A stretch of 64,000 bases of DNA from Seiridium cupressi. Its lineage: Eukaryota > Ascomycota > Sordariomycetes > Amphisphaeriales > Sporocadaceae. The stretch is taken from the NCBI GenBank assembly GCA_036674765.1, contig JARVKI010000059.1:124001-188000 (forward strand). Reading direction: 5' to 3'. The position numbers and the translations under genes are program-made. Numbering within the stretch: position 1 is the stretch's first letter; each line of letters starts with the position of its first letter. The notes under the pieces are model-generated. The model was not told the origin of the DNA. It saw nothing but the letters and a program-made list of their open reading frames with translations, and searched no databases. Shown here one piece after another: positions 1 through 64,000 of the stretch.

Positions 1-1613
1 TTTTTGCGGGGAAACCAGACCGTACAGCTCGTCGAATCCGCAGCGGGAGTGATTCTCAAGTGCTTGGCCCCATAGCCTTTGGGCCACTGTCACCACGACC
101 AGAGAAGTACTGTTTCTGTCACATCCATTTACGCACAGGGGACCCCAACCCTGGTCCTGTCAGTCAACCTCTCCTTCGGCCTAGACCCCACCTGTACCTA
201 CGACCAACGGCAAGCAGTTGGCTTTGGGTGTGTGTGTGTGTGTCTAGTGTGTGTGTGCCTGAGCACAAGAACTGTACAGGATACTTAAGCTGCTCTCTCC
301 GGTACACCAACTAAAGTCGACAGTGCTGTGCAAGCGTTGCAACCCCGGAAGCCTCCGCATTAGCAGCACCGTAACTAAGCATACCCCCTTCCACCTCGCC
401 CACCCCTCCCCAACCAGTTATTACTATTATCCACTTCATCTTCAGATTCAACCTTGTCTCTTCTGACATCTTGCCTTGATACTCCGCATCCATTACAGCA
501 TCGACATTCTCAACAAACCTTGAGACTATCAGAGCTCATATCCACGCCACCAGCACAAAGCCAGCCACCGCTGCCTCCTCTCTGATTGAAGGTCGGGTGA
601 GGAATCATAGTCACGGAAAAGACTAGGTTTCGCGGATACTTGGTTGCGGCGCAAGGGAAGAGCACTAGCCGTTGGTCACAGGCAGCTCAATTGATGCGAC
701 GTTCCGACTTCGATTCAACGTGACGTCGCCACGGATTGCGGAATACTGTCCACATCCTCGAACCTGGAAACATCGAGCATATCACTCGCATTCTTGCCCA
801 CGAGGCACGTCGCGACCGCACTTGGTGGGTTCTGCTCCAGACGCGACGACAATCACTGTCTACGCGCCTTCGACAACAGCACAACCTGCTCAAAGTAACG
901 GAGCAGTGTTTTGTAGGTTGCGTTCGGCGAGAGTTAGGATCTTCTTGGTAACAACCAGCATACCAATTCTACTCCTGCAGCTCCAACCAGACAAGTTAGC
1001 GGCTTGACATGCAAGGGCAGTTCATAGCACGACCACGATAGTCAGCAAAAGTCAACCAGGCTAGGGTTCGTGGCGGACTCCAGCGGCAATCCATCGAGTC
1101 ACGCCTTCTCTGGGAGTGGTTTCATGTCGGCACGGCGGTTGGGTTGGGCAAGGTCGAGACGGAGGATCTTTTCGAAGCTGGCCAAGCAAGCACCGCCCCG
1201 AGCGGATACTCGCCTGGCTCTTTCCTAACTGAGCGCTTTTCTCCTGGCAGGAGCAACTTTGTGCAAGTCGCGTGGTTAGAGTTTTGACTACACAGTCGCC
1301 GGAAGCTTGGCATCTTTACCTTGGCTTTTGACAGCTCCTTGCCTTCCCATCAGCCTTATGCGTCTGAACCCGCCATTGACCTTTCGATATACAGTTCAGG
1401 AAAACTGTGGAACTCGCGCCGACAGCCTACGTCGCGCAAAAAGCCTGCAAGAAGCGTCCATATTCTACTTATTCAATACCTTCCCCTCAACATCAAAAAG
1501 ATTCATAAGGTCAGTACATTCCTTGTTTTTTTATCTGCTCTACCTATCTCTTCCTTCCGTGCCGCTCTGGTTCAACCTAGGATATATTCGTCGGCAGTTC
1601 CATACATCCAAAG
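1..1613. other. Leader/upstream region of the velvet gene
   Basis: No coding sequence that I can support lies here. The stretch directly precedes the velvet gene and contains several short ATG-led reading frames that look like chance or upstream ORFs. A (GT)n run sits near 228-253. Long, uORF-containing leaders are common for fungal developmental regulators, so part of this may be transcribed 5' UTR, possibly with a leader intron, but the sequence alone does not prove it. Confidence 0.4.
228..253. repeat. GT/TG dinucleotide microsatellite
   Basis: An interrupted run of TG dinucleotides (tgtgtgtgtgtg, then tctag, then tgtgtgtgtg) lies in the upstream region of the velvet gene. It is a simple-sequence repeat with no further function visible. 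Confidence 0.8.
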
Positions 1614-3488
1614 ATGGATTCTTCCTGGCTCGATCCTTCCGTGGCCGCACAACTAACGTTCGGCGTGCTCCCAGATCAGACCAGCCAACTACAGTCGCCA
1701 ATCAGCGGGCCTTCTGCGCAACGGTCTGATAGCCACTGGGACGTCTGCGCGATGAGCTATCAGCCGCAACAAGGCGCCGGCTGGGCCATGACTCCCAATG
1801 CCTATACTCGATCTGACCCTCTTCGGACGTCTCAAAGCAGCTCCTCGTACGTATGAGTTCAGTGAAGCCAAGCTGCAGGAAAAGCTGACCTGACCTCGAT
1901 GGCAGCTCTCGTTACGATCAGTATCAGCTACGGGTTTTACAACATCCCAAAGACGGCAAAGTCGCAGTTGGCAAGGAAAAAGGTCAGTTCCAGGCCTGCT
2001 TCACTGATAGGTTTCTTTCCATATTGCTAATTGTGGGGCCAGACCGAAAACCCCTTGATCCTCCGCCATTAGTCGAGCTGGCCGTTGACCGGGGCCCAGA
2101 TTCTTCGACATACCTACAAAGTGAGTGCACAGAGTCCCCTCGACAGCGACGTCGACAATCCGAGGCGGCGAGCCAACCAAGCTAACGATCCAGCAGGTCC
2201 GTACACTATGGTGCTTGCTTACCTGGAGCCGGCTTCGGGTAAGGAGGTCAGCGAAAAGGATGGGAAAGCGATAGGGTCAAATCTCACGGGGACTACGGCA
2301 TCTTCTCTACATCGGGTCAAGAACATGGAAAACAAGGACATTGCAGCTTTCGTATTTCCAGATCTGGCTGTCAAAGTCGAAGGCTCATTCAGGCTGCGCT
2401 TTGTCCTCATGGTCATGGAAGAGAACGGTATGGAAGTAGGCACGTGGCTCACCATCACCGAGTGCTACTCTGATGTCTTCACCGTGCATAGCGCTCGGTC
2501 GTTTCCTGGCATGGCGGAATCGACATCTCTGACAAGAATGTTCGCGGATCAAGGGATACGTCTCAGATTGAGGAAGGACTCACGCCAGCTAACAACGAAG
2601 AAGCAGAACCACAGCGCGGCGTACCGGCTAGCCGGGAAGCGATCCCGCGAAATAGACAATACAGCGCCCGATGACGATATTCCCTCAGCCGTGCACCGCC
2701 GACCGATTGCAAGTCCAGACCGGCCATATTTCGAGGGTCAGGGATACGGCGAGGTATCCGATTCGAAACGACAGCGCACGACATCCGCAGGGCAAGGCGC
2801 TTATTCGCTGCGTCATAACCTGCCTGCCAGCCTGTCTTTCTCTTACTCTGGCATAGGATCGATGGGCGTCCAACAAGGGGCTTTCCTCACAACTGGCGAG
2901 TCCGAGTCTCCGATTTATACCTCAAGTTACCATACTCGCGACATATTCGGCTCGGGCATGACACCAACTGGATTACCGCGTAGTGGTTCAGCAAGGCTCG
3001 ACCCTCAGATTCCATCTTATCAAGGGGATGTTTTTGCGTCTCCCAACAATCAAGCGCCGGCCGACCCGTACTCCTATTCGAACGCGCCCGGCGACGCATC
3101 CGCTCTGCAACAACAGAACCAGCCGCCCATGGGATACTATCACGGGAGCGATGCGCACCTGCCCACGTTGAACCGATCTTTACTTCCAGGCAGTGCGCGC
3201 TTGAATACATCCCCCCAGGCGAATCCCCAGGCCACCCATACTCCCGTCAGCAGCACCGGTTCCCCTGTCGATCCAGCCTCCTACACCCATACAGGAACAC
3301 ACTTCTCCTCTGGGTACATGGCGCAAGCCAGTGGCTCGTTTGATCAAGGAACTTTGAGGAACCATGGCATATCGACTCCTGTCACCGGAAATATGTCAAC
3401 AGACCAAACGCAGAGCTCGTTCGTACAGGGCCATCACATGCCTGTTGGAGAGCCTTTCGACTATCCAAAGGCAACGCATGGTATATAA
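1614..3488 (+). CDS. vosA-like: Velvet-domain regulator, VosA-type
   Basis: Four exons by frame and consensus: 1614-1846, 1906-1982, 2043-2120, 2197-3488 (559 aa). The velvet domain spans about residues 80-257. It shows the DRKPLDPPPLVEL block, a YLQSPY block across the third intron, SSLHRVKN, FVFPDLAVKVEGSFRLRF and the closing ADQGIRLRLRK. This block order fits VosA better than VelB, which carries a long insertion inside the domain, or VeA. After the domain comes a basic stretch (KRSREID, near residue 278) that may be a nuclear signal. A long Ser/Pro/Gln/Tyr-rich tail follows, like the activation-type tail of VosA. VosA proteins are nuclear DNA-binding regulators that act with VelB in spore maturation and secondary metabolism. 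VelC is the main alternative assignment. The start is the first ATG in frame with the domain, and every intron junction preserves the frame. Confidence 0.85.
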
Positions 3489-6400
3489 GAGCCATCGTGT
3501 GTGCTGTTACTTGTACCACTTCCGACGCTGAGTCCTGATTTTGAATAATGGAAAGGGGAAAAGAAAAACTGGCTGGCGGTGCCTAGATGATCCACAAAGA
3601 GCACTGCAAGTGTGGTAAGGGATTTGGTTCTGTTCGACATATATGGTCGCTCTGCGAGTCGGGTCACCATTCGGTTCTTTCACTATAATTTGCTCTGTGG
3701 GAGCGCATTGTACTATGGCTTTGCATTGATGGCGTCGTTCTGGGGGAAGTGCTACCGATGGCGCTGTGGCTTTAGAAGGGGACTGCCAACTAGCGACACA
3801 AGGTGCTGGAAGGAGAGTCACTGATTGTTTTCAAGCACAGACACTTCTGTTTCCCTTTGTTCCTGATTCGTACTTCCGGCCACGATACCCCCAAGACAAA
3901 CGGTCGGAAGAATCTACATCATATCTCTTTACTATATTTCAGGGGTTCTCTATATTTTCTCGAGTATCCTCGCTAGGATAGGTGGTTTCTAAGTGGTACA
4001 CTGGCGGGTTGACTTCGGAGTAGTAGATCACATTAGAATTGCAGCATCACTGCAGCTTCTTGCTATGCTCATAGAAACTATGTTTTCAGCCAGCAGGCGC
4101 TTCGTAGGCTAGGGGAGTTTTAGCCGTAATATAATGTCCTGTATGTTCTATCCGTATTGGCGAGTCAGTGCAAATATAGCCCATCACAGCTAGGCCCGTT
4201 GATCTTTGATCCTGCATGTTGTTGGGTCTCACTCAGAATCCTGGTTGCTGCCATCGCATGCATATTAGGCGAGCCTTGACTACCATTCGGGATGTAACAG
4301 TTGCAGTCTCGACTGTAGCTCAGGGGCAAGATGCAATCGCGGGGTTGGTGGCTGTCATCTGGCCTATGTGTGGAACGGAGGAGGTTGGATTGCCTCGCGA
4401 GACGTTCTAGTGCTAGTACTTAATTATCGCTTCGCTAGCCATTATGAAGATTGGCGACTTAGTGTATGCTCTAGCGAACCCATGGTATGGAGGTAACGAC
4501 GTACCCAGTACTGATTTAACCTAGATGGGCGCGTATATATACACGTCTAGACTGTCATATCGCTAGAACATCCATTCCGGAAGAACTCTTGGTTAGCTTC
4601 CAGGGGGTTTCCAACGACCTTAGGATTCATCCATAAACTATATCTTGTAACATCCGCTCACGGTAAATAACAATCCGGTTCGATAAACATCAGAAATAAG
4701 TCATCATCACAACATCGGAACTTACTGCCAACAACTAGATTTGCTGCAACGTTCTCACCAGCCATTCGGTTGATTGACATGAGGGTTCATGGGAGTGGGG
4801 GTGCGGGAGATGCTGCATTTCTGAGTACCTAGGTAGGTAGAGTAGGTAACTGCAGTCCGTCAATGTAGCTCTGTCATAAATGACTAAGTGCAACCCCTAA
4901 TGCATCAGTACCTACTCAAGTGGCCAACTGCATGAGAAAAGCTATTTGTACCTCCATAATCTATGACACATAGCAGTACAGTACAGTGACAAGATTGCCG
5001 CTACACGGTGCTAAGTCTCTGGTTCCTGCGGTCACTCCTGCGACATACAATGGTTGTTTTTCATGTAAGCTTGCCCAACCTCGCCCAGGACTTGATTCCT
5101 GCCAGGTTTTTATCCAGGCCCAGATGCTTTTACCGGCCTATATTCCAGTGATTGTCCGAACTTTCATGACAATTCACAGATCTTAAACCACGACCCTCTT
5201 GAAGCTTCTATCGGAGATTTATGATCTTCAGGGGGCCGTGTACCTGCAACTCTTCTCCGCATTCGGGTATTCTAGCAGTCAGGCCCCAAGTAGACTGTTG
5301 CTTGGTTCCCTCTAAGCACAACCGCCTTCAGCCCTTGTACGAAGAGATCAACAGCAGGCCTCACTCACACATATGTTTCTACGTCCCGAACGTGACAATA
5401 TCAGTACGAAGTAGATAGAGTCGCCGTTGACATTGTGTCTAGAGGTGGAACTCCATCGGGCACAGTATAGCCTTGTTCAATATATATTGCGATGATGAAC
5501 ATCGCGTAAAGAGAATTATGCAATGAAAACAGATCTTCATTGTTACACATCTATACCGCAATATGGTCATCGCTTTGAGCAAAGCTCCCACATACTTTCC
5601 GATAAAACATTTATAGAACGTACCTCTTCCTCTTCTCTTGAGCTGTTGATACGTGCCTGACCATCAGAGCTTCTCCCCTCGTGCAATGGGTAAGGCATGG
5701 AGGCTAGTTTCGCTGAGCCGCGGCCATGGGCTGTGTCGGTGGTACCGCATCCTTCTCAGTTCAAGCACCGGGCTTGTTTGAGCCATGTAATCATGGATTA
5801 ATGAGACCTGCTCTATAACATAGGCTCCTATAGCCGCATGTACCGTTGGCAATGTAAGACTAGTGGTCGGAGACTTGTGTCTCCACTACCGGTGCTTTCA
5901 CTCCATTCTCGGGCCTTTCAGGCACTGCAGTCACATTTTGGCGTCTGCACAATAGCAATAGGCAGCCAAGGTAGTCTGCATAGTCGATCGCTCGGTAGCG
6001 CTTTACCATTCTCGGGCCCAAGTTTGAGTCTTCCTGGTATGGTGTAGCTCTCTAGCTCCTTGATAGTCAATATTTTTATGGCAAGCAAGGATCCAGGGAG
6101 GGGAAATGGCAAGGGGTCTGTGGGACGATCCTACCTGCGACAAGGGTTGACTTCCGCGAGCCGCCGTTACATTGCACATGTCCTGATGTTCGCTACCACC
6201 ACATTCCAACCGAGGGCCAATCATAATTGTAAGTCTCCGTGTCGCACCTGTCATCCGACAACTTTTTAGGGACCGCCATTCTATTTTCCTGTCCCGAACC
6301 AGCAGCGGGCTGCAGGCTGCAGACTCCCATGCAAGCTCTTCTACCAAGTAGACAAGTCGCACTCTGCTTCCTTGAAAAACCTCCCACCCCTGACCATGCA

Positions 6401-8861
6401 GCGGTTGTCACGTTCTCGGAATATTGCCGACCTTCTCCTAAAGCTCACTCACCCCAGTGCTGGCCAGTCCAAACAGCCAAGCTCATCTCGCGTCGAGCTC
6501 CAGGATTGGGCGGAGGATGCTAAAATCTTGCCACTTCTCGCGCCCGCGTTAGGTCTCGCGATCAATCTCCTGTCAACAACGTAATTTCTCGCGACGTTCC
6601 TGTGATGAGGCACAATCCGCCACAGAGCTTGACAGCCTCGATACCCAGCAAGATGGGTTGCGCGATCGTTCTCGCATTGATTTCCGCCTCAGGCCATCGA
6701 TGGCGCGGTTAAACGCCATTCGTGAAAACACAGGGACATGGCCCCACGCTGGATACGACCACACCTGTGTCGTCGCTAATGGCGCCTGCAAGAGTTGCAT
6801 GTTCACACTGCAAATAGGACAGCCGGCCCTGTCATGCGAGAACGAACGCCTAGATAGTCTGTATATCTATTCTTTCGTATAAATCCACTTTAGGACTTGG
6901 TGATCCGAAGTGACGCCCGGGACAGTAACGGCCAGCGGCAGGGACGGGACATAATCAATTTGGCGGGCTTGGGGACATGGGCGTGGTTACAGAAGCCTGC
7001 CAGGACTCGCATAAGATGAGTACCGTGATCCCAGCAAATTATACTTTCCATAGAAAACCTGGGAAATGCTCGTGTTGCGTCGAAGTCCCGTGTGTTGCAG
7101 GAAACCCCGTTAAGACCTCCCAATAGGTATTATATGCATGATCTGATTTTCTTAGCTAGATGAAAGGTGGTGAATACAGAGTCAAGTCAAATTTTCCCGC
7201 CATGTCCTCATTTAGACTTATGGTTATGAAGATTACCGCACCTTATCGAGACTACTCCTGAGTCATGTTTCACTTTCCAGCATCACCAGAAAGGGCGTGT
7301 AAAGTCCCTCATTGGTCTGATATGGACTACCTCAATATAAACGGATTTGCGGCTGTTTATTCCAGCACTTGTCCCTTCCTGCCTACATCCATTCAAGGTA
7401 TAGACGACATATTACTGTCAGTGCAACTTCGTTTCTTGGACTCAGTCTAGTTCGGGATGGCACATTGGCAAGTAAGGTACATCGCCATTTGGACAGTGAA
7501 ACCCGAGAAAGCTAGCATACCGGTTAATGTAGTGCCCCATATATTCTTCGCAAATCTAGGTGGTCAACCCTGGCATACGCAGCCTTGGGGCCGAGCAACA
7601 TACAAATCCAACACATGGTATATACCCGTAGTCGAAACTTATATAACTTAAAAAAGTTATAATATACAAGCATTTATTCACTATTTTAGAAGCCTTTTAA
7701 ACTATTAGTATTATGTTTTAATTATTTTTATTGATATTAAAAACCTTATTAGTAATAACATTTAACGTATGTTATAATCGTAATAATCCTTAAATTCCTT
7801 GAAAACACAATTTTATATGCCATGCCTGGGATGGCATTCAATTTGCTAAAGGAAAAAATAGATTAGTTTTCCCTCAGCACCTGGGCTATTCCCTTCTCAA
7901 ACAGTAGATCACTATGTGCCGCGCCGTCTTTGGTAGCGAATAATCAAGAGATGGAGTTGATGAAAATATGAGCAATATCAAGCTAGGCTGCTCTTGATCT
8001 TTCTTTCACTGATGGTTGAGATGAGATACTCAGAGTTCCTTCGGCCAACCAATGATAGTGGGCTCGCAGGCCAAAAGCGGAATACGCAACTAAATAAACT
8101 TCCCCCCAAAGCAAGGGCCTACGGCCTGCGCGACTTTTACGCTACTCCAAAGCTATATGGACCCCAAGACCAACATAATTGACGATTGTAGAGGTTTGTC
8201 CCTGCGATCCCCACGTGGTCATAGGTTTGTTTGACGGGAGAGCCGTGATTACTTCTATCATCATTATCTAATAGCGAGGATGGCCGCCGGATCCCTCAAA
8301 GCAGGCCGGTACTCTTCATGAATGGCATCATGGCGTAGCAATTCAAGGTTGCGATCATCTGTTCTAGTAACTCATAAGCGACCATCAGCCGCCAGTTGAT
8401 GAAACTACTTGATTCTAAACGCCGTAGTTGAGCGACGAAACCTGATGCAGTTTGCCGTTCGATCCGGAAGCGTCGTCGGCTAATTTTGTGTGACACTCAA
8501 TGACGCGGATCACGCCAGGTGAACCCACGTGTCGCGGGTCTCTTCAACCAACAATTTGGGGAATTGGCAACTCTACAAACTTTCTCGCTGATGTGTCTTC
8601 AGTTTGATTAAGTCTTTGATGTTAAAAAGATCGCAAGTACGACGCTCTGAGGGAAAAACCGTCGCGCTGCTAGAAACACCACGGTGCCAAAACAGCTGAG
8701 AAGACCCTGTCTACCCCGGATGCCAAGCCCTGCCAGGAACCCGAGCTTGGCATACATAGGATTATTAATTACGTCACCAAACTCACGACAACTTCGAGCT
8801 CGACGCGCATCAGACAACTTGGACAGCTCTGCTATTCCCACGACGGTCTTACAAAGTAGTC
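3489..8861. other. Gene-poor interval
   Basis: About 5.4 kb with only short, non-overlapping reading frames on both strands and no recognisable domain or spliced gene. The first few hundred bases are probably the 3' UTR of the velvet gene. CCTAGGTAGGTAG-type repeats near 4828-4846 resemble TAGG-rich motifs common in intergenic DNA of Sordariomycetes. The last part is the promoter of the cation transporter. Lineage-specific small genes could be hidden here. Confidence 0.5.
7620..7860. repeat. AT-rich island, probable RIP-degraded repeat
   Basis: The base composition drops sharply to long A/T runs and TA-rich words over about 240 bases, unlike the balanced flanks. In Pezizomycotina such islands are usually remnants of transposons mutated C-to-T by repeat-induced point mutation. 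No coding trace of the original element remains. Confidence 0.5.
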
Positions 8862-10348
8862 ATGGTTGGAAAAAACCGCGTCTTCACCGGGAACGGCCCG
8901 AATTACAGCACTGGCCGAGATGAGCATCCCCAAAACGGCCATGCGCCGCCGAGGCAACGGCGCCCAGATGATCTAGAAAGAGGGTTGAGCAATTACAGCA
9001 CAAAGTCAGCTGGACGGCCACGTCCTCGCGTTTTCAAGTTCCAGGACCTAGCTCAGACTGCCCTCGAGGACAGGCGGAGAGCCAACCTTCAAGACGCGTT
9101 GTTCAATAACATTGACCGCCACGGCCTGGAGAAGTTTCGCAAGAGCGATGCGGATCTGAAAGCCATCCGTAACAAGAAGGTCAGATCATTCTATGAGAAC
9201 CAGAATGAAAGGTTGAATGACTGGCTGGAGGTCGATGCTGTGGTCATGGCTATTGCCGACGATGTGCTCGAGTCCATGGACCCCGATCCGGATCACGACG
9301 GGGACCTGGAAAGGAGAGGCGCGCTGCAGAACATGGATGGCAACATTGCAGAGTTCCTACCAGAAGAAGAGAAAAAGAACCGCGCAAAGGCGGGCAGGAG
9401 GGCGAAATGGGCCATCAACATCAACGTGATTGCCAATATTGCGCTACTCGCTGGAAAGATTGTGGCCGTCGCATCGACTGGGTCCTTGTCTCTGGTGGCT
9501 TCTCTTGTCGATTCAGCTCTGGACCTGCTGTGTACACTGATCATCTGGACGACGAACAAACTCGTGGGCTGGAGGTTGGGGGCGTTGAAGAAGCGATTCC
9601 CCGTCGGCCGCCGCAGACTCGAGCCCATTGGCATACTGGTCTTCTCCATCATCATGGTCATCTCCTTTCTTCAAATATTGAAAGAGTCCGTCGAGAAACT
9701 CGCGCCATTGGAAGGAGAGGCAGAGAAACTGCCATACACTGCGATAGGCGCCATGGTCGCCACGATTGTCATCAAAGGAATCATCGGTCTTGGATGCTAC
9801 CGAATTAAAACCACCCAGGTTCAAGCACTCGCACAGGATTGTAAAACCGACGTCTTCTTCAACACCCTTTCTCTTCTGTTTCCCTTCATTGGCGAAAAGG
9901 CCAATGTCTGGTGGCTCGATGTAAGCAACCCTCCCGCAGGCGCACACTCGACCTGAATGCTAACAGCCGGTAGCCTGCCGGCGCTGGTCTTTTGTCCTTA
10001 TTCATCATTTACGACTGGGGTCACACATGCTTTGAGAACGTCACACGCCTTTCGGGCGAGGCGGCCTCGACTCGGACGTACCAGAAGCTCATGTACCTGG
10101 CGTGGCGATTCTCTCCCATTGTGCTCGGCTTCAAAAACGTGACGGCCTACCATTGTGGCGACGGAGTTTGGGTCGAGTATGATCTGCTACTGGACGAGAA
10201 GACGAGTCTACGCACCTGTCATGATGTGGCCGAGACACTTCAGTATTGCGCCGAGGGGCTCAACGAGGTTGATCGTGCCTTTGTCACCTCGGACTACTCC
10301 TCGAGCGGTCCAGCAGGTCATGCCGAAGATGCCGAGAGGAACAATTAA
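8862..10348 (+). CDS. Cation diffusion facilitator (CDF) metal transporter, probable Mn2+/Fe2+ type
   Basis: Two exons, 8862-9920 and 9974-10348 (477 aa). Joining them gives the family block WWLDPAGAGLLSLFIIYDW across the intron, which fixes both splice sites. The N-terminus of about 185 residues is hydrophilic and presumably cytosolic. Transmembrane helices follow, with a DxxxD metal site in helix 2 (Asp217, Asp221 in VDSALD) and the KTDVFFN motif (Asp330) in helix 5. The C-terminal domain has the conserved HDVAETLQYC and VDRAFVTSDY strands of the cytosolic dimerisation domain. A DxxxD rather than HxxxD site is typical of the Mn-type branch, so I infer Mn2+ (or Fe2+) export or compartmentalisation driven by protons. 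The membrane is not evident; vacuolar, Golgi and mitochondrial relatives exist. The tail ends soon after the SSGPAGHAED motif, as in homologues. Confidence 0.88.
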
Positions 10349-11613
10349 GACATTGGCGGCGGCGCCGTCGATCACCCAGAAAAGGAGTGATACAAGCAAA
10401 TCTAGACTTCCAAAAAACGCCCCAGGCTATTCTACCATGAGAACTCAGGCGCGCACTGATGTGGCTTCTCATGCTCCGTGATAATTCTGTATGATCATTT
10501 AGTTATAGGGATTTCTAGGGCTTCAGCTGGGGTTGAAAGCGGTGCCATCGCTATTAAAGCATTAACATGCTTGGAGCTGCACCGTCGCGTCATTCCTAGA
10601 AACTTGCGCGCATTGCTAAAATATATATTTGGCGTGCAGACTAAATCAATATCCGGCCAGATCATGTTCAGAGCTGGCGTGTCCAGATGACTGCGTTGGG
10701 AAGGTCATGGAGATATCCTCTCGAACACCTGAAGAACAGAGAGGCCCATAGGGTTTGCGACGGCGCCTCTTGCCTAACTTTGATTAGGGGGTGGCCCCCG
10801 TAACTTCGCTGAAACTACTGGTGGATAGTAGCACTTTTGGGTGCAGGGGTTGGCGGGTGTGGGCTTCCTGATCTGCGCACATGTTCGCGTTTCTTTGAGA
10901 CATGCAATAGTAACATCTACGAGGGAACCTTACTAGTCCTGTTGCTCGAGGTTTCAAAGACATTTTAGCCAAAGCGATTGACTTTTTTTTTTTTTTTTTT
11001 TTTTCACACATGAATTCGCTTAACTTTTGTCAGGCCTCACCTCGCGCAATCCTGCACCGAGAGTCATGAACTGCAGCTCAACCTTGTGCTAACTAGAGGC
11101 AGCTCTACTGTAAACATGAAGTTAAGCAAGTCTTGCGGCGCCAAGTAAAGAGCCGGCTATCCATCGCCCAGCGCCCCAGTGCCGGCTGTGCCGCCTTGGC
11201 ATCTCTAGCACCCTCAAGTCATCTTGGAATCATCATCACCGTTGACCTCTCGTGTCCAACGGTTGCTTGCAATGGTCTCCATTCGCCGCCATAACCCCTG
11301 TGAAGGCTAAGGGGCTAGAGTTCTTGGGCATGCTAAATTCTGGGGACGTGCAGTACGGACTGAAGGAGTTCAACTTAGCCCCGGGGCTGACGCCTCACGC
11401 GAGCGACGAGGTTGGCTGTGACGAAAAAGATCCTCTCTCTCCTTCCTAAAACTACAAATATTCCCCAGGAAGTATCGTGCTTTCCATGCTCCGCGCCTAG
11501 TCGAGTGGTAACTCGAGCTTTCCATTCATTTGTCTGGCATTTCATTTTCGTTTGGTTCTGTCTTTGCCGTCATTCATTTTTGCTGTTCATCTAGCCCCAC
11601 GATCCCCGCCGAC
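10349..11613. other. Intergenic region with T22 tract
   Basis: Holds the 3' flank of the CDF gene and the promoter/leader of the SGNH hydrolase gene. A pure T22 run sits at 10983-11004. I see no coding sequence; the short reading frames lack codon bias and domains. Confidence 0.5.
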
Positions 11614-12855
11614 ATGATAAACAAGGTCGTCGACCGTCTATCTGCGACCCCTTATGTCTCGGTCCTCGTTGCGAGGAGGAAGCTCCTCTTCGGCACCTTC
11701 ATAGTCTTTTTAATATTAATTGGTAAGCCCAGCCATTTGCGATTTATCATCTCTGTCATGGTAGACCTCGACTGACACCTTCTCTGCGCAGCTGTTTCGT
11801 TGACCGAGAAGGACGACATCAATTCGTGGTCGCGCTCCAAGAGCAACTTCAGCCACATAAACGGCAGCAATGGCACCGTCTATAATGCCACGACTCCAGC
11901 GCCCAGCGCAAGCTACATACCCATAGGACAAGGCTACAAGCGACCAGGATACGAAGCGCCATTGGCAAATGGCATACCCTTGCGAATAATGGCCATCGGC
12001 GCTTCAACAACCCGAGGCGATGAAAGTGTCGACAACAACGGCTTCCGGCGACCGATCCGAGGTCATTTCACACAAATTGGGAATCCGGTCAACTTCGTGG
12101 GCACGCAGAGGGTAGGAAGCATGTTGGACAACGATATCGAGGCCTATCCCGGCGCGCGTACCGGCCAGATGCACCACCATGCTCTGGGCGTCGTTCCTCA
12201 AACCAAGCCGAACCTGTTCCTTGTGAACGTGGGATCCAACGACTGCTTCCAGCATTGGGATATACCCAACTTCTACAAGCGCTACTACTCCTTTGTGAAT
12301 TACCTACTGGCTGCGTCGCCGAGGGCCACAGTGGTGATGGGCACGCTACTCCCCACCACCGAGACCAAGAGATTTAATGGCTCCGCAGATGTGACCGTTG
12401 TTAACCAGCAGCTCCACCGCTTATACCGAATCTTCGAGAACGAGAAGAAGCCGGTTGTGCTTGCCGACATGACAGGACCTGACGGCATTCAAGACTCGGA
12501 TCTTGCGTGGGATGGCATGCACCCGTCCTCCGCCGCCTACGTCAGGATGGGCCAGATCATGATACGTTCCGTCATCGAGGCCGATGCGCGTGGTTTCCTG
12601 CGCCCGGCCGAGCCCGTTCACGGCATACTCCAGGACGGCGATCTTGAGCATCAGGACGAAGCGCATGGCCTATTGGCAGATGCGCAAAAGCAGATGGAAT
12701 ATGCGACACGAAAGACAGAGGAAGAAGAGGTTCGCAAGATGACGGAAGAGCTCCAAGTATGGAGTGCATCTGCCGAGGCCAGGAAAGATCATACGGATAT
12801 TGTGCCAAAGCTGCGCCGGCGCTCCCGGACTGAGGGCTCGTCCGAATTGGAATAA
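11614..12855 (+). CDS. Signal-anchored SGNH/GDSL-like hydrolase
   Basis: Two exons, 11614-11722 and 11792-12855 (390 aa); the GTAAGC donor and GCGCAG acceptor restore a continuous hydrophobic segment. Residues about 23-42 (KLLFGTFIVFLILIAVSL) form a single N-terminal membrane anchor, so the catalytic domain should face the ER lumen, cell wall or outside. The SGNH signatures are in order: block I as MAIGAST (Ser108 in place of the classic GDS context), block III as VGSND (Asn186) and block V as DGMHP (Asp277, His280). The fold covers about residues 100-310. A charged, Lys/Glu-rich tail follows, probably a coiled coil. Fungal members include acetylxylan and other carbohydrate esterases; the substrate cannot be read from the sequence. 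The oxyanion-hole Gly and Asn and the Ser-Asp-His triad are all present, so activity is likely. Confidence 0.87.
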
Positions 12856-13257
12856 GGAATATCGAGGGAATCATCAATGGAAACCCTTCTTGGAACAATT
12901 TGATACTGCTCTCGCTCGGGGCGTTGCCCCTGTTTTATGAGTCGTTGCGGTGTCTCTGTTCAATAAGCTTAGGCAGGAGTCCAACACCACGAATAGCCCC
13001 TCACTCTGGGGAAAACCGGCCTCGGAGGCTATAGGTGAATGAAACAGCCTCATGCCACCATACCCCGCGTCACGAAGGTTGATCCAAGACTGAAGACGAG
13101 TTCTTGAGAGGGGGGAAAATATTCCGCCAAGTTGAGGGGCGGTATTCATGTACATTTACTCAAAACTACATCAAAGAATTTATATGGTGTCTGGGGTACA
13201 TGAAGGGGTATCATATCGTTTCTCTTTCCCCTCTCAAGCTACACAGCATTGCGAGGT

Positions 13258-14284
13258 TTACTCGTCGCTGGCGCTGTCAGAGGCCTCCTCTCCGCCACGG
13301 CTCTTGAATGATCTCTTGCCCTTCTTGGCCTTTCCCTTGGAACCTTTACCCCTGAGGGCCTCGGGGACCTCTTTCCGGACCTCGCCATCCTCAAAAAGGA
13401 TGCCGATGTCCTGGCGACGGGCCACGGCCTTCTTCCAGAGCCCCTTGGGGATCTCATTGTCAGTGACGATGGCGCCTGTGGCGGTCTTTTGCCAAGTAAT
13501 GCTTGGCTCCGACTCCAGAACTGTGCGGAGGTGCACCCAGATGCCAACATCGGCATCACTGGTCCGATTGGGACGGGTCTCGCTGCCGTCGGCGGCGACT
13601 GGGGAAAAGGTGATGTGGGTAGCACCGGCAGCTTTCTGAATGCTGTCTGATGCGAGGATGTGGGGATACGCCTCATATGAAGTCTCGTAGACAACGTATT
13701 CAGGCAGGTCCTCGGCATCCGCCTTGAGGGGCTCACCCTCGAGGATGGGAGCCTGCAGGCTGTCTCTTTTATGTGTGCTGCGAATCTGGTATGACTCTGG
13801 TGCCTCGGCGTCGCTGCCGGGTCGCTGGCGAAGCTCGAAGCGAGCCTTGGCCTTGTTGGAACCGATGCGTTGGAGATCCTCCAGCGCCACGCGGAGATCG
13901 GTGATGCGGGAGTGTTGAAGCTGTTACAAGGAACAAAGTCAGCACTTTCTGGAACGGCAATTGCAGATGGGCCTCAGGATATCTTACCAGGTCAGGCAAC
14001 ATGACCCATCCGTCGTCAGTTGAGACAAGACTGTCGGACTCCTCTTCGTCGTCCTCGCTCTCCTCCACATCGCTTTGGCGCACAGCACGCTTCAAAACAA
14101 AGGATACTGCCTTGATGATGGCACCATCTCGGTTCTCCATGACGTTGTACCGGTTCTTCCCCTTCATGCTGGCCGCCCTGCTTCGTCCATGGCGAGGAGA
14201 GTGCTGGACAAGCGCGCTAGGGGGGAGGGTACCTCCATTCTGGTTGATGGAGGAGATTGGGATCATAACCGAAGCGGCAGCCAT
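13258..14284 (-). CDS. KptA/Tpt1-like protein with degenerate active site
   Basis: Two exons on the minus strand: 14284-13988 and 13920-13258 (319 aa). The architecture follows tRNA 2'-phosphotransferase. There is an N-terminal IIKAVSFVLKR helix (family: SKaLSyvLRHgA), an acidic insertion, the DDGWVMLPDLL winged-helix motif, then KARFEL and the C-terminal lobe. The catalytic positions are mostly changed. The RH pair reads KR, the R-x-N-Q-G-H-S loop reads IRSTHKRDS (Arg kept, NQGH lost), the HGT motif reads YETS, and the R-x-HIHF motif reads GATHITF. The C-terminus is Lys/Arg-rich (GKGSKGKAKKGKRS) and ends acidic. True Tpt1 uses NAD+ to remove the splice-junction 2'-phosphate from tRNA. This protein is probably a paralogue without that activity, perhaps an RNA-binding pseudoenzyme. 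The fold assignment rests on motif order and is moderately sure. It is convergent with the SGNH gene. Confidence 0.7.
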
Positions 14285-16803
14285 TTTGTTTGTAGTTGAA
14301 ATAGTATATCAACTAGAGGAGCTTTTTGCAAGGAGCAGAGAATATCTCAAGTGTTGTATAGTGTTTCAGATGATCTGTAAGTTCAAAGGGAGTATTGCAA
14401 GTGTACATAGCAACGAGGGGTCACTTATAAGTGCCCCCCTTGACCGACACCGGATTCGACCTACTCCAGCTTTGTAACTCCCTGTTGGGCACCTACTTTG
14501 GGTAGGTGACCTGCATCGCGGGCGCCTTCACCGCCGCCAGTTGTCCTGCAGCTCCATGGCATTTGCTGCAGACCAGAGCTCCACCACGGTCGCAATCTGC
14601 CCTGTAAACGTGCGCTATAAGGTTATCGATGGATCCACATCGCGATCCACTTTGGGCTGGCGGTGTCTTTCTCCTCAATCTCGCATCCGCATACGGGTTA
14701 AAGGGCTATTGGCGGCGATGAAGCCAGATCACGTTTCAAGCGATTGCTATAATCGAGACTTCGGGCCCGCAGGCGGGGTCGCTGGCTAGACCATCAGAGA
14801 TCAAGGGCTTGCCGCGGCTGCTGTCGAGCCTGGTGGGAGAGAGCGTTCAACGGGTTGGCAGAACAGTCGCCCAGGTCAGACAACGCCACCAAAAAGTGGA
14901 ACAAGGCCAATGAGTCCAAAGCACGCGACTCGGCCTCGGGCGGCGTATCGAGCACGAGGCACTTTACTAGTGGACTAGCACTGCTTCTAAATGCGGCACG
15001 ACACATTGACGCGTTTCGTTCGCAGTCCATCCGGCTTTCTAGCCCAAGTGAGGAGTCGATCAGTCCATGGACTATGCTTCACTCAGATTGAATGCGGACA
15101 TGTGGAACCATCAGGCTTGCGGTCTGGATTAGTTCCCGCTGTTGCCGTATGCGAGATCCGGCATCAAGCTTTAGGTGTTAGGCAAGTCATAGAGGGTCAA
15201 GAACGATCCCAGCTTTCGAGATGGGTTCTAGGAGCTAGCACGCAAACCCGATGCTGCTAGACTGATAACTCCAAGCTCAGACATTCAATGAGGCATGTCG
15301 TTCCATCGCACCTAAAGCATCCCGACTGGCTGAATATGCCTGTTCAGAGTTTCGACGAAGGAGGAGATCGGAGAGGAAATTCTCCATCTGGGATCAAAGG
15401 CGGTGTGAGAGGGTTCCTTATTTCCATAGAGGTGCTGCCCTACTCCGCATGTCTGGCAACAATATCACAGTATCTTCGTCAGATGTATCTGATCTGTTTC
15501 CTCCTCCAAAAGATTTGCCCCGTCACCCCATTTGAGTATCTGAACATCGGTGCAACGTCTTCAGAAACATTGAGTCTAACCGTATCTTAGAGGGCTGATG
15601 AGCTTGTGCCATTTAAGAACCCTTGGAAGCTTGGAAGAATAGACAATGTCTCGTCTCTTTCATTATACCTGTGGCGCATCGCAACCTCTCAACTATGGAC
15701 CTCAGCTTCCAACAGGCGAACGTGGAAGTATGAGCGCGAGTTCCGGATATTCTCATCCGTGTGGAAAGAGTTGCTCAGGGCGGGTAATCTATCGAATAAG
15801 TCACTGTAGCTGTCAACTTGGCTATTGAGATACGATTCGAAATCCTGAAGCTCCTGTAGAGGCATCTTCTTATCTCGAGAACTGGATCCCATTTCAGGAT
15901 CAGACTCTGGGCCCATCACGTTGACTCATGCTAACACTGAGCTTTATCGGTGAGAGTCATTGTTGAGCACCCATTCAGCCCGAGCATGCGCAGCTTAGAT
16001 GCTTTCACCAGAGGACAGAAACTCAGCAGATTGTAAGTCTCGTATCTTGTGCCTCGGAGTAGACACCAACTAGTCTCACAGCAGGAGACAACCCCCGCCC
16101 TTGAACAACTGTTATTCGGACGGGTGAGTTATCGGTATAAAACATGAAAGAGTTTCTACAGGGATCTTAAGTAGAATATAGAGCTACACACTGAGTTAGG
16201 AAGAAACGACCACGACAAGATACGTGTCGAGATAGTGTGGCGAGAACCATTTATGGCAGGCCGGCGCCGCCTTGGCATAACGGGTCCTGTCTGCAGGACG
16301 CATGGAATAGAAACTCATGCTGGGAACTTACTTCTCAACTACCTGGCTTTTAAGGTGAGAATTTCCCGGGTACTAGGCACTAAAGTCTTCACAATTATTG
16401 CCGTCCGTTCGTTAATGTTGTTTATAGCCCCCGTTGTAAACAACTAAAATCCCGAGTTCTAGAGTCGGGAAGATCGGCATAGACGTGCCCCTTCAGACTT
16501 ATCTATCAGTGGCTCTATCAGTGGCTTCAATATATCAACGTCTGACTTAGGATCATAGACATTGGGGCTGAGACACCAATATTTTTTCCCACTGTATTTC
16601 GAAATCTGGAACTGCTCCCAGGCCGGCTGCGTCACGATAGCAGGACAGAAACATCTCGTATAGCTTGAAAATAAAATACAGATAACCTCACAAGTTTGGA
16701 ACTGAACCATATATAGCCGGCGGAGGATTTCAAAGATGTATGACTCGGGAGTGTGAGTTAACAATGTCGGACTTGCCATAAATGTAGGACGAGCCAGCGA
16801 GGG

Positions 16804-16855
<52 letters not shown>

Positions 16856-17536
16856 CTTTCATGTTTTATCATCAAGTTTTCTTTAGCGTGTTACAATTTG
16901 ATCACATCACGGATATCGTGGCTGAAAGCCTGCAATTCTCAGAAAATAGTGCATTCTTACACACAATGAAATCGCATGTATGCGCCGAAACCATACGTCG
17001 CTCTTCAGGACGGTATTTTGAACATCAAATGGGCCAGAGACTTCGACCATTAATATAGTCTTTAGTGATACTTGTAGTTAACGATGAGACGCAGATTTTG
17101 TACAACAAGATTTTTGGTCCTCCTATAATAAGATATGTAACTCGATGCACTCTACGTCCGTCGAGCTAGTTCTAACCCAAGCCGATCGCGATGATCTTGA
17201 TGACATAATGCGGACAGTGCTAATAGTGCTAGGGGTAAACCCCATGGGGGATATCGCATAATCCTGCTGAACGCGGAACATTGAGGCTAAGTGTTTATCC
17301 TTGCGACTAAGGACGTCGGCTAAGAATGCGGAGAAGCGCACCTGCTCCTCATGTAAACTAAGCATAGTTCCACAAGTCAACTGGAGTTTCGTCGATATAT
17401 TTCCGTCTGGTCTTCAACATCTCCATATATTACCGAGACCGTATCTCATGAAGGACGCGTTTGTTGATCCTCTCATTTATCTTAATTTCATCTTCCCACC
17501 AGAAAGCTTCCCTGGCCATCGAGAACCGTGATAGCC
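14285..17536. other. Gene-poor interval
   Basis: About 3.2 kb with no gene I can support. Near the KptA-like start a 7-bp inverted repeat (cacctac ... gtaggtg, 14490-14508) could be a regulatory hairpin or chance. A minus-strand frame at 15689-15919 encodes a 76-residue peptide without domain or splice context and may be an eroded gene end. The region also holds the T19A31 tract, and the end is the promoter of the oxidoreductase gene. Confidence 0.45.
16804..16853. repeat. T19A31 homopolymer palindrome
   Basis: A pure run of 19 T is followed directly by 31 A, so the strand can fold into a perfect 19-bp A:T hairpin without loop bases. Reading through it gives the poly-Phe/poly-Lys stretch of a spurious minus-strand ORF. 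It may be the junction of two poly(A)-tailed insertions in opposite orientation, or an assembly artefact. Confidence 0.85.
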
Positions 17537-18764
17537 ATGGCTTCTCTTTCCCCTAAAATACGCATCGCAATCATCGGCGCCGGCCGTATTGGACCCCGGC
17601 AGTAAGCAATTTTTCAGAGTTATTTCTTGCCCCGTATAGCCTGTTTCGGAAGTTTACTGGTTCTGAATTGAGTCTTTCCGCTCTTAAAACATAGCTTCTA
17701 ACTCCCAATAACTATCCAAGCATATTTAAGGAGCAATCACTGACTCCAGGTGTTATAGTGCTCAAGCAGTTATCAAGAGTGAAAATGCAGAGTTGGTCGC
17801 GATTGTTGAGCCGACTAAGGTGGGAGAGCAGATAGCTGCGACGTTGAAGGTCGTTCATTACCGATCAGTGAATGACCTGATACGATTTTCGCATACTGTA
17901 GATGGTGCCATCATCTGTACACCGAATCATACCCACGTACCCTTAAGCCAGGAGTTGTCCGCAGCTGGAATTCATATTCTTGTAGAAAAGCCCATCAGCA
18001 CGGACATATCCAGTGGCAAAGAACTCCTTAGCCAGTTGGAACAAACGAACGTCAAAGTCCTGGTGGGCCATCATCGCCGCTTCAATCCGTTTATGGTCAC
18101 TGCGAAGAAGATTGTCGCGTCTGGCGAGCTCGGGCGCATCATAGGAGTGAATGGCCTTTGGGCGCTATACAAGCCACCCCAGTACTTCGACCCGCCGAGG
18201 GACTGGAGGAGACATACGACGGGCGGTGTAGTGCTCATTAATATGGTACATGAGGTAGACCTCTTACATCACTTGCTTGGTCCCATCAGCACAGTCCATG
18301 GAGAAAGGACTGTATCACAGCGCGGCTTCGAAGCCGAGGAGGGCGCTGCGCTCACGTTGAGGTTCCGGTCTGGTGCCGTTGGGAGTTTTTTCCTATGTGA
18401 CACCGTGCCATCGCCATGGAATTTTGAGTCAGGTACCGGTGAAAACCCCACGATACCCACAACGGGCCAGGACTTTTATCGCATCTTCGGTACTGAGGCA
18501 TCGCTGAGCGTACCAGATATGTCAGTTTGGTCATACCACGGGACACAAAAGTCTTGGAACTCAGAACTAGTAAGAGACTCGGCAGAAGTATCTACTGGCG
18601 TGCCTTTCGAACTGCAAGTGAATCATTTCTGCAAAGTAATACGTGGCGAAGAAACCCCCAGTTGTACTGCTCAGGTTGGTCTGGCTGCCTTGATCGTGTG
18701 CCAGGCCATTAAAGAGGCACTGGCCGACAATAGTACCGTAAAGGTGGAGGATTACGAATTGTAA
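17537..18764 (+). CDS. Gfo/Idh/MocA-family NAD(P)-dependent oxidoreductase
   Basis: Two exons, 17537-17601 and 17759-18764 (356 aa), split by an introner-like intron. Exon 1 carries the Rossmann GAGRIGPR motif (residues about 14-21). Joining at 17758/17759 gives GPRHAQAV, the usual family continuation. If the earlier AG at 17749 is used the frame also stays open but gives QCYSAQ, a worse match. Further marks are IICTPNHTH, the VEKPIS motif that holds the catalytic Lys, VGHHRRFNP and a C-terminal alpha/beta domain with DRxxG-like strands. The family includes myo-inositol 2-dehydrogenase, glucose-fructose oxidoreductase and dehydrogenases of other polyols or sugars; the substrate is not evident. 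No signal peptide is seen, so it is probably cytosolic. It stands alone beside a transporter relic, which may hint at a former catabolic pair. Confidence 0.88.
17602..17758 (+). mobile_element. Introner-like element, copy A (157-nt intron)
   Basis: This intron of the oxidoreductase gene is similar over its whole length to the introns at 47296-47452 and 56553-56707 (minus). Shared landmarks are the donor GTAAGCAA, GAGTTATTTC, CCCGTATAGCCTGTTT, GCTCTTAAAACAT, CAAGCAT, the branch motif ACTGACTCCAG and the end GTTATAG. Similarity stops at both splice sites (exon context CA|T). By hand alignment it is roughly 80% identical to each of the others. Confidence 0.88.
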
Positions 18765-19214
18765 ATAGGCAGCTCCAAACAAGTCTTGCTTGCTATCATC
18801 AACACCCTGTGCGTTGAGATGTGAGTAAATGTAGCTTTCTCGTACCTCTTATTTGTTCAACTGTGCCTGAAATATAACCCTGGATCAGATAAAGGACCGG
18901 AAAACACCCATCGATGGAATAGTCGTAGTTTGCTTCGATATGACTACATATGATGCAGCTTTGAAATGTAACTGATGAGACTGATCAATTTCTTCCGAGC
19001 CTTGAGTTTGTGTACTCTATTGAAATAGTAACTGAAGGTGTAGGAGTCTTTAGTAGGTTGAATGTTGCTGGAGTTCGTGCTAAGATCGGTAGAGCGGAAC
19101 ATGAGTTCAACCTAACTACGATACACCAACGTGAATTAGTCGAAGTCCTCCCTGTTTCTGCTCTAACAGGATCTCGCTTTGCCGCTGTAGCGGCTGGCGC
19201 TACGGCATTCACTC
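18765..19214. other. Intergenic region
   Basis: This is the 3' flank of the oxidoreductase gene. I see no coding sequence here. The missing N-terminal part of the MFS relic is not detectable. Confidence 0.4.
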
Positions 19215-19715
19215 TTGGTGCTCCTGGCTTATATAGCTGGCTGGACACGTAGCAAGACCGAACATGTCCGCCGCAGGAAGTTAGAGACTGAATTCCGGTT
19301 GTGGCCTGGTATAATGGCCGGTCCTCTATTGCCTATCACCCTGTTCTGGCTCGGGTGGACAAACTACAGCAGTGTATCAAAGCGGAGTGGTATCGCTGCC
19401 TGCTTCCTGTTCAGTATGACACTGACAGCGCTTTATGTCTGCAGCTACGAATACACTGTGGACAGTTATGGCAAACATTTGGCAATAGCCCTAGCTTGCG
19501 TTGTCATGGTACAATATCTCATTGCAGGCGGAATGACCATTGCGACACGGCCGTGTATGAAGGCATCGACATGCACTGGACAGACATGGTTAGGAGGCAT
19601 CGCGGTGAGCCTCACTCCTGCATCTCCCTTATTCTGCAGATGTGGCCCGAAGAAGACTAAAGGGGCCGCTGATGATTCTACGCGAACTTGTCGCAAGTTT
19701 AATCACTTAATATGA
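19215..19715 (+). pseudogene. Relic of an MFS transporter (C-terminal third)
   Basis: The frame encodes the C-terminal transmembrane part of a fungal DHA1-type major facilitator. Marks are EFRLWPGIMAGPLLPI, LFWLGWTNY, FLFSMTLTALYVCSYEY, VDSYGKH, ALACVVMVQYLIAGGMTIATRP and LGGIAVSLTPASPLF. About 350 residues that should precede it (TM1 to about TM8) are missing and no start fits. Around 19555-19590 the expected YEGIDMHW-type segment lies in another frame, so two compensating indels interrupt it. Intact relatives export polyamines, drugs or toxins, or import nutrients. I read it as a truncated, frameshifted pseudogene. Confidence 0.75.
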
Positions 19716-20149
19716 ATAGTTAGGCTTTCACATTTTGTACTTGATCTCAATGCATTGTAACTGGGCACACACTGTTCAATACGTCAGAAGAGTTCGGCTG
19801 TCGCTGATAAGCAGTTATTTGCCAAATTGAGGACAAAAATCATTCTTATATGTATTACACTCATGTGAAACAGAGACGGATGTCATCGCTACTCTGTCTC
19901 ATCTATTTACAATATTCCCCGCGGGGTGACTCGGTTTCTGGATGCAACGAATGGTCCGCAGCTGATCTGACCAGCCCCCCAAAATATACTAGTCTAGTCA
20001 CCTGCTAATTTTGAATAGCTCACGGGGCTGTATTGCTAAGGGCCGGACTTTTTGGTTAATTACCAAAGGCTCAGCACAAACCGTGCTATTCATAAATATT
20101 CTCCTAGAAACAAATTGCAAGCGAGGAACGCGTAAGGTCCTCCATCGCA
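19716..20149. other. Intergenic region, promoter of the CorA-like gene
   Basis: Nothing coding is visible. The region lies between the MFS relic and the start of the CorA-like gene and is presumed to hold its promoter and leader. Confidence 0.4.
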
Positions 20150-23100
20150 ATGGAGCGCGAAACGAACGAATTCCCCGAATCCCGACCACCGCGCCGCAAC
20201 ACAGGGCGTGGCCAACCGCCCCAGCGCCGTGGGACGAATCAGACGCGCCATTTCGGAGCCAATGTGCGATATGTGCCTCCACGAAACGCGGTAACCGCTC
20301 GTGCGGGACCATATTTCCAGGAGCCAGAGGAGTATGATGTGCGTAAAGCTCTATTCATGCTGAAGTTTGCTTGTATTTTAACTCCGCCATAGTTGGCGTC
20401 ACCACAAGTCGTGTATCCGGTGTCAGTCCCTCAGGCTGAAGTGTACACACAGTGGGGCACTCGATTAACGCCGGCGGCATATCCTACTGTGCCGGAGTAC
20501 GCCGAAAGGGTGCTATACGACGGGAACGACAACGAAGAGTATGGACGTCGGCACCGTGGCCCCCGTCGAAGGCACTCTACACGCGAGTATTCTCGCTCAC
20601 GTTCTAGCAGTCCCAATTTGGACCCTTCACCAGTGCGGCGCCGACGTGAAGAGTCGCGGTATTCTGCCTTGTCGAATGAAGACTATGGTAGGCTGCGTGG
20701 ATCTCATCGACGACCGCGGACTTATTACTATCACCGCCGACCACACGTTTATGGCGTGGAAGATGAAGACACAGACGATGGAAGGGAGTATGATGACCTG
20801 TCCGAGGGAAAGGTGTTCTCTTTCACTCCGATGCGCGCGAATAGGGAATCACCGACGGAAGCGATTGCACCAGCTGTTATGGCAGACACCATGGTAATGA
20901 GGAACGAGGACGGGGAGTTTTCTCATACGAGGATAGCAAGGTTCAAGGAGCGAAGTCAAGACAGCGAAGGGTCATCAACTTATGGAACTCAAAAACTGCT
21001 CCACGTTGTCGAGTCGCAGTACACTGGCAATGCGTACTTCGACGGAGATCACTCTGCCAAACTGACACTCGCACACGATCCGAAACGATCCAGGAAGCCA
21101 TTGTTCAGATGGCTGCACTTGCAGCAGAGACAGTTGAACTTGGACGAGCTATCGGCTGAGATCACGCGCATCCCAGACTTGTCGACCGAAGAGCGTCATG
21201 GATTCACAAGATTACTTGGTCAAGTCAGGAACCAAGTCAAGCAATACCGGACTGCGAATGGTCAGAGTGTTAAACACATGATGCCCGGTACGAAAACAAC
21301 CACAATCCAAGGGGACAGTCGCTCGGGTTCTGGAGGTAAGGAAAGAAGGAGATCACTGACGTGGCTTTGTATCCCTTACCTCTCGCTTGAGCAATATTCC
21401 GGTCTCATGTCCGTGTGCTCGGCTGCTAGCTTTCCTACAGAGACCCTGCTGCAGTATGATTACGCCGCAAGCAGCGAGAAGCGGGACATGGAACAAGTCG
21501 TAGTCCGCGCCAATGCAGCCCAGAGTGGTGAGTGTATCCATGTTCATCAACTCTGGTGCATTGTTCTTGACAACTGTAAGCCCTCTCTGCCTGGTATTAG
21601 GATTTGAAGTATCACAGCTGACTGCGGAAGCGCTTCTGATAACGTGCGGGCAAATGACAAGCAGTAACTTGTGCGGCGATCTGGTCAAAACTGTCATAGA
21701 ACCGCCACCGGAGGCAGCCTCCCAGACCAGGGCTTTTTATGTGTCTTACTGCCATTCAGTCCTCTGGGCATTACCACTGGACGAATGCCTAACTTGGTTT
21801 GTAAGTTCTCCGTCTCTTCAATCTCTGGTCGAAAGTAGGCTCATGCCCGCAAAGTCATTCGCAAAGCACTTCAAGGACTTTTGGCCGCAAGCTGTTCGCT
21901 TTTACTATCGCGACAAGATTATCATGGAGAGGGACTGGTGCCGGATCATAAATATGGCTAGTCACACCAAGGTGACCATTGAATTACGTGTGAGGTATGC
22001 ATAAGATCTACGTGGAGCATAGCCATTGACTTCGGCTAACATGTGCAGTCCCCATCCTCAGCCTCCTACAACTGGAGTGCTGCAGCCACTCCGTATGAAG
22101 CGGGAACAAACAAGCAAAAAACCGGGCATAGATCCCAGAGAACTACAAGAGCCCACACGCGATTCAGCCACAATCCTACCAGATTCCGTCAACGATGTTT
22201 TCCACGTCTTCACGTGGCTGGACATAGCCAGATCCCAGGCCTCAACGTCGAGTGGGGTGGATAGTGCAAAGATCGTCCAACAACTTACACAGGCGCATGA
22301 ATATCTTGCTGGATCAACATCAGGGAATGAAAGAAGGTTGTACGAGAAATGTAGAGTATCGACACATGCAAAAGTACACGCATACCTTGAGAGCAAGGGT
22401 CAGGGACTTGACGTCGAGAGCGATGAAGAAGGCACTAGGCGAGACAGTTTAGCGGCGTGCATAGATATGTACAACGCTTCCGAGATTGTGTTTCGCTTCT
22501 TTCTACCATGGCGCTTGGACGAGGGTCTTCCGACAGTGGGAAGATTCTGGGGTGCCATCGAGGCGCTTTGCGAGGTATAAGCTGATATCGAAATCATGAA
22601 ATATGGCACTAATGATCTTGTAGTCGTCCCTGGAACCGTCAGACGACCGAGTCCAAACTAGGAAAGAAAATCAGAGAAGGAGACAAACGCGTACAGGCGC
22701 GAGAAACGTTGGCGCCCTGGGTACAGCTCTCCGTGCGATTGCAAGGGCCGTACAGTCCTTCCAGGGAATCCTGTCACATACGCCAGCCACTGATAGAGCT
22801 GTCATTGGAGTTCCAGACAGTCTTGTTTGTGCATGGCTGCACCTTGTCATGGCCTTAGTTCAGAGTTCACAAGATTCCGTTGAATGGCAAGAAAACATGG
22901 AAGTCGCTGATGTCCTTATTATGAAAGGCATGGGCGAGGTTATGGGAAACCTGTCAGCTCGTGATCTCATCAAAGATGCCGTTATTCAGCCTATTGAACT
23001 GGTGTCCTTGATGAGCTGGAAGCTCTTCCACGACTCAATTGCAACTGGCCTCACATTAGGCGATACGTATTCACAATACATGAAAGAACTGGTAAGTTGA

Positions 23101-24098
23101 CATTGCGCTGGGCGGCGGCGAGTGAGATGAAGGGTATTGAGAATGTTTAGCTAAGACGGATCATAGGAAAACGACTTTGCCAACAACCCTGATCGCTCCC
23201 ACCAGTCACGGATCGGACAGCTCAAAAAAGAAATCGATATCATTCAGCGAGTGACCAGGGATCAGCAAAAGGTGGTCGCCGGGACAACCCCACCGAGGTT
23301 CAACATTGATGCATCCAGCCAAAGCCGACAAGAAGCACGGATTGTGGAGAAGAAAACAGACGAGCTAGATTATGAGAAATACTATTCGAGCCGAGCTAGG
23401 ATGAGTCGTTCGAAACCCATGACGTACTTGAAAGAAACTCCATACGGAGACACAGATCTCATCAGCAGCAATCGTGACCCGGATGAGTTCTCAAAGCTAT
23501 CTCCCACAGATCGCGGTGGCTTCGCCGAGTTCTTTGGTAGGGAGTGCACGAGCTTGCTTGATCGACGGGATGACGAATTCCACGATTACCTCGAAGAAGC
23601 CGGCAGGCTGGAGGCATATGTAAACTCTCCCTACTTTGATTCGCATTTGACCAAATGTATAGGCTAACAACACTTGACCAGAATATGACCAACATCGACA
23701 TTACCAAGGACAAGCAAGAGAAAGCTGTGTATGCATTTACAATGGTTACCATCATCTTCCTGCCCCTTGGTACAATAAGCAGCATCTTCGGGATGAATAC
23801 GTCCGACATTGCTAACCTGGAGCTCTCGCAATGGGTGTACTGGGCCACAGCACTGCCAACGACGCTTATAGTCATTATTGGTGGCTTGTGGTGGATGGGT
23901 GAATTGCAGAGCCTTGTGAGATGGGTCCTCCGCTTGCCGAAGAACGGGAAAGAGTCGGAAAGCAGGAGTAGCGCGGGCTATAGGATATCGATGGCCGCAC
24001 AGCCTGTGAGCCCCCTGACTACGTTGTCGCAACCAGAAGTGCAATATACGTCGCCTCGGCCTTATTATGCTGCAACGCCGCCACCACGTCGTAGGTAG
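20150..24098 (+). CDS. CorA-like divalent metal transporter, long fungal form
   Basis: Eight exons by frame: 20150-20338, 20393-21575, 21631-21800, 21855-21994, 22049-22574, 22624-23091, 23167-23619, 23682-24098 (1181 aa). Joining 21575 to 21631 gives IVLDNSLLITCGQ, as in fungal CorA-like proteins, instead of the alternative open frame. The intron 21801-21854 is in phase and without a stop, so retention would add 18 residues. The N-terminal ~280 residues are Arg/Tyr/Glu-rich and disordered. A long cytoplasmic domain follows (LLQYDYA, HVHQLWCIVLDN, ECLTWF). The C-terminus has the two CorA helices, with the signature FGMN at about residues 1080-1082 ending TM1 and TM2 at WVYWATALPTTLIVIIGGLWW. 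CorA proteins form pentameric Mg2+/Co2+/Zn2+ channels. Such expanded fungal forms are common and poorly characterised. The C-tail is Pro/Tyr-rich and ends PPPRRR. Confidence 0.82.
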
Positions 24099-24480
24099 GG
24101 ATTTTCGACGCTGCCGCTGCTATCTAGATAATTTATGATTTCAAGCTTATCGCAATTATAGAGTAATGGCCGATGGGCTCAAAAACTCGATTTTTACCAT
24201 AATAAATAGATCAAGGAAGGAAATTGCTTTAAGAAAAGAAAGTTTTACAAGAACTCCTTTAGTAGCGACCTCCCAGAAAATCCAAATATTTCCTTATAAT
24301 AAGTCAACTTTGGAACGAAGCGCCACAACGCGGAAAGTTTGAAACCACTACATAGGTCGTAGACATGGTGGTCGCTGATCAATGCTGAGGCAATCCTCGA
24401 ATGATTACGTCGCTTACTTTGACACCACGAGAGCGAACAAGTTTGGTCCAATATTTCTTTTCTATAGGTGTGAAGCCTCC
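24099..24480. terminator. Convergent 3' intergenic region
   Basis: About 380 bp lie between the stops of the CorA-like gene (+) and the PIG-T gene (-). It must contain both poly(A)/termination regions. AT-rich stretches near 24130-24240 fit this, but no single signal can be fixed. Confidence 0.35.
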
Positions 24481-26448
24481 CTAGTTTATATTCGCTGCTA
24501 CATTTCCAGGTCCTTTTGGCACCTGAACGATTCGGGTACCTGAGCTTTTAGGCTGGAGTTTGAGCTTCAGTCTTGATACGGCCTCTTTTATTTTCCTCCT
24601 TAGCTTCACCACGCTGACCTCTGGGCCCTCGTCTCCTCCCACAAATCTTCTCACGAGGATGTTGTACAAGCCTCCGAATGCCAGCGCGATCGCCGTGCTT
24701 GTAAATATGATCACATTGTACGGCATCGAGAAATCAGGCGTGGGTAGGTTGAGCAGCAAACTCGTGGTTCGAAGATTGCTTGTTTTTCCGGATGGTGGCA
24801 TGATGGTGATGACAGCTGCGGCCACGTCGAAACCACGATTGGCGTCGGGAGGGTACTCGGTATATCGCAAGATGGTCTTCTCGAAGTCGTACGTCATGAA
24901 TACAGTGCTTGCCGGTGGGATCCGCATCCTGAGTTCAAGCTGCGTACCTCTTTCGCGGTCCAGAAAAGGGCGGTAATAGATCTCTTGAATGACGTTGTTT
25001 TCTTGGGTCAAGGCCTTCCCTTTGTCTGAACCTGTCTTGTGAGAAATGCGGGCGTGAAGGGTATGCAAATAGATGCGCATGAACCAAGGTAAGCTCTCCA
25101 TGTAGACAAACTCCACCTCGGTGTCTGGGCTAGGGTTGGTAAAGATAGTCTGGACGCCTCCTCGTTGCTGACCATGGCCCGTAAAGCTTCTTTCAGCATA
25201 GATCAGCGGGCGATCTGGCTTGACGTATTCATCAACGTCGGACTTTGCATTTTCGCCCTCATGCGACATGTGTGGAAGCACCAGCTCGAACTCGTCTTCG
25301 GGTGGTATCAGATAGCAGCGTTCCGTTTCCTTGATCTTCAATTCGGTCACTCCCGCGGAGGTGAAGATATCTCGGCTATGAGGAGCCTGGATACAAATGG
25401 AAGGAACTGTAGCATCAGCCAAGGGGCAGATTCCCTTCATGGACTTGCCAAATACTTGAGAAATGGTCCAATCCTGAGGCGAGAGACTCTCGGTTGGGAA
25501 ACAGGTATCATCACTATGATACGAATTGCTCACGTCGCATTTAAGCTCGTGACCCGGCGGGGGTCGAGGGATGGGGTTACCTAGCCAAGTCAGTGCTTAA
25601 TAGGCGACAAGAGAGCCAGCTCGGAGGAACGTACCTCTTGGTCGTTTAGATCTTTCGATATCCAGAACCATGTCAATGGTTTGGTCAATCTCCAGGATAC
25701 ACTCTCCGCCAGCTGGGCAAAGGGGCCGCACATCGATTGCCATGCTCTGCCACGACGCATCGAACAGCTTGTGCCCATCGAGTAAAGTCGAAATGCCCGC
25801 CTTGCCCTTGCATGGTAGCAGTTTCAGGAAAGGGGTTAGGTTTTCGGTACAAACGACCTCGCGAGGTAGTACACCATGAAGAAGGTGCATGTTGGCCAGT
25901 GTCGCATTAGGGTGGTCTCCCTCAGGTCGGAAAGACATGACTGGTCGTATCGTCCGAGTCGAGTCGATGAAGTTGAGCGAAGCGCAGAAGAGGCCAGAGA
26001 GTGCATTGGTCAATGTCAACCACTTGCGATCGGCCCTAGAGTTTTCTGTCAGCTTCCATTCTATACAGTTTGCACGCGTGTTCTCGCAGTCTTACTCCTC
26101 GTCTGTCTCGGCCTCCAGCCATGCCCAGAGCTCAACACCTGTGCCCCCTTCTTTGGTGCCATCCCATGGTCTTGCCCCCCACGTCCCTGCGTCCCAGCGT
26201 CCCAGGCTGAACCTCAAATGGAGTTCTCTGGTGCCTGCATGTTGAAGAATCTGGCCCAAGGATCGCGGAAAGAACTGGAAGTTGTGCGCCTCGAATTCGG
26301 CGAGGCTCGTATTGGACTTGAAGTTGAAGCTGGCAAGCAGCGAGTTCTGCGGAAGCGGCTTGAGGATCAATTGCTCGTGGTAGTCGGAGGCGGTGGCGAC
26401 GAGTAGGAAAGAGGAGAGAAATATTAAAAGAGAGGTAGGGAACTGCAT
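24481..26448 (-). CDS. GPI16: GPI transamidase subunit PIG-T/Gpi16
   Basis: Three exons on the minus strand: 26448-26096, 26035-25635 and 25580-24481 (617 aa). The first ~20 residues are a signal peptide (PTSLLIFLSSFLLVATA). Conserved luminal blocks follow: DYHEQLILKPLP, SLLASFNF, RSLGQIL, ELHLRFSLGRWD, SGLFCASLNFIDST, GVLPREVVCTENLTPFLKLL and the Cys-rich DVRPLCPAGGEC. The single membrane helix is near residues 545-565 (MPYNVIIFTSTAIALAFGGLYN), followed by a basic cytosolic tail. Gpi16 sits in the ER GPI-transamidase complex with Gpi8, Gaa1, Gpi17 and Gab1 and is needed to attach GPI anchors to proteins; a Cys of PIG-T is disulfide-linked to Gpi8. Length and topology match the family. It is divergent from the Luc7 gene. 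Confidence 0.95.
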
Positions 26449-26978
26449 TTCTGTCGCCTTTCGCAGCCCATGGGGACCTTGACCTTGACCTCGAGAACGT
26501 GTGCTGCAGACGATGTGGTGGCTCGAGGTGACAGATCGCTAAGTGAGTGCCCGTCCACCGAAATTGGAGATCAGCTACCCGCTTGCGCGGCGTCCCTACA
26601 TTGTACGCCGTGACGCACCAACGACCGGCAGCCCGGCAGAATGCCACCCCCTGCCAGAATCTCCCTGCGCTAATTGGTCCCCGCAAAAGAAGCTTCTTAG
26701 CTTTAGCTCCAGCGCATTGCGCAGCCTGCGCCATTCTGAGAAGCTTGTCAACTTTTTGGCTAAAGGAATTCGCGACAACAGCCTCTGGCCTCTGATTGTA
26801 CCACTACTGTTTGCACCATCCACGACTGCGTCCTTACGAAGCACCATCCGACAGCCAATCTACCGGGAAAGGTCGTCCTGTCTACATTAGACAACAACAT
26901 CCCACAGTCTACATCTTCGATATCCTCACGCAGGACTACACTCATCGAAACCCCCCACTCCATACCACCACCACCACC
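26449..26978. promoter_or_regulatory. Divergent promoter between PIG-T and Luc7 genes
   Basis: About 530 bp separate the two start codons, so both housekeeping genes must share this promoter region. It contains a CTAATTGGTCC element near 26670 (inverted CCAAT core), a typical site for the HAP/CBC complex. CT/CA-rich leader sequence (CCACCACCACC) runs directly before the Luc7 ATG. Transcription starts cannot be placed. Confidence 0.5.
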
Positions 26979-27827
26979 ATGGCGGCAGAACAACGCAAGC
27001 TCCTCGAGCAATTGATGGGCGCTCCTATCTCGTCGCGGGCCTCTCAACTCTCTCTCACCGATCCCAAGGTCTGCCGCTCATATCTCGTGGGCACCTGTCC
27101 GCACGACCTCTTCACCAACACGAAGCAAGATCTTGGCCCTTGTCCCAAGGTGCACTCCGAGGGCCTCAAGACCGAATACGAAAACCTGCCCCAGCAGCAG
27201 AAGCAGCGCCATAACTTCGAATGGGACTATATGCGCGACCTGCAAAAGTACATTGACGACTGCAACCGGCGGATCGACGCGGCGCAACGGAGACTGGAAA
27301 AGACGCCGGACGAGATTAGGCAGACTAACGTCCTGCTCAAATCCATTGCCGACCTTTCAGAAACCATAAACGTTGGTCTGTCCGAGATTCAAGTGCTAGG
27401 CGACCTGGGCGAGGTCTCGAGAGCATACGATGAGTTCTACAAGGTGCGCCTAGCAGCATCGCAAAAGTCGGAACGTGAGCGCGAGTTGAAGGCCCTGAGT
27501 GATACCAGTGGACCATCAGGCCATCAGAAATTGCAAGTATGCGATGTGTGTGGCGCTTATCTTTCACGGCTGGACAATGATAGACGTTTGGCGGATCACT
27601 TCTACGGGAAGATGCACCTCGGATACGCCCAAATGCGGAGGACGTACGACGCTTTCCCTAAGGAAATGCGCGGTGGCCGAGCACCCCGGGGTCCAGGCAT
27701 GGATGACGGTCCTCGAGGGGACGATGGTGGCGATTGGAAGGGACCTCGAGGCCCGAGAAGGGGAGGATATGGTGGTGGTGGCGGCGGCGGCGGACGTGGA
27801 AGAGGGTTCAGGGGCGGCGGCTGGTAG
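26979..27827 (+). CDS. LUC7: U1 snRNP-associated protein Luc7
   Basis: Single exon, 282 aa. The start ATG is the first in frame with the conserved N-terminus (AAEQRKLLEQLMGAP) and has a good ACCACCATGG context, although the open frame extends further upstream. The first zinc finger is of CCCH type (VCRSYLVGTCPHDLF ... GPCPKVH, residues about 31-65). A long coiled coil follows (about 75-165). The second finger is C2H2-like (CDVCGAYL ... DHFYGKMHLGY). The C-terminus is a Gly/Arg-rich RGG tail in place of the RS tail of animal LUC7L. Luc7 is a U1 snRNP subunit that helps select weak 5' splice sites. Its presence here is ordinary, but it is relevant to a genome that gains introns through introners. 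Confidence 0.95.
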   Translation: MAAEQRKLLEQLMGAPISSRASQLSLTDPKVCRSYLVGTCPHDLFTNTKQDLGPCPKVHSEGLKTEYENLPQQQKQRHNFEWDYMRDLQKYIDDCNRRIDAAQRRLEKTPDEIRQTNVLLKSIADLSETINVGLSEIQVLGDLGEVSRAYDEFYKVRLAASQKSERERELKALSDTSGPSGHQKLQVCDVCGAYLSRLDNDRRLADHFYGKMHLGYAQMRRTYDAFPKEMRGGRAPRGPGMDDGPRGDDGGDWKGPRGPRRGGYGGGGGGGGRGRGFRGGGW

Positions 27828-29019
27828 TAAAACAGGCTTCTTTGGACGGACTACAAGGAGACGACACGGACAGTGCCGTCTGACTGGCTGAGTATGTCAT
27901 TCGAGCCTGTTGAGAGTTACAAAACCTCCCACGGCGATACGCTCGACTTGGAACAGGTTGCAGTAAGTCTCTGAGTCTTTAAGCTCATTTCAGGGACTGA
28001 CGAAGGGTCAGCACGCGTGTAGATTGAGGTCAGCAGCCTGAGACAATGGCTCTGTTGCTGAACAGACCTGAAGGGAGGTCACCCGGCTCCTGCGAACGGA
28101 AGGGATTTGACGACATCCTTGCCCGTACGAAAGATGTTTTAGAAGCTAAGGAAAGGATAATAATGCCTTGCTATTACTATTAATATTTTATGAGGCTGTT
28201 ATTGTCTGAGAACAATTGGCGATAGTCTAGCAGCTGCTTGTAATCAATTTGATGCCCGTCATGGTGTTGGCGTTCATGTCACATTACTCCGATCCCGTGG
28301 GAGCGTAAAAACGAAAATGACAAATACTGTGATGATGCATTATTATTATATTTCCCGAAACGATTGCCCATGCCATTTGACCAATATAAAGATGCTCTAT
28401 GGAGGAGGTATGGACTCCTACAAGAAACTTACGTTGATAGGCAGCAAGTTTGTGACACATCCAACGCAGCAAAGCGATGTGCCGCAGTCTCACACATTCA
28501 CGCTCCGTCTGGTGCAAGAAAGTTAGGATTCAACACCACAATATTTAGGTCGAGGTGGATATTGATAAGAACGCTGTGATGACATTGCTAATGCATGGAT
28601 CCTATATTTTCCATGCTGATATCGCTATGTCGTCGGGTAATAATCACTCAGCAGGCTTCCCCTTGTCCCCCTTCTCTAATGTGGCGTAATGGCTATACTA
28701 CTGACGAAGGTTCAGATTGCGTCTGGTAACCAGGGTGACAGTCCTTTGCGAGCTTCTTTTTTGGGACCTGCCTTCACATTTGGTCCAAGCCTCAAGACCA
28801 TAAAGGTATTCCATCCAGATTTTCTGCACACCATAAGCCCCCTGGCCCTCCCCCGCTGCCTTGTCCAGGCGTCTCCAAGGTCTCTAGCCATTGCCATACC
28901 ATAGCAGTGGTGTCCTGACCCTGTTGGCAAGGCCAGCAGGCACCAACAGGTCCAGGTTCCTGCTAGGGATACTGTTCCGTGGTCTTTGGGACAACCCAGG
29001 AATAAAGGTTATAATCGTG
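27828..29019. other. Intergenic region between convergent genes
   Basis: About 1.2 kb lie between the Luc7 stop (+) and the stop of the RGG protein (-). No coding sequence or RNA gene is recognised. It presumably holds both 3' UTRs; AT-rich patches occur near 28140-28230 and 28310-28400. Confidence 0.4.
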
Positions 29020-30306
29020 CTACGATTGCTGGGCATCCAGGGCGGCCATCTCATCGTCCCATTTACCTATTGGTGGAGAAAGCGGCCCTGGTGAAAACGA
29101 GGGTAGATCACCATGCTTGATGGCAGGTCCCTTGTCGCCCTTGTCTAGTTTCTCGGGCTGGCCGGGCAGGGCAGGAAAGTCCTCGGGTTTGGGTGGAGCA
29201 TTGGTCGAGTTGGAAGGCGTGCTGCCATTGCTCTTGCGCTCCCCGTCTGGCCCATGGAAAGCTCCCCTCCCACCACGACCACCACCTCTTGTATGCGCGC
29301 CGCCGCGTCCTCGACCGCGTCCTCGCCCACGGAATTCTCCAGCACCAAACTCCCTCACGCCTTCAGATGGCTCATCGCGGCCTCCATCTTGGTCAGCGAA
29401 ACGACTGCCTCCAAGCCCGCCTCCTCTCCGCTCGCCGCGGACTCCACCGTGTGCACTGCGGAAGTTCTTCCTTTCGGGTTCCTCCTGCAAGCTCTTCTCC
29501 TGGTCCCAGCTACCCATTGCCTTCAGCTTTCTCTCGCGGTTGCGCTCCCGCTCATCCTCAAGCTTTTTGCGGTCCTCTTCGTTGCGCTTCCTGCGCTCAG
29601 CCTCTTCAGCTTTGCGCTTCCGCGCCTCTTCCTGACCCTTTTTAAACGCCAACTCGTGTGACCTCTCGTCCTGTGCTGCCTGCTCGAACTTGCGCGTTCG
29701 CTCGGCGTTCGCAAGCTTCATGGCGGCCATCTTCTGCTCGAGCTCCGCATTGGAAAGTTTGGTGCGTGGGTTCGCGCCGCTGAGGTGCCGATTCGGACCA
29801 GCCGTAGTGGAACTTGTTGTCAAAGCAGACGAGGGACCGGTCGGCGCACTCGGAGGGGCCGTATTGGTGGTCGTGCTGGCCGTTGTGCCGGCCACCGCTG
29901 ATTCAGGCGCTTCATCGTTGGCAGTGGCCGGGGCTGGGACTGCAGCGGTGGCAGTCGTAGCTGTCGGCGCAGTGGGCGCAGTGGGCGCAGTCGGCGCAGA
30001 CTTTGGCTGTCGAGGCTTGTGAGTATTGTGCCGCGACTGGGAGAGCGAACTCTGTTTGCTACGCGAAGAACTTTGCTCTGCTTTCGCCGCAGGTTCGAGC
30101 GGAGCTTGTGCTACAGGCGCAGTAGCCGGCGCGGGTGCAGACTCAGGTGCAGAACCTGTCACGGGGACTGATACAGGCGCAGGTACAGGGGCCGTTTCTT
30201 GCGCGGTCACTGGAGCCGGGGCCGGCTCGACATAAGTTTGCTCAACGGGCTCGAAGTCGTCAGCGAAGAGATCGTCGTCAGTACGGCTCTGGAATTGGTC
30301 GTCCAT
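29020..30306 (-). CDS. RGG-rich protein with coiled coil, probable RNA-binding
   Basis: Single exon, 428 aa. The N-terminus is acidic (DDDLFADDFEPVEQ). A Pro/Ala/Thr-rich low-complexity region with short tandem repeats follows (APTAPTAPTAPTATTATAA, near residues 105-125). The conserved core starts at TKLSNAELEQKMAAMKLANAE (about residues 185-205) and continues as a highly charged Glu/Arg/Lys coiled coil to about residue 270. An RGG/RGRGRG box covers about 285-350. Near the end are PKPEDFPALPG and a WDDEM motif. DFPALP-like peptides and RGG boxes are typical of RNA- or ribosome-associated proteins (for example Stm1/Habp4-like and translation factors). I do not recognise a defined family. Binding to mRNA or ribosomes is an inference from composition. 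Confidence 0.8.
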   Translation of the reverse strand: MDDQFQSRTDDDLFADDFEPVEQTYVEPAPAPVTAQETAPVPAPVSVPVTGSAPESAPAPATAPVAQAPLEPAAKAEQSSSRSKQSSLSQSRHNTHKPRQPKSAPTAPTAPTAPTATTATAAVPAPATANDEAPESAVAGTTASTTTNTAPPSAPTGPSSALTTSSTTAGPNRHLSGANPRTKLSNAELEQKMAAMKLANAERTRKFEQAAQDERSHELAFKKGQEEARKRKAEEAERRKRNEEDRKKLEDERERNRERKLKAMGSWDQEKSLQEEPERKNFRSAHGGVRGERRGGGLGGSRFADQDGGRDEPSEGVREFGAGEFRGRGRGRGRGGAHTRGGGRGGRGAFHGPDGERKSNGSTPSNSTNAPPKPEDFPALPGQPEKLDKGDKGPAIKHGDLPSFSPGPLSPPIGKWDDEMAALDAQQS

Positions 30307-31050
30307 TGTGTCTGGTACTGGAGGCCTGTCGCGGTCTTCTGGTAATGATCAAGTGAGCGTTATAATGACTAGTAGCAATGAATAATTATCAGCGAGAGAA
30401 AAGCGGCCGTAGCGACGTGAGCGCAAACGACGTTAAGGCAAAAAGCAGAGTATGTAGGGCTTTCTAAGTAACAGAAGTTTGACGTTTCCCATGGGGCCCG
30501 TACCCCGCGGTCGCGGCGTGCGCAATCAGATTGACTAGTGGAGTGGCGGGGATGTTGCAAGGATCTCATACTAAGAAGGCAGAGTGACGATTTTTGTATC
30601 TGGCAGGTCTAATGCTACATAACGTAATTACATCATGCTGATCCCGGTATGGATGGTATGGATTGAAATGGATTTCGCCTATTGTAAATATTGATCAAGA
30701 ATACCTAGGTACACGGTGATACTCCAAAGGCCGTATCAGAACGTTGAAAATATGCAGTTCAAACATGGTTTCTCCCTCCCTGGTTTCATCTGCTCGAAAG
30801 GTGCTGTGGTGCTTACCTACATGTATTTCAGAATGTGTCGCTCAGCAGTCATGGGTGTTTAGCTATGGTGACAGAATTCGCGGATTCCCGATCAGAGACA
30901 TGGCTTATCAGGAAAACGTAATGTAGGAGTTCCGGGTGTACTGTCCCCTCTCTTCCCCTGTAAAGATTGAAGACGACAGTTACAATGTAGCCTCATGGCC
31001 GACTAAGTTGCCATGCCCTCTGTATTCAACGCACCAGATTCAAGAATCTC
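30307..31050. other. Intergenic region
   Basis: About 740 bp between the start of the RGG gene and the stop of the deoxyribosyltransferase-like gene. It holds the promoter of the former and the 3' flank of the latter. No coding sequence is supported. Confidence 0.4.
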
Positions 31051-31542
31051 TCATGAACCGAACAGTTTCTTCCGGATGCTGTCACAAAAGCCCCCAATTT
31101 CTGTCGTCAAGTCAATTCCGTATTTCTGGCAAAGAATCTGCACATTGCCTTTCTTCTTGTATCCGTCTTGCACATACACGACCGCTCTCTTTTCCTTTGC
31201 GCAGAGCCCCAGCTCCAGTAGGCTAACGGGCGCCTCTGTCCCAGCCCCGAAGTACAGGCCAACCACGTCTGCCTTTTCCTGTTTCTCCAGTTCCCACTCG
31301 ACTTGCTCCTTATAAGGAGCACACGAGAGTTCTTCTCTCCATGACGAGTCCCAGTCCCGGCGAAGTGGGTTGAAGATGATTATTGGCAGGTCCGCCAGCT
31401 GCTTAGTGAGGGCTTCTCGCCAGTCATAGGGCCCGCTTGTAGTTCCCGCGAGAAATACCGACTTCAAGTCCTGGTGATGTGCCGCCTCCGATGACGGTGC
31501 CTGAATGGTTATCGCTCTACTCGCGGTCTGTATGGCTTGCAT
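31051..31542 (-). CDS. Nucleoside 2-deoxyribosyltransferase-like protein
   Basis: Single exon, 163 aa. The fold marks are SVFLAGTTSGPYDWRE near residues 28-43 (nucleotide-binding strand and loop), IIIFNPLRRDWDSSW, EQVEWELEKQEKADVVGLYF and the catalytic-type SLLELGL near residues 106-112. That LELG motif carries the Glu that acts as nucleophile in nucleoside deoxyribosyltransferases. The family swaps or hydrolyses bases on 2'-deoxynucleosides, and related folds include TIR-like NADases and 5'-hydroxymethyl-dUMP hydrolases. No signal peptide or membrane helix is present, so it is cytosolic. It is compact, as the bacterial enzymes are, and may have arrived by transfer. The substrate is unknown. 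Confidence 0.85.
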   Translation of the reverse strand: MQAIQTASRAITIQAPSSEAAHHQDLKSVFLAGTTSGPYDWREALTKQLADLPIIIFNPLRRDWDSSWREELSCAPYKEQVEWELEKQEKADVVGLYFGAGTEAPVSLLELGLCAKEKRAVVYVQDGYKKKGNVQILCQKYGIDLTTEIGGFCDSIRKKLFGS

Positions 31543-32117
31543 CCTTTTTTTTCGGTTTCTTTTGTCTCTCTTCCACGAATTGAGTATCTTCTCCGGGTTA
31601 CAGGTGGGATGTGGGAATTTGAGGTACCATTACAGGCTGGAAGAAAGCCCTGCCACCTACAGGCTGCCGAGCTGAGGCCCCGTTGTTGGGTTTGCATCAC
31701 AGCCTTGCATCCCAACAATCCATTGACCCTTACCTGATCTTATTCATATACTAGATGGTTACTAAAGCCTGGCCAACAACCGCAGACTTCTCCCCCTCTA
31801 TCCCACAGCATTCTCACTTATTTGGAGCGGTTAACTAAAGAGCATTTGTAACCTTCGGCCCCTGACTTCTTGATGGGTTATATTGGGTTTACGGGGTGGG
31901 ACATTTTACCAAATGCATTGAAGCGAGCTTACAACAACCCCATCATTGTGCGAGAACCTACAGAACAAGACCATCATTGTTTACCAATACATGAGACCTC
32001 ACTGCAGGGATTCCAAAGCACCGTTGACGTTCTACGAGCCTATAGAGCTATCTACAACAAGCTCCTGAACTAGGACACGCCGAGACCAGTTGCCGCCACC
32101 CCTTTCCACATATTTCC
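31543..32117. other. Intergenic region
   Basis: The promoter side of the deoxyribosyltransferase-like gene and the 3' flank of the small secreted protein gene. I see nothing coding here. Confidence 0.4.
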
Positions 32118-32595
32118 CTAAGCACAGCCCTCGGGAATTAGGCAGATATTGCATTTGATGGAGCTCAAGGTATTATCAAAGCCCGTGGGGAGACTGTCAT
32201 GTATACCGGCCAGTTGGATTGATCCAGCACCCGCATCGCATTCCGGGTTACTGTTTCTATTAGTCACTGCTTCGCAGCTACGAAATCTGCGGAGAATGTG
32301 GCTCACTTGTAGAAGGTGCAGAGGTTGAAGTCACCACCAGTGTTGAGGGAGCTAACATTGTCATTTGAGTCGCCTGGTATGTTCGCTATAGTTCGTGTCA
32401 GTCTGTGTCCAGGGTATCTTACACAAATGTAGACTCACAGCACACATCAGGGATGACCTGGAAGTCCAAGCAATCTACCTGGTTTGTGTCGTTGCACAGA
32501 AGTAGGAGTTTGATGTCCTGTCGGGGGATGGCGGGAGCGGCCTGGGACAAACCCAGGAGCATGGTTGCAACAGTAAAGGTCTTCAGGGTGAACAT
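32118..32595 (-). CDS. Small secreted eight-cysteine protein (three short exons)
   Basis: Three exons on the minus strand, found by reading splice sites: 32595-32439, 32385-32307, 32250-32118 (122 aa). Introns of 53 and 56 nt have GTGAGT/GTGAGC donors and TATAG/AACAG acceptors, and all junctions keep the frame. The start is followed by a clear signal peptide (about residues 1-20, cleavage near SQA-AP) and a possible pro-peptide ending PRQ. The mature part has eight cysteines. Asp-Asn-rich strands such as NDNVSSLNTGG and CTFY recur, with a related strand near the end (FDNTLSSIKC). This two-fold pattern resembles small beta/gamma-crystallin-like fungal proteins, a group that includes antimicrobial killer-type proteins. 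That resemblance is tentative. It could act as an effector or antimicrobial protein. A second acceptor six bases upstream (ATAG) would shift the frame and lose the C-terminus. Confidence 0.78.
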
Positions 32596-34413
32596 TTTGT
32601 TGATGCTGAAGTTATCTTTAGGAATCTGGGTGATCTTTCTTGCACAATTCGAGGTTGATACCCAGCCTACACACGTAGCTCACACGGGTTTTATAGATAA
32701 TTCTTTTCAAAAGGTACGTTCAATGTCCGTTGCTGTGTCCCCGAATCACTTCCTTAGATTAGTAAAAGTTGTCACACCGTATAACTAGTCATGTTATCCG
32801 TTGCCAAGTCGATCCTTTTGGACACCCGCAATCACCGCCAGTACGAATAGTAAAACGAGATACAAGTATATGCCGTCGTTTACGATGTATCTGGTGATTT
32901 GAAGTCGTCTCACACCGAGTCGTGCCAAGCTCGGGAATCATCCCGATCCTTCAACTCTTTACCATCTGACATCAGATTAGGCAAGCCGAGGCTCACGAAT
33001 AAGCTTCCATCGAGACAACCACAACTTTAAGAAGAGATCGCCAATGTTTTCAGCGGTGGAATGAACTGAGAGTACACATGGCAGAAAATGTTTGCTTATG
33101 CTTGAAATATATTTCCATATATAGGTAAGACGGGTGAGATAGTGGCGCAGCTGTCTTTCTCCACCGGTTGACTAGCAATCCGATTGACGGATTTACTTCG
33201 CGCCAAGTAAAGAGGCTTTTTTTATATTATGTCAAGGGTCTATTTTCTCAATCAGCCAGGACTTGCCCTGTTATAAGTCGATGTGACGTGAGCAGATTGT
33301 CGGATATTGTGTAGTTGCCTGTATTTACGGATATGGTAACATGAAATGCTATGTATTGAGAGTCGAGGAAGATGGAGTGAAGCAGATATGGCCATCTGGT
33401 TTAAGTAAGGCCTTCTATGACTGTATCCGGATTCCTAAAAAAGTTTTCGGACGAGTAGTGTCGACTGAGGTCGGACAAGCAGAAGCTGAGCAAGGTTCTT
33501 AGCGCTCTGTAAAATGCAGGCTTATAACTAAGACCGTGTATTCTACGGCATCTACTCAGTAGTAACTTTCATTGTGAGGAAGAAGCCAAGAATTGTCAGC
33601 CTTCCCTACTAGTACCAGCGGAGGGTATCAAATCCACGGGATTGTAGTAACGTGATAACTTACTCGTGCGGTTTGCAAGAAGCTTAGCCCTTGTCACGGT
33701 TTAATGCTTTAGACGTACCATGTCGGTGGTCATCCTATTCTTGATGGCACATACGAGAGTGCTGGACAAGCGAAGATTATTATTGAGCCAGACCAGTGTA
33801 TAGTTATATTTATTGGTAGACACCAGATTCCTGTTGCTGCGCATGGAATGGACACATACTTTGGTTACGGTTCTGATAGTTCTGCTAAATGTCCAAACTA
33901 TAGAGATATTGTCAAAATATGTTTGTGAATATGCTTGTATTCGAGCATAAGGCGTCGTTCCTGTGCAAATATGGAACAACAGCGGGAGAAAATCGAATTA
34001 ATAGTTAAATAAGTTAACACTGATTCAAGAACGAGAATCGCAATAGTGAAGATGATAGTACTCTGCAACTTACATTCCAGATCATTTGTCAATCGAAATC
34101 GTGAGCAATGGTGAAGCGGTTGGGGCGGCTATATGGCGGTAAATCACCAGGAGGACTGGCGTATGAGGAAAACAATCTGCTTCTTTAGCAGATGTGGTTA
34201 TGTTGTACCCTCGACGGTCTTTTGCTGTGCTCGTAACGTTTCCATTACCCCGTCGAGTGCCGCGGTTTGTCACAAGTGATCGTTTATGATGCGGCTCGTG
34301 CCAAAAGCCCCACTCTCTTTCCCAACCAAGTCCCCACCCCAGCAGTCTCACATTGAACGTCTGAACTGAAGTGAGATAATCAACAGTCCGCCAACCCACC
34401 CGAATGCTCCAAC
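32596..34413. other. Gene-poor interval
   Basis: About 1.8 kb. It contains the promoter of the secreted-protein gene and that of the HTH-like gene. Moderately AT-rich stretches occur (33180-33260, 33770-33960). Short ORFs on the minus strand lack domains, and the one at 34082-34495 only shadows the start of the next gene. Confidence 0.45.
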
Positions 34414-36170
34414 ATGGACCCCCTAAGATCCAACTTGGCAGGTTATTATACTCCTCAGCAGTATACGCCCGTACCATTGCCGACGTATCCACCACCTACC
34501 TTCTCGACCCCATCGCCCTATCCTCAGCACCAATACACCCCGACTTCGAACCATTCCAGCAACCAAGCTCAGCCGTACGATCATAGTCTCCAGCTCCCAG
34601 CGCACGCTCAGGCTGTCGTTCAAGCTCTAGCCCCGGCACACACTCGTCGAGCTCCGGCTCAAGTTCCCCACGACACGGTAGGAGACAGCAGGCACGAAGA
34701 GAATCATGATGGCAATGGTGCAAGCACAAAATCAAAAAGCGGCGGCGCCCCCAAAGGATTTGGCCGAACATCCGCAGTGTATCAGGTTGACGGAAGCGGA
34801 GTGAAGCGCCGGGTCAACGCCGAAGACTTTAGGGCCCAGGTGGAAGAGCGAACTCGAAATGGCGAAAGCTGCGAGCAGATTGCCGAAGTTCTAATATCCC
34901 AAGGAGCTCAGGTCACATCCAAAAGTGTCAGCCGGTGGAGGATTCAATGGGGCTTCCGAAAGAGAGTACGTGCTGCTTCGCACCTTGGTACACGTCTTTG
35001 CCAACTTCATGATAGGCCAAGCTAATTCGACCATGTATCTAGGCCGTCCGGAAGCAGTCAAAACCGCCGAAACCCAAGGAGCAACGCATGAACAAGAAGC
35101 AGCTATGGCAGTCCAAGTACAAGGCGGACATTACTCGCATGACACAGCAAGGTCTGGAACCGGAAGACATTGCTCAAATCATGACTGCTCGCGGCATGCA
35201 GCTCAAGAAGGGATCGAGTACCATCGCCCGGCTTCAGACTGTGTGGAAGCTGCGAGGCAGTGAAGCGTCCCGGATCAAGAACAAGCGATATCTGTCGAGG
35301 CGTAAAGCCCGTCAACAGCAAATAGAGGAGTTCCAGAACTATGCGCGAGAGCTTGGGCTTGAAACCCCCGACGAATGGATCAAGAAGAAGATGGAGGAGC
35401 CAGCTATAAAGCAGATGCGGCGGAGCGCTGCCTACGAGATGATGGGCGATGCTGCACCTGCACCAAAGGATACGTCGACCAAGACTAGAGCCAGCCGTCT
35501 GCGCAAGAGAGCCGTAGCGGTCGAGCCTGCCGGTGGGAATGATTCATTTGCGGAATCCTCAGCGCGAGGAGCAACAGAGGATGCTGAAGAGTCCAGTGAT
35601 GGTGGACACATGGCTTCCGGCTCGGTCATTGCGGCAAGATCTCTTCAAAGTAACCGTTTGCCTGTTGGTGAGCTTGCGCCGGAGCTAGATGACAGCGATA
35701 GTGACTCCAGCGATGGAGATCCCAGCTATCAGCCAATGGACGGTATCGATGAAGACGACGGTTATGCTATCAGACATGAAACCGAAAACAATGATCAGTA
35801 TTTGCATGGAGGCGATAACAGCGAATTTGAGGAAGCCAACCAACTTGATCTTCATGACAGGAATACTCCCGCTATTCTAGATGATCAGATATCTGTCCCT
35901 GGGCCGGCTGGGACGTTTATAGATGCTGCTATGGCATTGATCCTGTCGCCAGCAGAGCAGGAGAACACGGACATGTTGATGGGCTCAGTTAACAGCTGCA
36001 TCGTCGCCGCTCAATTCCTCAAAGACCTTCTACAGGCCAGATCTCAAGGCCGGCCTGCGCCTCGGAGTCTCATTGGACTACCGCCATCCGCAAAGGATAT
36101 TGAGACGGCACGTTACAAGCTTGCGGAAGCTGCGCAGGCAACAGTAGATGTCTTGCAAATGCCATTCTGA
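34414..36170 (+). CDS. HTH-like nuclear protein, distantly Clr5-like
   Basis: Two exons, 34414-34965 and 35043-36170 (559 aa). The first ~100 residues are Pro/Gln/Tyr/Ser-rich and disordered. Two similar helical modules follow. RAQVEERTRNGESCEQIAEVL ends with SVSRWRIQWGFRKR. The second runs KADITRMTQQGLEPEDIAQIM and ends with STIARLQTVWKLR. Both have the pattern 'helix, NGES/GLEP turn, QIA/IAQ helix, recognition-like helix with a W', so they look like a tandem pair of helix-turn-helix units, somewhat like the Clr5 or homeodomain-like folds of fungal DNA-binding proteins. A basic stretch (KNKRYLSRRKARQQ) and an acidic middle (DSDSDSSDGD) are typical of nuclear proteins. The C-terminal 90 residues are predicted helical. 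A transcription factor role is an inference; I do not recognise the exact family. Confidence 0.8.
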
Positions 36171-36922
36171 GACAGCAAGGAACACCATTATAGAATTGGG
36201 GACCATAATCGGGAATAACAGTTCACAGGAACTCTCTGCTCTGTGTACAGTGACATGTGTAGACGCTTACCTTGCCCCTTTTCTAGAGTTTGCATGATTC
36301 AGAACCTCATGGACAGCAACTTTGAGCTCCGGGCATCATCAATCAATTGTTATCTGGTGGTTCCAATCTCATGCTGGTGCCTGCTGTAACGCAAGACCAG
36401 CCATCAAACGTATATGCGCATGATGCAGAGCCCAATCGGTCAGCGATTGCATATATATGCCACAGTCATGCGGCATCCTTCATGTGCTCTTTTTAATTCA
36501 TTCCAGTGAAGACGCAAGTTCTGGCCCCTGCAAGGTTTGTGGATTCCAACGGCACTGATAGTCACTTAGCGGACACTTGCCATCGAGGAAAGGGAGTTAC
36601 CGCTACGTCGTAGCCTGAATGCGCGCGTTGTATTGGCCACAAGTAACCATATTTGTATTACTGCGCCTGATAGATGGGCCTGGCTTTAGAGCCGCTCGCT
36701 TATATCATAGCTTTCGGAGGGCTTGAAAATCGGTTAGGACAATTTGGGGTTGCTTCGACTTCATGACTATACGATTGACGTGGACTTGACGTACCAGCCC
36801 ATTGTCGATTGACGTCATGGATCTCAGCACCTGTCGAGTCGTGAGAAATAGTGTGAATTCCTAGCAAGACTGTTTCTATTTTCCCTGCAACTTCAAAACA
36901 TTAGCGTGTATAAGCTCTCAAT
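36171..36922. other. Intergenic region, promoter of the SDR gene
   Basis: About 750 bp with no coding sequence. It holds the 3' flank of the HTH-like gene and the presumed promoter and leader of the SDR gene. TGACGT elements occur at about 36777-36782 and 36814-36819 (CRE-like), with a TTGACGTAC word between them. Confidence 0.4.
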
Positions 36923-37882
36923 ATGTTCGGTAAAAGAGACAAGTTCGATCCCAACACTGACGTCCCAAACCTCTCCGGCAAGGTATATGTCGTCACAGGC
37001 GGCAGCGCTGGGATTGGGTTTGGAATATCGGCTCACATTCTTCAGCACGGCTGCTCCAAACTGTTTCTGCTAGGGAGGAAAGAAGAACACTTGGCCGAAG
37101 CCGAAGAAGGCTTGAAGAAATATGGCGATACATCACGAGTGGAGCTGGTTCAGGTCGATTTTGGAGATATTCGACAGACTGACCAGGTTGCAAAGCAACT
37201 AGCGTCTCGGCTTGAACGCCTGGATGCACTTATTCTCAATGCCGGGCTTGGTGTTGGACCCTACTCTCTGACCAAGGACGGCCTTGAGAGTCACATGCAG
37301 GTCAATGTATTTGCCCAGCATCACCTCGCCACAGTCTTGCTTCCCAAGCTCATCTCGAGCCCTGAGAGCCGGCTGTGCTTCCAGTCGTCCGAGTACCATC
37401 GCCTAGGGACTGGCGATGTCCATTTCCGAGACATTTCTGAAATCAATAAGGACATGGGGCCTAGCACATTATATGCTCGGTCTAAGCTTGCTCTCGTCCT
37501 GTTATGTCGTGCTTTGCACAGACGAAAAGTGGGTGGAGAGCTCGGTCTCCAGCCGGGCGCTGCACCTTATATCAACGCAACTCATCCGGGCGCAGTGGTC
37601 ACAGATCAACAAGGTCAAGCTATTGAAGCCTATGGAACACTGGGGAAAATTGGCGTCAAGGCCATCAGACCTTTCATGAAAGACCCGGTGGATGAGGGTT
37701 GTCGGACGATGTTGTTTGCAGCCACAAGTCCGGACATAGTGGAGGATGGAATTGACGGGGAGTACATTGTACCAGACTGTAAGGTCACCAATGTTAGTGA
37801 TCAAGGAGAAGATGAGGAGCTCGGAGAACGTCTTTGGGAATTGACTGAAAGTATCCTTCGAGAAAAGCTAATGGCTCTATGA
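36923..37882 (+). CDS. Short-chain dehydrogenase/reductase
   Basis: Single exon, 319 aa. The coenzyme loop is TGGSAGIG (residues 25-32), followed by the FLLGRKEEH strand with an Arg that favours NADP(H), the NAG motif (LILNAGLG), FQSSEYH carrying the catalytic Ser, and YARSK (Tyr184, Lys188). The ATHPGAVVTD loop after the active site is the usual PG motif. The arrangement resembles fungal retinol dehydrogenase- or WW-domain oxidoreductase-like SDRs, which reduce hydrophobic aldehydes or ketones. No membrane anchor is seen. No partner genes suggest a pathway, so the substrate is open. Confidence 0.92.
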   Translation: MFGKRDKFDPNTDVPNLSGKVYVVTGGSAGIGFGISAHILQHGCSKLFLLGRKEEHLAEAEEGLKKYGDTSRVELVQVDFGDIRQTDQVAKQLASRLERLDALILNAGLGVGPYSLTKDGLESHMQVNVFAQHHLATVLLPKLISSPESRLCFQSSEYHRLGTGDVHFRDISEINKDMGPSTLYARSKLALVLLCRALHRRKVGGELGLQPGAAPYINATHPGAVVTDQQGQAIEAYGTLGKIGVKAIRPFMKDPVDEGCRTMLFAATSPDIVEDGIDGEYIVPDCKVTNVSDQGEDEELGERLWELTESILREKLMAL

Positions 37883-39309
37883 TGTGAACGAAAACACTAT
37901 CCTAGAAGTCGGCTTTCGGAGGTATAAGCCAAGGGATGAAGACCAGTTATCAATATAGATCCGATAATATGAATTTCTCACCTCCGCTAAGACTCTGTTA
38001 TCCGTTTAGTATAGTATAATATTCTGGATATGAAATCGTATATACTAACTAACCCCTCTATCTCCCGGCCGCCTAATTTTGCAGAGATTTATAGTTAAGT
38101 GATGATGTAATTAGAGCTTTGTGTCGCTAGTTACTTGTAATCGCCATGCCAGGTGAGGTGACAAGTGCTAGGTGCTCTTCACACAGCAAGGAGTGGGCAT
38201 TCGAAGCTATTCGCGACGCCGCTCCCTTATGTGTATGGTATTCAATTCTAAAGACTACGCGAAACAGCGAATCGAGCCATCTTCCCTCGATCAGACACAG
38301 GAGCCCTACTGTCCAGGAAGCCCATATGTTACGTTGACCTTTTTTTTATCTTATCTTTGGATAATGTACTGTCAATCCAGTTAGGTGGCCACGGCGGGGC
38401 ACCTGGAGGGATGCTGGGCACTCAGAGATCACTTCTGAGACTGAGGACCTCTTTTGGATTGAACTATATGAGTCCGACCGCATAAAGGATATCAGTCTCG
38501 CCTAATGACTCGCTCCGATACCTTACGGAACCGTTTCAAGAGTTCTAAAGATACCAGTCGACGTGGCGGAAACACTGCAAAAAGAAAAGCAGATTCCGAT
38601 TGCTTTAATGTCGCATTGGCACATAATAGGAAAAGGTCAAGGCAAGATGCGGATAAACATCATTCCCGAGGTTGTGCCTTCTGGTTTAGCCATATTTCCT
38701 AAAGCTAAGAATTTTCAATTATTACTAATGATATGCGTAACTGTAAATATTGATTTCCCACTGAAAATGGTGCGATATTTCGCCCTACGCTGTCTCTAAT
38801 ATCATATCAAGTATTACCGATAGTGATGTATTACCTCAGCCCGCTCAGCTATAGCTAATGTAATAAAACTTGGGAGATGATAAAATTTCGGTATTAATCA
38901 AGTCATAATTCTCCTGACAATTGTGATTAGAGCACATTTTGTAAGACATCAGTTTGGACAGATAAGTCCATACGCTGAGGATCACAAGGCTACTGGCCTT
39001 GGTTTAAGGAGATCGGAATGTAGCGACTCCTAGCTATAGAATGGCAAACCAGTAAGGCAGGAGATGACATTTTCGATACGTAGATAGCTTGTCACGTCCC
39101 ATACCCCCCCCCCCCGGGAGGTTGCGTCGGTCGCTTTCGCGACCCACGCCCCGATGTTAAATAGAACAACAATATCAGTTTGGACAGACATTGAACCACT
39201 CGATCCATAGTACATCCAGCTCGAGCAAAGTCGTTATATGTTCCAGCGTTGTGTAAATTAATCCCGCAAACGCCCGCCTGCAACCCATATCTTCTCCCAT
39301 AATGAACCA
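37883..39309. other. Gene-poor interval with C12 tract
   Basis: About 1.4 kb lie between the SDR stop and the end of the peroxidase gene. Frames at 38505-38799 overlap each other and show no domain. A C12 run at 39104-39115 is flanked by sequence repeating part of a nearby word (AATATCAGTTTGGACAGA near 39170 against ATCAGTTTGGACAGAT at 38948), a short direct repeat. I see no gene. Confidence 0.45.
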
Positions 39310-40416
39310 TTATCGCGGCAAAGGAATGACCTGTGTACATTCTGTGAGAGTATTCATATTGTTTACACCCAACATACTCATACGAAAATAAGCAGACGCA
39401 TAGGCCTACGAGTTTGTTAGTGTACGAACTCTTATGCGCCAATTCTGTTGCTGACTTACAGGTGCCCACGCCGCCTGACCTGCTCCGCCAGAGAACACCT
39501 TCCATTGCCCTGATGTCTGACTATAGGTGGCCAGATCCTTATCACTGGGGAAGACGAGTATAGTCGTGTTATCCGAAGTAAGTGTCTCTGAGTAGAACTT
39601 GGTGTCCCACACGCCGGGAGTAGAGTCTTGTGGTGCGCCGGCACGAGATGGATCAACAAAGCTTTGCTTCGAAGTGCTGTGTGCCCCAACGAGTGCAACC
39701 AGGTCGCTTGCAGTAAACGTCTTGGCCGCGAAAAGATCGATCAAAAACTGAGCATCTTGGAAAGGTAACGGCAACTTTCCTGTTGGTCCAGCTTCACTGT
39801 TGTCGTTTCGGCCAACGAATGATCGGATTCGGGGACCTCCAGGACAAGAAACCGTTCCGACAAGGGCGGCAGTCTGAATCAGATCAGCCATACTGATCCC
39901 GTATTGTTGGTACTTGGCAAACCAAGTGTTGGTCTGGGCACCTGTGGCTTGCAGGCCTCGGTTCTCGATGCGATCCAGCTCGTCAGAGAGAAGCAGTGAA
40001 CCATCAGCACCTCCGTAAGATGAACTCGTGTCCCACGTGGCAGCGTCATGGAATCCTTGACGGATAGCACCACGGGCAAGATCGGTGCATCCATTGGAGT
40101 CTTGGAACGCATCTGCCATCTCGGCAGCAATGTAACTCCACACGCAGCATGTGTCCTTACTACAAGCGTCCGAACCTAATGCGCCAGGGGCTGTGTATGT
40201 CGTTCCATCCGCGACGGCGCTTGCGCCTTGGAGAATAGACTTGATGGTCAGACCGACATCACTCAAGAGACCGCTCACGAGATCACCGAGTAGCTCCGTC
40301 GACCGTCGTTCAATGCCATTATTTCGTGCCTCGATCTCGTTGAGAACTCGGTCCATACCAGGGTATGCGATGGCTGAAGTTGCAGCACAGGCGACCAATA
40401 GGGTTGAAGGTTTCAT
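39310..40416 (-). CDS. Secreted heme peroxidase, ascomycete class II-like
   Basis: Two exons on the minus strand, 40416-39460 and 39405-39310 (350 aa). The second exon adds the conserved AYFRMSMLGVNNMNTLTEC end that a single-exon reading would lose. A signal peptide covers residues 1-17 (LLVACAATSAIAYP). The distal heme side is Arg119 and His123 in AIRQGFHDAATWD, followed by GGADGSLLL, the calcium-binding and fold motif. The proximal His is His246 in LVALVGAHSTSKQ. These fit the plant-fungal peroxidase superfamily, in the branch of ascomycete peroxidases related to class II ligninolytic enzymes. Such enzymes oxidise phenolics with H2O2 outside the cell and are used in lignocellulose attack or defence against host oxidants. 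Mn-binding acids and the surface Trp of lignin peroxidase cannot be assigned safely. A longer upstream frame lacks a signal peptide, so I use this start. Confidence 0.92.
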
Positions 40417-42967
40417 GGTGTAATAAAGAAAGAGAGCATATGTGATGAGGATTATGAACAACGACGACGTATATAGGATGCCGCTAGGGAAGGGGCACGA
40501 AAATAGAAGTCTAAAGGGCCAAGTACGGATTCGACAAAATGGCGAGTGATACAGGAGAATAAACACTCAGTTTCTGCGATAGCAGAAGAGACTTTTCGAG
40601 GTCCCATGTCAAAAAGAATGACCTACTTATAGGTTCGAACTTCGTTTAACGCATCCTATCCGCCCACAATCCCCTACCTTGAACTAGCCAAAAGTTATTG
40701 GAGCCAAGCTTCGTCCCAACTTCACAATACATGTCCGCCATCCTACCGTCGTTTGGGCTACACTGATGGTGGTTTCTAAGCCCCATCATGGCCGTGCCAA
40801 TGCAAAATATTTTGAGGGTTCGTATTATGAGGCTCAAGGTCGTTAGGCCAAAACAAAACTAGTTACGGTAGTTAAAGGACTAAAGCAGTGAGACGTGCGT
40901 TAGAAGATAGGCTAGTGCAGGCTGACAGGGTTGAATCCCGAAGCCATTGCCTAGGCTTCGGACTTTCTGAACCGGACGACGTGGTTGGTATCATAAGAAA
41001 AAGTGCGACGACGGTAGCGTAGCACGGATTTCTCCTTCCCGGGAGCCTGACCTGAGGCTTCCACAGATGCACACAGAGAACGCTGGACAGTCAAAAACTA
41101 TAGCGAGCTTCTCGGCGGCTTTGATGCATGCACAGCTCGTTCTCAACGCCCAGATTAGCATTTTCAGACGGCATCGTCAACGGTACCCACGATCCTCTAG
41201 TGGTGAGCTATGATGCTGAGCATTCTTGCGCAGCCGTTGATCATACCGGGTATGAGCCGGTCATTTCGCCAGCCATTCCATGTGCGCAGGATGAGACTGC
41301 CAACAAGTCAATGATCGGATTCAGCTGGCTGGCCGGAAACCCTTGGATCGCCGAAGCTCACGTCCGGACCCAGTAGATCTGTTCTCGTTGCAAATCATTC
41401 TCGATCTTGCTGTATTGGAGAAAAGACCATTGGTGCAGCCCCAAGGTCCCACAACAATATAGGCTTCGGAGGTCCGGTGATCGAAAATGCAGCTACCACT
41501 CGGCACTAGATGGTAGCTATCCCAGTTGGGAAGCACAACAATTTCACATGTCGTGAATCGAGAACTATTGGAAACCTCGCAGCCAGGCGGATATCTGGCA
41601 AACGTCAGAATCTTAGAAGTAGATAGCCCAGTTTCGGGCAATCCCTAAGGCTAAAAATGAGTTGTCGTGCGTACCGGAGGCAATAGCTATTGACACGGAT
41701 GACGACCAATTGAGGGCCATGGCAGACTTAGGACCACAAATTACACTTCGAGATCATTCCGCATCTAATCGTCCCTAAAGTGGACGGTCTCATCCCAACA
41801 GTCTGGTACCTTCGCATCTAAAGTGGCATTCTGATTTAGCCTTTAGCGTGGCATCAGTAATGCCACAAAACTTGCAAATCATGCACTCACTCGAAAGAGT
41901 TCCGGTGATGACAAGGCAAATAAACCTCAATACTCGTGCTAATGGTCTGCTCTAGCTAAAAGGTTACTTGGCACGGGCCTATACCAAAAGTGAAAAACGC
42001 GACAAATAGCAACTAGTAACTATATCTTGCGTTAATGCGTTTATTAAAAATTAGTCGTCCACTAACACGTAGTCGTGAATATATACCTCCTCGTAGCATA
42101 CTGAGATATAAAGGGTTAATACTAGGTATTAAAGAATTTAGATAGCTATGCGGGCTTTTAATAGAGTGAATTGATACGACTATTCTACTAGCTAAAACGG
42201 AGCTCTGAGAAATGTGCTGTAAGTCCTTTAGAAATAACCGGAATAATAATCTGGCATTCCAGACATTTATGTATACAGGCCACCTCGTAGAACATATCCC
42301 TAGTGCTTAAGGCGTTTGTGGTGAACTAAGCGCATGGTGTTAGTGCATTGCCTGCAGGAGTCTAGTTTGGTAAGTTTGTTGCCGAATGCCAGAATACCTG
42401 TCGCTATCAGAGTACTATGAATTCGAGCTATTATTTGTTCCGTTTCAAAGTATGTAAGTTTCGATGAGCGTACACCGTTTGGCTTGAGAGGGATGTAATC
42501 CAGACATAGTTGAAAGCACTGGAGACACCATAGCCATGGCACTGAAGTTTACCGGCTATATTGAGTGCCGCCACTGTGCCGGCACGCGGCGCGGCAGGCC
42601 ATGAAGCTGGGAGCCCCAATAACCAAAGCTTAGAAAATTGAGTTTCCCGGGCCGTCGGGCTGGGATTTCGGGCTCTGATCAATACATAAATAATTCTACC
42701 ATCTTACATGGAGCAAATTTACCGGTTTGAAATTTTATGGAGGAACACATGCGGCTGTCCCTAATCTGGTACGGAGCTTCGCCCCTCGGATTGACCCCCG
42801 ACGCGGGGCTGATAAGACCAGGACGAACTCCGAGGAACACTGTCGCTTCCCACGCCTTGCCTGCGTTGCTGTGGTTGTCGAAAGCCATGGCTCTTTAAGC
42901 CTTCTGCTATGCCATTCTCGACTTCGGCTACGCGAGACTTCTATCACGCCATATCCGACCAACAAGA
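40417..42967. other. Gene-poor interval with an AT-rich scar
   Basis: About 2.5 kb. The peroxidase promoter is next to 40416. The minus frame 41321-41641 codes for a Cys-containing peptide and may be an eroded small-secreted-protein gene, but no splice solution keeps it open to a signal peptide. The last 300 bp are the promoter of the DUF885 gene. Confidence 0.45.
41990..42260. repeat. AT-rich island, probable RIP-degraded repeat
   Basis: A block rich in TA and in words such as ttattaaaaattag and attaaagaattta breaks the base composition of its surroundings. It fits an old transposon fragment degraded by RIP. No ORF or terminal repeat remains. Confidence 0.45.
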
Positions 42968-44707
42968 ATGGCGCCGATTGCATCTCCACAGAGTAGTCGC
43001 GGGACCGAAGCTGCGGACCTGGACGACTGGGTCTCGATAGAACCGCTCTCCATATCACCGCCGGCTGAGCCAATTATCGACCGCATTGTCCGCATTCAAG
43101 CCGACCTAAAAGAGCTATTGGCCTATTATAAGTTCGAAACATCACCAACGCGGTACGATCGACTGCGAAGATTCTATGAGGATGAACTTGCTTCTCTAAG
43201 CAGAGCACCTTTCGAAATATACACACAAGATGACAAGGTGGACTTCCTTCTCCTCAAGAACTATCTGTCTCGTGCACTTCGAACGCTTGAACTTGAAAAA
43301 GACCGTGATGATGAGTTCGCCCCATTGTTTGAGCCTTTCGCTACGGAGATCAGAAGCTGGATGGAGGCTCGAATGCGTGTCGCCCAAATCGAACCAAAGG
43401 AAGTAGCAGCGAGCTTCCATGGCCTAGTAGACAAAGTATCTGTTTGTAAGAAGATTGCAGAGACGTCCAACCCTGGAGACTACTCCAAGGCCGCGGGTTA
43501 TCGTGCTGCAAAGTCAATCAATCAACTGCGCGAGCATCTCCAAGAGACGTATGACTTCTATGCTGGTTATGAACCGCTATGGGACTGGTGGGTGCGTGAA
43601 CCACACGCCAGCCTCGACACAGCCCTCGTGTCCCTAGCTGCTTTTGTCAAGGAGAAGGTAGCCGGGATCGAGCCAGGACACGAAGACAGCATCGTGGGAG
43701 AGCCCATCGGCCGAGAGGGGCTTCTCGCCGAATTGAAAGCCGAGATGATTCCATACAAACCCGAAGCACTGATTCGGCTTGCGGAGAAAGAGTACAGCTG
43801 GTGTGAAGCTGAGATGATCAAAGCTTCGGAAGAACTGGGATTTGGTGAGGAGTGGCGCAACGCTCTAGAGCACGTCAAGGGCCTCGTCGAACCTCCGGGC
43901 GCCCAACCGGTATTTATCAGATCTCTGGTTGATGAAGGCACTGCATATGTCAAGAAACACGACCTTGTGACCGTACCCAGGGTAGCGGAAGAGGCGATCC
44001 GTATGATCATGATTGAGCCAAGTCGTCAAAAGGTGTCCCCTTTCTTCCTCGGAGGCCCGGTCCTGATGGTGTCGTATCCGACGTCAGAGATGGCACACGC
44101 GGATAAGATGATGAGCATGCGTGGTAACAACCGCCATTTCTCAAAGGCCACTGCCTTCCATGAAATGATCCCTGGTCACCATCTTCAGCTCTTTGTTGCT
44201 GAAAGAGCGAAACCCCACCGCCAAGTGTTTGAGACGCCTTTCTATATCGAAGGCTGGGCGCTTTATTGGGAACTTGTCTTCTGGTCGAGAGGCGACTTCT
44301 TCACGAGCCCAGAAGACAGGGTGGGCACGTTGTTTTGGCGAATGCATCGATGCGCACGCATTGTATTCAGTTTGAAGTTCCACCTCGGACAAATGTCTCC
44401 TGCCGATTGTGTTGATCTCCTGGTCAACTGGGTAGGGCACGAAAGGGCCAATGCTGAGGGCGAAGTTCGACGAAGTTTCAATGGCGACTACAGCCCGCTG
44501 TACCAAGCGGCCTATCTACTTGGAGCCCTGCAGCTCTGGAAACTAAGAAGTGAAACGTTGGGCGATGGTCTTATGGAAGAGAAACATTTTCACGACAAGA
44601 TACTCGCTGCAAACATGATGCCGATCGAGCTGCTCCGCGGGTTGATCTTGAACCAGAAACTGGACAGAAATTTTGAGAGCAAGTGGAAGTTCTATGGCGA
44701 CATCTGA
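42968..44707 (+). CDS. DUF885 family protein, zincin-like putative peptidase
   Basis: Single exon, 579 aa. It shows the all-helical N-terminal part of DUF885 proteins (DLKELLAYYKFETSPTRYDRL). The metal site is HEMIPGHHLQ (His398, Glu399, His404, an HExxxGH arrangement), with the downstream partner FYIEGWALYWE that should supply the third ligand (Glu). Both are complete, so catalysis is plausible. DUF885 proteins resemble M32-type carboxypeptidases and are often annotated as X-Pro dipeptidyl-peptidases, but their substrates in fungi are unknown. No signal peptide is seen, so it is probably cytosolic. Length and order of motifs match bacterial and fungal members; the lack of introns would fit an old acquisition but proves nothing. 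Confidence 0.9.
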   Translation: MAPIASPQSSRGTEAADLDDWVSIEPLSISPPAEPIIDRIVRIQADLKELLAYYKFETSPTRYDRLRRFYEDELASLSRAPFEIYTQDDKVDFLLLKNYLSRALRTLELEKDRDDEFAPLFEPFATEIRSWMEARMRVAQIEPKEVAASFHGLVDKVSVCKKIAETSNPGDYSKAAGYRAAKSINQLREHLQETYDFYAGYEPLWDWWVREPHASLDTALVSLAAFVKEKVAGIEPGHEDSIVGEPIGREGLLAELKAEMIPYKPEALIRLAEKEYSWCEAEMIKASEELGFGEEWRNALEHVKGLVEPPGAQPVFIRSLVDEGTAYVKKHDLVTVPRVAEEAIRMIMIEPSRQKVSPFFLGGPVLMVSYPTSEMAHADKMMSMRGNNRHFSKATAFHEMIPGHHLQLFVAERAKPHRQVFETPFYIEGWALYWELVFWSRGDFFTSPEDRVGTLFWRMHRCARIVFSLKFHLGQMSPADCVDLLVNWVGHERANAEGEVRRSFNGDYSPLYQAAYLLGALQLWKLRSETLGDGLMEEKHFHDKILAANMMPIELLRGLILNQKLDRNFESKWKFYGDI

Positions 44708-46515
44708 GCAAAAGGTTGAGCTGTAAGTCCGTTGCAAGAAACACAATCATTGCATGTATATACAATACAGAAGAAGCGCACTGCATGTCATTCCTTCCAA
44801 CTTTTGCCCCTAATATATTTATCCCTTCGCCTGTGTGTCTATTGGCGCGCGATACAACATGTTGAGATAGTGATGAATATTTGACTAGGGTGGCTCGTCG
44901 AATGTCACTGGAGAACTTTGATATGGTTGTTGTTTGTATAGGAGATAATGAGGGTCTTGCCAGTTGCGTCATGATAAGGATGAACAATGCTAGCATAAGT
45001 CAGACCCCCAGCGATAGGAGTCGCTGTGAAAACCTTGGCATCCGGCATCCGGCATCCAGGGGCCTTCAGGGACAGACGCTGTTTTAAAGATAAACATCGT
45101 TTCCATCTGGTCCTATTCATGTTAGCTTCGTGGCTTGGGTATCAATGCTCGTAGCGGAGAAGTGTAGACTTATCGAGGTGAACAAATATTTAGTAGCTGA
45201 AATAGTTATCCCAGACCAACTGACGAGATCATGAACCTTCAAGGGATCGTCTGGTGTACACTCTGAGAGGGAATCTCGAAACCCTTCCATGGAACCCATC
45301 GGTGTCTTTGTCGGGATCGGTGACTCCTTCAGCAGCCCCAAAGAGTGTCGCGGTAGACATCATACCACTTCCCGCGGAGCTGACCTGTGAAGCCCAAATC
45401 CCGATGGCTTGCACCGTTATTGGCATGTTGAGACCCGAGGTATTCGGTGCTGAATTTGAGGATAGGATTTATGCCCGCGGGCTGAGTCCCGTCGCTCCAT
45501 TTATAAGAGGAGCGAACGAAGCATTTCCAGTGGCAATATGGTGCGATTCAGAAGCACTATCATAAAGCAAGTGCGCAATAATTAGCAGGCGAAGCGGCAC
45601 AGCATGTGACACAAGTAGCGGCGATTCAAGCGACAGGACGAAGAGTGCCATAACAAACGAGTAGAAGGACTGGGTACTAAACCAAGATCGACAGAACGAT
45701 TGCTTGGGATCTTATACCTGTGGGAGGTAGACGCAAATCCTTTCCTGTACAACCATGTCTACACCAAATTTGTCTGAGGGACATCTCACAGTCGGACTCC
45801 CTTATATGCCGGGAAGCCATATTCAAGAATAGACTGGATTACATTTCGAGGAAATCAAAATGTCATCGCAAATGATGACAAATATAAGGCTTTTCAGAAG
45901 TTGTTCGGTTGACCCACTCTACTCCAGATAGAGTTTGCTTGTCACATATGTATGCTTCCACGTCCAGACCATCATCTGCTCGGCCTTGGGGTTAAGGCCA
46001 GCCATAACGGGAAAGAGATACGGCATGGCGAAATCGACTGATAGGCGAAGGCTTGATGAGCATCTTACATATATAACATCTCGCCACCAATGTAATTGCT
46101 TAAGTTGGCTCATTTATACTTCAGTTGGATGACAAAGTACAGGGAGAGCAAGAGCAGCTAAGTCAGGAGGCAGCATAGTACAAGCTCCTAAACTATATTT
46201 GCCAGACAGCATCAGAGATATGTGTTTGTAAATGAACAATGAGAGTCATTTGCGCATGCGACTAGTTAGCAGAACTCGAAACATACTATAGGCAACGGCT
46301 GAAGGGCATCTCGACTGGCGGCCGAACCCGCGAGCATGGGGGATGTGCGTGGGTCTGCGGCGTTATCGGATAGCCTGAAATAGCAGGTGGGCGCGCAAAG
46401 CCTCCGGCTATCATTCCGATATTGCTATCGGTCGTTGGATAGACTACAGAGTGTTGCCGTTTGACAAGAAGAAACATTAGATTACATATCAACTCAAGCT
46501 AGACATTGTTGCAAG
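44708..46515. other. Gene-poor interval
   Basis: About 1.8 kb between the DUF885 stop and the asparaginase start. A pair of frames on the minus strand (45469-45651 and 45229-45426) and one on the plus strand (45254-45565) overlap without domains. The end is the asparaginase promoter. I see no supported gene. Confidence 0.45.
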
Positions 46516-48160
46516 ATGAAATACAAGATACAATCTCCCAAGATCAAGCCTCGCTTGATCATTCATGGAGGCGCCGGCAACATAAATCCCGATAAGATGT
46601 CACCGGAAAAATATGCGCAGTATCGTGAGGCGTTGACTGCTATCGTGAGTTGCGAGACCACTGCCGGTGTTTACTCAGCGCTGGACTGACCCTTTATTGA
46701 CTATGAGCAGGTATCCAGGACAAACACATATATGACGAGCTTGGAGGCTTCCAAGACAGCGTCATACCATCCCGAGGCAACATATTCCCACGCACTGGCG
46801 GTTGCAACATACGCTGTGGTATTGCTAGAGAACAACCCTCTATTTAACTCGGGCCACGGTGCAGTATTTACCCGCGATGGCATTAACGAATTGGAGGCTT
46901 CGGTCATGGTGTCGAACGGGTTCGCCAAGCGCGGCGTTGGTGTGACTGGGCTTCAGCGGGTCAAGAACCCCATCCTGCTCGCGCGAAAGATGCTGGAGCA
47001 CGGCAGAGGCGACTTGACGGGGAACGGAGAGTTGGGCTGGGAAGCAAAAATCGACCAAGGCCAGGACCTGGACATTCCCTCAGCTCAGGGGCATACGCTC
47101 ATTCATGGGCGCAGTGCGGAAATTCTCGCAGAGAAGTATGAGCTTGGTATGGTGGATCCGAGCTACTACTTCACACAAACACGCTGGGACGAACATGTGC
47201 GGGCTCTAGAGCGTGAAAAGACTGCCCGCCAAGCACGAGGAGGATCGTGGATAACTGCCACATGGAGCGCGGATGAATATCTTCCCCAGGGCACAGTAAG
47301 CAACTCTCGGAGTTATTTCATGTCCCGTATAGCCTGTTTTGGGAGTTTACTGGTTCCTAATTCAGTGTTTCTGCTCTTAAAACATGGTTTTCAACTCCCG
47401 ACAACTCATCAAGCATGTTAAAAGAAGCAAAGACTGACTCCAGATGTTGTAGTGCGGCGCCGTTGCACTTGACTCGAATGGTGTTGTATGTTGTGCAACT
47501 AGCACCGGGGGCATGACCAACAAGTTGACAGGCCGCATTGGAGACACACCGTCCATCGGTGCTGGTTTCTGGGCCGAAGAATGGGACGAAGCAGGTGATC
47601 CGTCAGGTTCCAACCGCCACCTTGGGAAGAACCAGTGGGCTGCATGGAGGCATTGTCTTGGCGGGCAAGGGCCTATCGTGGAACTGAGCAGCAACCTCAA
47701 GGGGTTACTGGCTCGATGCCTTCCTTCCCCGTTCATGTATCAGCCCTTGGGGCAGGATCGCAAGCTCGTTACTACTAGGTCTGCTGCTCTCTCGGGTACG
47801 GGGAACGGGGATTCGTTTCTTCGCGTTGCTGCAGTAAGAACTGTTGTCGGAATCGCTCGATGGACTGGCGTGACTGCGGCTGAGGCGTTGAGGCGCGTAG
47901 CGGGTCGGGATGGTGAGTTGCAGAAAAGTGCGGGCGAACGGTGGGGGAAAACCGGAGAGGGCGAAGGTGGCATGATCGGGATCGAAGCAGTAATTGTGAA
48001 AGACGCAGCAAGTGGCGAGGTGGTCGAGACACGGGGCGAGATATTGCAGGACTTTAATTGTGGAGGCATGTTCAGGGCCTGGATTGATGAGGACGGACAG
48101 CCAAGGATGAGAATCTTTGATGGTGTCAGGGACAGGGATTTTATCGACGAGAAACACTGA
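46516..48160 (+). CDS. Threonine-type (Ntn) asparaginase
   Basis: Three exons, 46516-46644, 46711-47295 and 47453-48160 (473 aa). The N-terminus has the LIIHGGAGNI block. ENNPLFNSGHGAVFT and the LEASVMVSNG loop follow. The nucleophile Thr238 lies in PQGT|CGAVALD, where autocleavage of the precursor gives alpha and beta subunits. The beta part holds ATSTGGMTNKLTGRIGD, GAGFWAEEW, SGTGNGDSFLR and GEGGMIGIEAV, the substrate-binding elements. The family hydrolyses L-asparagine or beta-aspartyl (isoaspartyl) peptides. The second intron is an introner-like element placed exactly after the catalytic Thr codon. In relatives the residue after this Thr is usually Val; here it is Cys. No signal peptide is visible, so it is likely cytosolic. 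Confidence 0.92.
47296..47452 (+). mobile_element. Introner-like element, copy B (157-nt intron)
   Basis: The second intron of the asparaginase gene has the same length and roughly 80% identity (hand alignment) to copy A at 17602-17758 and copy C at 56553-56707. It starts GTAAGCAACT, shares GAGTTATTTCATG, CCCGTATAGCCTGTTT, TTTCTGCTCTT and CAAGCATGTT, and ends at ACTGACTCCAG then ATGTTGTAG. GGGAGTT (47341-47347) and AACTCCC (47393-47399) form a perfect 7-bp inverted repeat inside it. Confidence 0.9.
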
Positions 48161-48493
48161 GGATAGATGGCGGCGGGAATCTGTCGGGGCTACAGTTGTC
48201 AGTGCAAATAGCGTACGGCGGAGCCAGCAAGATGGTATAAATCATTATGCCTCTTATTGTGATCGTAGATGCTTTCCTGTTCGCCGCCAGCTAACTGGTC
48301 CCCAAAACTCCAGTTGTACAATGGGACGCAAGCCAGCCTCCGAGAACCGTCTATTTTACAGTGTGAGGGGGATTTCCCCATGATGATGTGCCATGCAGAG
48401 ATATCACCCTGACTATCGATGCGAACATGATCTAACGTAGCGCGAAATGATGGAGTGGTGTGGAAAGAGTTGCTCGTGGGACCATTGCTGGAA

Positions 48494-49189
48494 TTAGGCC
48501 AAGGCCGGTTCCGCGGTCGGCGGTGCCTGAGGAACCTGCGCAACAAATGTAAGCTGTACTGTTCTCACGTGGATTGAGCCGTCTTGGGGGTTGCGAGCAC
48601 GCTTGGCAGAGAGGACTCTGCAAAAAGAGAACTAGGTGGGATAGGTAAGCTTACCTCCAACTTTGTGCTTCCCGCCAACATCCTCTGGAAACCAATACCG
48701 ACACCCTCGATGACAGCCAGCAGTACGGCACAGCCGATGGCACCATTTCTTGCCGCCTTGTATCCTCCCCTTATGGCCAAAGATCCTCCGGTGAAGAAAC
48801 CTGCGATGATTGCATTCCAGGGATCCTCCTTCCTGCGCACGCCTTTCACAGCGCAGTCGAATGTCGAGAACAAACCACCCCAGACTTGGCCAGTTAGCGA
48901 CCGACATATACAGGTAATAGCAAATACATACCGCCGAAGTTACCGCCTAGTACTGGTGCTCGTGCCTTGATGGCTGTGATCGCGCCTATCCGTCGTTCTC
49001 CATATGGACTGTTGCGGAACCCCTTAATTCCATGCCATATCGTGCCACCAATTGCCTGGGGAGGAAGCGGGTTAGCCGTCGCTCATCGGATTGCCGCTGG
49101 ACATGGTCGAGATAGCTTACACCCATGGCAAAGGCACCGCCAAAATCGTTCAAGATGACATAAGGGCACGGGTCGCGAGTGTGATCCAT
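48494..49189 (-). CDS. TIM17: Mitochondrial import inner membrane translocase subunit Tim17
   Basis: Four exons on the minus strand: 49189-49121, 49055-48932, 48884-48655 and 48535-48494 (154 aa, the usual Tim17 length). The N-terminus [22 protein letters not shown] is characteristic. After it come [12 protein letters not shown], the loop [23 protein letters not shown] with its conserved cysteine, the GxxxG-rich helices ([36 protein letters not shown]) and a short Pro-rich end ([13 protein letters not shown]). Four membrane helices are expected. Tim17 is a core subunit of the TIM23 complex that imports presequence proteins. The last, 42-nt coding exon is found only by placing the 119-nt third intron (GTAAGC to TTGCGCAG). 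All catalytic-like acidic residues and the cysteine pair are present. Confidence 0.95.
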
Positions 49190-51068
49190 CTTGGTATGTG
49201 AGGAAATTGGGAACTGTGGAAATGCGAAGATGAAATAAGATCGAGGGGTTTCGCGCCTGTGGTTACAGTATCGGTACAATCGGCGGAGAACGAAAGGTCG
49301 AGAGCGGCGAAGGGGCAGGTAACTCGAGTTGATTATAATTACAAAATGTCGCCGGGTATCAGGAAGGAAATCTCGAAGCTGGATTTATCTCGGTCGCAAA
49401 GACGATAGCCAAGTGCCACTGCGGATAAGTGATCGATGGATCTGGAGCTCGAAAAATTGTTGCGCACAGGCCATCAATGAGCTAATCGTCGGCTTTGGCG
49501 GCGCTGGTTCTTCCGGCGCAATCGACCCGCCGCCGTGCAAAGAAGCACAAAGTACATGCATAGCACATCTTAGGAAGCTAGACTTCCAAGTTTCTATGCG
49601 TGTTACACCAACATGTCTCGTCCTCCCTTCACACACGCTCTGCTGTGGTCTGTCTGTTGATTTGCGCCAATGTCTCAGCCGGATCATCGCTTCCAGGGTT
49701 ACACTTTTGGCTCGTCTTGCACGTGTCGACTTTTAAGGATGGTAACAGCGATGAGATGGCAGGAGTTCCACTTGGCCTGCATCATCAGTTGGATAAGTTG
49801 CCAGATATGACGCTCTCAGGACCCATTGCCTGCGTCTCATACATGCCGAACATGCGTCTCATACGTTGTTGTTGCTAGCTTTTCCGACCCAAGACATTCG
49901 TATCGGTGAGTTTTGGCTATCTAGCGTGTTAGGGAGTGAGGACATAACCTGCTCTACCTGCTCCTCACTCACTCGGATTTATGAGATACACAGCCAACCT
50001 CTCCTTCTCGGGTTCGCAATATACTTGTATCGACTATTAGTGCCTCTAATCGCATGCCCATAACGGCAGGAAGTACTGGTTGGCAACTCAGAGCCTTCTC
50101 ACAGTCAAATTTATTTCCGTTCCGGTTGAGCGGTGAAACCTCCCCTGCTGCTAGAATCAGAAGTTGACGTGTTACCACTGCCCCGTCACGGACCGCAAGG
50201 GAGCCTTCGCACTGCATGATGCCACTATCAATGATCTCGCGTCATTGGTGAGAATATTACACGAGAGCATTCTGCGAAAAAATACTTAAAGATAGGGCAG
50301 CACCCCGGCATCGGACGGCAGAGTCCCTCCGTTGAAACATCAAGACATCTCTCACCCATTCAAATGGCACCACCGTCATGGCTGTCACTGCAGAAGCAAG
50401 AAGCAAGGCGGACTGTCGAGGATGCCGACAGATCAAAGAGCAAGAGGATATGAAAGTGAGGGAGATCGTGGCAGCAGTACCACAGGACATTGTCAAGCAA
50501 CCTGACGGCAAGTATTCCTCTGTTATCACAGCATACACATACCACGCATACCCCCCTTTGTCCTTTTCCTCCCATAGTAATTCTCGGCTATTGTTGCATC
50601 TTTCATGAGGCCTTCATATTGTTTGGGGTCGAGCTGAAGGGTTCTCCTGTCTTTCAGGCGAAAATGGCTATGCATCTGCGCTACAGTAGTTTCCAAGAGG
50701 CCCCAGAACCCCGGACCCGCATGGCCCCCACTGAGAGGGTCCGTGGAAGCCGCCCTAGCTTCTGGAAACAAGGCCGAATTGGAGCTGGCATCGACCCCTG
50801 GCGCCCTTTGCATACATTGTATGTAGAACATCGCATTGAGCTTGAGTCACGTCACATTGCCCACTCGCGATTTCCAGCACCCCCAAAGATTGAATTCTGA
50901 ATTCCTCCCCCGACCTAAGAACCTCGCTGTACTGATTCATTCCGAGACCGTTCGTTTTGATTACGAGCATTCTCGCCTTCCAAATCTGCCGTCGCGCATT
51001 GTTGTGCCTCACCTCCACACCACAGCAATTCTCAAAATGCTGATTAACTTTGAATCGGTCTAGACACC
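49190..51068. other. Gene-poor interval
   Basis: About 1.9 kb between divergent Tim17 (-) and Dug2 (+). It holds both promoters. A plus-strand frame at 50378-50608 with a CxxC (DCRGCRQIKEQED) lacks a clean splice continuation and I do not call it a gene. Nothing else is visible. Confidence 0.4.
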
Positions 51069-53871
51069 ATGCCGTCAGCTACCAACCACTGCGCACCGTC
51101 GCCTATGGTCGGAGCTCCTCCTCACACAACACCCGAGTTGAACCACGTCCTCAAGCATGAAAGCTCGGTCCTCGCCCTCGTCGTCGGTAACGACAGCATC
51201 TACGCCGGCACTCAAGATGGAGAGATTGTTGTCTGGTCGCTGGGTACCTTTCAGCAGACAAATCGGATACAGGCCCACAAGCGGAGTGTGATGTGCTTGT
51301 TCCTGTCTGATGATGGGTCGCTTCTGTTCTCCAGTGCCAGCGATCCCATTGTCAATGTCTGGTGCCCACGGACCATGACACGCCTCTACGAGATTTACAG
51401 CACTTATGACTCTTTCGGCGACATATTCTCCGTGGCTTATTCCTCCCAGCACGAAACTGTCTATTATGGCGCACAGAACACCACTATCCAGTGGACCGGG
51501 CTGAAGGATCCCGCGCGGAGAGTGAGCCAGGACTCGCAAAGCCATCCCGACCGACGGAACCACCGATTCTTCGACTCGAGAGCCGTCGGCGGTACATCGA
51601 CCCCAAGACCGACCGACGAACGATATGACTTGATTCCCCGGTCCCATACAGTCCTAGAGACGGACAGGCGCTCCATCAAGCAGTATGCCCATTATGGCTA
51701 TGTATTTTGCATGCTGATGGCCAAAGGTGTCACCGGCTCTGTTGATCCCGATGACGACGTGCTGATATCGGGTGGTGGAGATGGAACCATCAAGATTTGG
51801 AGACTCGGCGGTAAAGAGATCGGGCCCGACGGTATCGAGAACGGACTGGATGAGATCATGAGACTGGGCGAAGATAATGCCGAGTCCGTCATGTCCTTGG
51901 CCATCGATGGCTCTTTCCTCTACAGCGGCAAGATCAAGGGGATCATTGAACTGTGGGATCTCGACACAAAGCAGAAGCTGAGGGTTATCAAGGCCCACAG
52001 AGGGGATGTCATGGCTTTGCAGATGGGGAGCGGATATCTTTGGAGCGCCGGTTCGACCGGTACCGCGAGTGTAAGTCGACCCAACAGCTCTAATGGTCGG
52101 CTCAGCTAAGAAACCCTAGAAACACAGCACGGTACACTACGGGGACTACCAGCCTCATTCTGCCCAGAACGTCAGTCAGAAGTATCAGCTTCTCACTCAA
52201 TTCAAGGCACACGAAGGCAAGATCCTGGCATCGGCCGTGACCAATCACGAAGGCAAACAACTCTTCATCACCGGTGCGAACGACAACAACGTAGCAGTGT
52301 GGGTAATAGAGAACCCGGCCACCACCGAGTTATCCCCACTTGACGGTGATGAGGATATGATGATTTCCAGTTTGCGTGAATTCGTCTCCTACAAGACTGT
52401 CTCATCTCGACCCGAGTTTGCTGAGGACTGCCGCCGGGGTGCCACATTCCTCCGTGCACTATTCCGAAAACTCGGGGCTGATGTTCAGATGCTAAGTACG
52501 GACAACAATCTGCACCACCCTGTTGTTTTTGCCAAATTCACCGGCAAGCTCGAGCCCGCTGAAAAGCGCAAGCGTATCCTTTTCTATGGTCATTACGATG
52601 TCGTCTCAGCCGACTCCAAAAACAGCAAGTGGAACACCGATCCGTTCCAGCTCAAGGGGACCAACGGCTACCTGTATGGTCGAGGTGTCAGCGACAACAA
52701 GGGCCCCATTATGGCTGCTCTATATGCGGTCACAGATTTGATGCAGGCCAAGTCTTTAGACTCGGACATCATCTTTCTTATCGAGGGAGAAGAAGAGTCT
52801 GGATCTCGTGGCTTCAGGGAAACCATTCGCCAGAACAAGGAGCGCATCGGCAACGTCGATTATATCCTCCTAGCTAATAGCTACTGGCTTAACGACGAAA
52901 CTCCATGCCTGACCTATGGTTTGCGAGGTGTCCTTCACGCCACTATCTGCGTCGAGTCTAAGAACCCGGATTTGCACTCGGGTGTCGATGGCAGCTACAT
53001 GGTCAACGAACCACTTACCGACTTGACGACACTGGTATCTAGGCTCAAGGGTCGGAACAACCGGATCCTCATTCCTGGCTTCTACGATGGAGTTTTACCT
53101 TTGAAGCCAGACGAAGAGGCTCGTTATGACGATATCGTCTCGGTCCTTGTCGAACAGAGCCCAGCAAACCTTCCAGCTGACGCTCTCAAGTCTTCTCTCA
53201 AGGCCCGTTGGCGCGAGCCGAACCTTACCATTCACCGCTTCAAGGTATCCGGCCCAGACGGTAGTCTCGTAAGCAGCCATGCAAGCTCGCATATCAGCTT
53301 CCGACTAGTGCCTGGCCAAGAGGTCGAGCAGGTCATTGAATCCTTGACCACCTACCTCAACAAGGAGTTTGCCCAACTCGATAGCGAAAACACCCTGCGC
53401 ATTGATGTCGACAATGCAGCCGAACCATGGCTGGGTGATCCTGGCAATTACATGTTCCGTACCCTCGAGGAGGCAATCATGAAAGTCTGGGCGCCATTAT
53501 TTGCGAACGACGAAGCGGCAGCTCCGGCTGCGAATAGCACGACGAACAACGAAACACTGCAACCACCCACCGTGGGTGATATCACGCTTCGCGATTCCAA
53601 CCGTTTGACATTTGGCGGCTCGTTTTCCAATGGCAGCCACAGTGCGGACACGTCAGTAGGCCAGTCAACGAAGCCCCGAAAACCTCTGTACATCCGGGAA
53701 GGCGGATCTATTCCTGCGATACGTTTCCTGGAGAAGGAGTTCGACGCTCCCGCCGCCCATCTACCCTGCGGACAGGCGAGCGACTCGGCACATCTGGACA
53801 ATGAGCGCCTTCGAGTCATGAACCTGCTGAAGAGCAGAGAGATCTTTCGTTGGGTTTTCAAAAGGCTATGA
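51069..53871 (+). CDS. DUG2: Dug2: WD40-M20 glutathione-degradation protein
   Basis: Two exons, 51069-52070 and 52120-53871 (917 aa). The N-terminal ~440 residues form a WD40 propeller (VWSLGTFQQ, SASDPIVNVW, SGGGDGTIKIWRLGG, GIIELWDLDTKQ, ITGANDNNVAVW). The C-terminal ~470 residues are an M20 metallopeptidase with FYGHYDVV, GRGVSDNKGP, IEGEEESGSRG, SGVDGS and CGQASDSAHLDNER, which supply the zinc ligands and the acid pair. Yeast Dug2 joins Dug3 and Dug1 in the gamma-glutamyl-transferase-independent pathway that degrades glutathione to its amino acids. Domain order is as in yeast. Between the domains there is no linker loss. An insertion in the M20 part (about residues 780-840, Asn/Ser/Thr-rich) is typical of filamentous fungi. 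Confidence 0.94.
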
Positions 53872-54830
53872 ATAACATATCAACCTTTGCGTCACGCAGA
53901 GATGAATTATTGTATGCATCGTAAGGAAGTTGCAATATTCGATTGCATGGGCAAGACGTGCGCAAATGGGTGTTCTGGCGTTGTTCTTGCACTTGACAAA
54001 CAGGATTGGGACTAGCGAAACGATTGGTAGACATGTGTATGTAGATACCCCATATTATGCATAGACCAGGGAAAGGAGTTCGAGCACCCATAAGCGTTCT
54101 TTCTCTTCCCTCCCCACTACAATGAGGCTCAAATTCAGGGGCACGCCGACACTCTGACAGTCAAAACGACCCGCTCAACGCGGAAGCAGGGGGGCAAGTC
54201 GCTGCAAATTCTAAGCGACGTGTGAATCTTGCGATACATAGCTACAGGAGAATGCTGGCTATCGATACTTTTTGTCTTTTAAACAAAGGCCGCGTTAGGC
54301 ATTGCCAAGAAAATGAAGGAGGCTCTCCCAGGAACCCCAACCCATGATTCCTCCTTATTCGTGCGATTTCGCTAGCCGCTCGGAAGCAAGCGGTTCTGGA
54401 AGTGGAGACGGCCCGCAGCCTTCCATGTCTTTTTTAATCAAGATCAGACGAACCACCAAGACGGACCCTAGGAAACATCGATGCTGCTCATTTCCCAGCA
54501 CAATGTTCCTCATTCTCCTCCCCGGACTCGCTGGCTCCATGACTTTGTTTGAAACGGAGCGTCAGCGGCCTTGGCGGGCCGTGTTTCAATGTGAATGTTA
54601 CTCATTCTCAGGTGAATGAACCTTACGATCGGCTCCCTCGGGGATGAGTGAACAATACTAGACTCAAGGGGCGCCGTTTAAATATGTAGAGCGCCCATTT
54701 CTCCTTCTGAAGAAGTGTTCTCAATACCTTTCTCTGTCAACTGTGGATTATTTGCCGGCTGGTCGGTTGTTTCGTTCATTCATTCATACATTCATTTCTC
54801 TTCCGTTCTCAAGACCGCCAACTGCCCAGC
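53872..54830. other. Intergenic region and GH131 promoter
   Basis: About 960 bp lie between the Dug2 stop and the GH131 start. The 5' flank of GH131 holds a TTTAAATATG stretch near 54677 that could act as a TATA element, then pyrimidine-rich leader sequence and a CATTCATTCATACATTCATT run directly before the start. No coding sequence is seen. Confidence 0.45.
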
Positions 54831-56178
54831 ATGAAGTTCTCTCCTCTCGTGTCCGGTGTTGCATCGCTTGCTGGAGTTGCCTCTGCTGGTACCGTCCTTT
54901 GGGATGGCCGCTTCAATGACTTGACATCGTCTTCCGACCTTGACAACTGGTCGTGGTCTAACCAAGTTGGTCCTTACCAGTACTACATCCACGGTACTGG
55001 CAATGTCACTGAATACGTCAACCTGTCGAGCGACTACAAGAACCCGGCCGACACGGCTTCGACCCAGGGCGCCAAGATCTCTCTGACCGACACCGCTTAT
55101 TGGAACGGCCAGACTATGCGACGAACTGAGTTGATTCCTCAGACCACCGCCGCCATCAACGCAGGCACTGTTTATTATCACTTCAGCATCAAGCGCTCCG
55201 ATGTGAACCCACCAGCCGAGACCAGGGAACACCAAATCATGTTCTTCGAGTCCCACTTCACCGAGTTGAAGGCCGGCTGGCTCTCGGGCGCCTCGGGAAC
55301 CACGGATGCCAACTTGCGATGGATGGCCAACAGCGAGACTCAATGGAACGTGACCTGGGAGGCTGATGTGTGGCACAACGTTGCCTACGAAATCGACTTC
55401 GATGGCCAGACCGTCGCCTTCTGGCACTCCACTGGAAGCGATGCCTTGACCCAGGTAGTCGCTCCCGTGTCCGTCAGCGCCTCTAGCAACGGTGCTGACT
55501 TTCACGTCGGTGTTTTGGAGTTGCCCCGTGACGGATACACTGATGAGGATGAGGACATCTATGTCTCGGGCGTCTATATCGAGAGCGGTGACCTCACTAC
55601 TGAGATTGGTGGCGGCGAGGCCGCATCGGGTTCTTCGTCTGCTGTTGCCAGCACCTCCTCTGCTGCCACCAGCCAGGCTTCCACCTCCAGTGTCGCTGCC
55701 ACCTCCACCCAGGCTTCCAGCTCCACTGTAGCTGCGACCTCAACTGTTGTCGCGACCTCTACGGCGGCATCCTCGACCACCTTGGCCACATCCACTGTAG
55801 CAGCCACTACAGTGGCATCCTCCTCTCAGGCGGCTACCTCGACGCTCACCACTGCAGCTTCCTCGGCATCAGCGTAAGTCACATACATCCTCTTTCTTAT
55901 GCCTCTGGGCGGTTTGTGGGAGGGGACACTAACACGGGAATCAGTAAGGCGGGTTGCAAGCGTAGAAAGCGCTTCCACGCCTAAGTGGCAGGCTCGAAGG
56001 ATCTTTCCTTATTTTCCTTCACCAGGCTTTCCATAGAGGAACGTCACTAATTCCCACTTGCAGCGCAGGTCAGACGCTTTATGGCCAGTGTGGAGGCAGT
56101 GCATGGACTGGTGCCACGGCATGTGCTAGTGGTAGCTGTTCAACCTTGAACGCCTACTACTACCAGTGCCTGCCGTAA
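54831..56178 (+). CDS. Secreted GH131 beta-glucanase with C-terminal CBM1
   Basis: Two exons, 54831-55873 and 56064-56178 (385 aa). A signal peptide ends near residue 19 (GVASA-G). The GH131 catalytic domain covers about residues 20-260: [57 protein letters not shown] Ser/Thr/Ala-rich, presumably O-glycosylated linker follows (about 265-348). The second exon codes for a CBM1 cellulose-binding module with its three aromatic face residues and disulfides ([22 protein letters not shown]). GH131 enzymes cleave beta-1,3-, 1,6- and 1,4-glucans. The intron is 190 nt, long for this genome, and contains another open ending (55945-55984) that would give a basic tail instead of the CBM1; see findings. 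Confidence 0.93.
55945..55984 (+). other. Possible alternative last exon of GH131 (polybasic tail)
   Basis: Splicing the 55873 donor to the CAG at 55942-55944 keeps the frame and gives [13 protein letters not shown] followed by a stop (TAA 55982-55984). Short Cys-plus-Arg/Lys tails are seen at the ends of many fungal secreted CAZymes that lack a CBM1. It would be mutually exclusive with the CBM1 exon. No transcript evidence is available. Confidence 0.45.
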
Positions 56179-56480
56179 TGCTTGTCATCCTTCGTAGACC
56201 ACTACCCCTGGTCTGTACAACAAACAACTCATACGACACAGCATCAGCCAAAGGTCACAGCATGTGAGGCGAATTCTCTTGTATATATTTGAACATGCAT
56301 GTTGGGGCTTATGTTACATGAAGTCTTAACGCTGAATACATAAACATCCACATTCATTTGCAATTGTGTATTACTTCTGTCTGTCATAATACCATCATGC
56401 ATCCCGCCTCAAATTTTTTTTTTTTTGTCCGTACTAGCCGCCATATCTCTGTCGTTCTAGACCCAAGCCGTGCTCATCGA

Positions 56481-57070
56481 TTAAAGATTGGTTACGGGAT
56501 AGCTCTGGTCCGGCTTGACTACAGCTCCACCTGCAAGCTGCTTGTCGGTGTACTACAACACCTGGAGTCAGTGATTGCTTCTTCGAACATGCTTGGCGAG
56601 CTCTCGGGGGTCAGAAACATGTTTCAAGAGCAGAAACGCTTAACGAGAAACTGGTGGACTCCCGAAACAGGCTATACGGGCATGAAATAACTCTGGAAGT
56701 TGCTTACTGCGGGCCACACGATCTTCTTCTTGGTGTTGTCGACAACGGCGAGGGTGGTGAACCCGTTTCCAGGGCCAAATTGCCCGCTCCAGCCACTCGT
56801 TACAGTATACGGCCCGCAGGTGGCTCCAGTGCCCGAGGTCTGGCTGGCCGGCTTGCCCTTGACCACAAAGCTGCAGGCTGTTGCAGCGGCAAGGTGCGTA
56901 TCGACGGAGAAGGACCAAGTGCAGCTGGTGTCAGCCGCATCGCAGACGCGCTTCAAGCCGACAATGGTCCATTGAGGGTCCGCCCTCCTGGAGAGCCCTG
57001 GCTCAGCGGCGGGAGCTGCGAAAGCCGTGGCTGCGACGACTGCTGCAAGGAAGGTTGTGGTGAGCTGCAT
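56481..57070 (-). CDS. Small secreted protein, cell-death-inducer-like family
   Basis: Two exons on the minus strand, 57070-56708 and 56552-56481 (144 aa), split by an introner-like intron. A signal peptide covers about residues 1-19 (TTFLAAVVAATAFAAP). The mature part contains WTIVGLKRVC, DTSCTWSFSV, CGPYTVTSGWSGQFGPGNGF and TTLAVVDNTKKKIVWPA, and the second exon restores YTDKQLAGGAVVKPDQSY, which is how relatives end. Without the splice the frame runs into the element and stops after a false tail. Four cysteines suggest two disulfides. Related small secreted proteins of plant-associated ascomycetes have been reported to trigger plant cell death; I assign the family from remembered motifs, and the role here is inferred. 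It is convergent with the GH131 gene. Confidence 0.85.
56553..56707 (-). mobile_element. Introner-like element, copy C (155-nt intron)
   Basis: On the minus strand this intron reads GTAAGCAACTTCCAGAG ... ACTGACTCCAG then GTGTTGTAG and aligns end to end with copies A and B at roughly 80% (by hand). All landmarks are present: GAGTTATTTCATG, CCCGTATAGCCTGTTTC, TTTCTGCTCTT, GAAACATG, CCAAGCATGTT. The exon context is again CA|T. Confidence 0.9.
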
Positions 57071-57839
57071 GTTGGAATGATAGTGTATTCGACAAAGGAG
57101 TCTATGATCTAAGACAGCTGATGATGTTCCAGTGAATTGTGCTGGATTTGGAGGAGATAGATCCGTCCTTGATGATGCCTCTTATAGACTCTTGACTGAT
57201 GTATCGCCACCATAATACCCGCTAAGAGCCATGGCAAATCGCCGATGCTACGTTTGAGTTTCCAATCGTATTTTGAGACATAAGCACATTGAATTGCGTT
57301 GAGGTGATCATCGTGTGACAGGAGATTCAGCTACCTTACATGCCAAGGACGGGCTGGAATACGAAACCTTGACGACGATTGCCAGACATAATTTCTAGTG
57401 ACACGCCGAACAATTCGTGTTGCACATTTGCCCAGAAAACACGAGTCCTGTTACTGCCACGGGACGTTCAGCCGCTTCCCACTCACCCCATGAACAGATG
57501 TCCGAATGGGGTGGAGTCGATATTCTGACGTGCAGAAACACGACAATGCAACGTTGGAGTAGAGTTCCGTGTGCGGCAGCTGCTTATTATTGAAATCAAT
57601 TAGGTAACAATTGCTTTCCTGGACCAAAAGGAGCTAACCGCGGCGAATGCGAGGGATGCAACCGGCTAGAAAAGCACTAGTTAATTGACTACTACATGTA
57701 GGTTAGCGAGTTGTCTACATGTAGGGATGCGTCAAGATGGAGAAGACCATTCTGCTGAAAAGTTTCGACGCTAGACGTCATAACATGAGACTGTCTTTAC
57801 GTTGTCAGCTCAATTTCTGTCATTATTCTGTGTAGGGTT

Positions 57840-57841
57840 AC

Positions 57842-57875
<34 letters not shown>

Positions 57876-58520
57876 AAAGAATTTTTTTTTTGTTTGTCAA
57901 GTAGTTCCGAGCCAATTTAGTTGCCAAAACACCGCGGGTTTTTAAACCCATTTATAAAAAAGTTAATATAATGTTGTGCCAGGTTTAACATTGTTTGCCC
58001 TACCCATTATAACCGGACTTACCAGCCTATTTATTTGAGATTATGTCATGCCCTTTAAATACAACCACTGGTAGTAAAAATTTATTGCTATAGAAAACAA
58101 GACCATAATCAGAACTTACGTCTAAATGTTATAAGGCCGATTAGGATACGAGGTAACCCGCTATTGATTGGGAAAACATTATTCCCGCGCTTTAAGCTAA
58201 CTATATAATCACAAGGATAATCCTCGAAAGGTGCTGTGTTGCTGGCAATGATACCAATAAAGACTGATATTATACGACATCAAAACTTGCACATGTATAT
58301 AAAACCCGATGCCTAACGTGGTTGCAAACAACGCGAGAAGGCTAGCATGTTAAGGTCTCATGTCTTCCAAATTATTATTAAATGGCAATACAAGTTCTCA
58401 AAAGAAATAAGCCTTAAGTAGCAAAAGATGATCAGAACCATTGTTATTTAGACGTAAAAGGGCATGTTGACTATTTGCGCTACGACCTGTATATAAAGTC
58501 ACTCTTTCTCCGGTTTCTCG
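57840..58520. repeat. AT-rich island, probable RIP-degraded repeat
   Basis: About 680 bases have high A+T, many TA steps and no open frame (for example ttataaaaaagttaatataatg). This fits an old retroelement degraded by repeat-induced point mutation. The element type cannot be recovered. Confidence 0.5.
57843..57901. repeat. A30 tract followed by T10
   Basis: A pure A30 run (57843-57872) is followed after TGGAAAGAA-type spacer bases by T10 (57892-57901). It marks the left edge of the AT-rich island and may be the tail of an old poly(A)-ended insertion. Confidence 0.75.
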
Positions 58521-58994
58521 AGTCCGACTAATATTCATGAACGCCGTACTTACGAGTATCTACATTGATTGGCATGCATCGGAAGGTCTCGCTCTCCGGC
58601 TGATCGAGCGCAGAGATGAGATCCAAGAGACAGTGTGCTTGGATGAGATGAATCAGACGCGCAACAAATGAGAGTCATACGCTAGCTCGAAACATGCTGA
58701 GCAAGAAGATTTTAATATCTAAATAAGAAAGAGTGGAAACGAACACGGCGTATAAACAAGAAATCAAGCAGGAAAACACTACAGCCATGGCTTTGCGGGC
58801 AAACTTCTAGATATCACTATGCTACACTAGTTAGCAGCGCAATAGTTGCACTGATCTCTTAATCCTTAATAGCCTTGTAGTCTTTTAAACATTGCATGCC
58901 TCCTTCTTGGCGCTAACACATCTTGAAGTAAGCCAGTCTGCTGCACAGGAATTGCTGCCGAGTGATCTTCGAGTAAAGTCCGGGATACCGTGTC

Positions 58995-59900
58995 TCATAC
59001 GCCAGTCTGCAAGGCGTCACATCGCAATCGACTTGGCCTGATGACGCGTTTTTGGTAAGTGACCGGTGCATTTTCACCTTCCCGATCTCTGTTAGATTCA
59101 GCCAGTATCCGCTGGCGGGCTTGGACGATTTCGATGAATCTGTTGGCTTCCCAGACCTGTCTGTCAAGTCGCTCTAGTGCCAACCTAAAGAGAAACAAAC
59201 CCTCAACTTGCCAGGGCTCATAGAACCTCTCCAAGTGTGTATCACAATCTGCGTCTACAGAATCCATCTTAACAGCTTTCCCCGCTGGTTCTAAATGCTG
59301 CTCTGTAATGTGATCTTGAAATTGTTGTAGATCCTGGACTGAGCGTGTAGAGGTGCTGGACTGATGTCTCTCGCTCTCAGTTGCGTCCAAATTGCCAGTC
59401 TGGAGTTCAAGATCGTCAGCTAGGTCTTTGTCTTGATCTTCGTCCACGGACTCCTCCCAAAATCGGTCCAGGATGGTGTTTGTGGTGTCATTAATGGCGC
59501 TGTTGGAAATATGTAGCTGATAGGCGGAGGAACCGTACTGCGTTTCTTCTATGTCGTTATCACTGCCGCTGCCATCGACGTCGTCGTTGTCATCACGAGT
59601 AGGAGAATCCCGGTCGCTGATACTGTTATCGTGGGTTGACTGCCTGTGGGTATACGCCGAGGGTCCTCGCTCCTGTGCTACCATATGTTTGAGTTGTGCT
59701 TCCGTCACACCCAGGTAGGCGAGGTGACTGTCTTTCACAAGTTCCCATAGAGGTCTGGTCACTTCACCTCCTGACCTGAATCGTTCCGTGTTATGTACGA
59801 GCTTAGCCTTATAGTCATATATCTCGTCGCATCGTTTCAGTGACAAGTTGAGAGCGAGTCTTTGGTTGAGGCTTTGACTTTGCTGATCGACTCCCGCCAT
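58995..59900 (-). CDS. Orphan acidic protein of unknown function
   Basis: Single exon, 301 aa, with no recognised domain. Residues 1-75 are moderately conserved-looking and helical (LNQRLALNLSLKRCDEIYDYK, LWELVKDSHLAYLGVTEAQL). The middle is acidic, Ser/Asp-rich and disordered (TRDDNDDVDGSGSDND). The C-terminal third is helical again (WQVEGLFLFRLALERLDRQVWEANRFIEIVQARQRILAE) and may form a coiled coil. The helical ends suggest a protein-protein interaction role, but I do not invent one. It sits between AT-rich blocks and is likely lineage-specific. An intron near the 3' end cannot be excluded, because another frame stays open to 58913. Confidence 0.55.
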   Translation of the reverse strand: MAGVDQQSQSLNQRLALNLSLKRCDEIYDYKAKLVHNTERFRSGGEVTRPLWELVKDSHLAYLGVTEAQLKHMVAQERGPSAYTHRQSTHDNSISDRDSPTRDDNDDVDGSGSDNDIEETQYGSSAYQLHISNSAINDTTNTILDRFWEESVDEDQDKDLADDLELQTGNLDATESERHQSSTSTRSVQDLQQFQDHITEQHLEPAGKAVKMDSVDADCDTHLERFYEPWQVEGLFLFRLALERLDRQVWEANRFIEIVQARQRILAESNRDREGENAPVTYQKRVIRPSRLRCDALQTGV

Positions 59901-61739
59901 GCTGGAATATTTTCGTGCGAGAAGAAGGCCGCAAGGCCTATTTCAGACGACGTCGCGCTCGATATTAGAGGAGGTATGTAAATGAATTACAGTACACAAC
60001 TCTGATGGAGTTGACGCACTGGAAATAGTTTAGGCTGGTGATTGTTTTTTCTAGTGAGTGGATGCAATAGATCACAGAGAGATTGAGGTTGCTTTCTTAT
60101 TAAGTGAGATCTCGCAGCGGAGATAACTGTCTAGGTTAGTGTAGTTGAGAAGATCATGGTATGGTTGATTGAGGTCTTACTGCGCACAGATGTAGCAAAT
60201 GCCCTCACGTGGCAAGAGAAAGAATTTTCTTACCATGCTAATTCGTATGAAGCACTGTTCGTGAATTAGAACTCCTTAAGACCTCGATATTGTACGAAAG
60301 GCCGAGTCGTGTATATTGTTAACAGACTGATATACCAGAATTGTTGATCATTCAACTCATATTTATATAACCTGCTTATAATCTCTGAACTCCGGTCGTT
60401 AGGGTAGGACGTGCACCCTAGACATATGCTCGGAACTGTGTTTATTGGTGATGAATTTATGAAGCATGTTCTTTAATAGTATTGTGATAGTGACGATATT
60501 TAGGAAGTTTTCTTCGTGAACGTCAGGTAATTGAAATTGACGGATCGCGGTCATACCGGACCTCGAAGTAAACACGCTCACTTATTCAGGTGGAAGATGT
60601 GTAATTCCCTCTAGCTTTAGAGCTGATTGGCGCATTGTAGCACCTCTGATGACGGGAGCAACCTAAATTTACCATCACGAAGCAACCCAGCAAGCCCCCC
60701 GCGAGAAAACATGAACAACCCACGCGCCCGTTGCACTGACACTTCGAAATAACTATTTTATCTCACCGGGTTCTAGTGTCCTCAATACCCGCAGGGAGTT
60801 GAAGCCAATGTTACAAAGCTTTCTCCACGACTAGCACTAGAAGATGGCGGGGCATTCGTCGCGGGCGGATCGCCTAGGCCCACTGAGGAGGATTTATCAT
60901 TCCCGCATCTGCACACAGACCTAAAGGCCTGAAGCATGACTAATGTACGTCTTTTCTGGCACGAGACAATGGATCAATCCGTCGTAAACCCAACCGGCCC
61001 ATAAAACCGATGCCTCATGTCTGAGTTTTGGGTGAGTGAGTCTCAGACATCCAAGACTGTACTAGGTGATGGCAAGTGGCACCGACGCCGCCTCTATCGT
61101 GCGGACAGCCCCTAGCAAAACCTATGCTGTGCATGTATGTAAGGCATGGCATATAGGTCCAACCTGACAGGGATGTTCGCTTGGAAAGTTACAGTCACAT
61201 CAAATACGCGAGGCATGGCTATGATTGTCTTGACGATCCAGTCAATGCCTGGGAAGGCCTAGCTTTGGGGCTCTCGGCGGTTCAACGATCGTGCTCCGTC
61301 TAGTTCACACTAGACTACAATGTACATGTAGTGACCGAATGAACCTCTGGGGACTTTGCGTGCACTGTATGGCCTTGGCTCGGCGGGTCGAACTTGGAAC
61401 TTGACGTCGCCCAACTGCGACTGCAAGTGAATCAGGGCCCATGGCTACTCCCAGCAGGTGGAGCGACGTCACTCCCAGCAGTTGGCAGCACAGTCCAGCA
61501 GAAGCACAGTCCAGTCAAGCCCCTTGCCAAGACGAAACAGGCTGGCGCAACCTGATGGAGGGAAAGCCAGAGGCCTCATCACGAACCACGATCGCCTTTC
61601 AGAACGGCTTTCCTGTTTGACTTGAATTTTCCCTTCCATGTTCTGGATTATTTGGGCGACTTATCCGTGACATCTCTAGCATACATTTCAATCATCATTC
61701 CGACCACCAGACGCCGAAAATCACCCCTGCGCTCCAAAG
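59901..61739. other. Intergenic region and PLC promoter
   Basis: About 1.8 kb without a supportable gene. It holds the promoters of the orphan gene (-) and the phospholipase gene (+). A short repeat of CAGTCCAGCAGAAGCACAGT type and CTCCCAGCAG copies lie near 61445-61520. CT-rich leader sequence precedes the PLC start. Confidence 0.45.
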
Positions 61740-63844
61740 ATGGCTGACGCTGCTGCCCCTCAAATTGGCGCTTCGGTAAACCAAGCTGGCGGCGGTCAAC
61801 CTGGCACAGAGCAGCGCAGTGTCCAGCAAGTCAATGCCTCCCTCCTGGCATACCTTCAGCAGATTTTCGGCAGACATGCAGGCACGCAAAAGACGTGGAC
61901 AAAGGATCAGGTTATTGCATTCCTGCATCATGTCCAGGCAGATAGGGTGACCGACCCTTCTGGCGATATCGCGACGAAGGAGGTGCGTTTGGCCAGGCTG
62001 TGGCCTGCTGCAAGCTCCTGCATTCATGGGTCATCGTGCTAATCGATTTACAGGAGCTGGATCTCGATGGGTTTCTGCACTACATGACCTCGCCTGCAGC
62101 AAACGCTTTGGCACCGCCCTTGAGCGACGACTTGTCTTGGCCCTTGAGTAGCTACTTCATCAGTTCAAGCCACAATACGTATTTGACGGGCAACCAACTC
62201 TACAGCAACTCTAGCACTGACGCGTACAAGAACGTTCTGCGGCGGGGTTGTCGCTGCATCGAGATTGATGTGTGGGATGGGGACGATTCTGACTCTGATT
62301 CCTCCGAGGACGAGAGCAGTGACGAGGAGTATGCGCAGAAGGCGGCAATCAAGAAGGAGAGTCGCAAGCAGCAACTAGCCAAGAAAATACCCGGGTCAAT
62401 TACCCGTCGTCTTGAGAATACATCCCTGGGAAGAAAGCTCGAGGGATACACCAACGACAAGCAGGCAGGAGTAACAGGAAGCACTGCAGTAGACAAAAGT
62501 GTGCCTCAGACCGGGCCAACGCAACCGGACGCGGGCCTGCAGAAGAAATCATCAGGCCCGCAGGCTGTGGCTGTAGAACCCCGAGTTCTTCACGGCTATA
62601 CACTCACCAAAGAGGTCTCCTTTCGCTCGGTCTGCGAGGCTATCAAGGAGAACGCCTTTGTAGTGTCTGATCTACCTCTCATTGTCAGTTTGGAAGTCCA
62701 CTGCTCCGCCGCGCAACAAGAAGCCATGGTCAGCATCATGAGCCAAGTCTGGGCTGGATTACTATTGCCGCCCCCACCATCGAATGCAAAGATCCTGCCA
62801 TCTCCAAGCGATTTGAGCGGGAAGATTCTGGTCAAGGTCAAATACGCCCCGCCTGGCCACGGGGGTGCTACCACAACAAGTGACCAAGATCGCCTGCCTC
62901 CGGAGGCGCAGTCAGGTAATAGTAAAGCGGCGGCAAAGACAAAAGAGACGAAGCCCTCCAAGGTCATCCAGGCTCTCAGCCAGCTCGGCATATACACTCG
63001 TGGTGTTTCGTTCAAGTCGTTAAGTCAGCCGGAGGCTGAGATGCCCTCCCATATCTTTTCCCTGTCCGAGAACGGCGTCATGGAGGTCCACGAGAAACAA
63101 GCGCCCGATTTGTTTAAGCACAATCAGAATTACATCATGCGGACGTATCCTTCCGGAATGCGCATAGGCTCGTCAAACCTCGACCCTCCCGTCTTTTGGC
63201 GTAAGGGCATTCAGATCGTGGCACTGAACTGGCAGAAGTGGGACGAGGGCATGATGATCAACGAAGGCATGTTTGCAGGCACAGGAGGATACGTGCTGAA
63301 GCCTGAGGGATACCGCGGTAAGAAGCCGCTCGCGACAAGTGATGAGAAGCCCTTGACCACCACAACAGGCGACGTCGTGACTACCGCCTCCTCATCTCCG
63401 ATACTGAGCCAGACCTTGGATCTCCACATTACCGTGCTGGCAGCGCAGAATCTACCTCTCCCAGAAGAAGATGACAACCCCTCCAAATTCAAGCCGTACC
63501 TGAAAATTGAGATTCATACCGAGCCGCATCACACCCACCAACTCCAGTCAGGCAGGGCGAGTGAGGGCGAATACAAAGCCAAGACCAAGAGCATGAAAGG
63601 AATTGACCCAGACTTCAAGGGTGAAATCCTTGAATTCAAGGCAGTCGAGGGTGTCACCCCAGACCTTGCCTTTGTTCGATTCTTGATCAAGGATGATGAA
63701 TTCGGAAAAGACGACCTGGCAGCATGGGCGTGCATTCGACTTGATAGATTGAGGAGCGGATATAGGTTCATTAAGTTCATGAACAATCGGGGTATGGCAA
63801 GCGAGGGCGTCGTCCTGGTCAAGATCGAGAAGAAATTCTCCTAG
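61740..63844 (+). CDS. Phosphoinositide-specific phospholipase C (delta-like)
   Basis: Two exons, 61740-61982 and 62054-63844 (677 aa). An N-terminal EF-hand-like helical region (about residues 25-95) precedes the X domain. The X domain has YFISSSHNTYLTGNQL with the first catalytic His (His121), RRGCRCIEIDVWDG, HGYTLTKEVSFR with the second (His261) and VSLEVHC. Between them lies an acidic/basic insertion of about 110 residues (DSDSDSSEDESSDEEY then Lys/Arg-rich). The Y domain follows (NQNYIMRTYPSGMRIGSSNLDP, GIQIVALNWQKWDEGM), and a C2 domain closes the protein (LDLHITVLAAQNLPLP ... YLKIEIH). No PH domain is seen, as in many fungal PLC-delta proteins. It hydrolyses PtdIns(4,5)P2 to DAG and IP3 in Ca2+ signalling. 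Both X-domain histidines and the metal-site acids are present, so it should be active. Confidence 0.94.
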
Positions 63845-64000
63845 CTCTGATGGCAGCAGGAGGATCGCTGATCAGTTAACAATGTGATTAGATTAGACAC
63901 ACAAGAAGCGTATAAGCCCACTGGTGACTCTATTATGATCATCATAAGGTAGTGCAGAGTTTATACTGACCATATAACCAAGAGTTTCTACTCTCTGAGC
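63845..64000. other. 3' flank of the PLC gene
   Basis: The last 156 bases follow the PLC stop. No gene is visible. The region is expected to contain the 3' UTR; no poly(A) signal can be fixed. Confidence 0.4.

Follow-up and report, generated by a model that had tools for sequence, protein, structure and literature searches.

The genome of Seiridium cupressi harbours a family of elements that are almost certainly introner-like spliceosomal introns. Copies interrupt the coding exons of unrelated genes, end exactly at splice sites, nearly all run in the sense of the host gene, and sit preferentially between CA and TG (written CA/TG below, the slash marking the insertion point). Three of them fall within the window, the whole 64,000-nucleotide stretch analysed here (C59:124001-188000), where they and their surroundings are placed as follows (target-site sides and branch-point motifs as read from the sequence):

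17537-17601, + strand: oxidoreductase coding exon 1, with ATG at 17537
17600-17601, + strand: 5' side of the copy A target site, CA
17602-17758, + strand: introner copy A, 157 nt, in a Gfo/Idh/MocA oxidoreductase gene; phase 2, splitting a His codon (CA/T)
17740-17744 (+), 47434-47438 (+) and 56567-56571 (-): CTGAC branch-point motif of copies A, B and C, respectively
17759-17760, + strand: 3' side of the copy A target site, TG
17759-18764, + strand: oxidoreductase coding exon 2
46732-47295, + strand: asparaginase coding stretch 5' of copy B; the NCBI model has 50 extra residues upstream
47296-47452, + strand: introner copy B, 157 nt, in an L-asparaginase gene; phase 0 (QGT/CGAVAL)
47453-48160, + strand: asparaginase exon 3' of copy B
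56553-56707, - strand: introner copy C, 155 nt, in a putative gene named small secreted protein in the original prediction

The original prediction held that introns A, B and C are homologous end to end up to their splice sites, at roughly 80% identity, and that the exons around them are unrelated. Alignment bears out the homology and its limits, the coordinates and lengths given for the three copies (157, 157 and 155 nt) were exact, and the BLASTN identities are 78-82% (A-B 81%, A-C 78%, B-C 82%; E 1.9e-29 to 1.4e-37). Common to all three are a GTAAGC start, a TRTAG end and CTGAC near the 3' end, and when the window was searched with a profile of the three, the next match beyond them had an E of about 1. 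The exons are indeed unrelated: with the elements masked in 101 sequences (the retrieved loci and the window), no DNA was shared at E<=1e-6 except one HET-paralogue exon and one repeat inside locus L047. The spliced copy A fragment matches Pfam GFO_IDH_MocA across the junction, its predicted product is 94% identical, without indel, to a Seiridium cardinale protein (the best listed match), and the residues IGPRHA are continuous across the junction in Truncatella and Pestalotiopsis relatives. The spliced copy B product equals part of a Seiridium cupressi NCBI protein, with 100% identity over its length, and this protein model thus fits the predicted splicing of copy B. For copy C the best upstream coding frame is phase 0 (score 19.3), and the same frame has a stop within 90 bases downstream.

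The original prediction had also guessed at a large genome-wide family, with many matches at intron borders, and this proved right. The genome searched comprises 45.4 Mb in 228 contigs. Copy A found 75 candidates, of which 40 were scored; every one of these matched, and in 36 the match covered bases 1 to 157. The 20-base 3' end of the element, allowing up to 3 mismatches, occurs at 140 genome places (11 for a reversed control), and the 27-base 5' end at 104 places (0 for the control). Loci were retrieved in sets of 60 (most about 3.1 kb), 20 more, and 20 of 657 bases. A profile search of these loci together with the window gave 111 matches, 103 of them full length; flank counts use the 103, leaving out the 8 partial matches, and the two coding tests use 109 and 108 matches that reach the 3' end. 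Donors are GT in 102 of the 103 full-length copies (GTAAGC in 84) and GC in one, and every acceptor is AG (TAG in 97, CAG in 6). Near the 3' end, 100 of 103 have a CTRAY branch motif, and 51 have exactly the modal length of 157 nt. Unusual donors occur in L072:1501-1657 (GCAAGC) and L075:1501-1657 (GTCAGC). The letters of the preferred target, CATG, appear three times within the element consensus (TTTCATGCC, AAACATGGT and AAGCATGTT), possibly by chance.

Some genes or loci hold two elements. In L056 the copies at 1503-1657 and 1678-1835 share one transporter-like gene, and the exon between them, which would have to be spliced, measures 20 nt. Further pairs lie 0.8 and 1.5 kb apart (L020:546-682 with 1501-1655; L031:1501-1657 with 3207-3368), and our impression is that this is closer than expected at random. 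Rfam gave no matches on the window, the exact 5' element pattern none in viral contigs, and a masked self-comparison of 0.33 Mb, a sample of low power, no further introner family.

The copies lie in genes, and nearly all in sense. With the best coding segment within 450 bases scored, the gene-sense strand exceeded the antisense strand in 100 of 108 copies. Among the eight that leaned towards antisense, five have recognisable sense exons and L094 is plausible, leaving L089 and L084 uncertain; L013 is likewise uncertain by the coding tests. An initial, weaker coding test, demanding that both flanks be open and positive, was passed by 61 of 109 in sense and 17 of 109 in antisense, and the flank frames agreed independently in 78 of 109. 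The exact junction matters: the joint frame is open there in 90 of 103 copies, and strong coding (score >8) is seen in 55. With one exon base or two taken away, the frame stays open in 60 or 71 copies and strong coding persists in 9 or 13. Removal of three exon bases restores both, to 89 and 56. Codons at the junction are often Cys or Trp in phase 0, Met in phase 1 and His in phase 2.

Domain matches place individual copies. The five antisense-leaning copies with recognisable sense exons are L023 and L030, which interrupt Zn2Cys6 motifs, L075 in an SDR C-terminus, L077 in a transporter, and L069, which lies 3' of a multicopper-oxidase stretch. In L003 both flanks match DUF3237, in sense. Searched as unspliced pieces, L030 and L013 gave no Pfam match and L072 weak matches only. 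Among six spliced fragments, four have a Pfam match spanning the junction (Zn_clus, adh_short_C2, HET and GFO_IDH_MocA); in the other two, a GH3 match begins 3' of the junction and a transporter has no Pfam match.

Paralogues give a view of sites without the element. The HET gene at L017 matches in two pieces, and all other matches at E<=0.001 (44 of 44) cross the site uninterrupted; the transporter gene at L077 is likewise split into two matching pieces, and its site is crossed by 3 of 3 further, weak matches (E 1e-5 to 3e-4). These crossings were judged from table spans, with HET DNA spans of about three bases per residue, and some of the HET matches contain stops. The paralogue at L015:2351-2520, a HET-domain sequence that has an early stop and lies next to an introner-bearing locus, displays what the L017 site looks like when empty: it reads GATGCA/TGCTGC, and the occupied L017 reads GATACA/element/TGCTGT. 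The TG was therefore present before insertion, and nothing was duplicated or lost. Judged by these paralogues, insertion appears to be a derived gain in the two genes tested (HET and transporter).

The junctions of other copies are equally clean. No base is common to the exon end and the intron end in 65 of 67 copies, nor to the intron start and the exon start in 66 of 67, giving no sign of a target-site duplication at the borders. Duplications at small offsets were rejected as well, since across 144 combinations of offset and length the best were seen in 2 and 5 of the 67 copies, where 0.1 and 1.0, respectively, were expected. Alignment of the consensus ends found no inverted repeat at the termini above chance level (p 0.45).

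The exon letters beside the element are strongly constrained. T follows it at +1 in 100 of 103 copies (binomial p ~5e-60 against an exon T frequency of 0.23) and G at +2 in 90; on the 5' side C stands at -2 in 70 and A at -1 in 61, with G at -1 in 2. TG is present in 88 of 103 and the full CA/TG in 41. In a small control of 33 putative ordinary introns, which a script selected in the same DNA, +1 is T in 11, TG occurs in 5 and CA/TG in 0, and G is the commonest last exon base (16). The bias does not depend on the loci retrieved: in genome-wide counts with 14-base exact matches, taken as such, T follows the 3' pattern in 39 places and another base in 1, and -1 is G in 3 places and another base in 77 (49 A, 14 C, 14 T). 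The 25 lower-scoring copies keep it too, with T at +1 in 23. The preference was missed in the original prediction, and it sets the Seiridium family apart.

As G stands at -1 in only 2 of 103 copies, selection for good splice sites does not account for the site. The letters could also have travelled with the element, and in the 80 closest pairs the -2 base matches at a rate of 0.79, against 0.42-0.51 in other identity bands, a hint of inherited flank among the closest copies. Across the family the flank letters are nearly independent of copy relatedness; this has the look of a preference for certain sites, and inheritance of the flanks from the donor copy was rejected as its explanation.

Copy-to-copy identity ranges from 51 to 99%, with a nearest-neighbour median of 90%, and terminal branches make up 85% of the tree length. 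Copy A belongs to a clade of 6 (support 0.98) nested in a clade of 65 (0.99) that includes copy B, and copy C to a clade of 25 (0.94). The nearest copy to B is L022 (94%), and the nearest copies to C are 95-97% identical to it. The closest pairs reach 99% in the clade of 6 and 97% in the clade of 25; pairs 97-99% identical in separate clades indicate that copying was recent and came from more than one source copy. In the closest pair of all, L004 and L005, one base in 157 differs and the flanks are unrelated, so that it may still be possible to observe copying. Near young copies lie degenerate relatives of the element (L048:364-500, L079:2320-2457 and L004:909-1059), which suggest that an earlier and larger layer of copies has come to resemble ordinary introns.

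Folding gave a mixed picture. The mean fold z was -1.38 for the 103 copies (27% below -2) and 0.03 for 33 ordinary introns. RNAalifold on the alignment yielded one 7-pair hairpin at -2.1 kcal/mol, with at least one double change in 3 pairs. A near-terminal stem, in which donor bases 5-9 pair with those immediately preceding AG at probabilities of about 0.6-0.7, is complete in 75 of 103 copies when G-U is allowed. Its covariation is nil (480 observed, 480.7 expected); its columns are more conserved than others (0.90 vs 0.85, p 0.004), in a structure that was derived from these same sequences. RNA end pairing gave p 0.11. A conserved RNA fold is weakly supported, with one weak alignment hairpin and a near-terminal stem that does not covary.

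As to how the copies arise, we rather favour a route through RNA: insertion linked to transcripts, by reverse splicing at selected sites. The family would create new introns by placing scarless copies of itself into coding exons of unrelated genes. Each copy carries a donor (GTAAGC), a branch point (CTGAC) and an acceptor (TTGTAG) of its own, and since these signals lie within the copy, splicing would excise it exactly and leave the protein unchanged. Copying may proceed through the spliced-out intron RNA. With CA/TG as the preferred site, this RNA would be reverse-spliced into either a transcript or the coding strand exposed during transcription; reverse transcription or repair would then turn the inserted RNA into a permanent DNA copy. 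The lack of a duplicated target and of inverted terminal repeats argues against classical DNA transposition, and the fact that nearly all tested copies lie in genes and run in sense suggests a link between insertion and transcription; together with an NTIRE-like position of the near-terminal stem, these features favour an RNA intermediate and reverse splicing. Against an RNA mechanism stand the palindromic CA/TG, as expected for a dimeric DNA integrase, its difference from the AG/G context usual for spliceosomes, and the weak support for a conserved fold (z, end pairing, end alignment, covariation). That the element is a homing spliceosomal intron, its excised RNA reverse-spliced into transcribed genes at a recognised CA/TG in a manner resembling group II retrohoming, is a tentative proposal that we hold to be possible and on the whole doubtful.

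Because CA/TG is symmetric, a blunt-cutting DNA integrase stays the main rival. A non-autonomous DNA transposon turned introner would use a duplication-free integrase that cuts bluntly at CA/TG, and splice signals at its ends would hide the insertion. The pairing of C at -2 with G at +2 and of A at -1 with T at +1 would fit an enzyme that acts on DNA as a dimer. The insertion sites of Spy transposons lie between AAA and TTT, and in the partial accounts of them that we compared these transposons are a precedent for transposition without duplication. Introner families outside the ascomycetes mostly look DNA-borne in the text of PMC9860276 available to us. We nevertheless consider this origin unlikely, given the terminal inverted repeats at chance level and the gene-bound distribution: none of the 108 scored copies was shown to be intergenic or antisense, with two or three of them uncertain. 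A Helitron was rejected as well: it would partly account for insertion between A and T, but the 5' TC and 3' CTRR ends that mark Helitrons are absent here.

Improbable to a further degree is the capture of intron RNA or cDNA at double-strand breaks, ligated in where a nuclease cuts CA/TG in transcribed genes. A break-repair model was proposed for Hypoxylaceae by Fekete and colleagues (PMC12403724), and in the part of that account compared here it requires no duplication, in agreement with the seamless, blunt junctions of Seiridium; the sequence-specific break is our addition. The model as published would lead one to expect random sites, the added version requires a CA/TG nuclease of which none is known, and breaks arise in intergenic DNA too, where no copy was recognised. 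Gene conversion that keeps old introns similar without new insertion could draw on the age of some copies, with pairwise identity down to about 51%; it is very hard to reconcile with a site empty in 44 of 44 HET and 3 of 3 transporter paralogue matches, with clades that contain close pairs between unrelated flanks, or with a common target motif, and we give it scant credence. An ordinary dispersed repeat, assembly artefact or segmental duplication has next to no probability: no supporting point was found, 103 copies end at splice sites with frames that close at the junction, the spliced copy B product is the NCBI protein, and the unrelated flanks led us to reject a repeat or segmental duplication.

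The origin of new spliceosomal introns is a long-standing question on which the Seiridium family gives a handle. Its measurable insertion rule (CA/TG, seamless, sense) is a constraint on any mechanism, and a reverse-acting spliceosome, an integrase and a nuclease make differing predictions for CA/TG. Should the homing proposal be true, nuclear intron gain in the Seiridium lineage would be site-selective and RNA-templated, and neither random insertion nor DNA transposition.

Introner-like elements were reportedly described in Dothideomycetes by van der Burgt in 2012, and the original prediction drew the parallel. Its introner-like reading stands, on the strength of many copies with exact borders, unrelated host genes, sense orientation and empty paralogue sites in two genes; the parallel, which was offered as no more than that, does not extend to the lineage, the host being Seiridium, a member of the Sporocadaceae in the Sordariomycetes. 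The Hypoxylaceae and Xylariaceae belong to the same subclass as Seiridium.

The Dothideomycete elements, treated also in Collemare 2015 (PMC4457414), are described in the passages compared as near-identical short introns in unrelated genes, seamless, in sense only, and decaying to ordinary introns (PMC8469720, PMC3443670). The Seiridium family agrees in its near-identical short introns in unrelated genes, its seamless junctions and, for nearly all copies, its sense orientation, a comparison made at the level of description. It differs in its target, CA/TG, where PMC8469720 in the part compared calls fungal sites "seemingly random" and credits van der Burgt with an AG/GY preference, and the stable folds predicted for the Dothideomycete elements are weakly matched in Seiridium. 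With the sister stwintrons and cropped sister introns of the Hypoxylaceae and Xylariaceae, as presented in parts of PMC8469720 and PMC12403724, it shares seamless, duplication-free, sense insertion, sometimes with two elements in a gene. The possible Seiridium stem, from donor position 5 to two bases before the end, is placed like NTIRE in the relevant portion of PMC12403724; their 5' NTIRE reads GUAUAAAAAC, whereas the Seiridium stem is GCAAC and does not covary. In these accounts stwintrons are a nested pair, and each Seiridium copy is one canonical intron, about 157 nt long. The [D1,2] stwintron layout, with a donor split after its first G by a second intron, was not found: the elements start directly with GTAAGC, and a G precedes them in 2 of 103 copies. 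Neighbouring nucleotide bias, extreme in Seiridium, is not reported for stwintrons in the portions of PMC8469720 and PMC12403724 compared.

Beyond the fungi, the DNA-transposon introners of algae and protists resemble the Seiridium family in their large size, recent bursts and element-borne splice signals (PMC9860276, in part; Huff and colleagues, as cited); set against those descriptions, Seiridium shows no duplication, no significant inverted repeats and no recognised intergenic copy, and has both splice sites inside the element. The same source, in the text available, treats ascomycete introners as an outlier group without transposon marks (PMC9860276). Micromonas introner elements are likewise full-length intron copies in genes for which reverse splicing was proposed; in the passages of PMC3879977 compared, no sequence motif correlated with element presence, and typical donors read AG/GYGCGT with a G before the intron, the opposite of the Seiridium family. 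Among the matches listed in our literature search no introner report concerned Sporocadaceae or Seiridium; subscription journals and the supplements of a 2022 survey, mostly outside that search, may list one. Within the portions of the texts compared, the Seiridium family thus represents a new lineage, the Sporocadaceae, for the known introner-like phenomenon, and brings to it a CA/TG rule that those texts do not contain.
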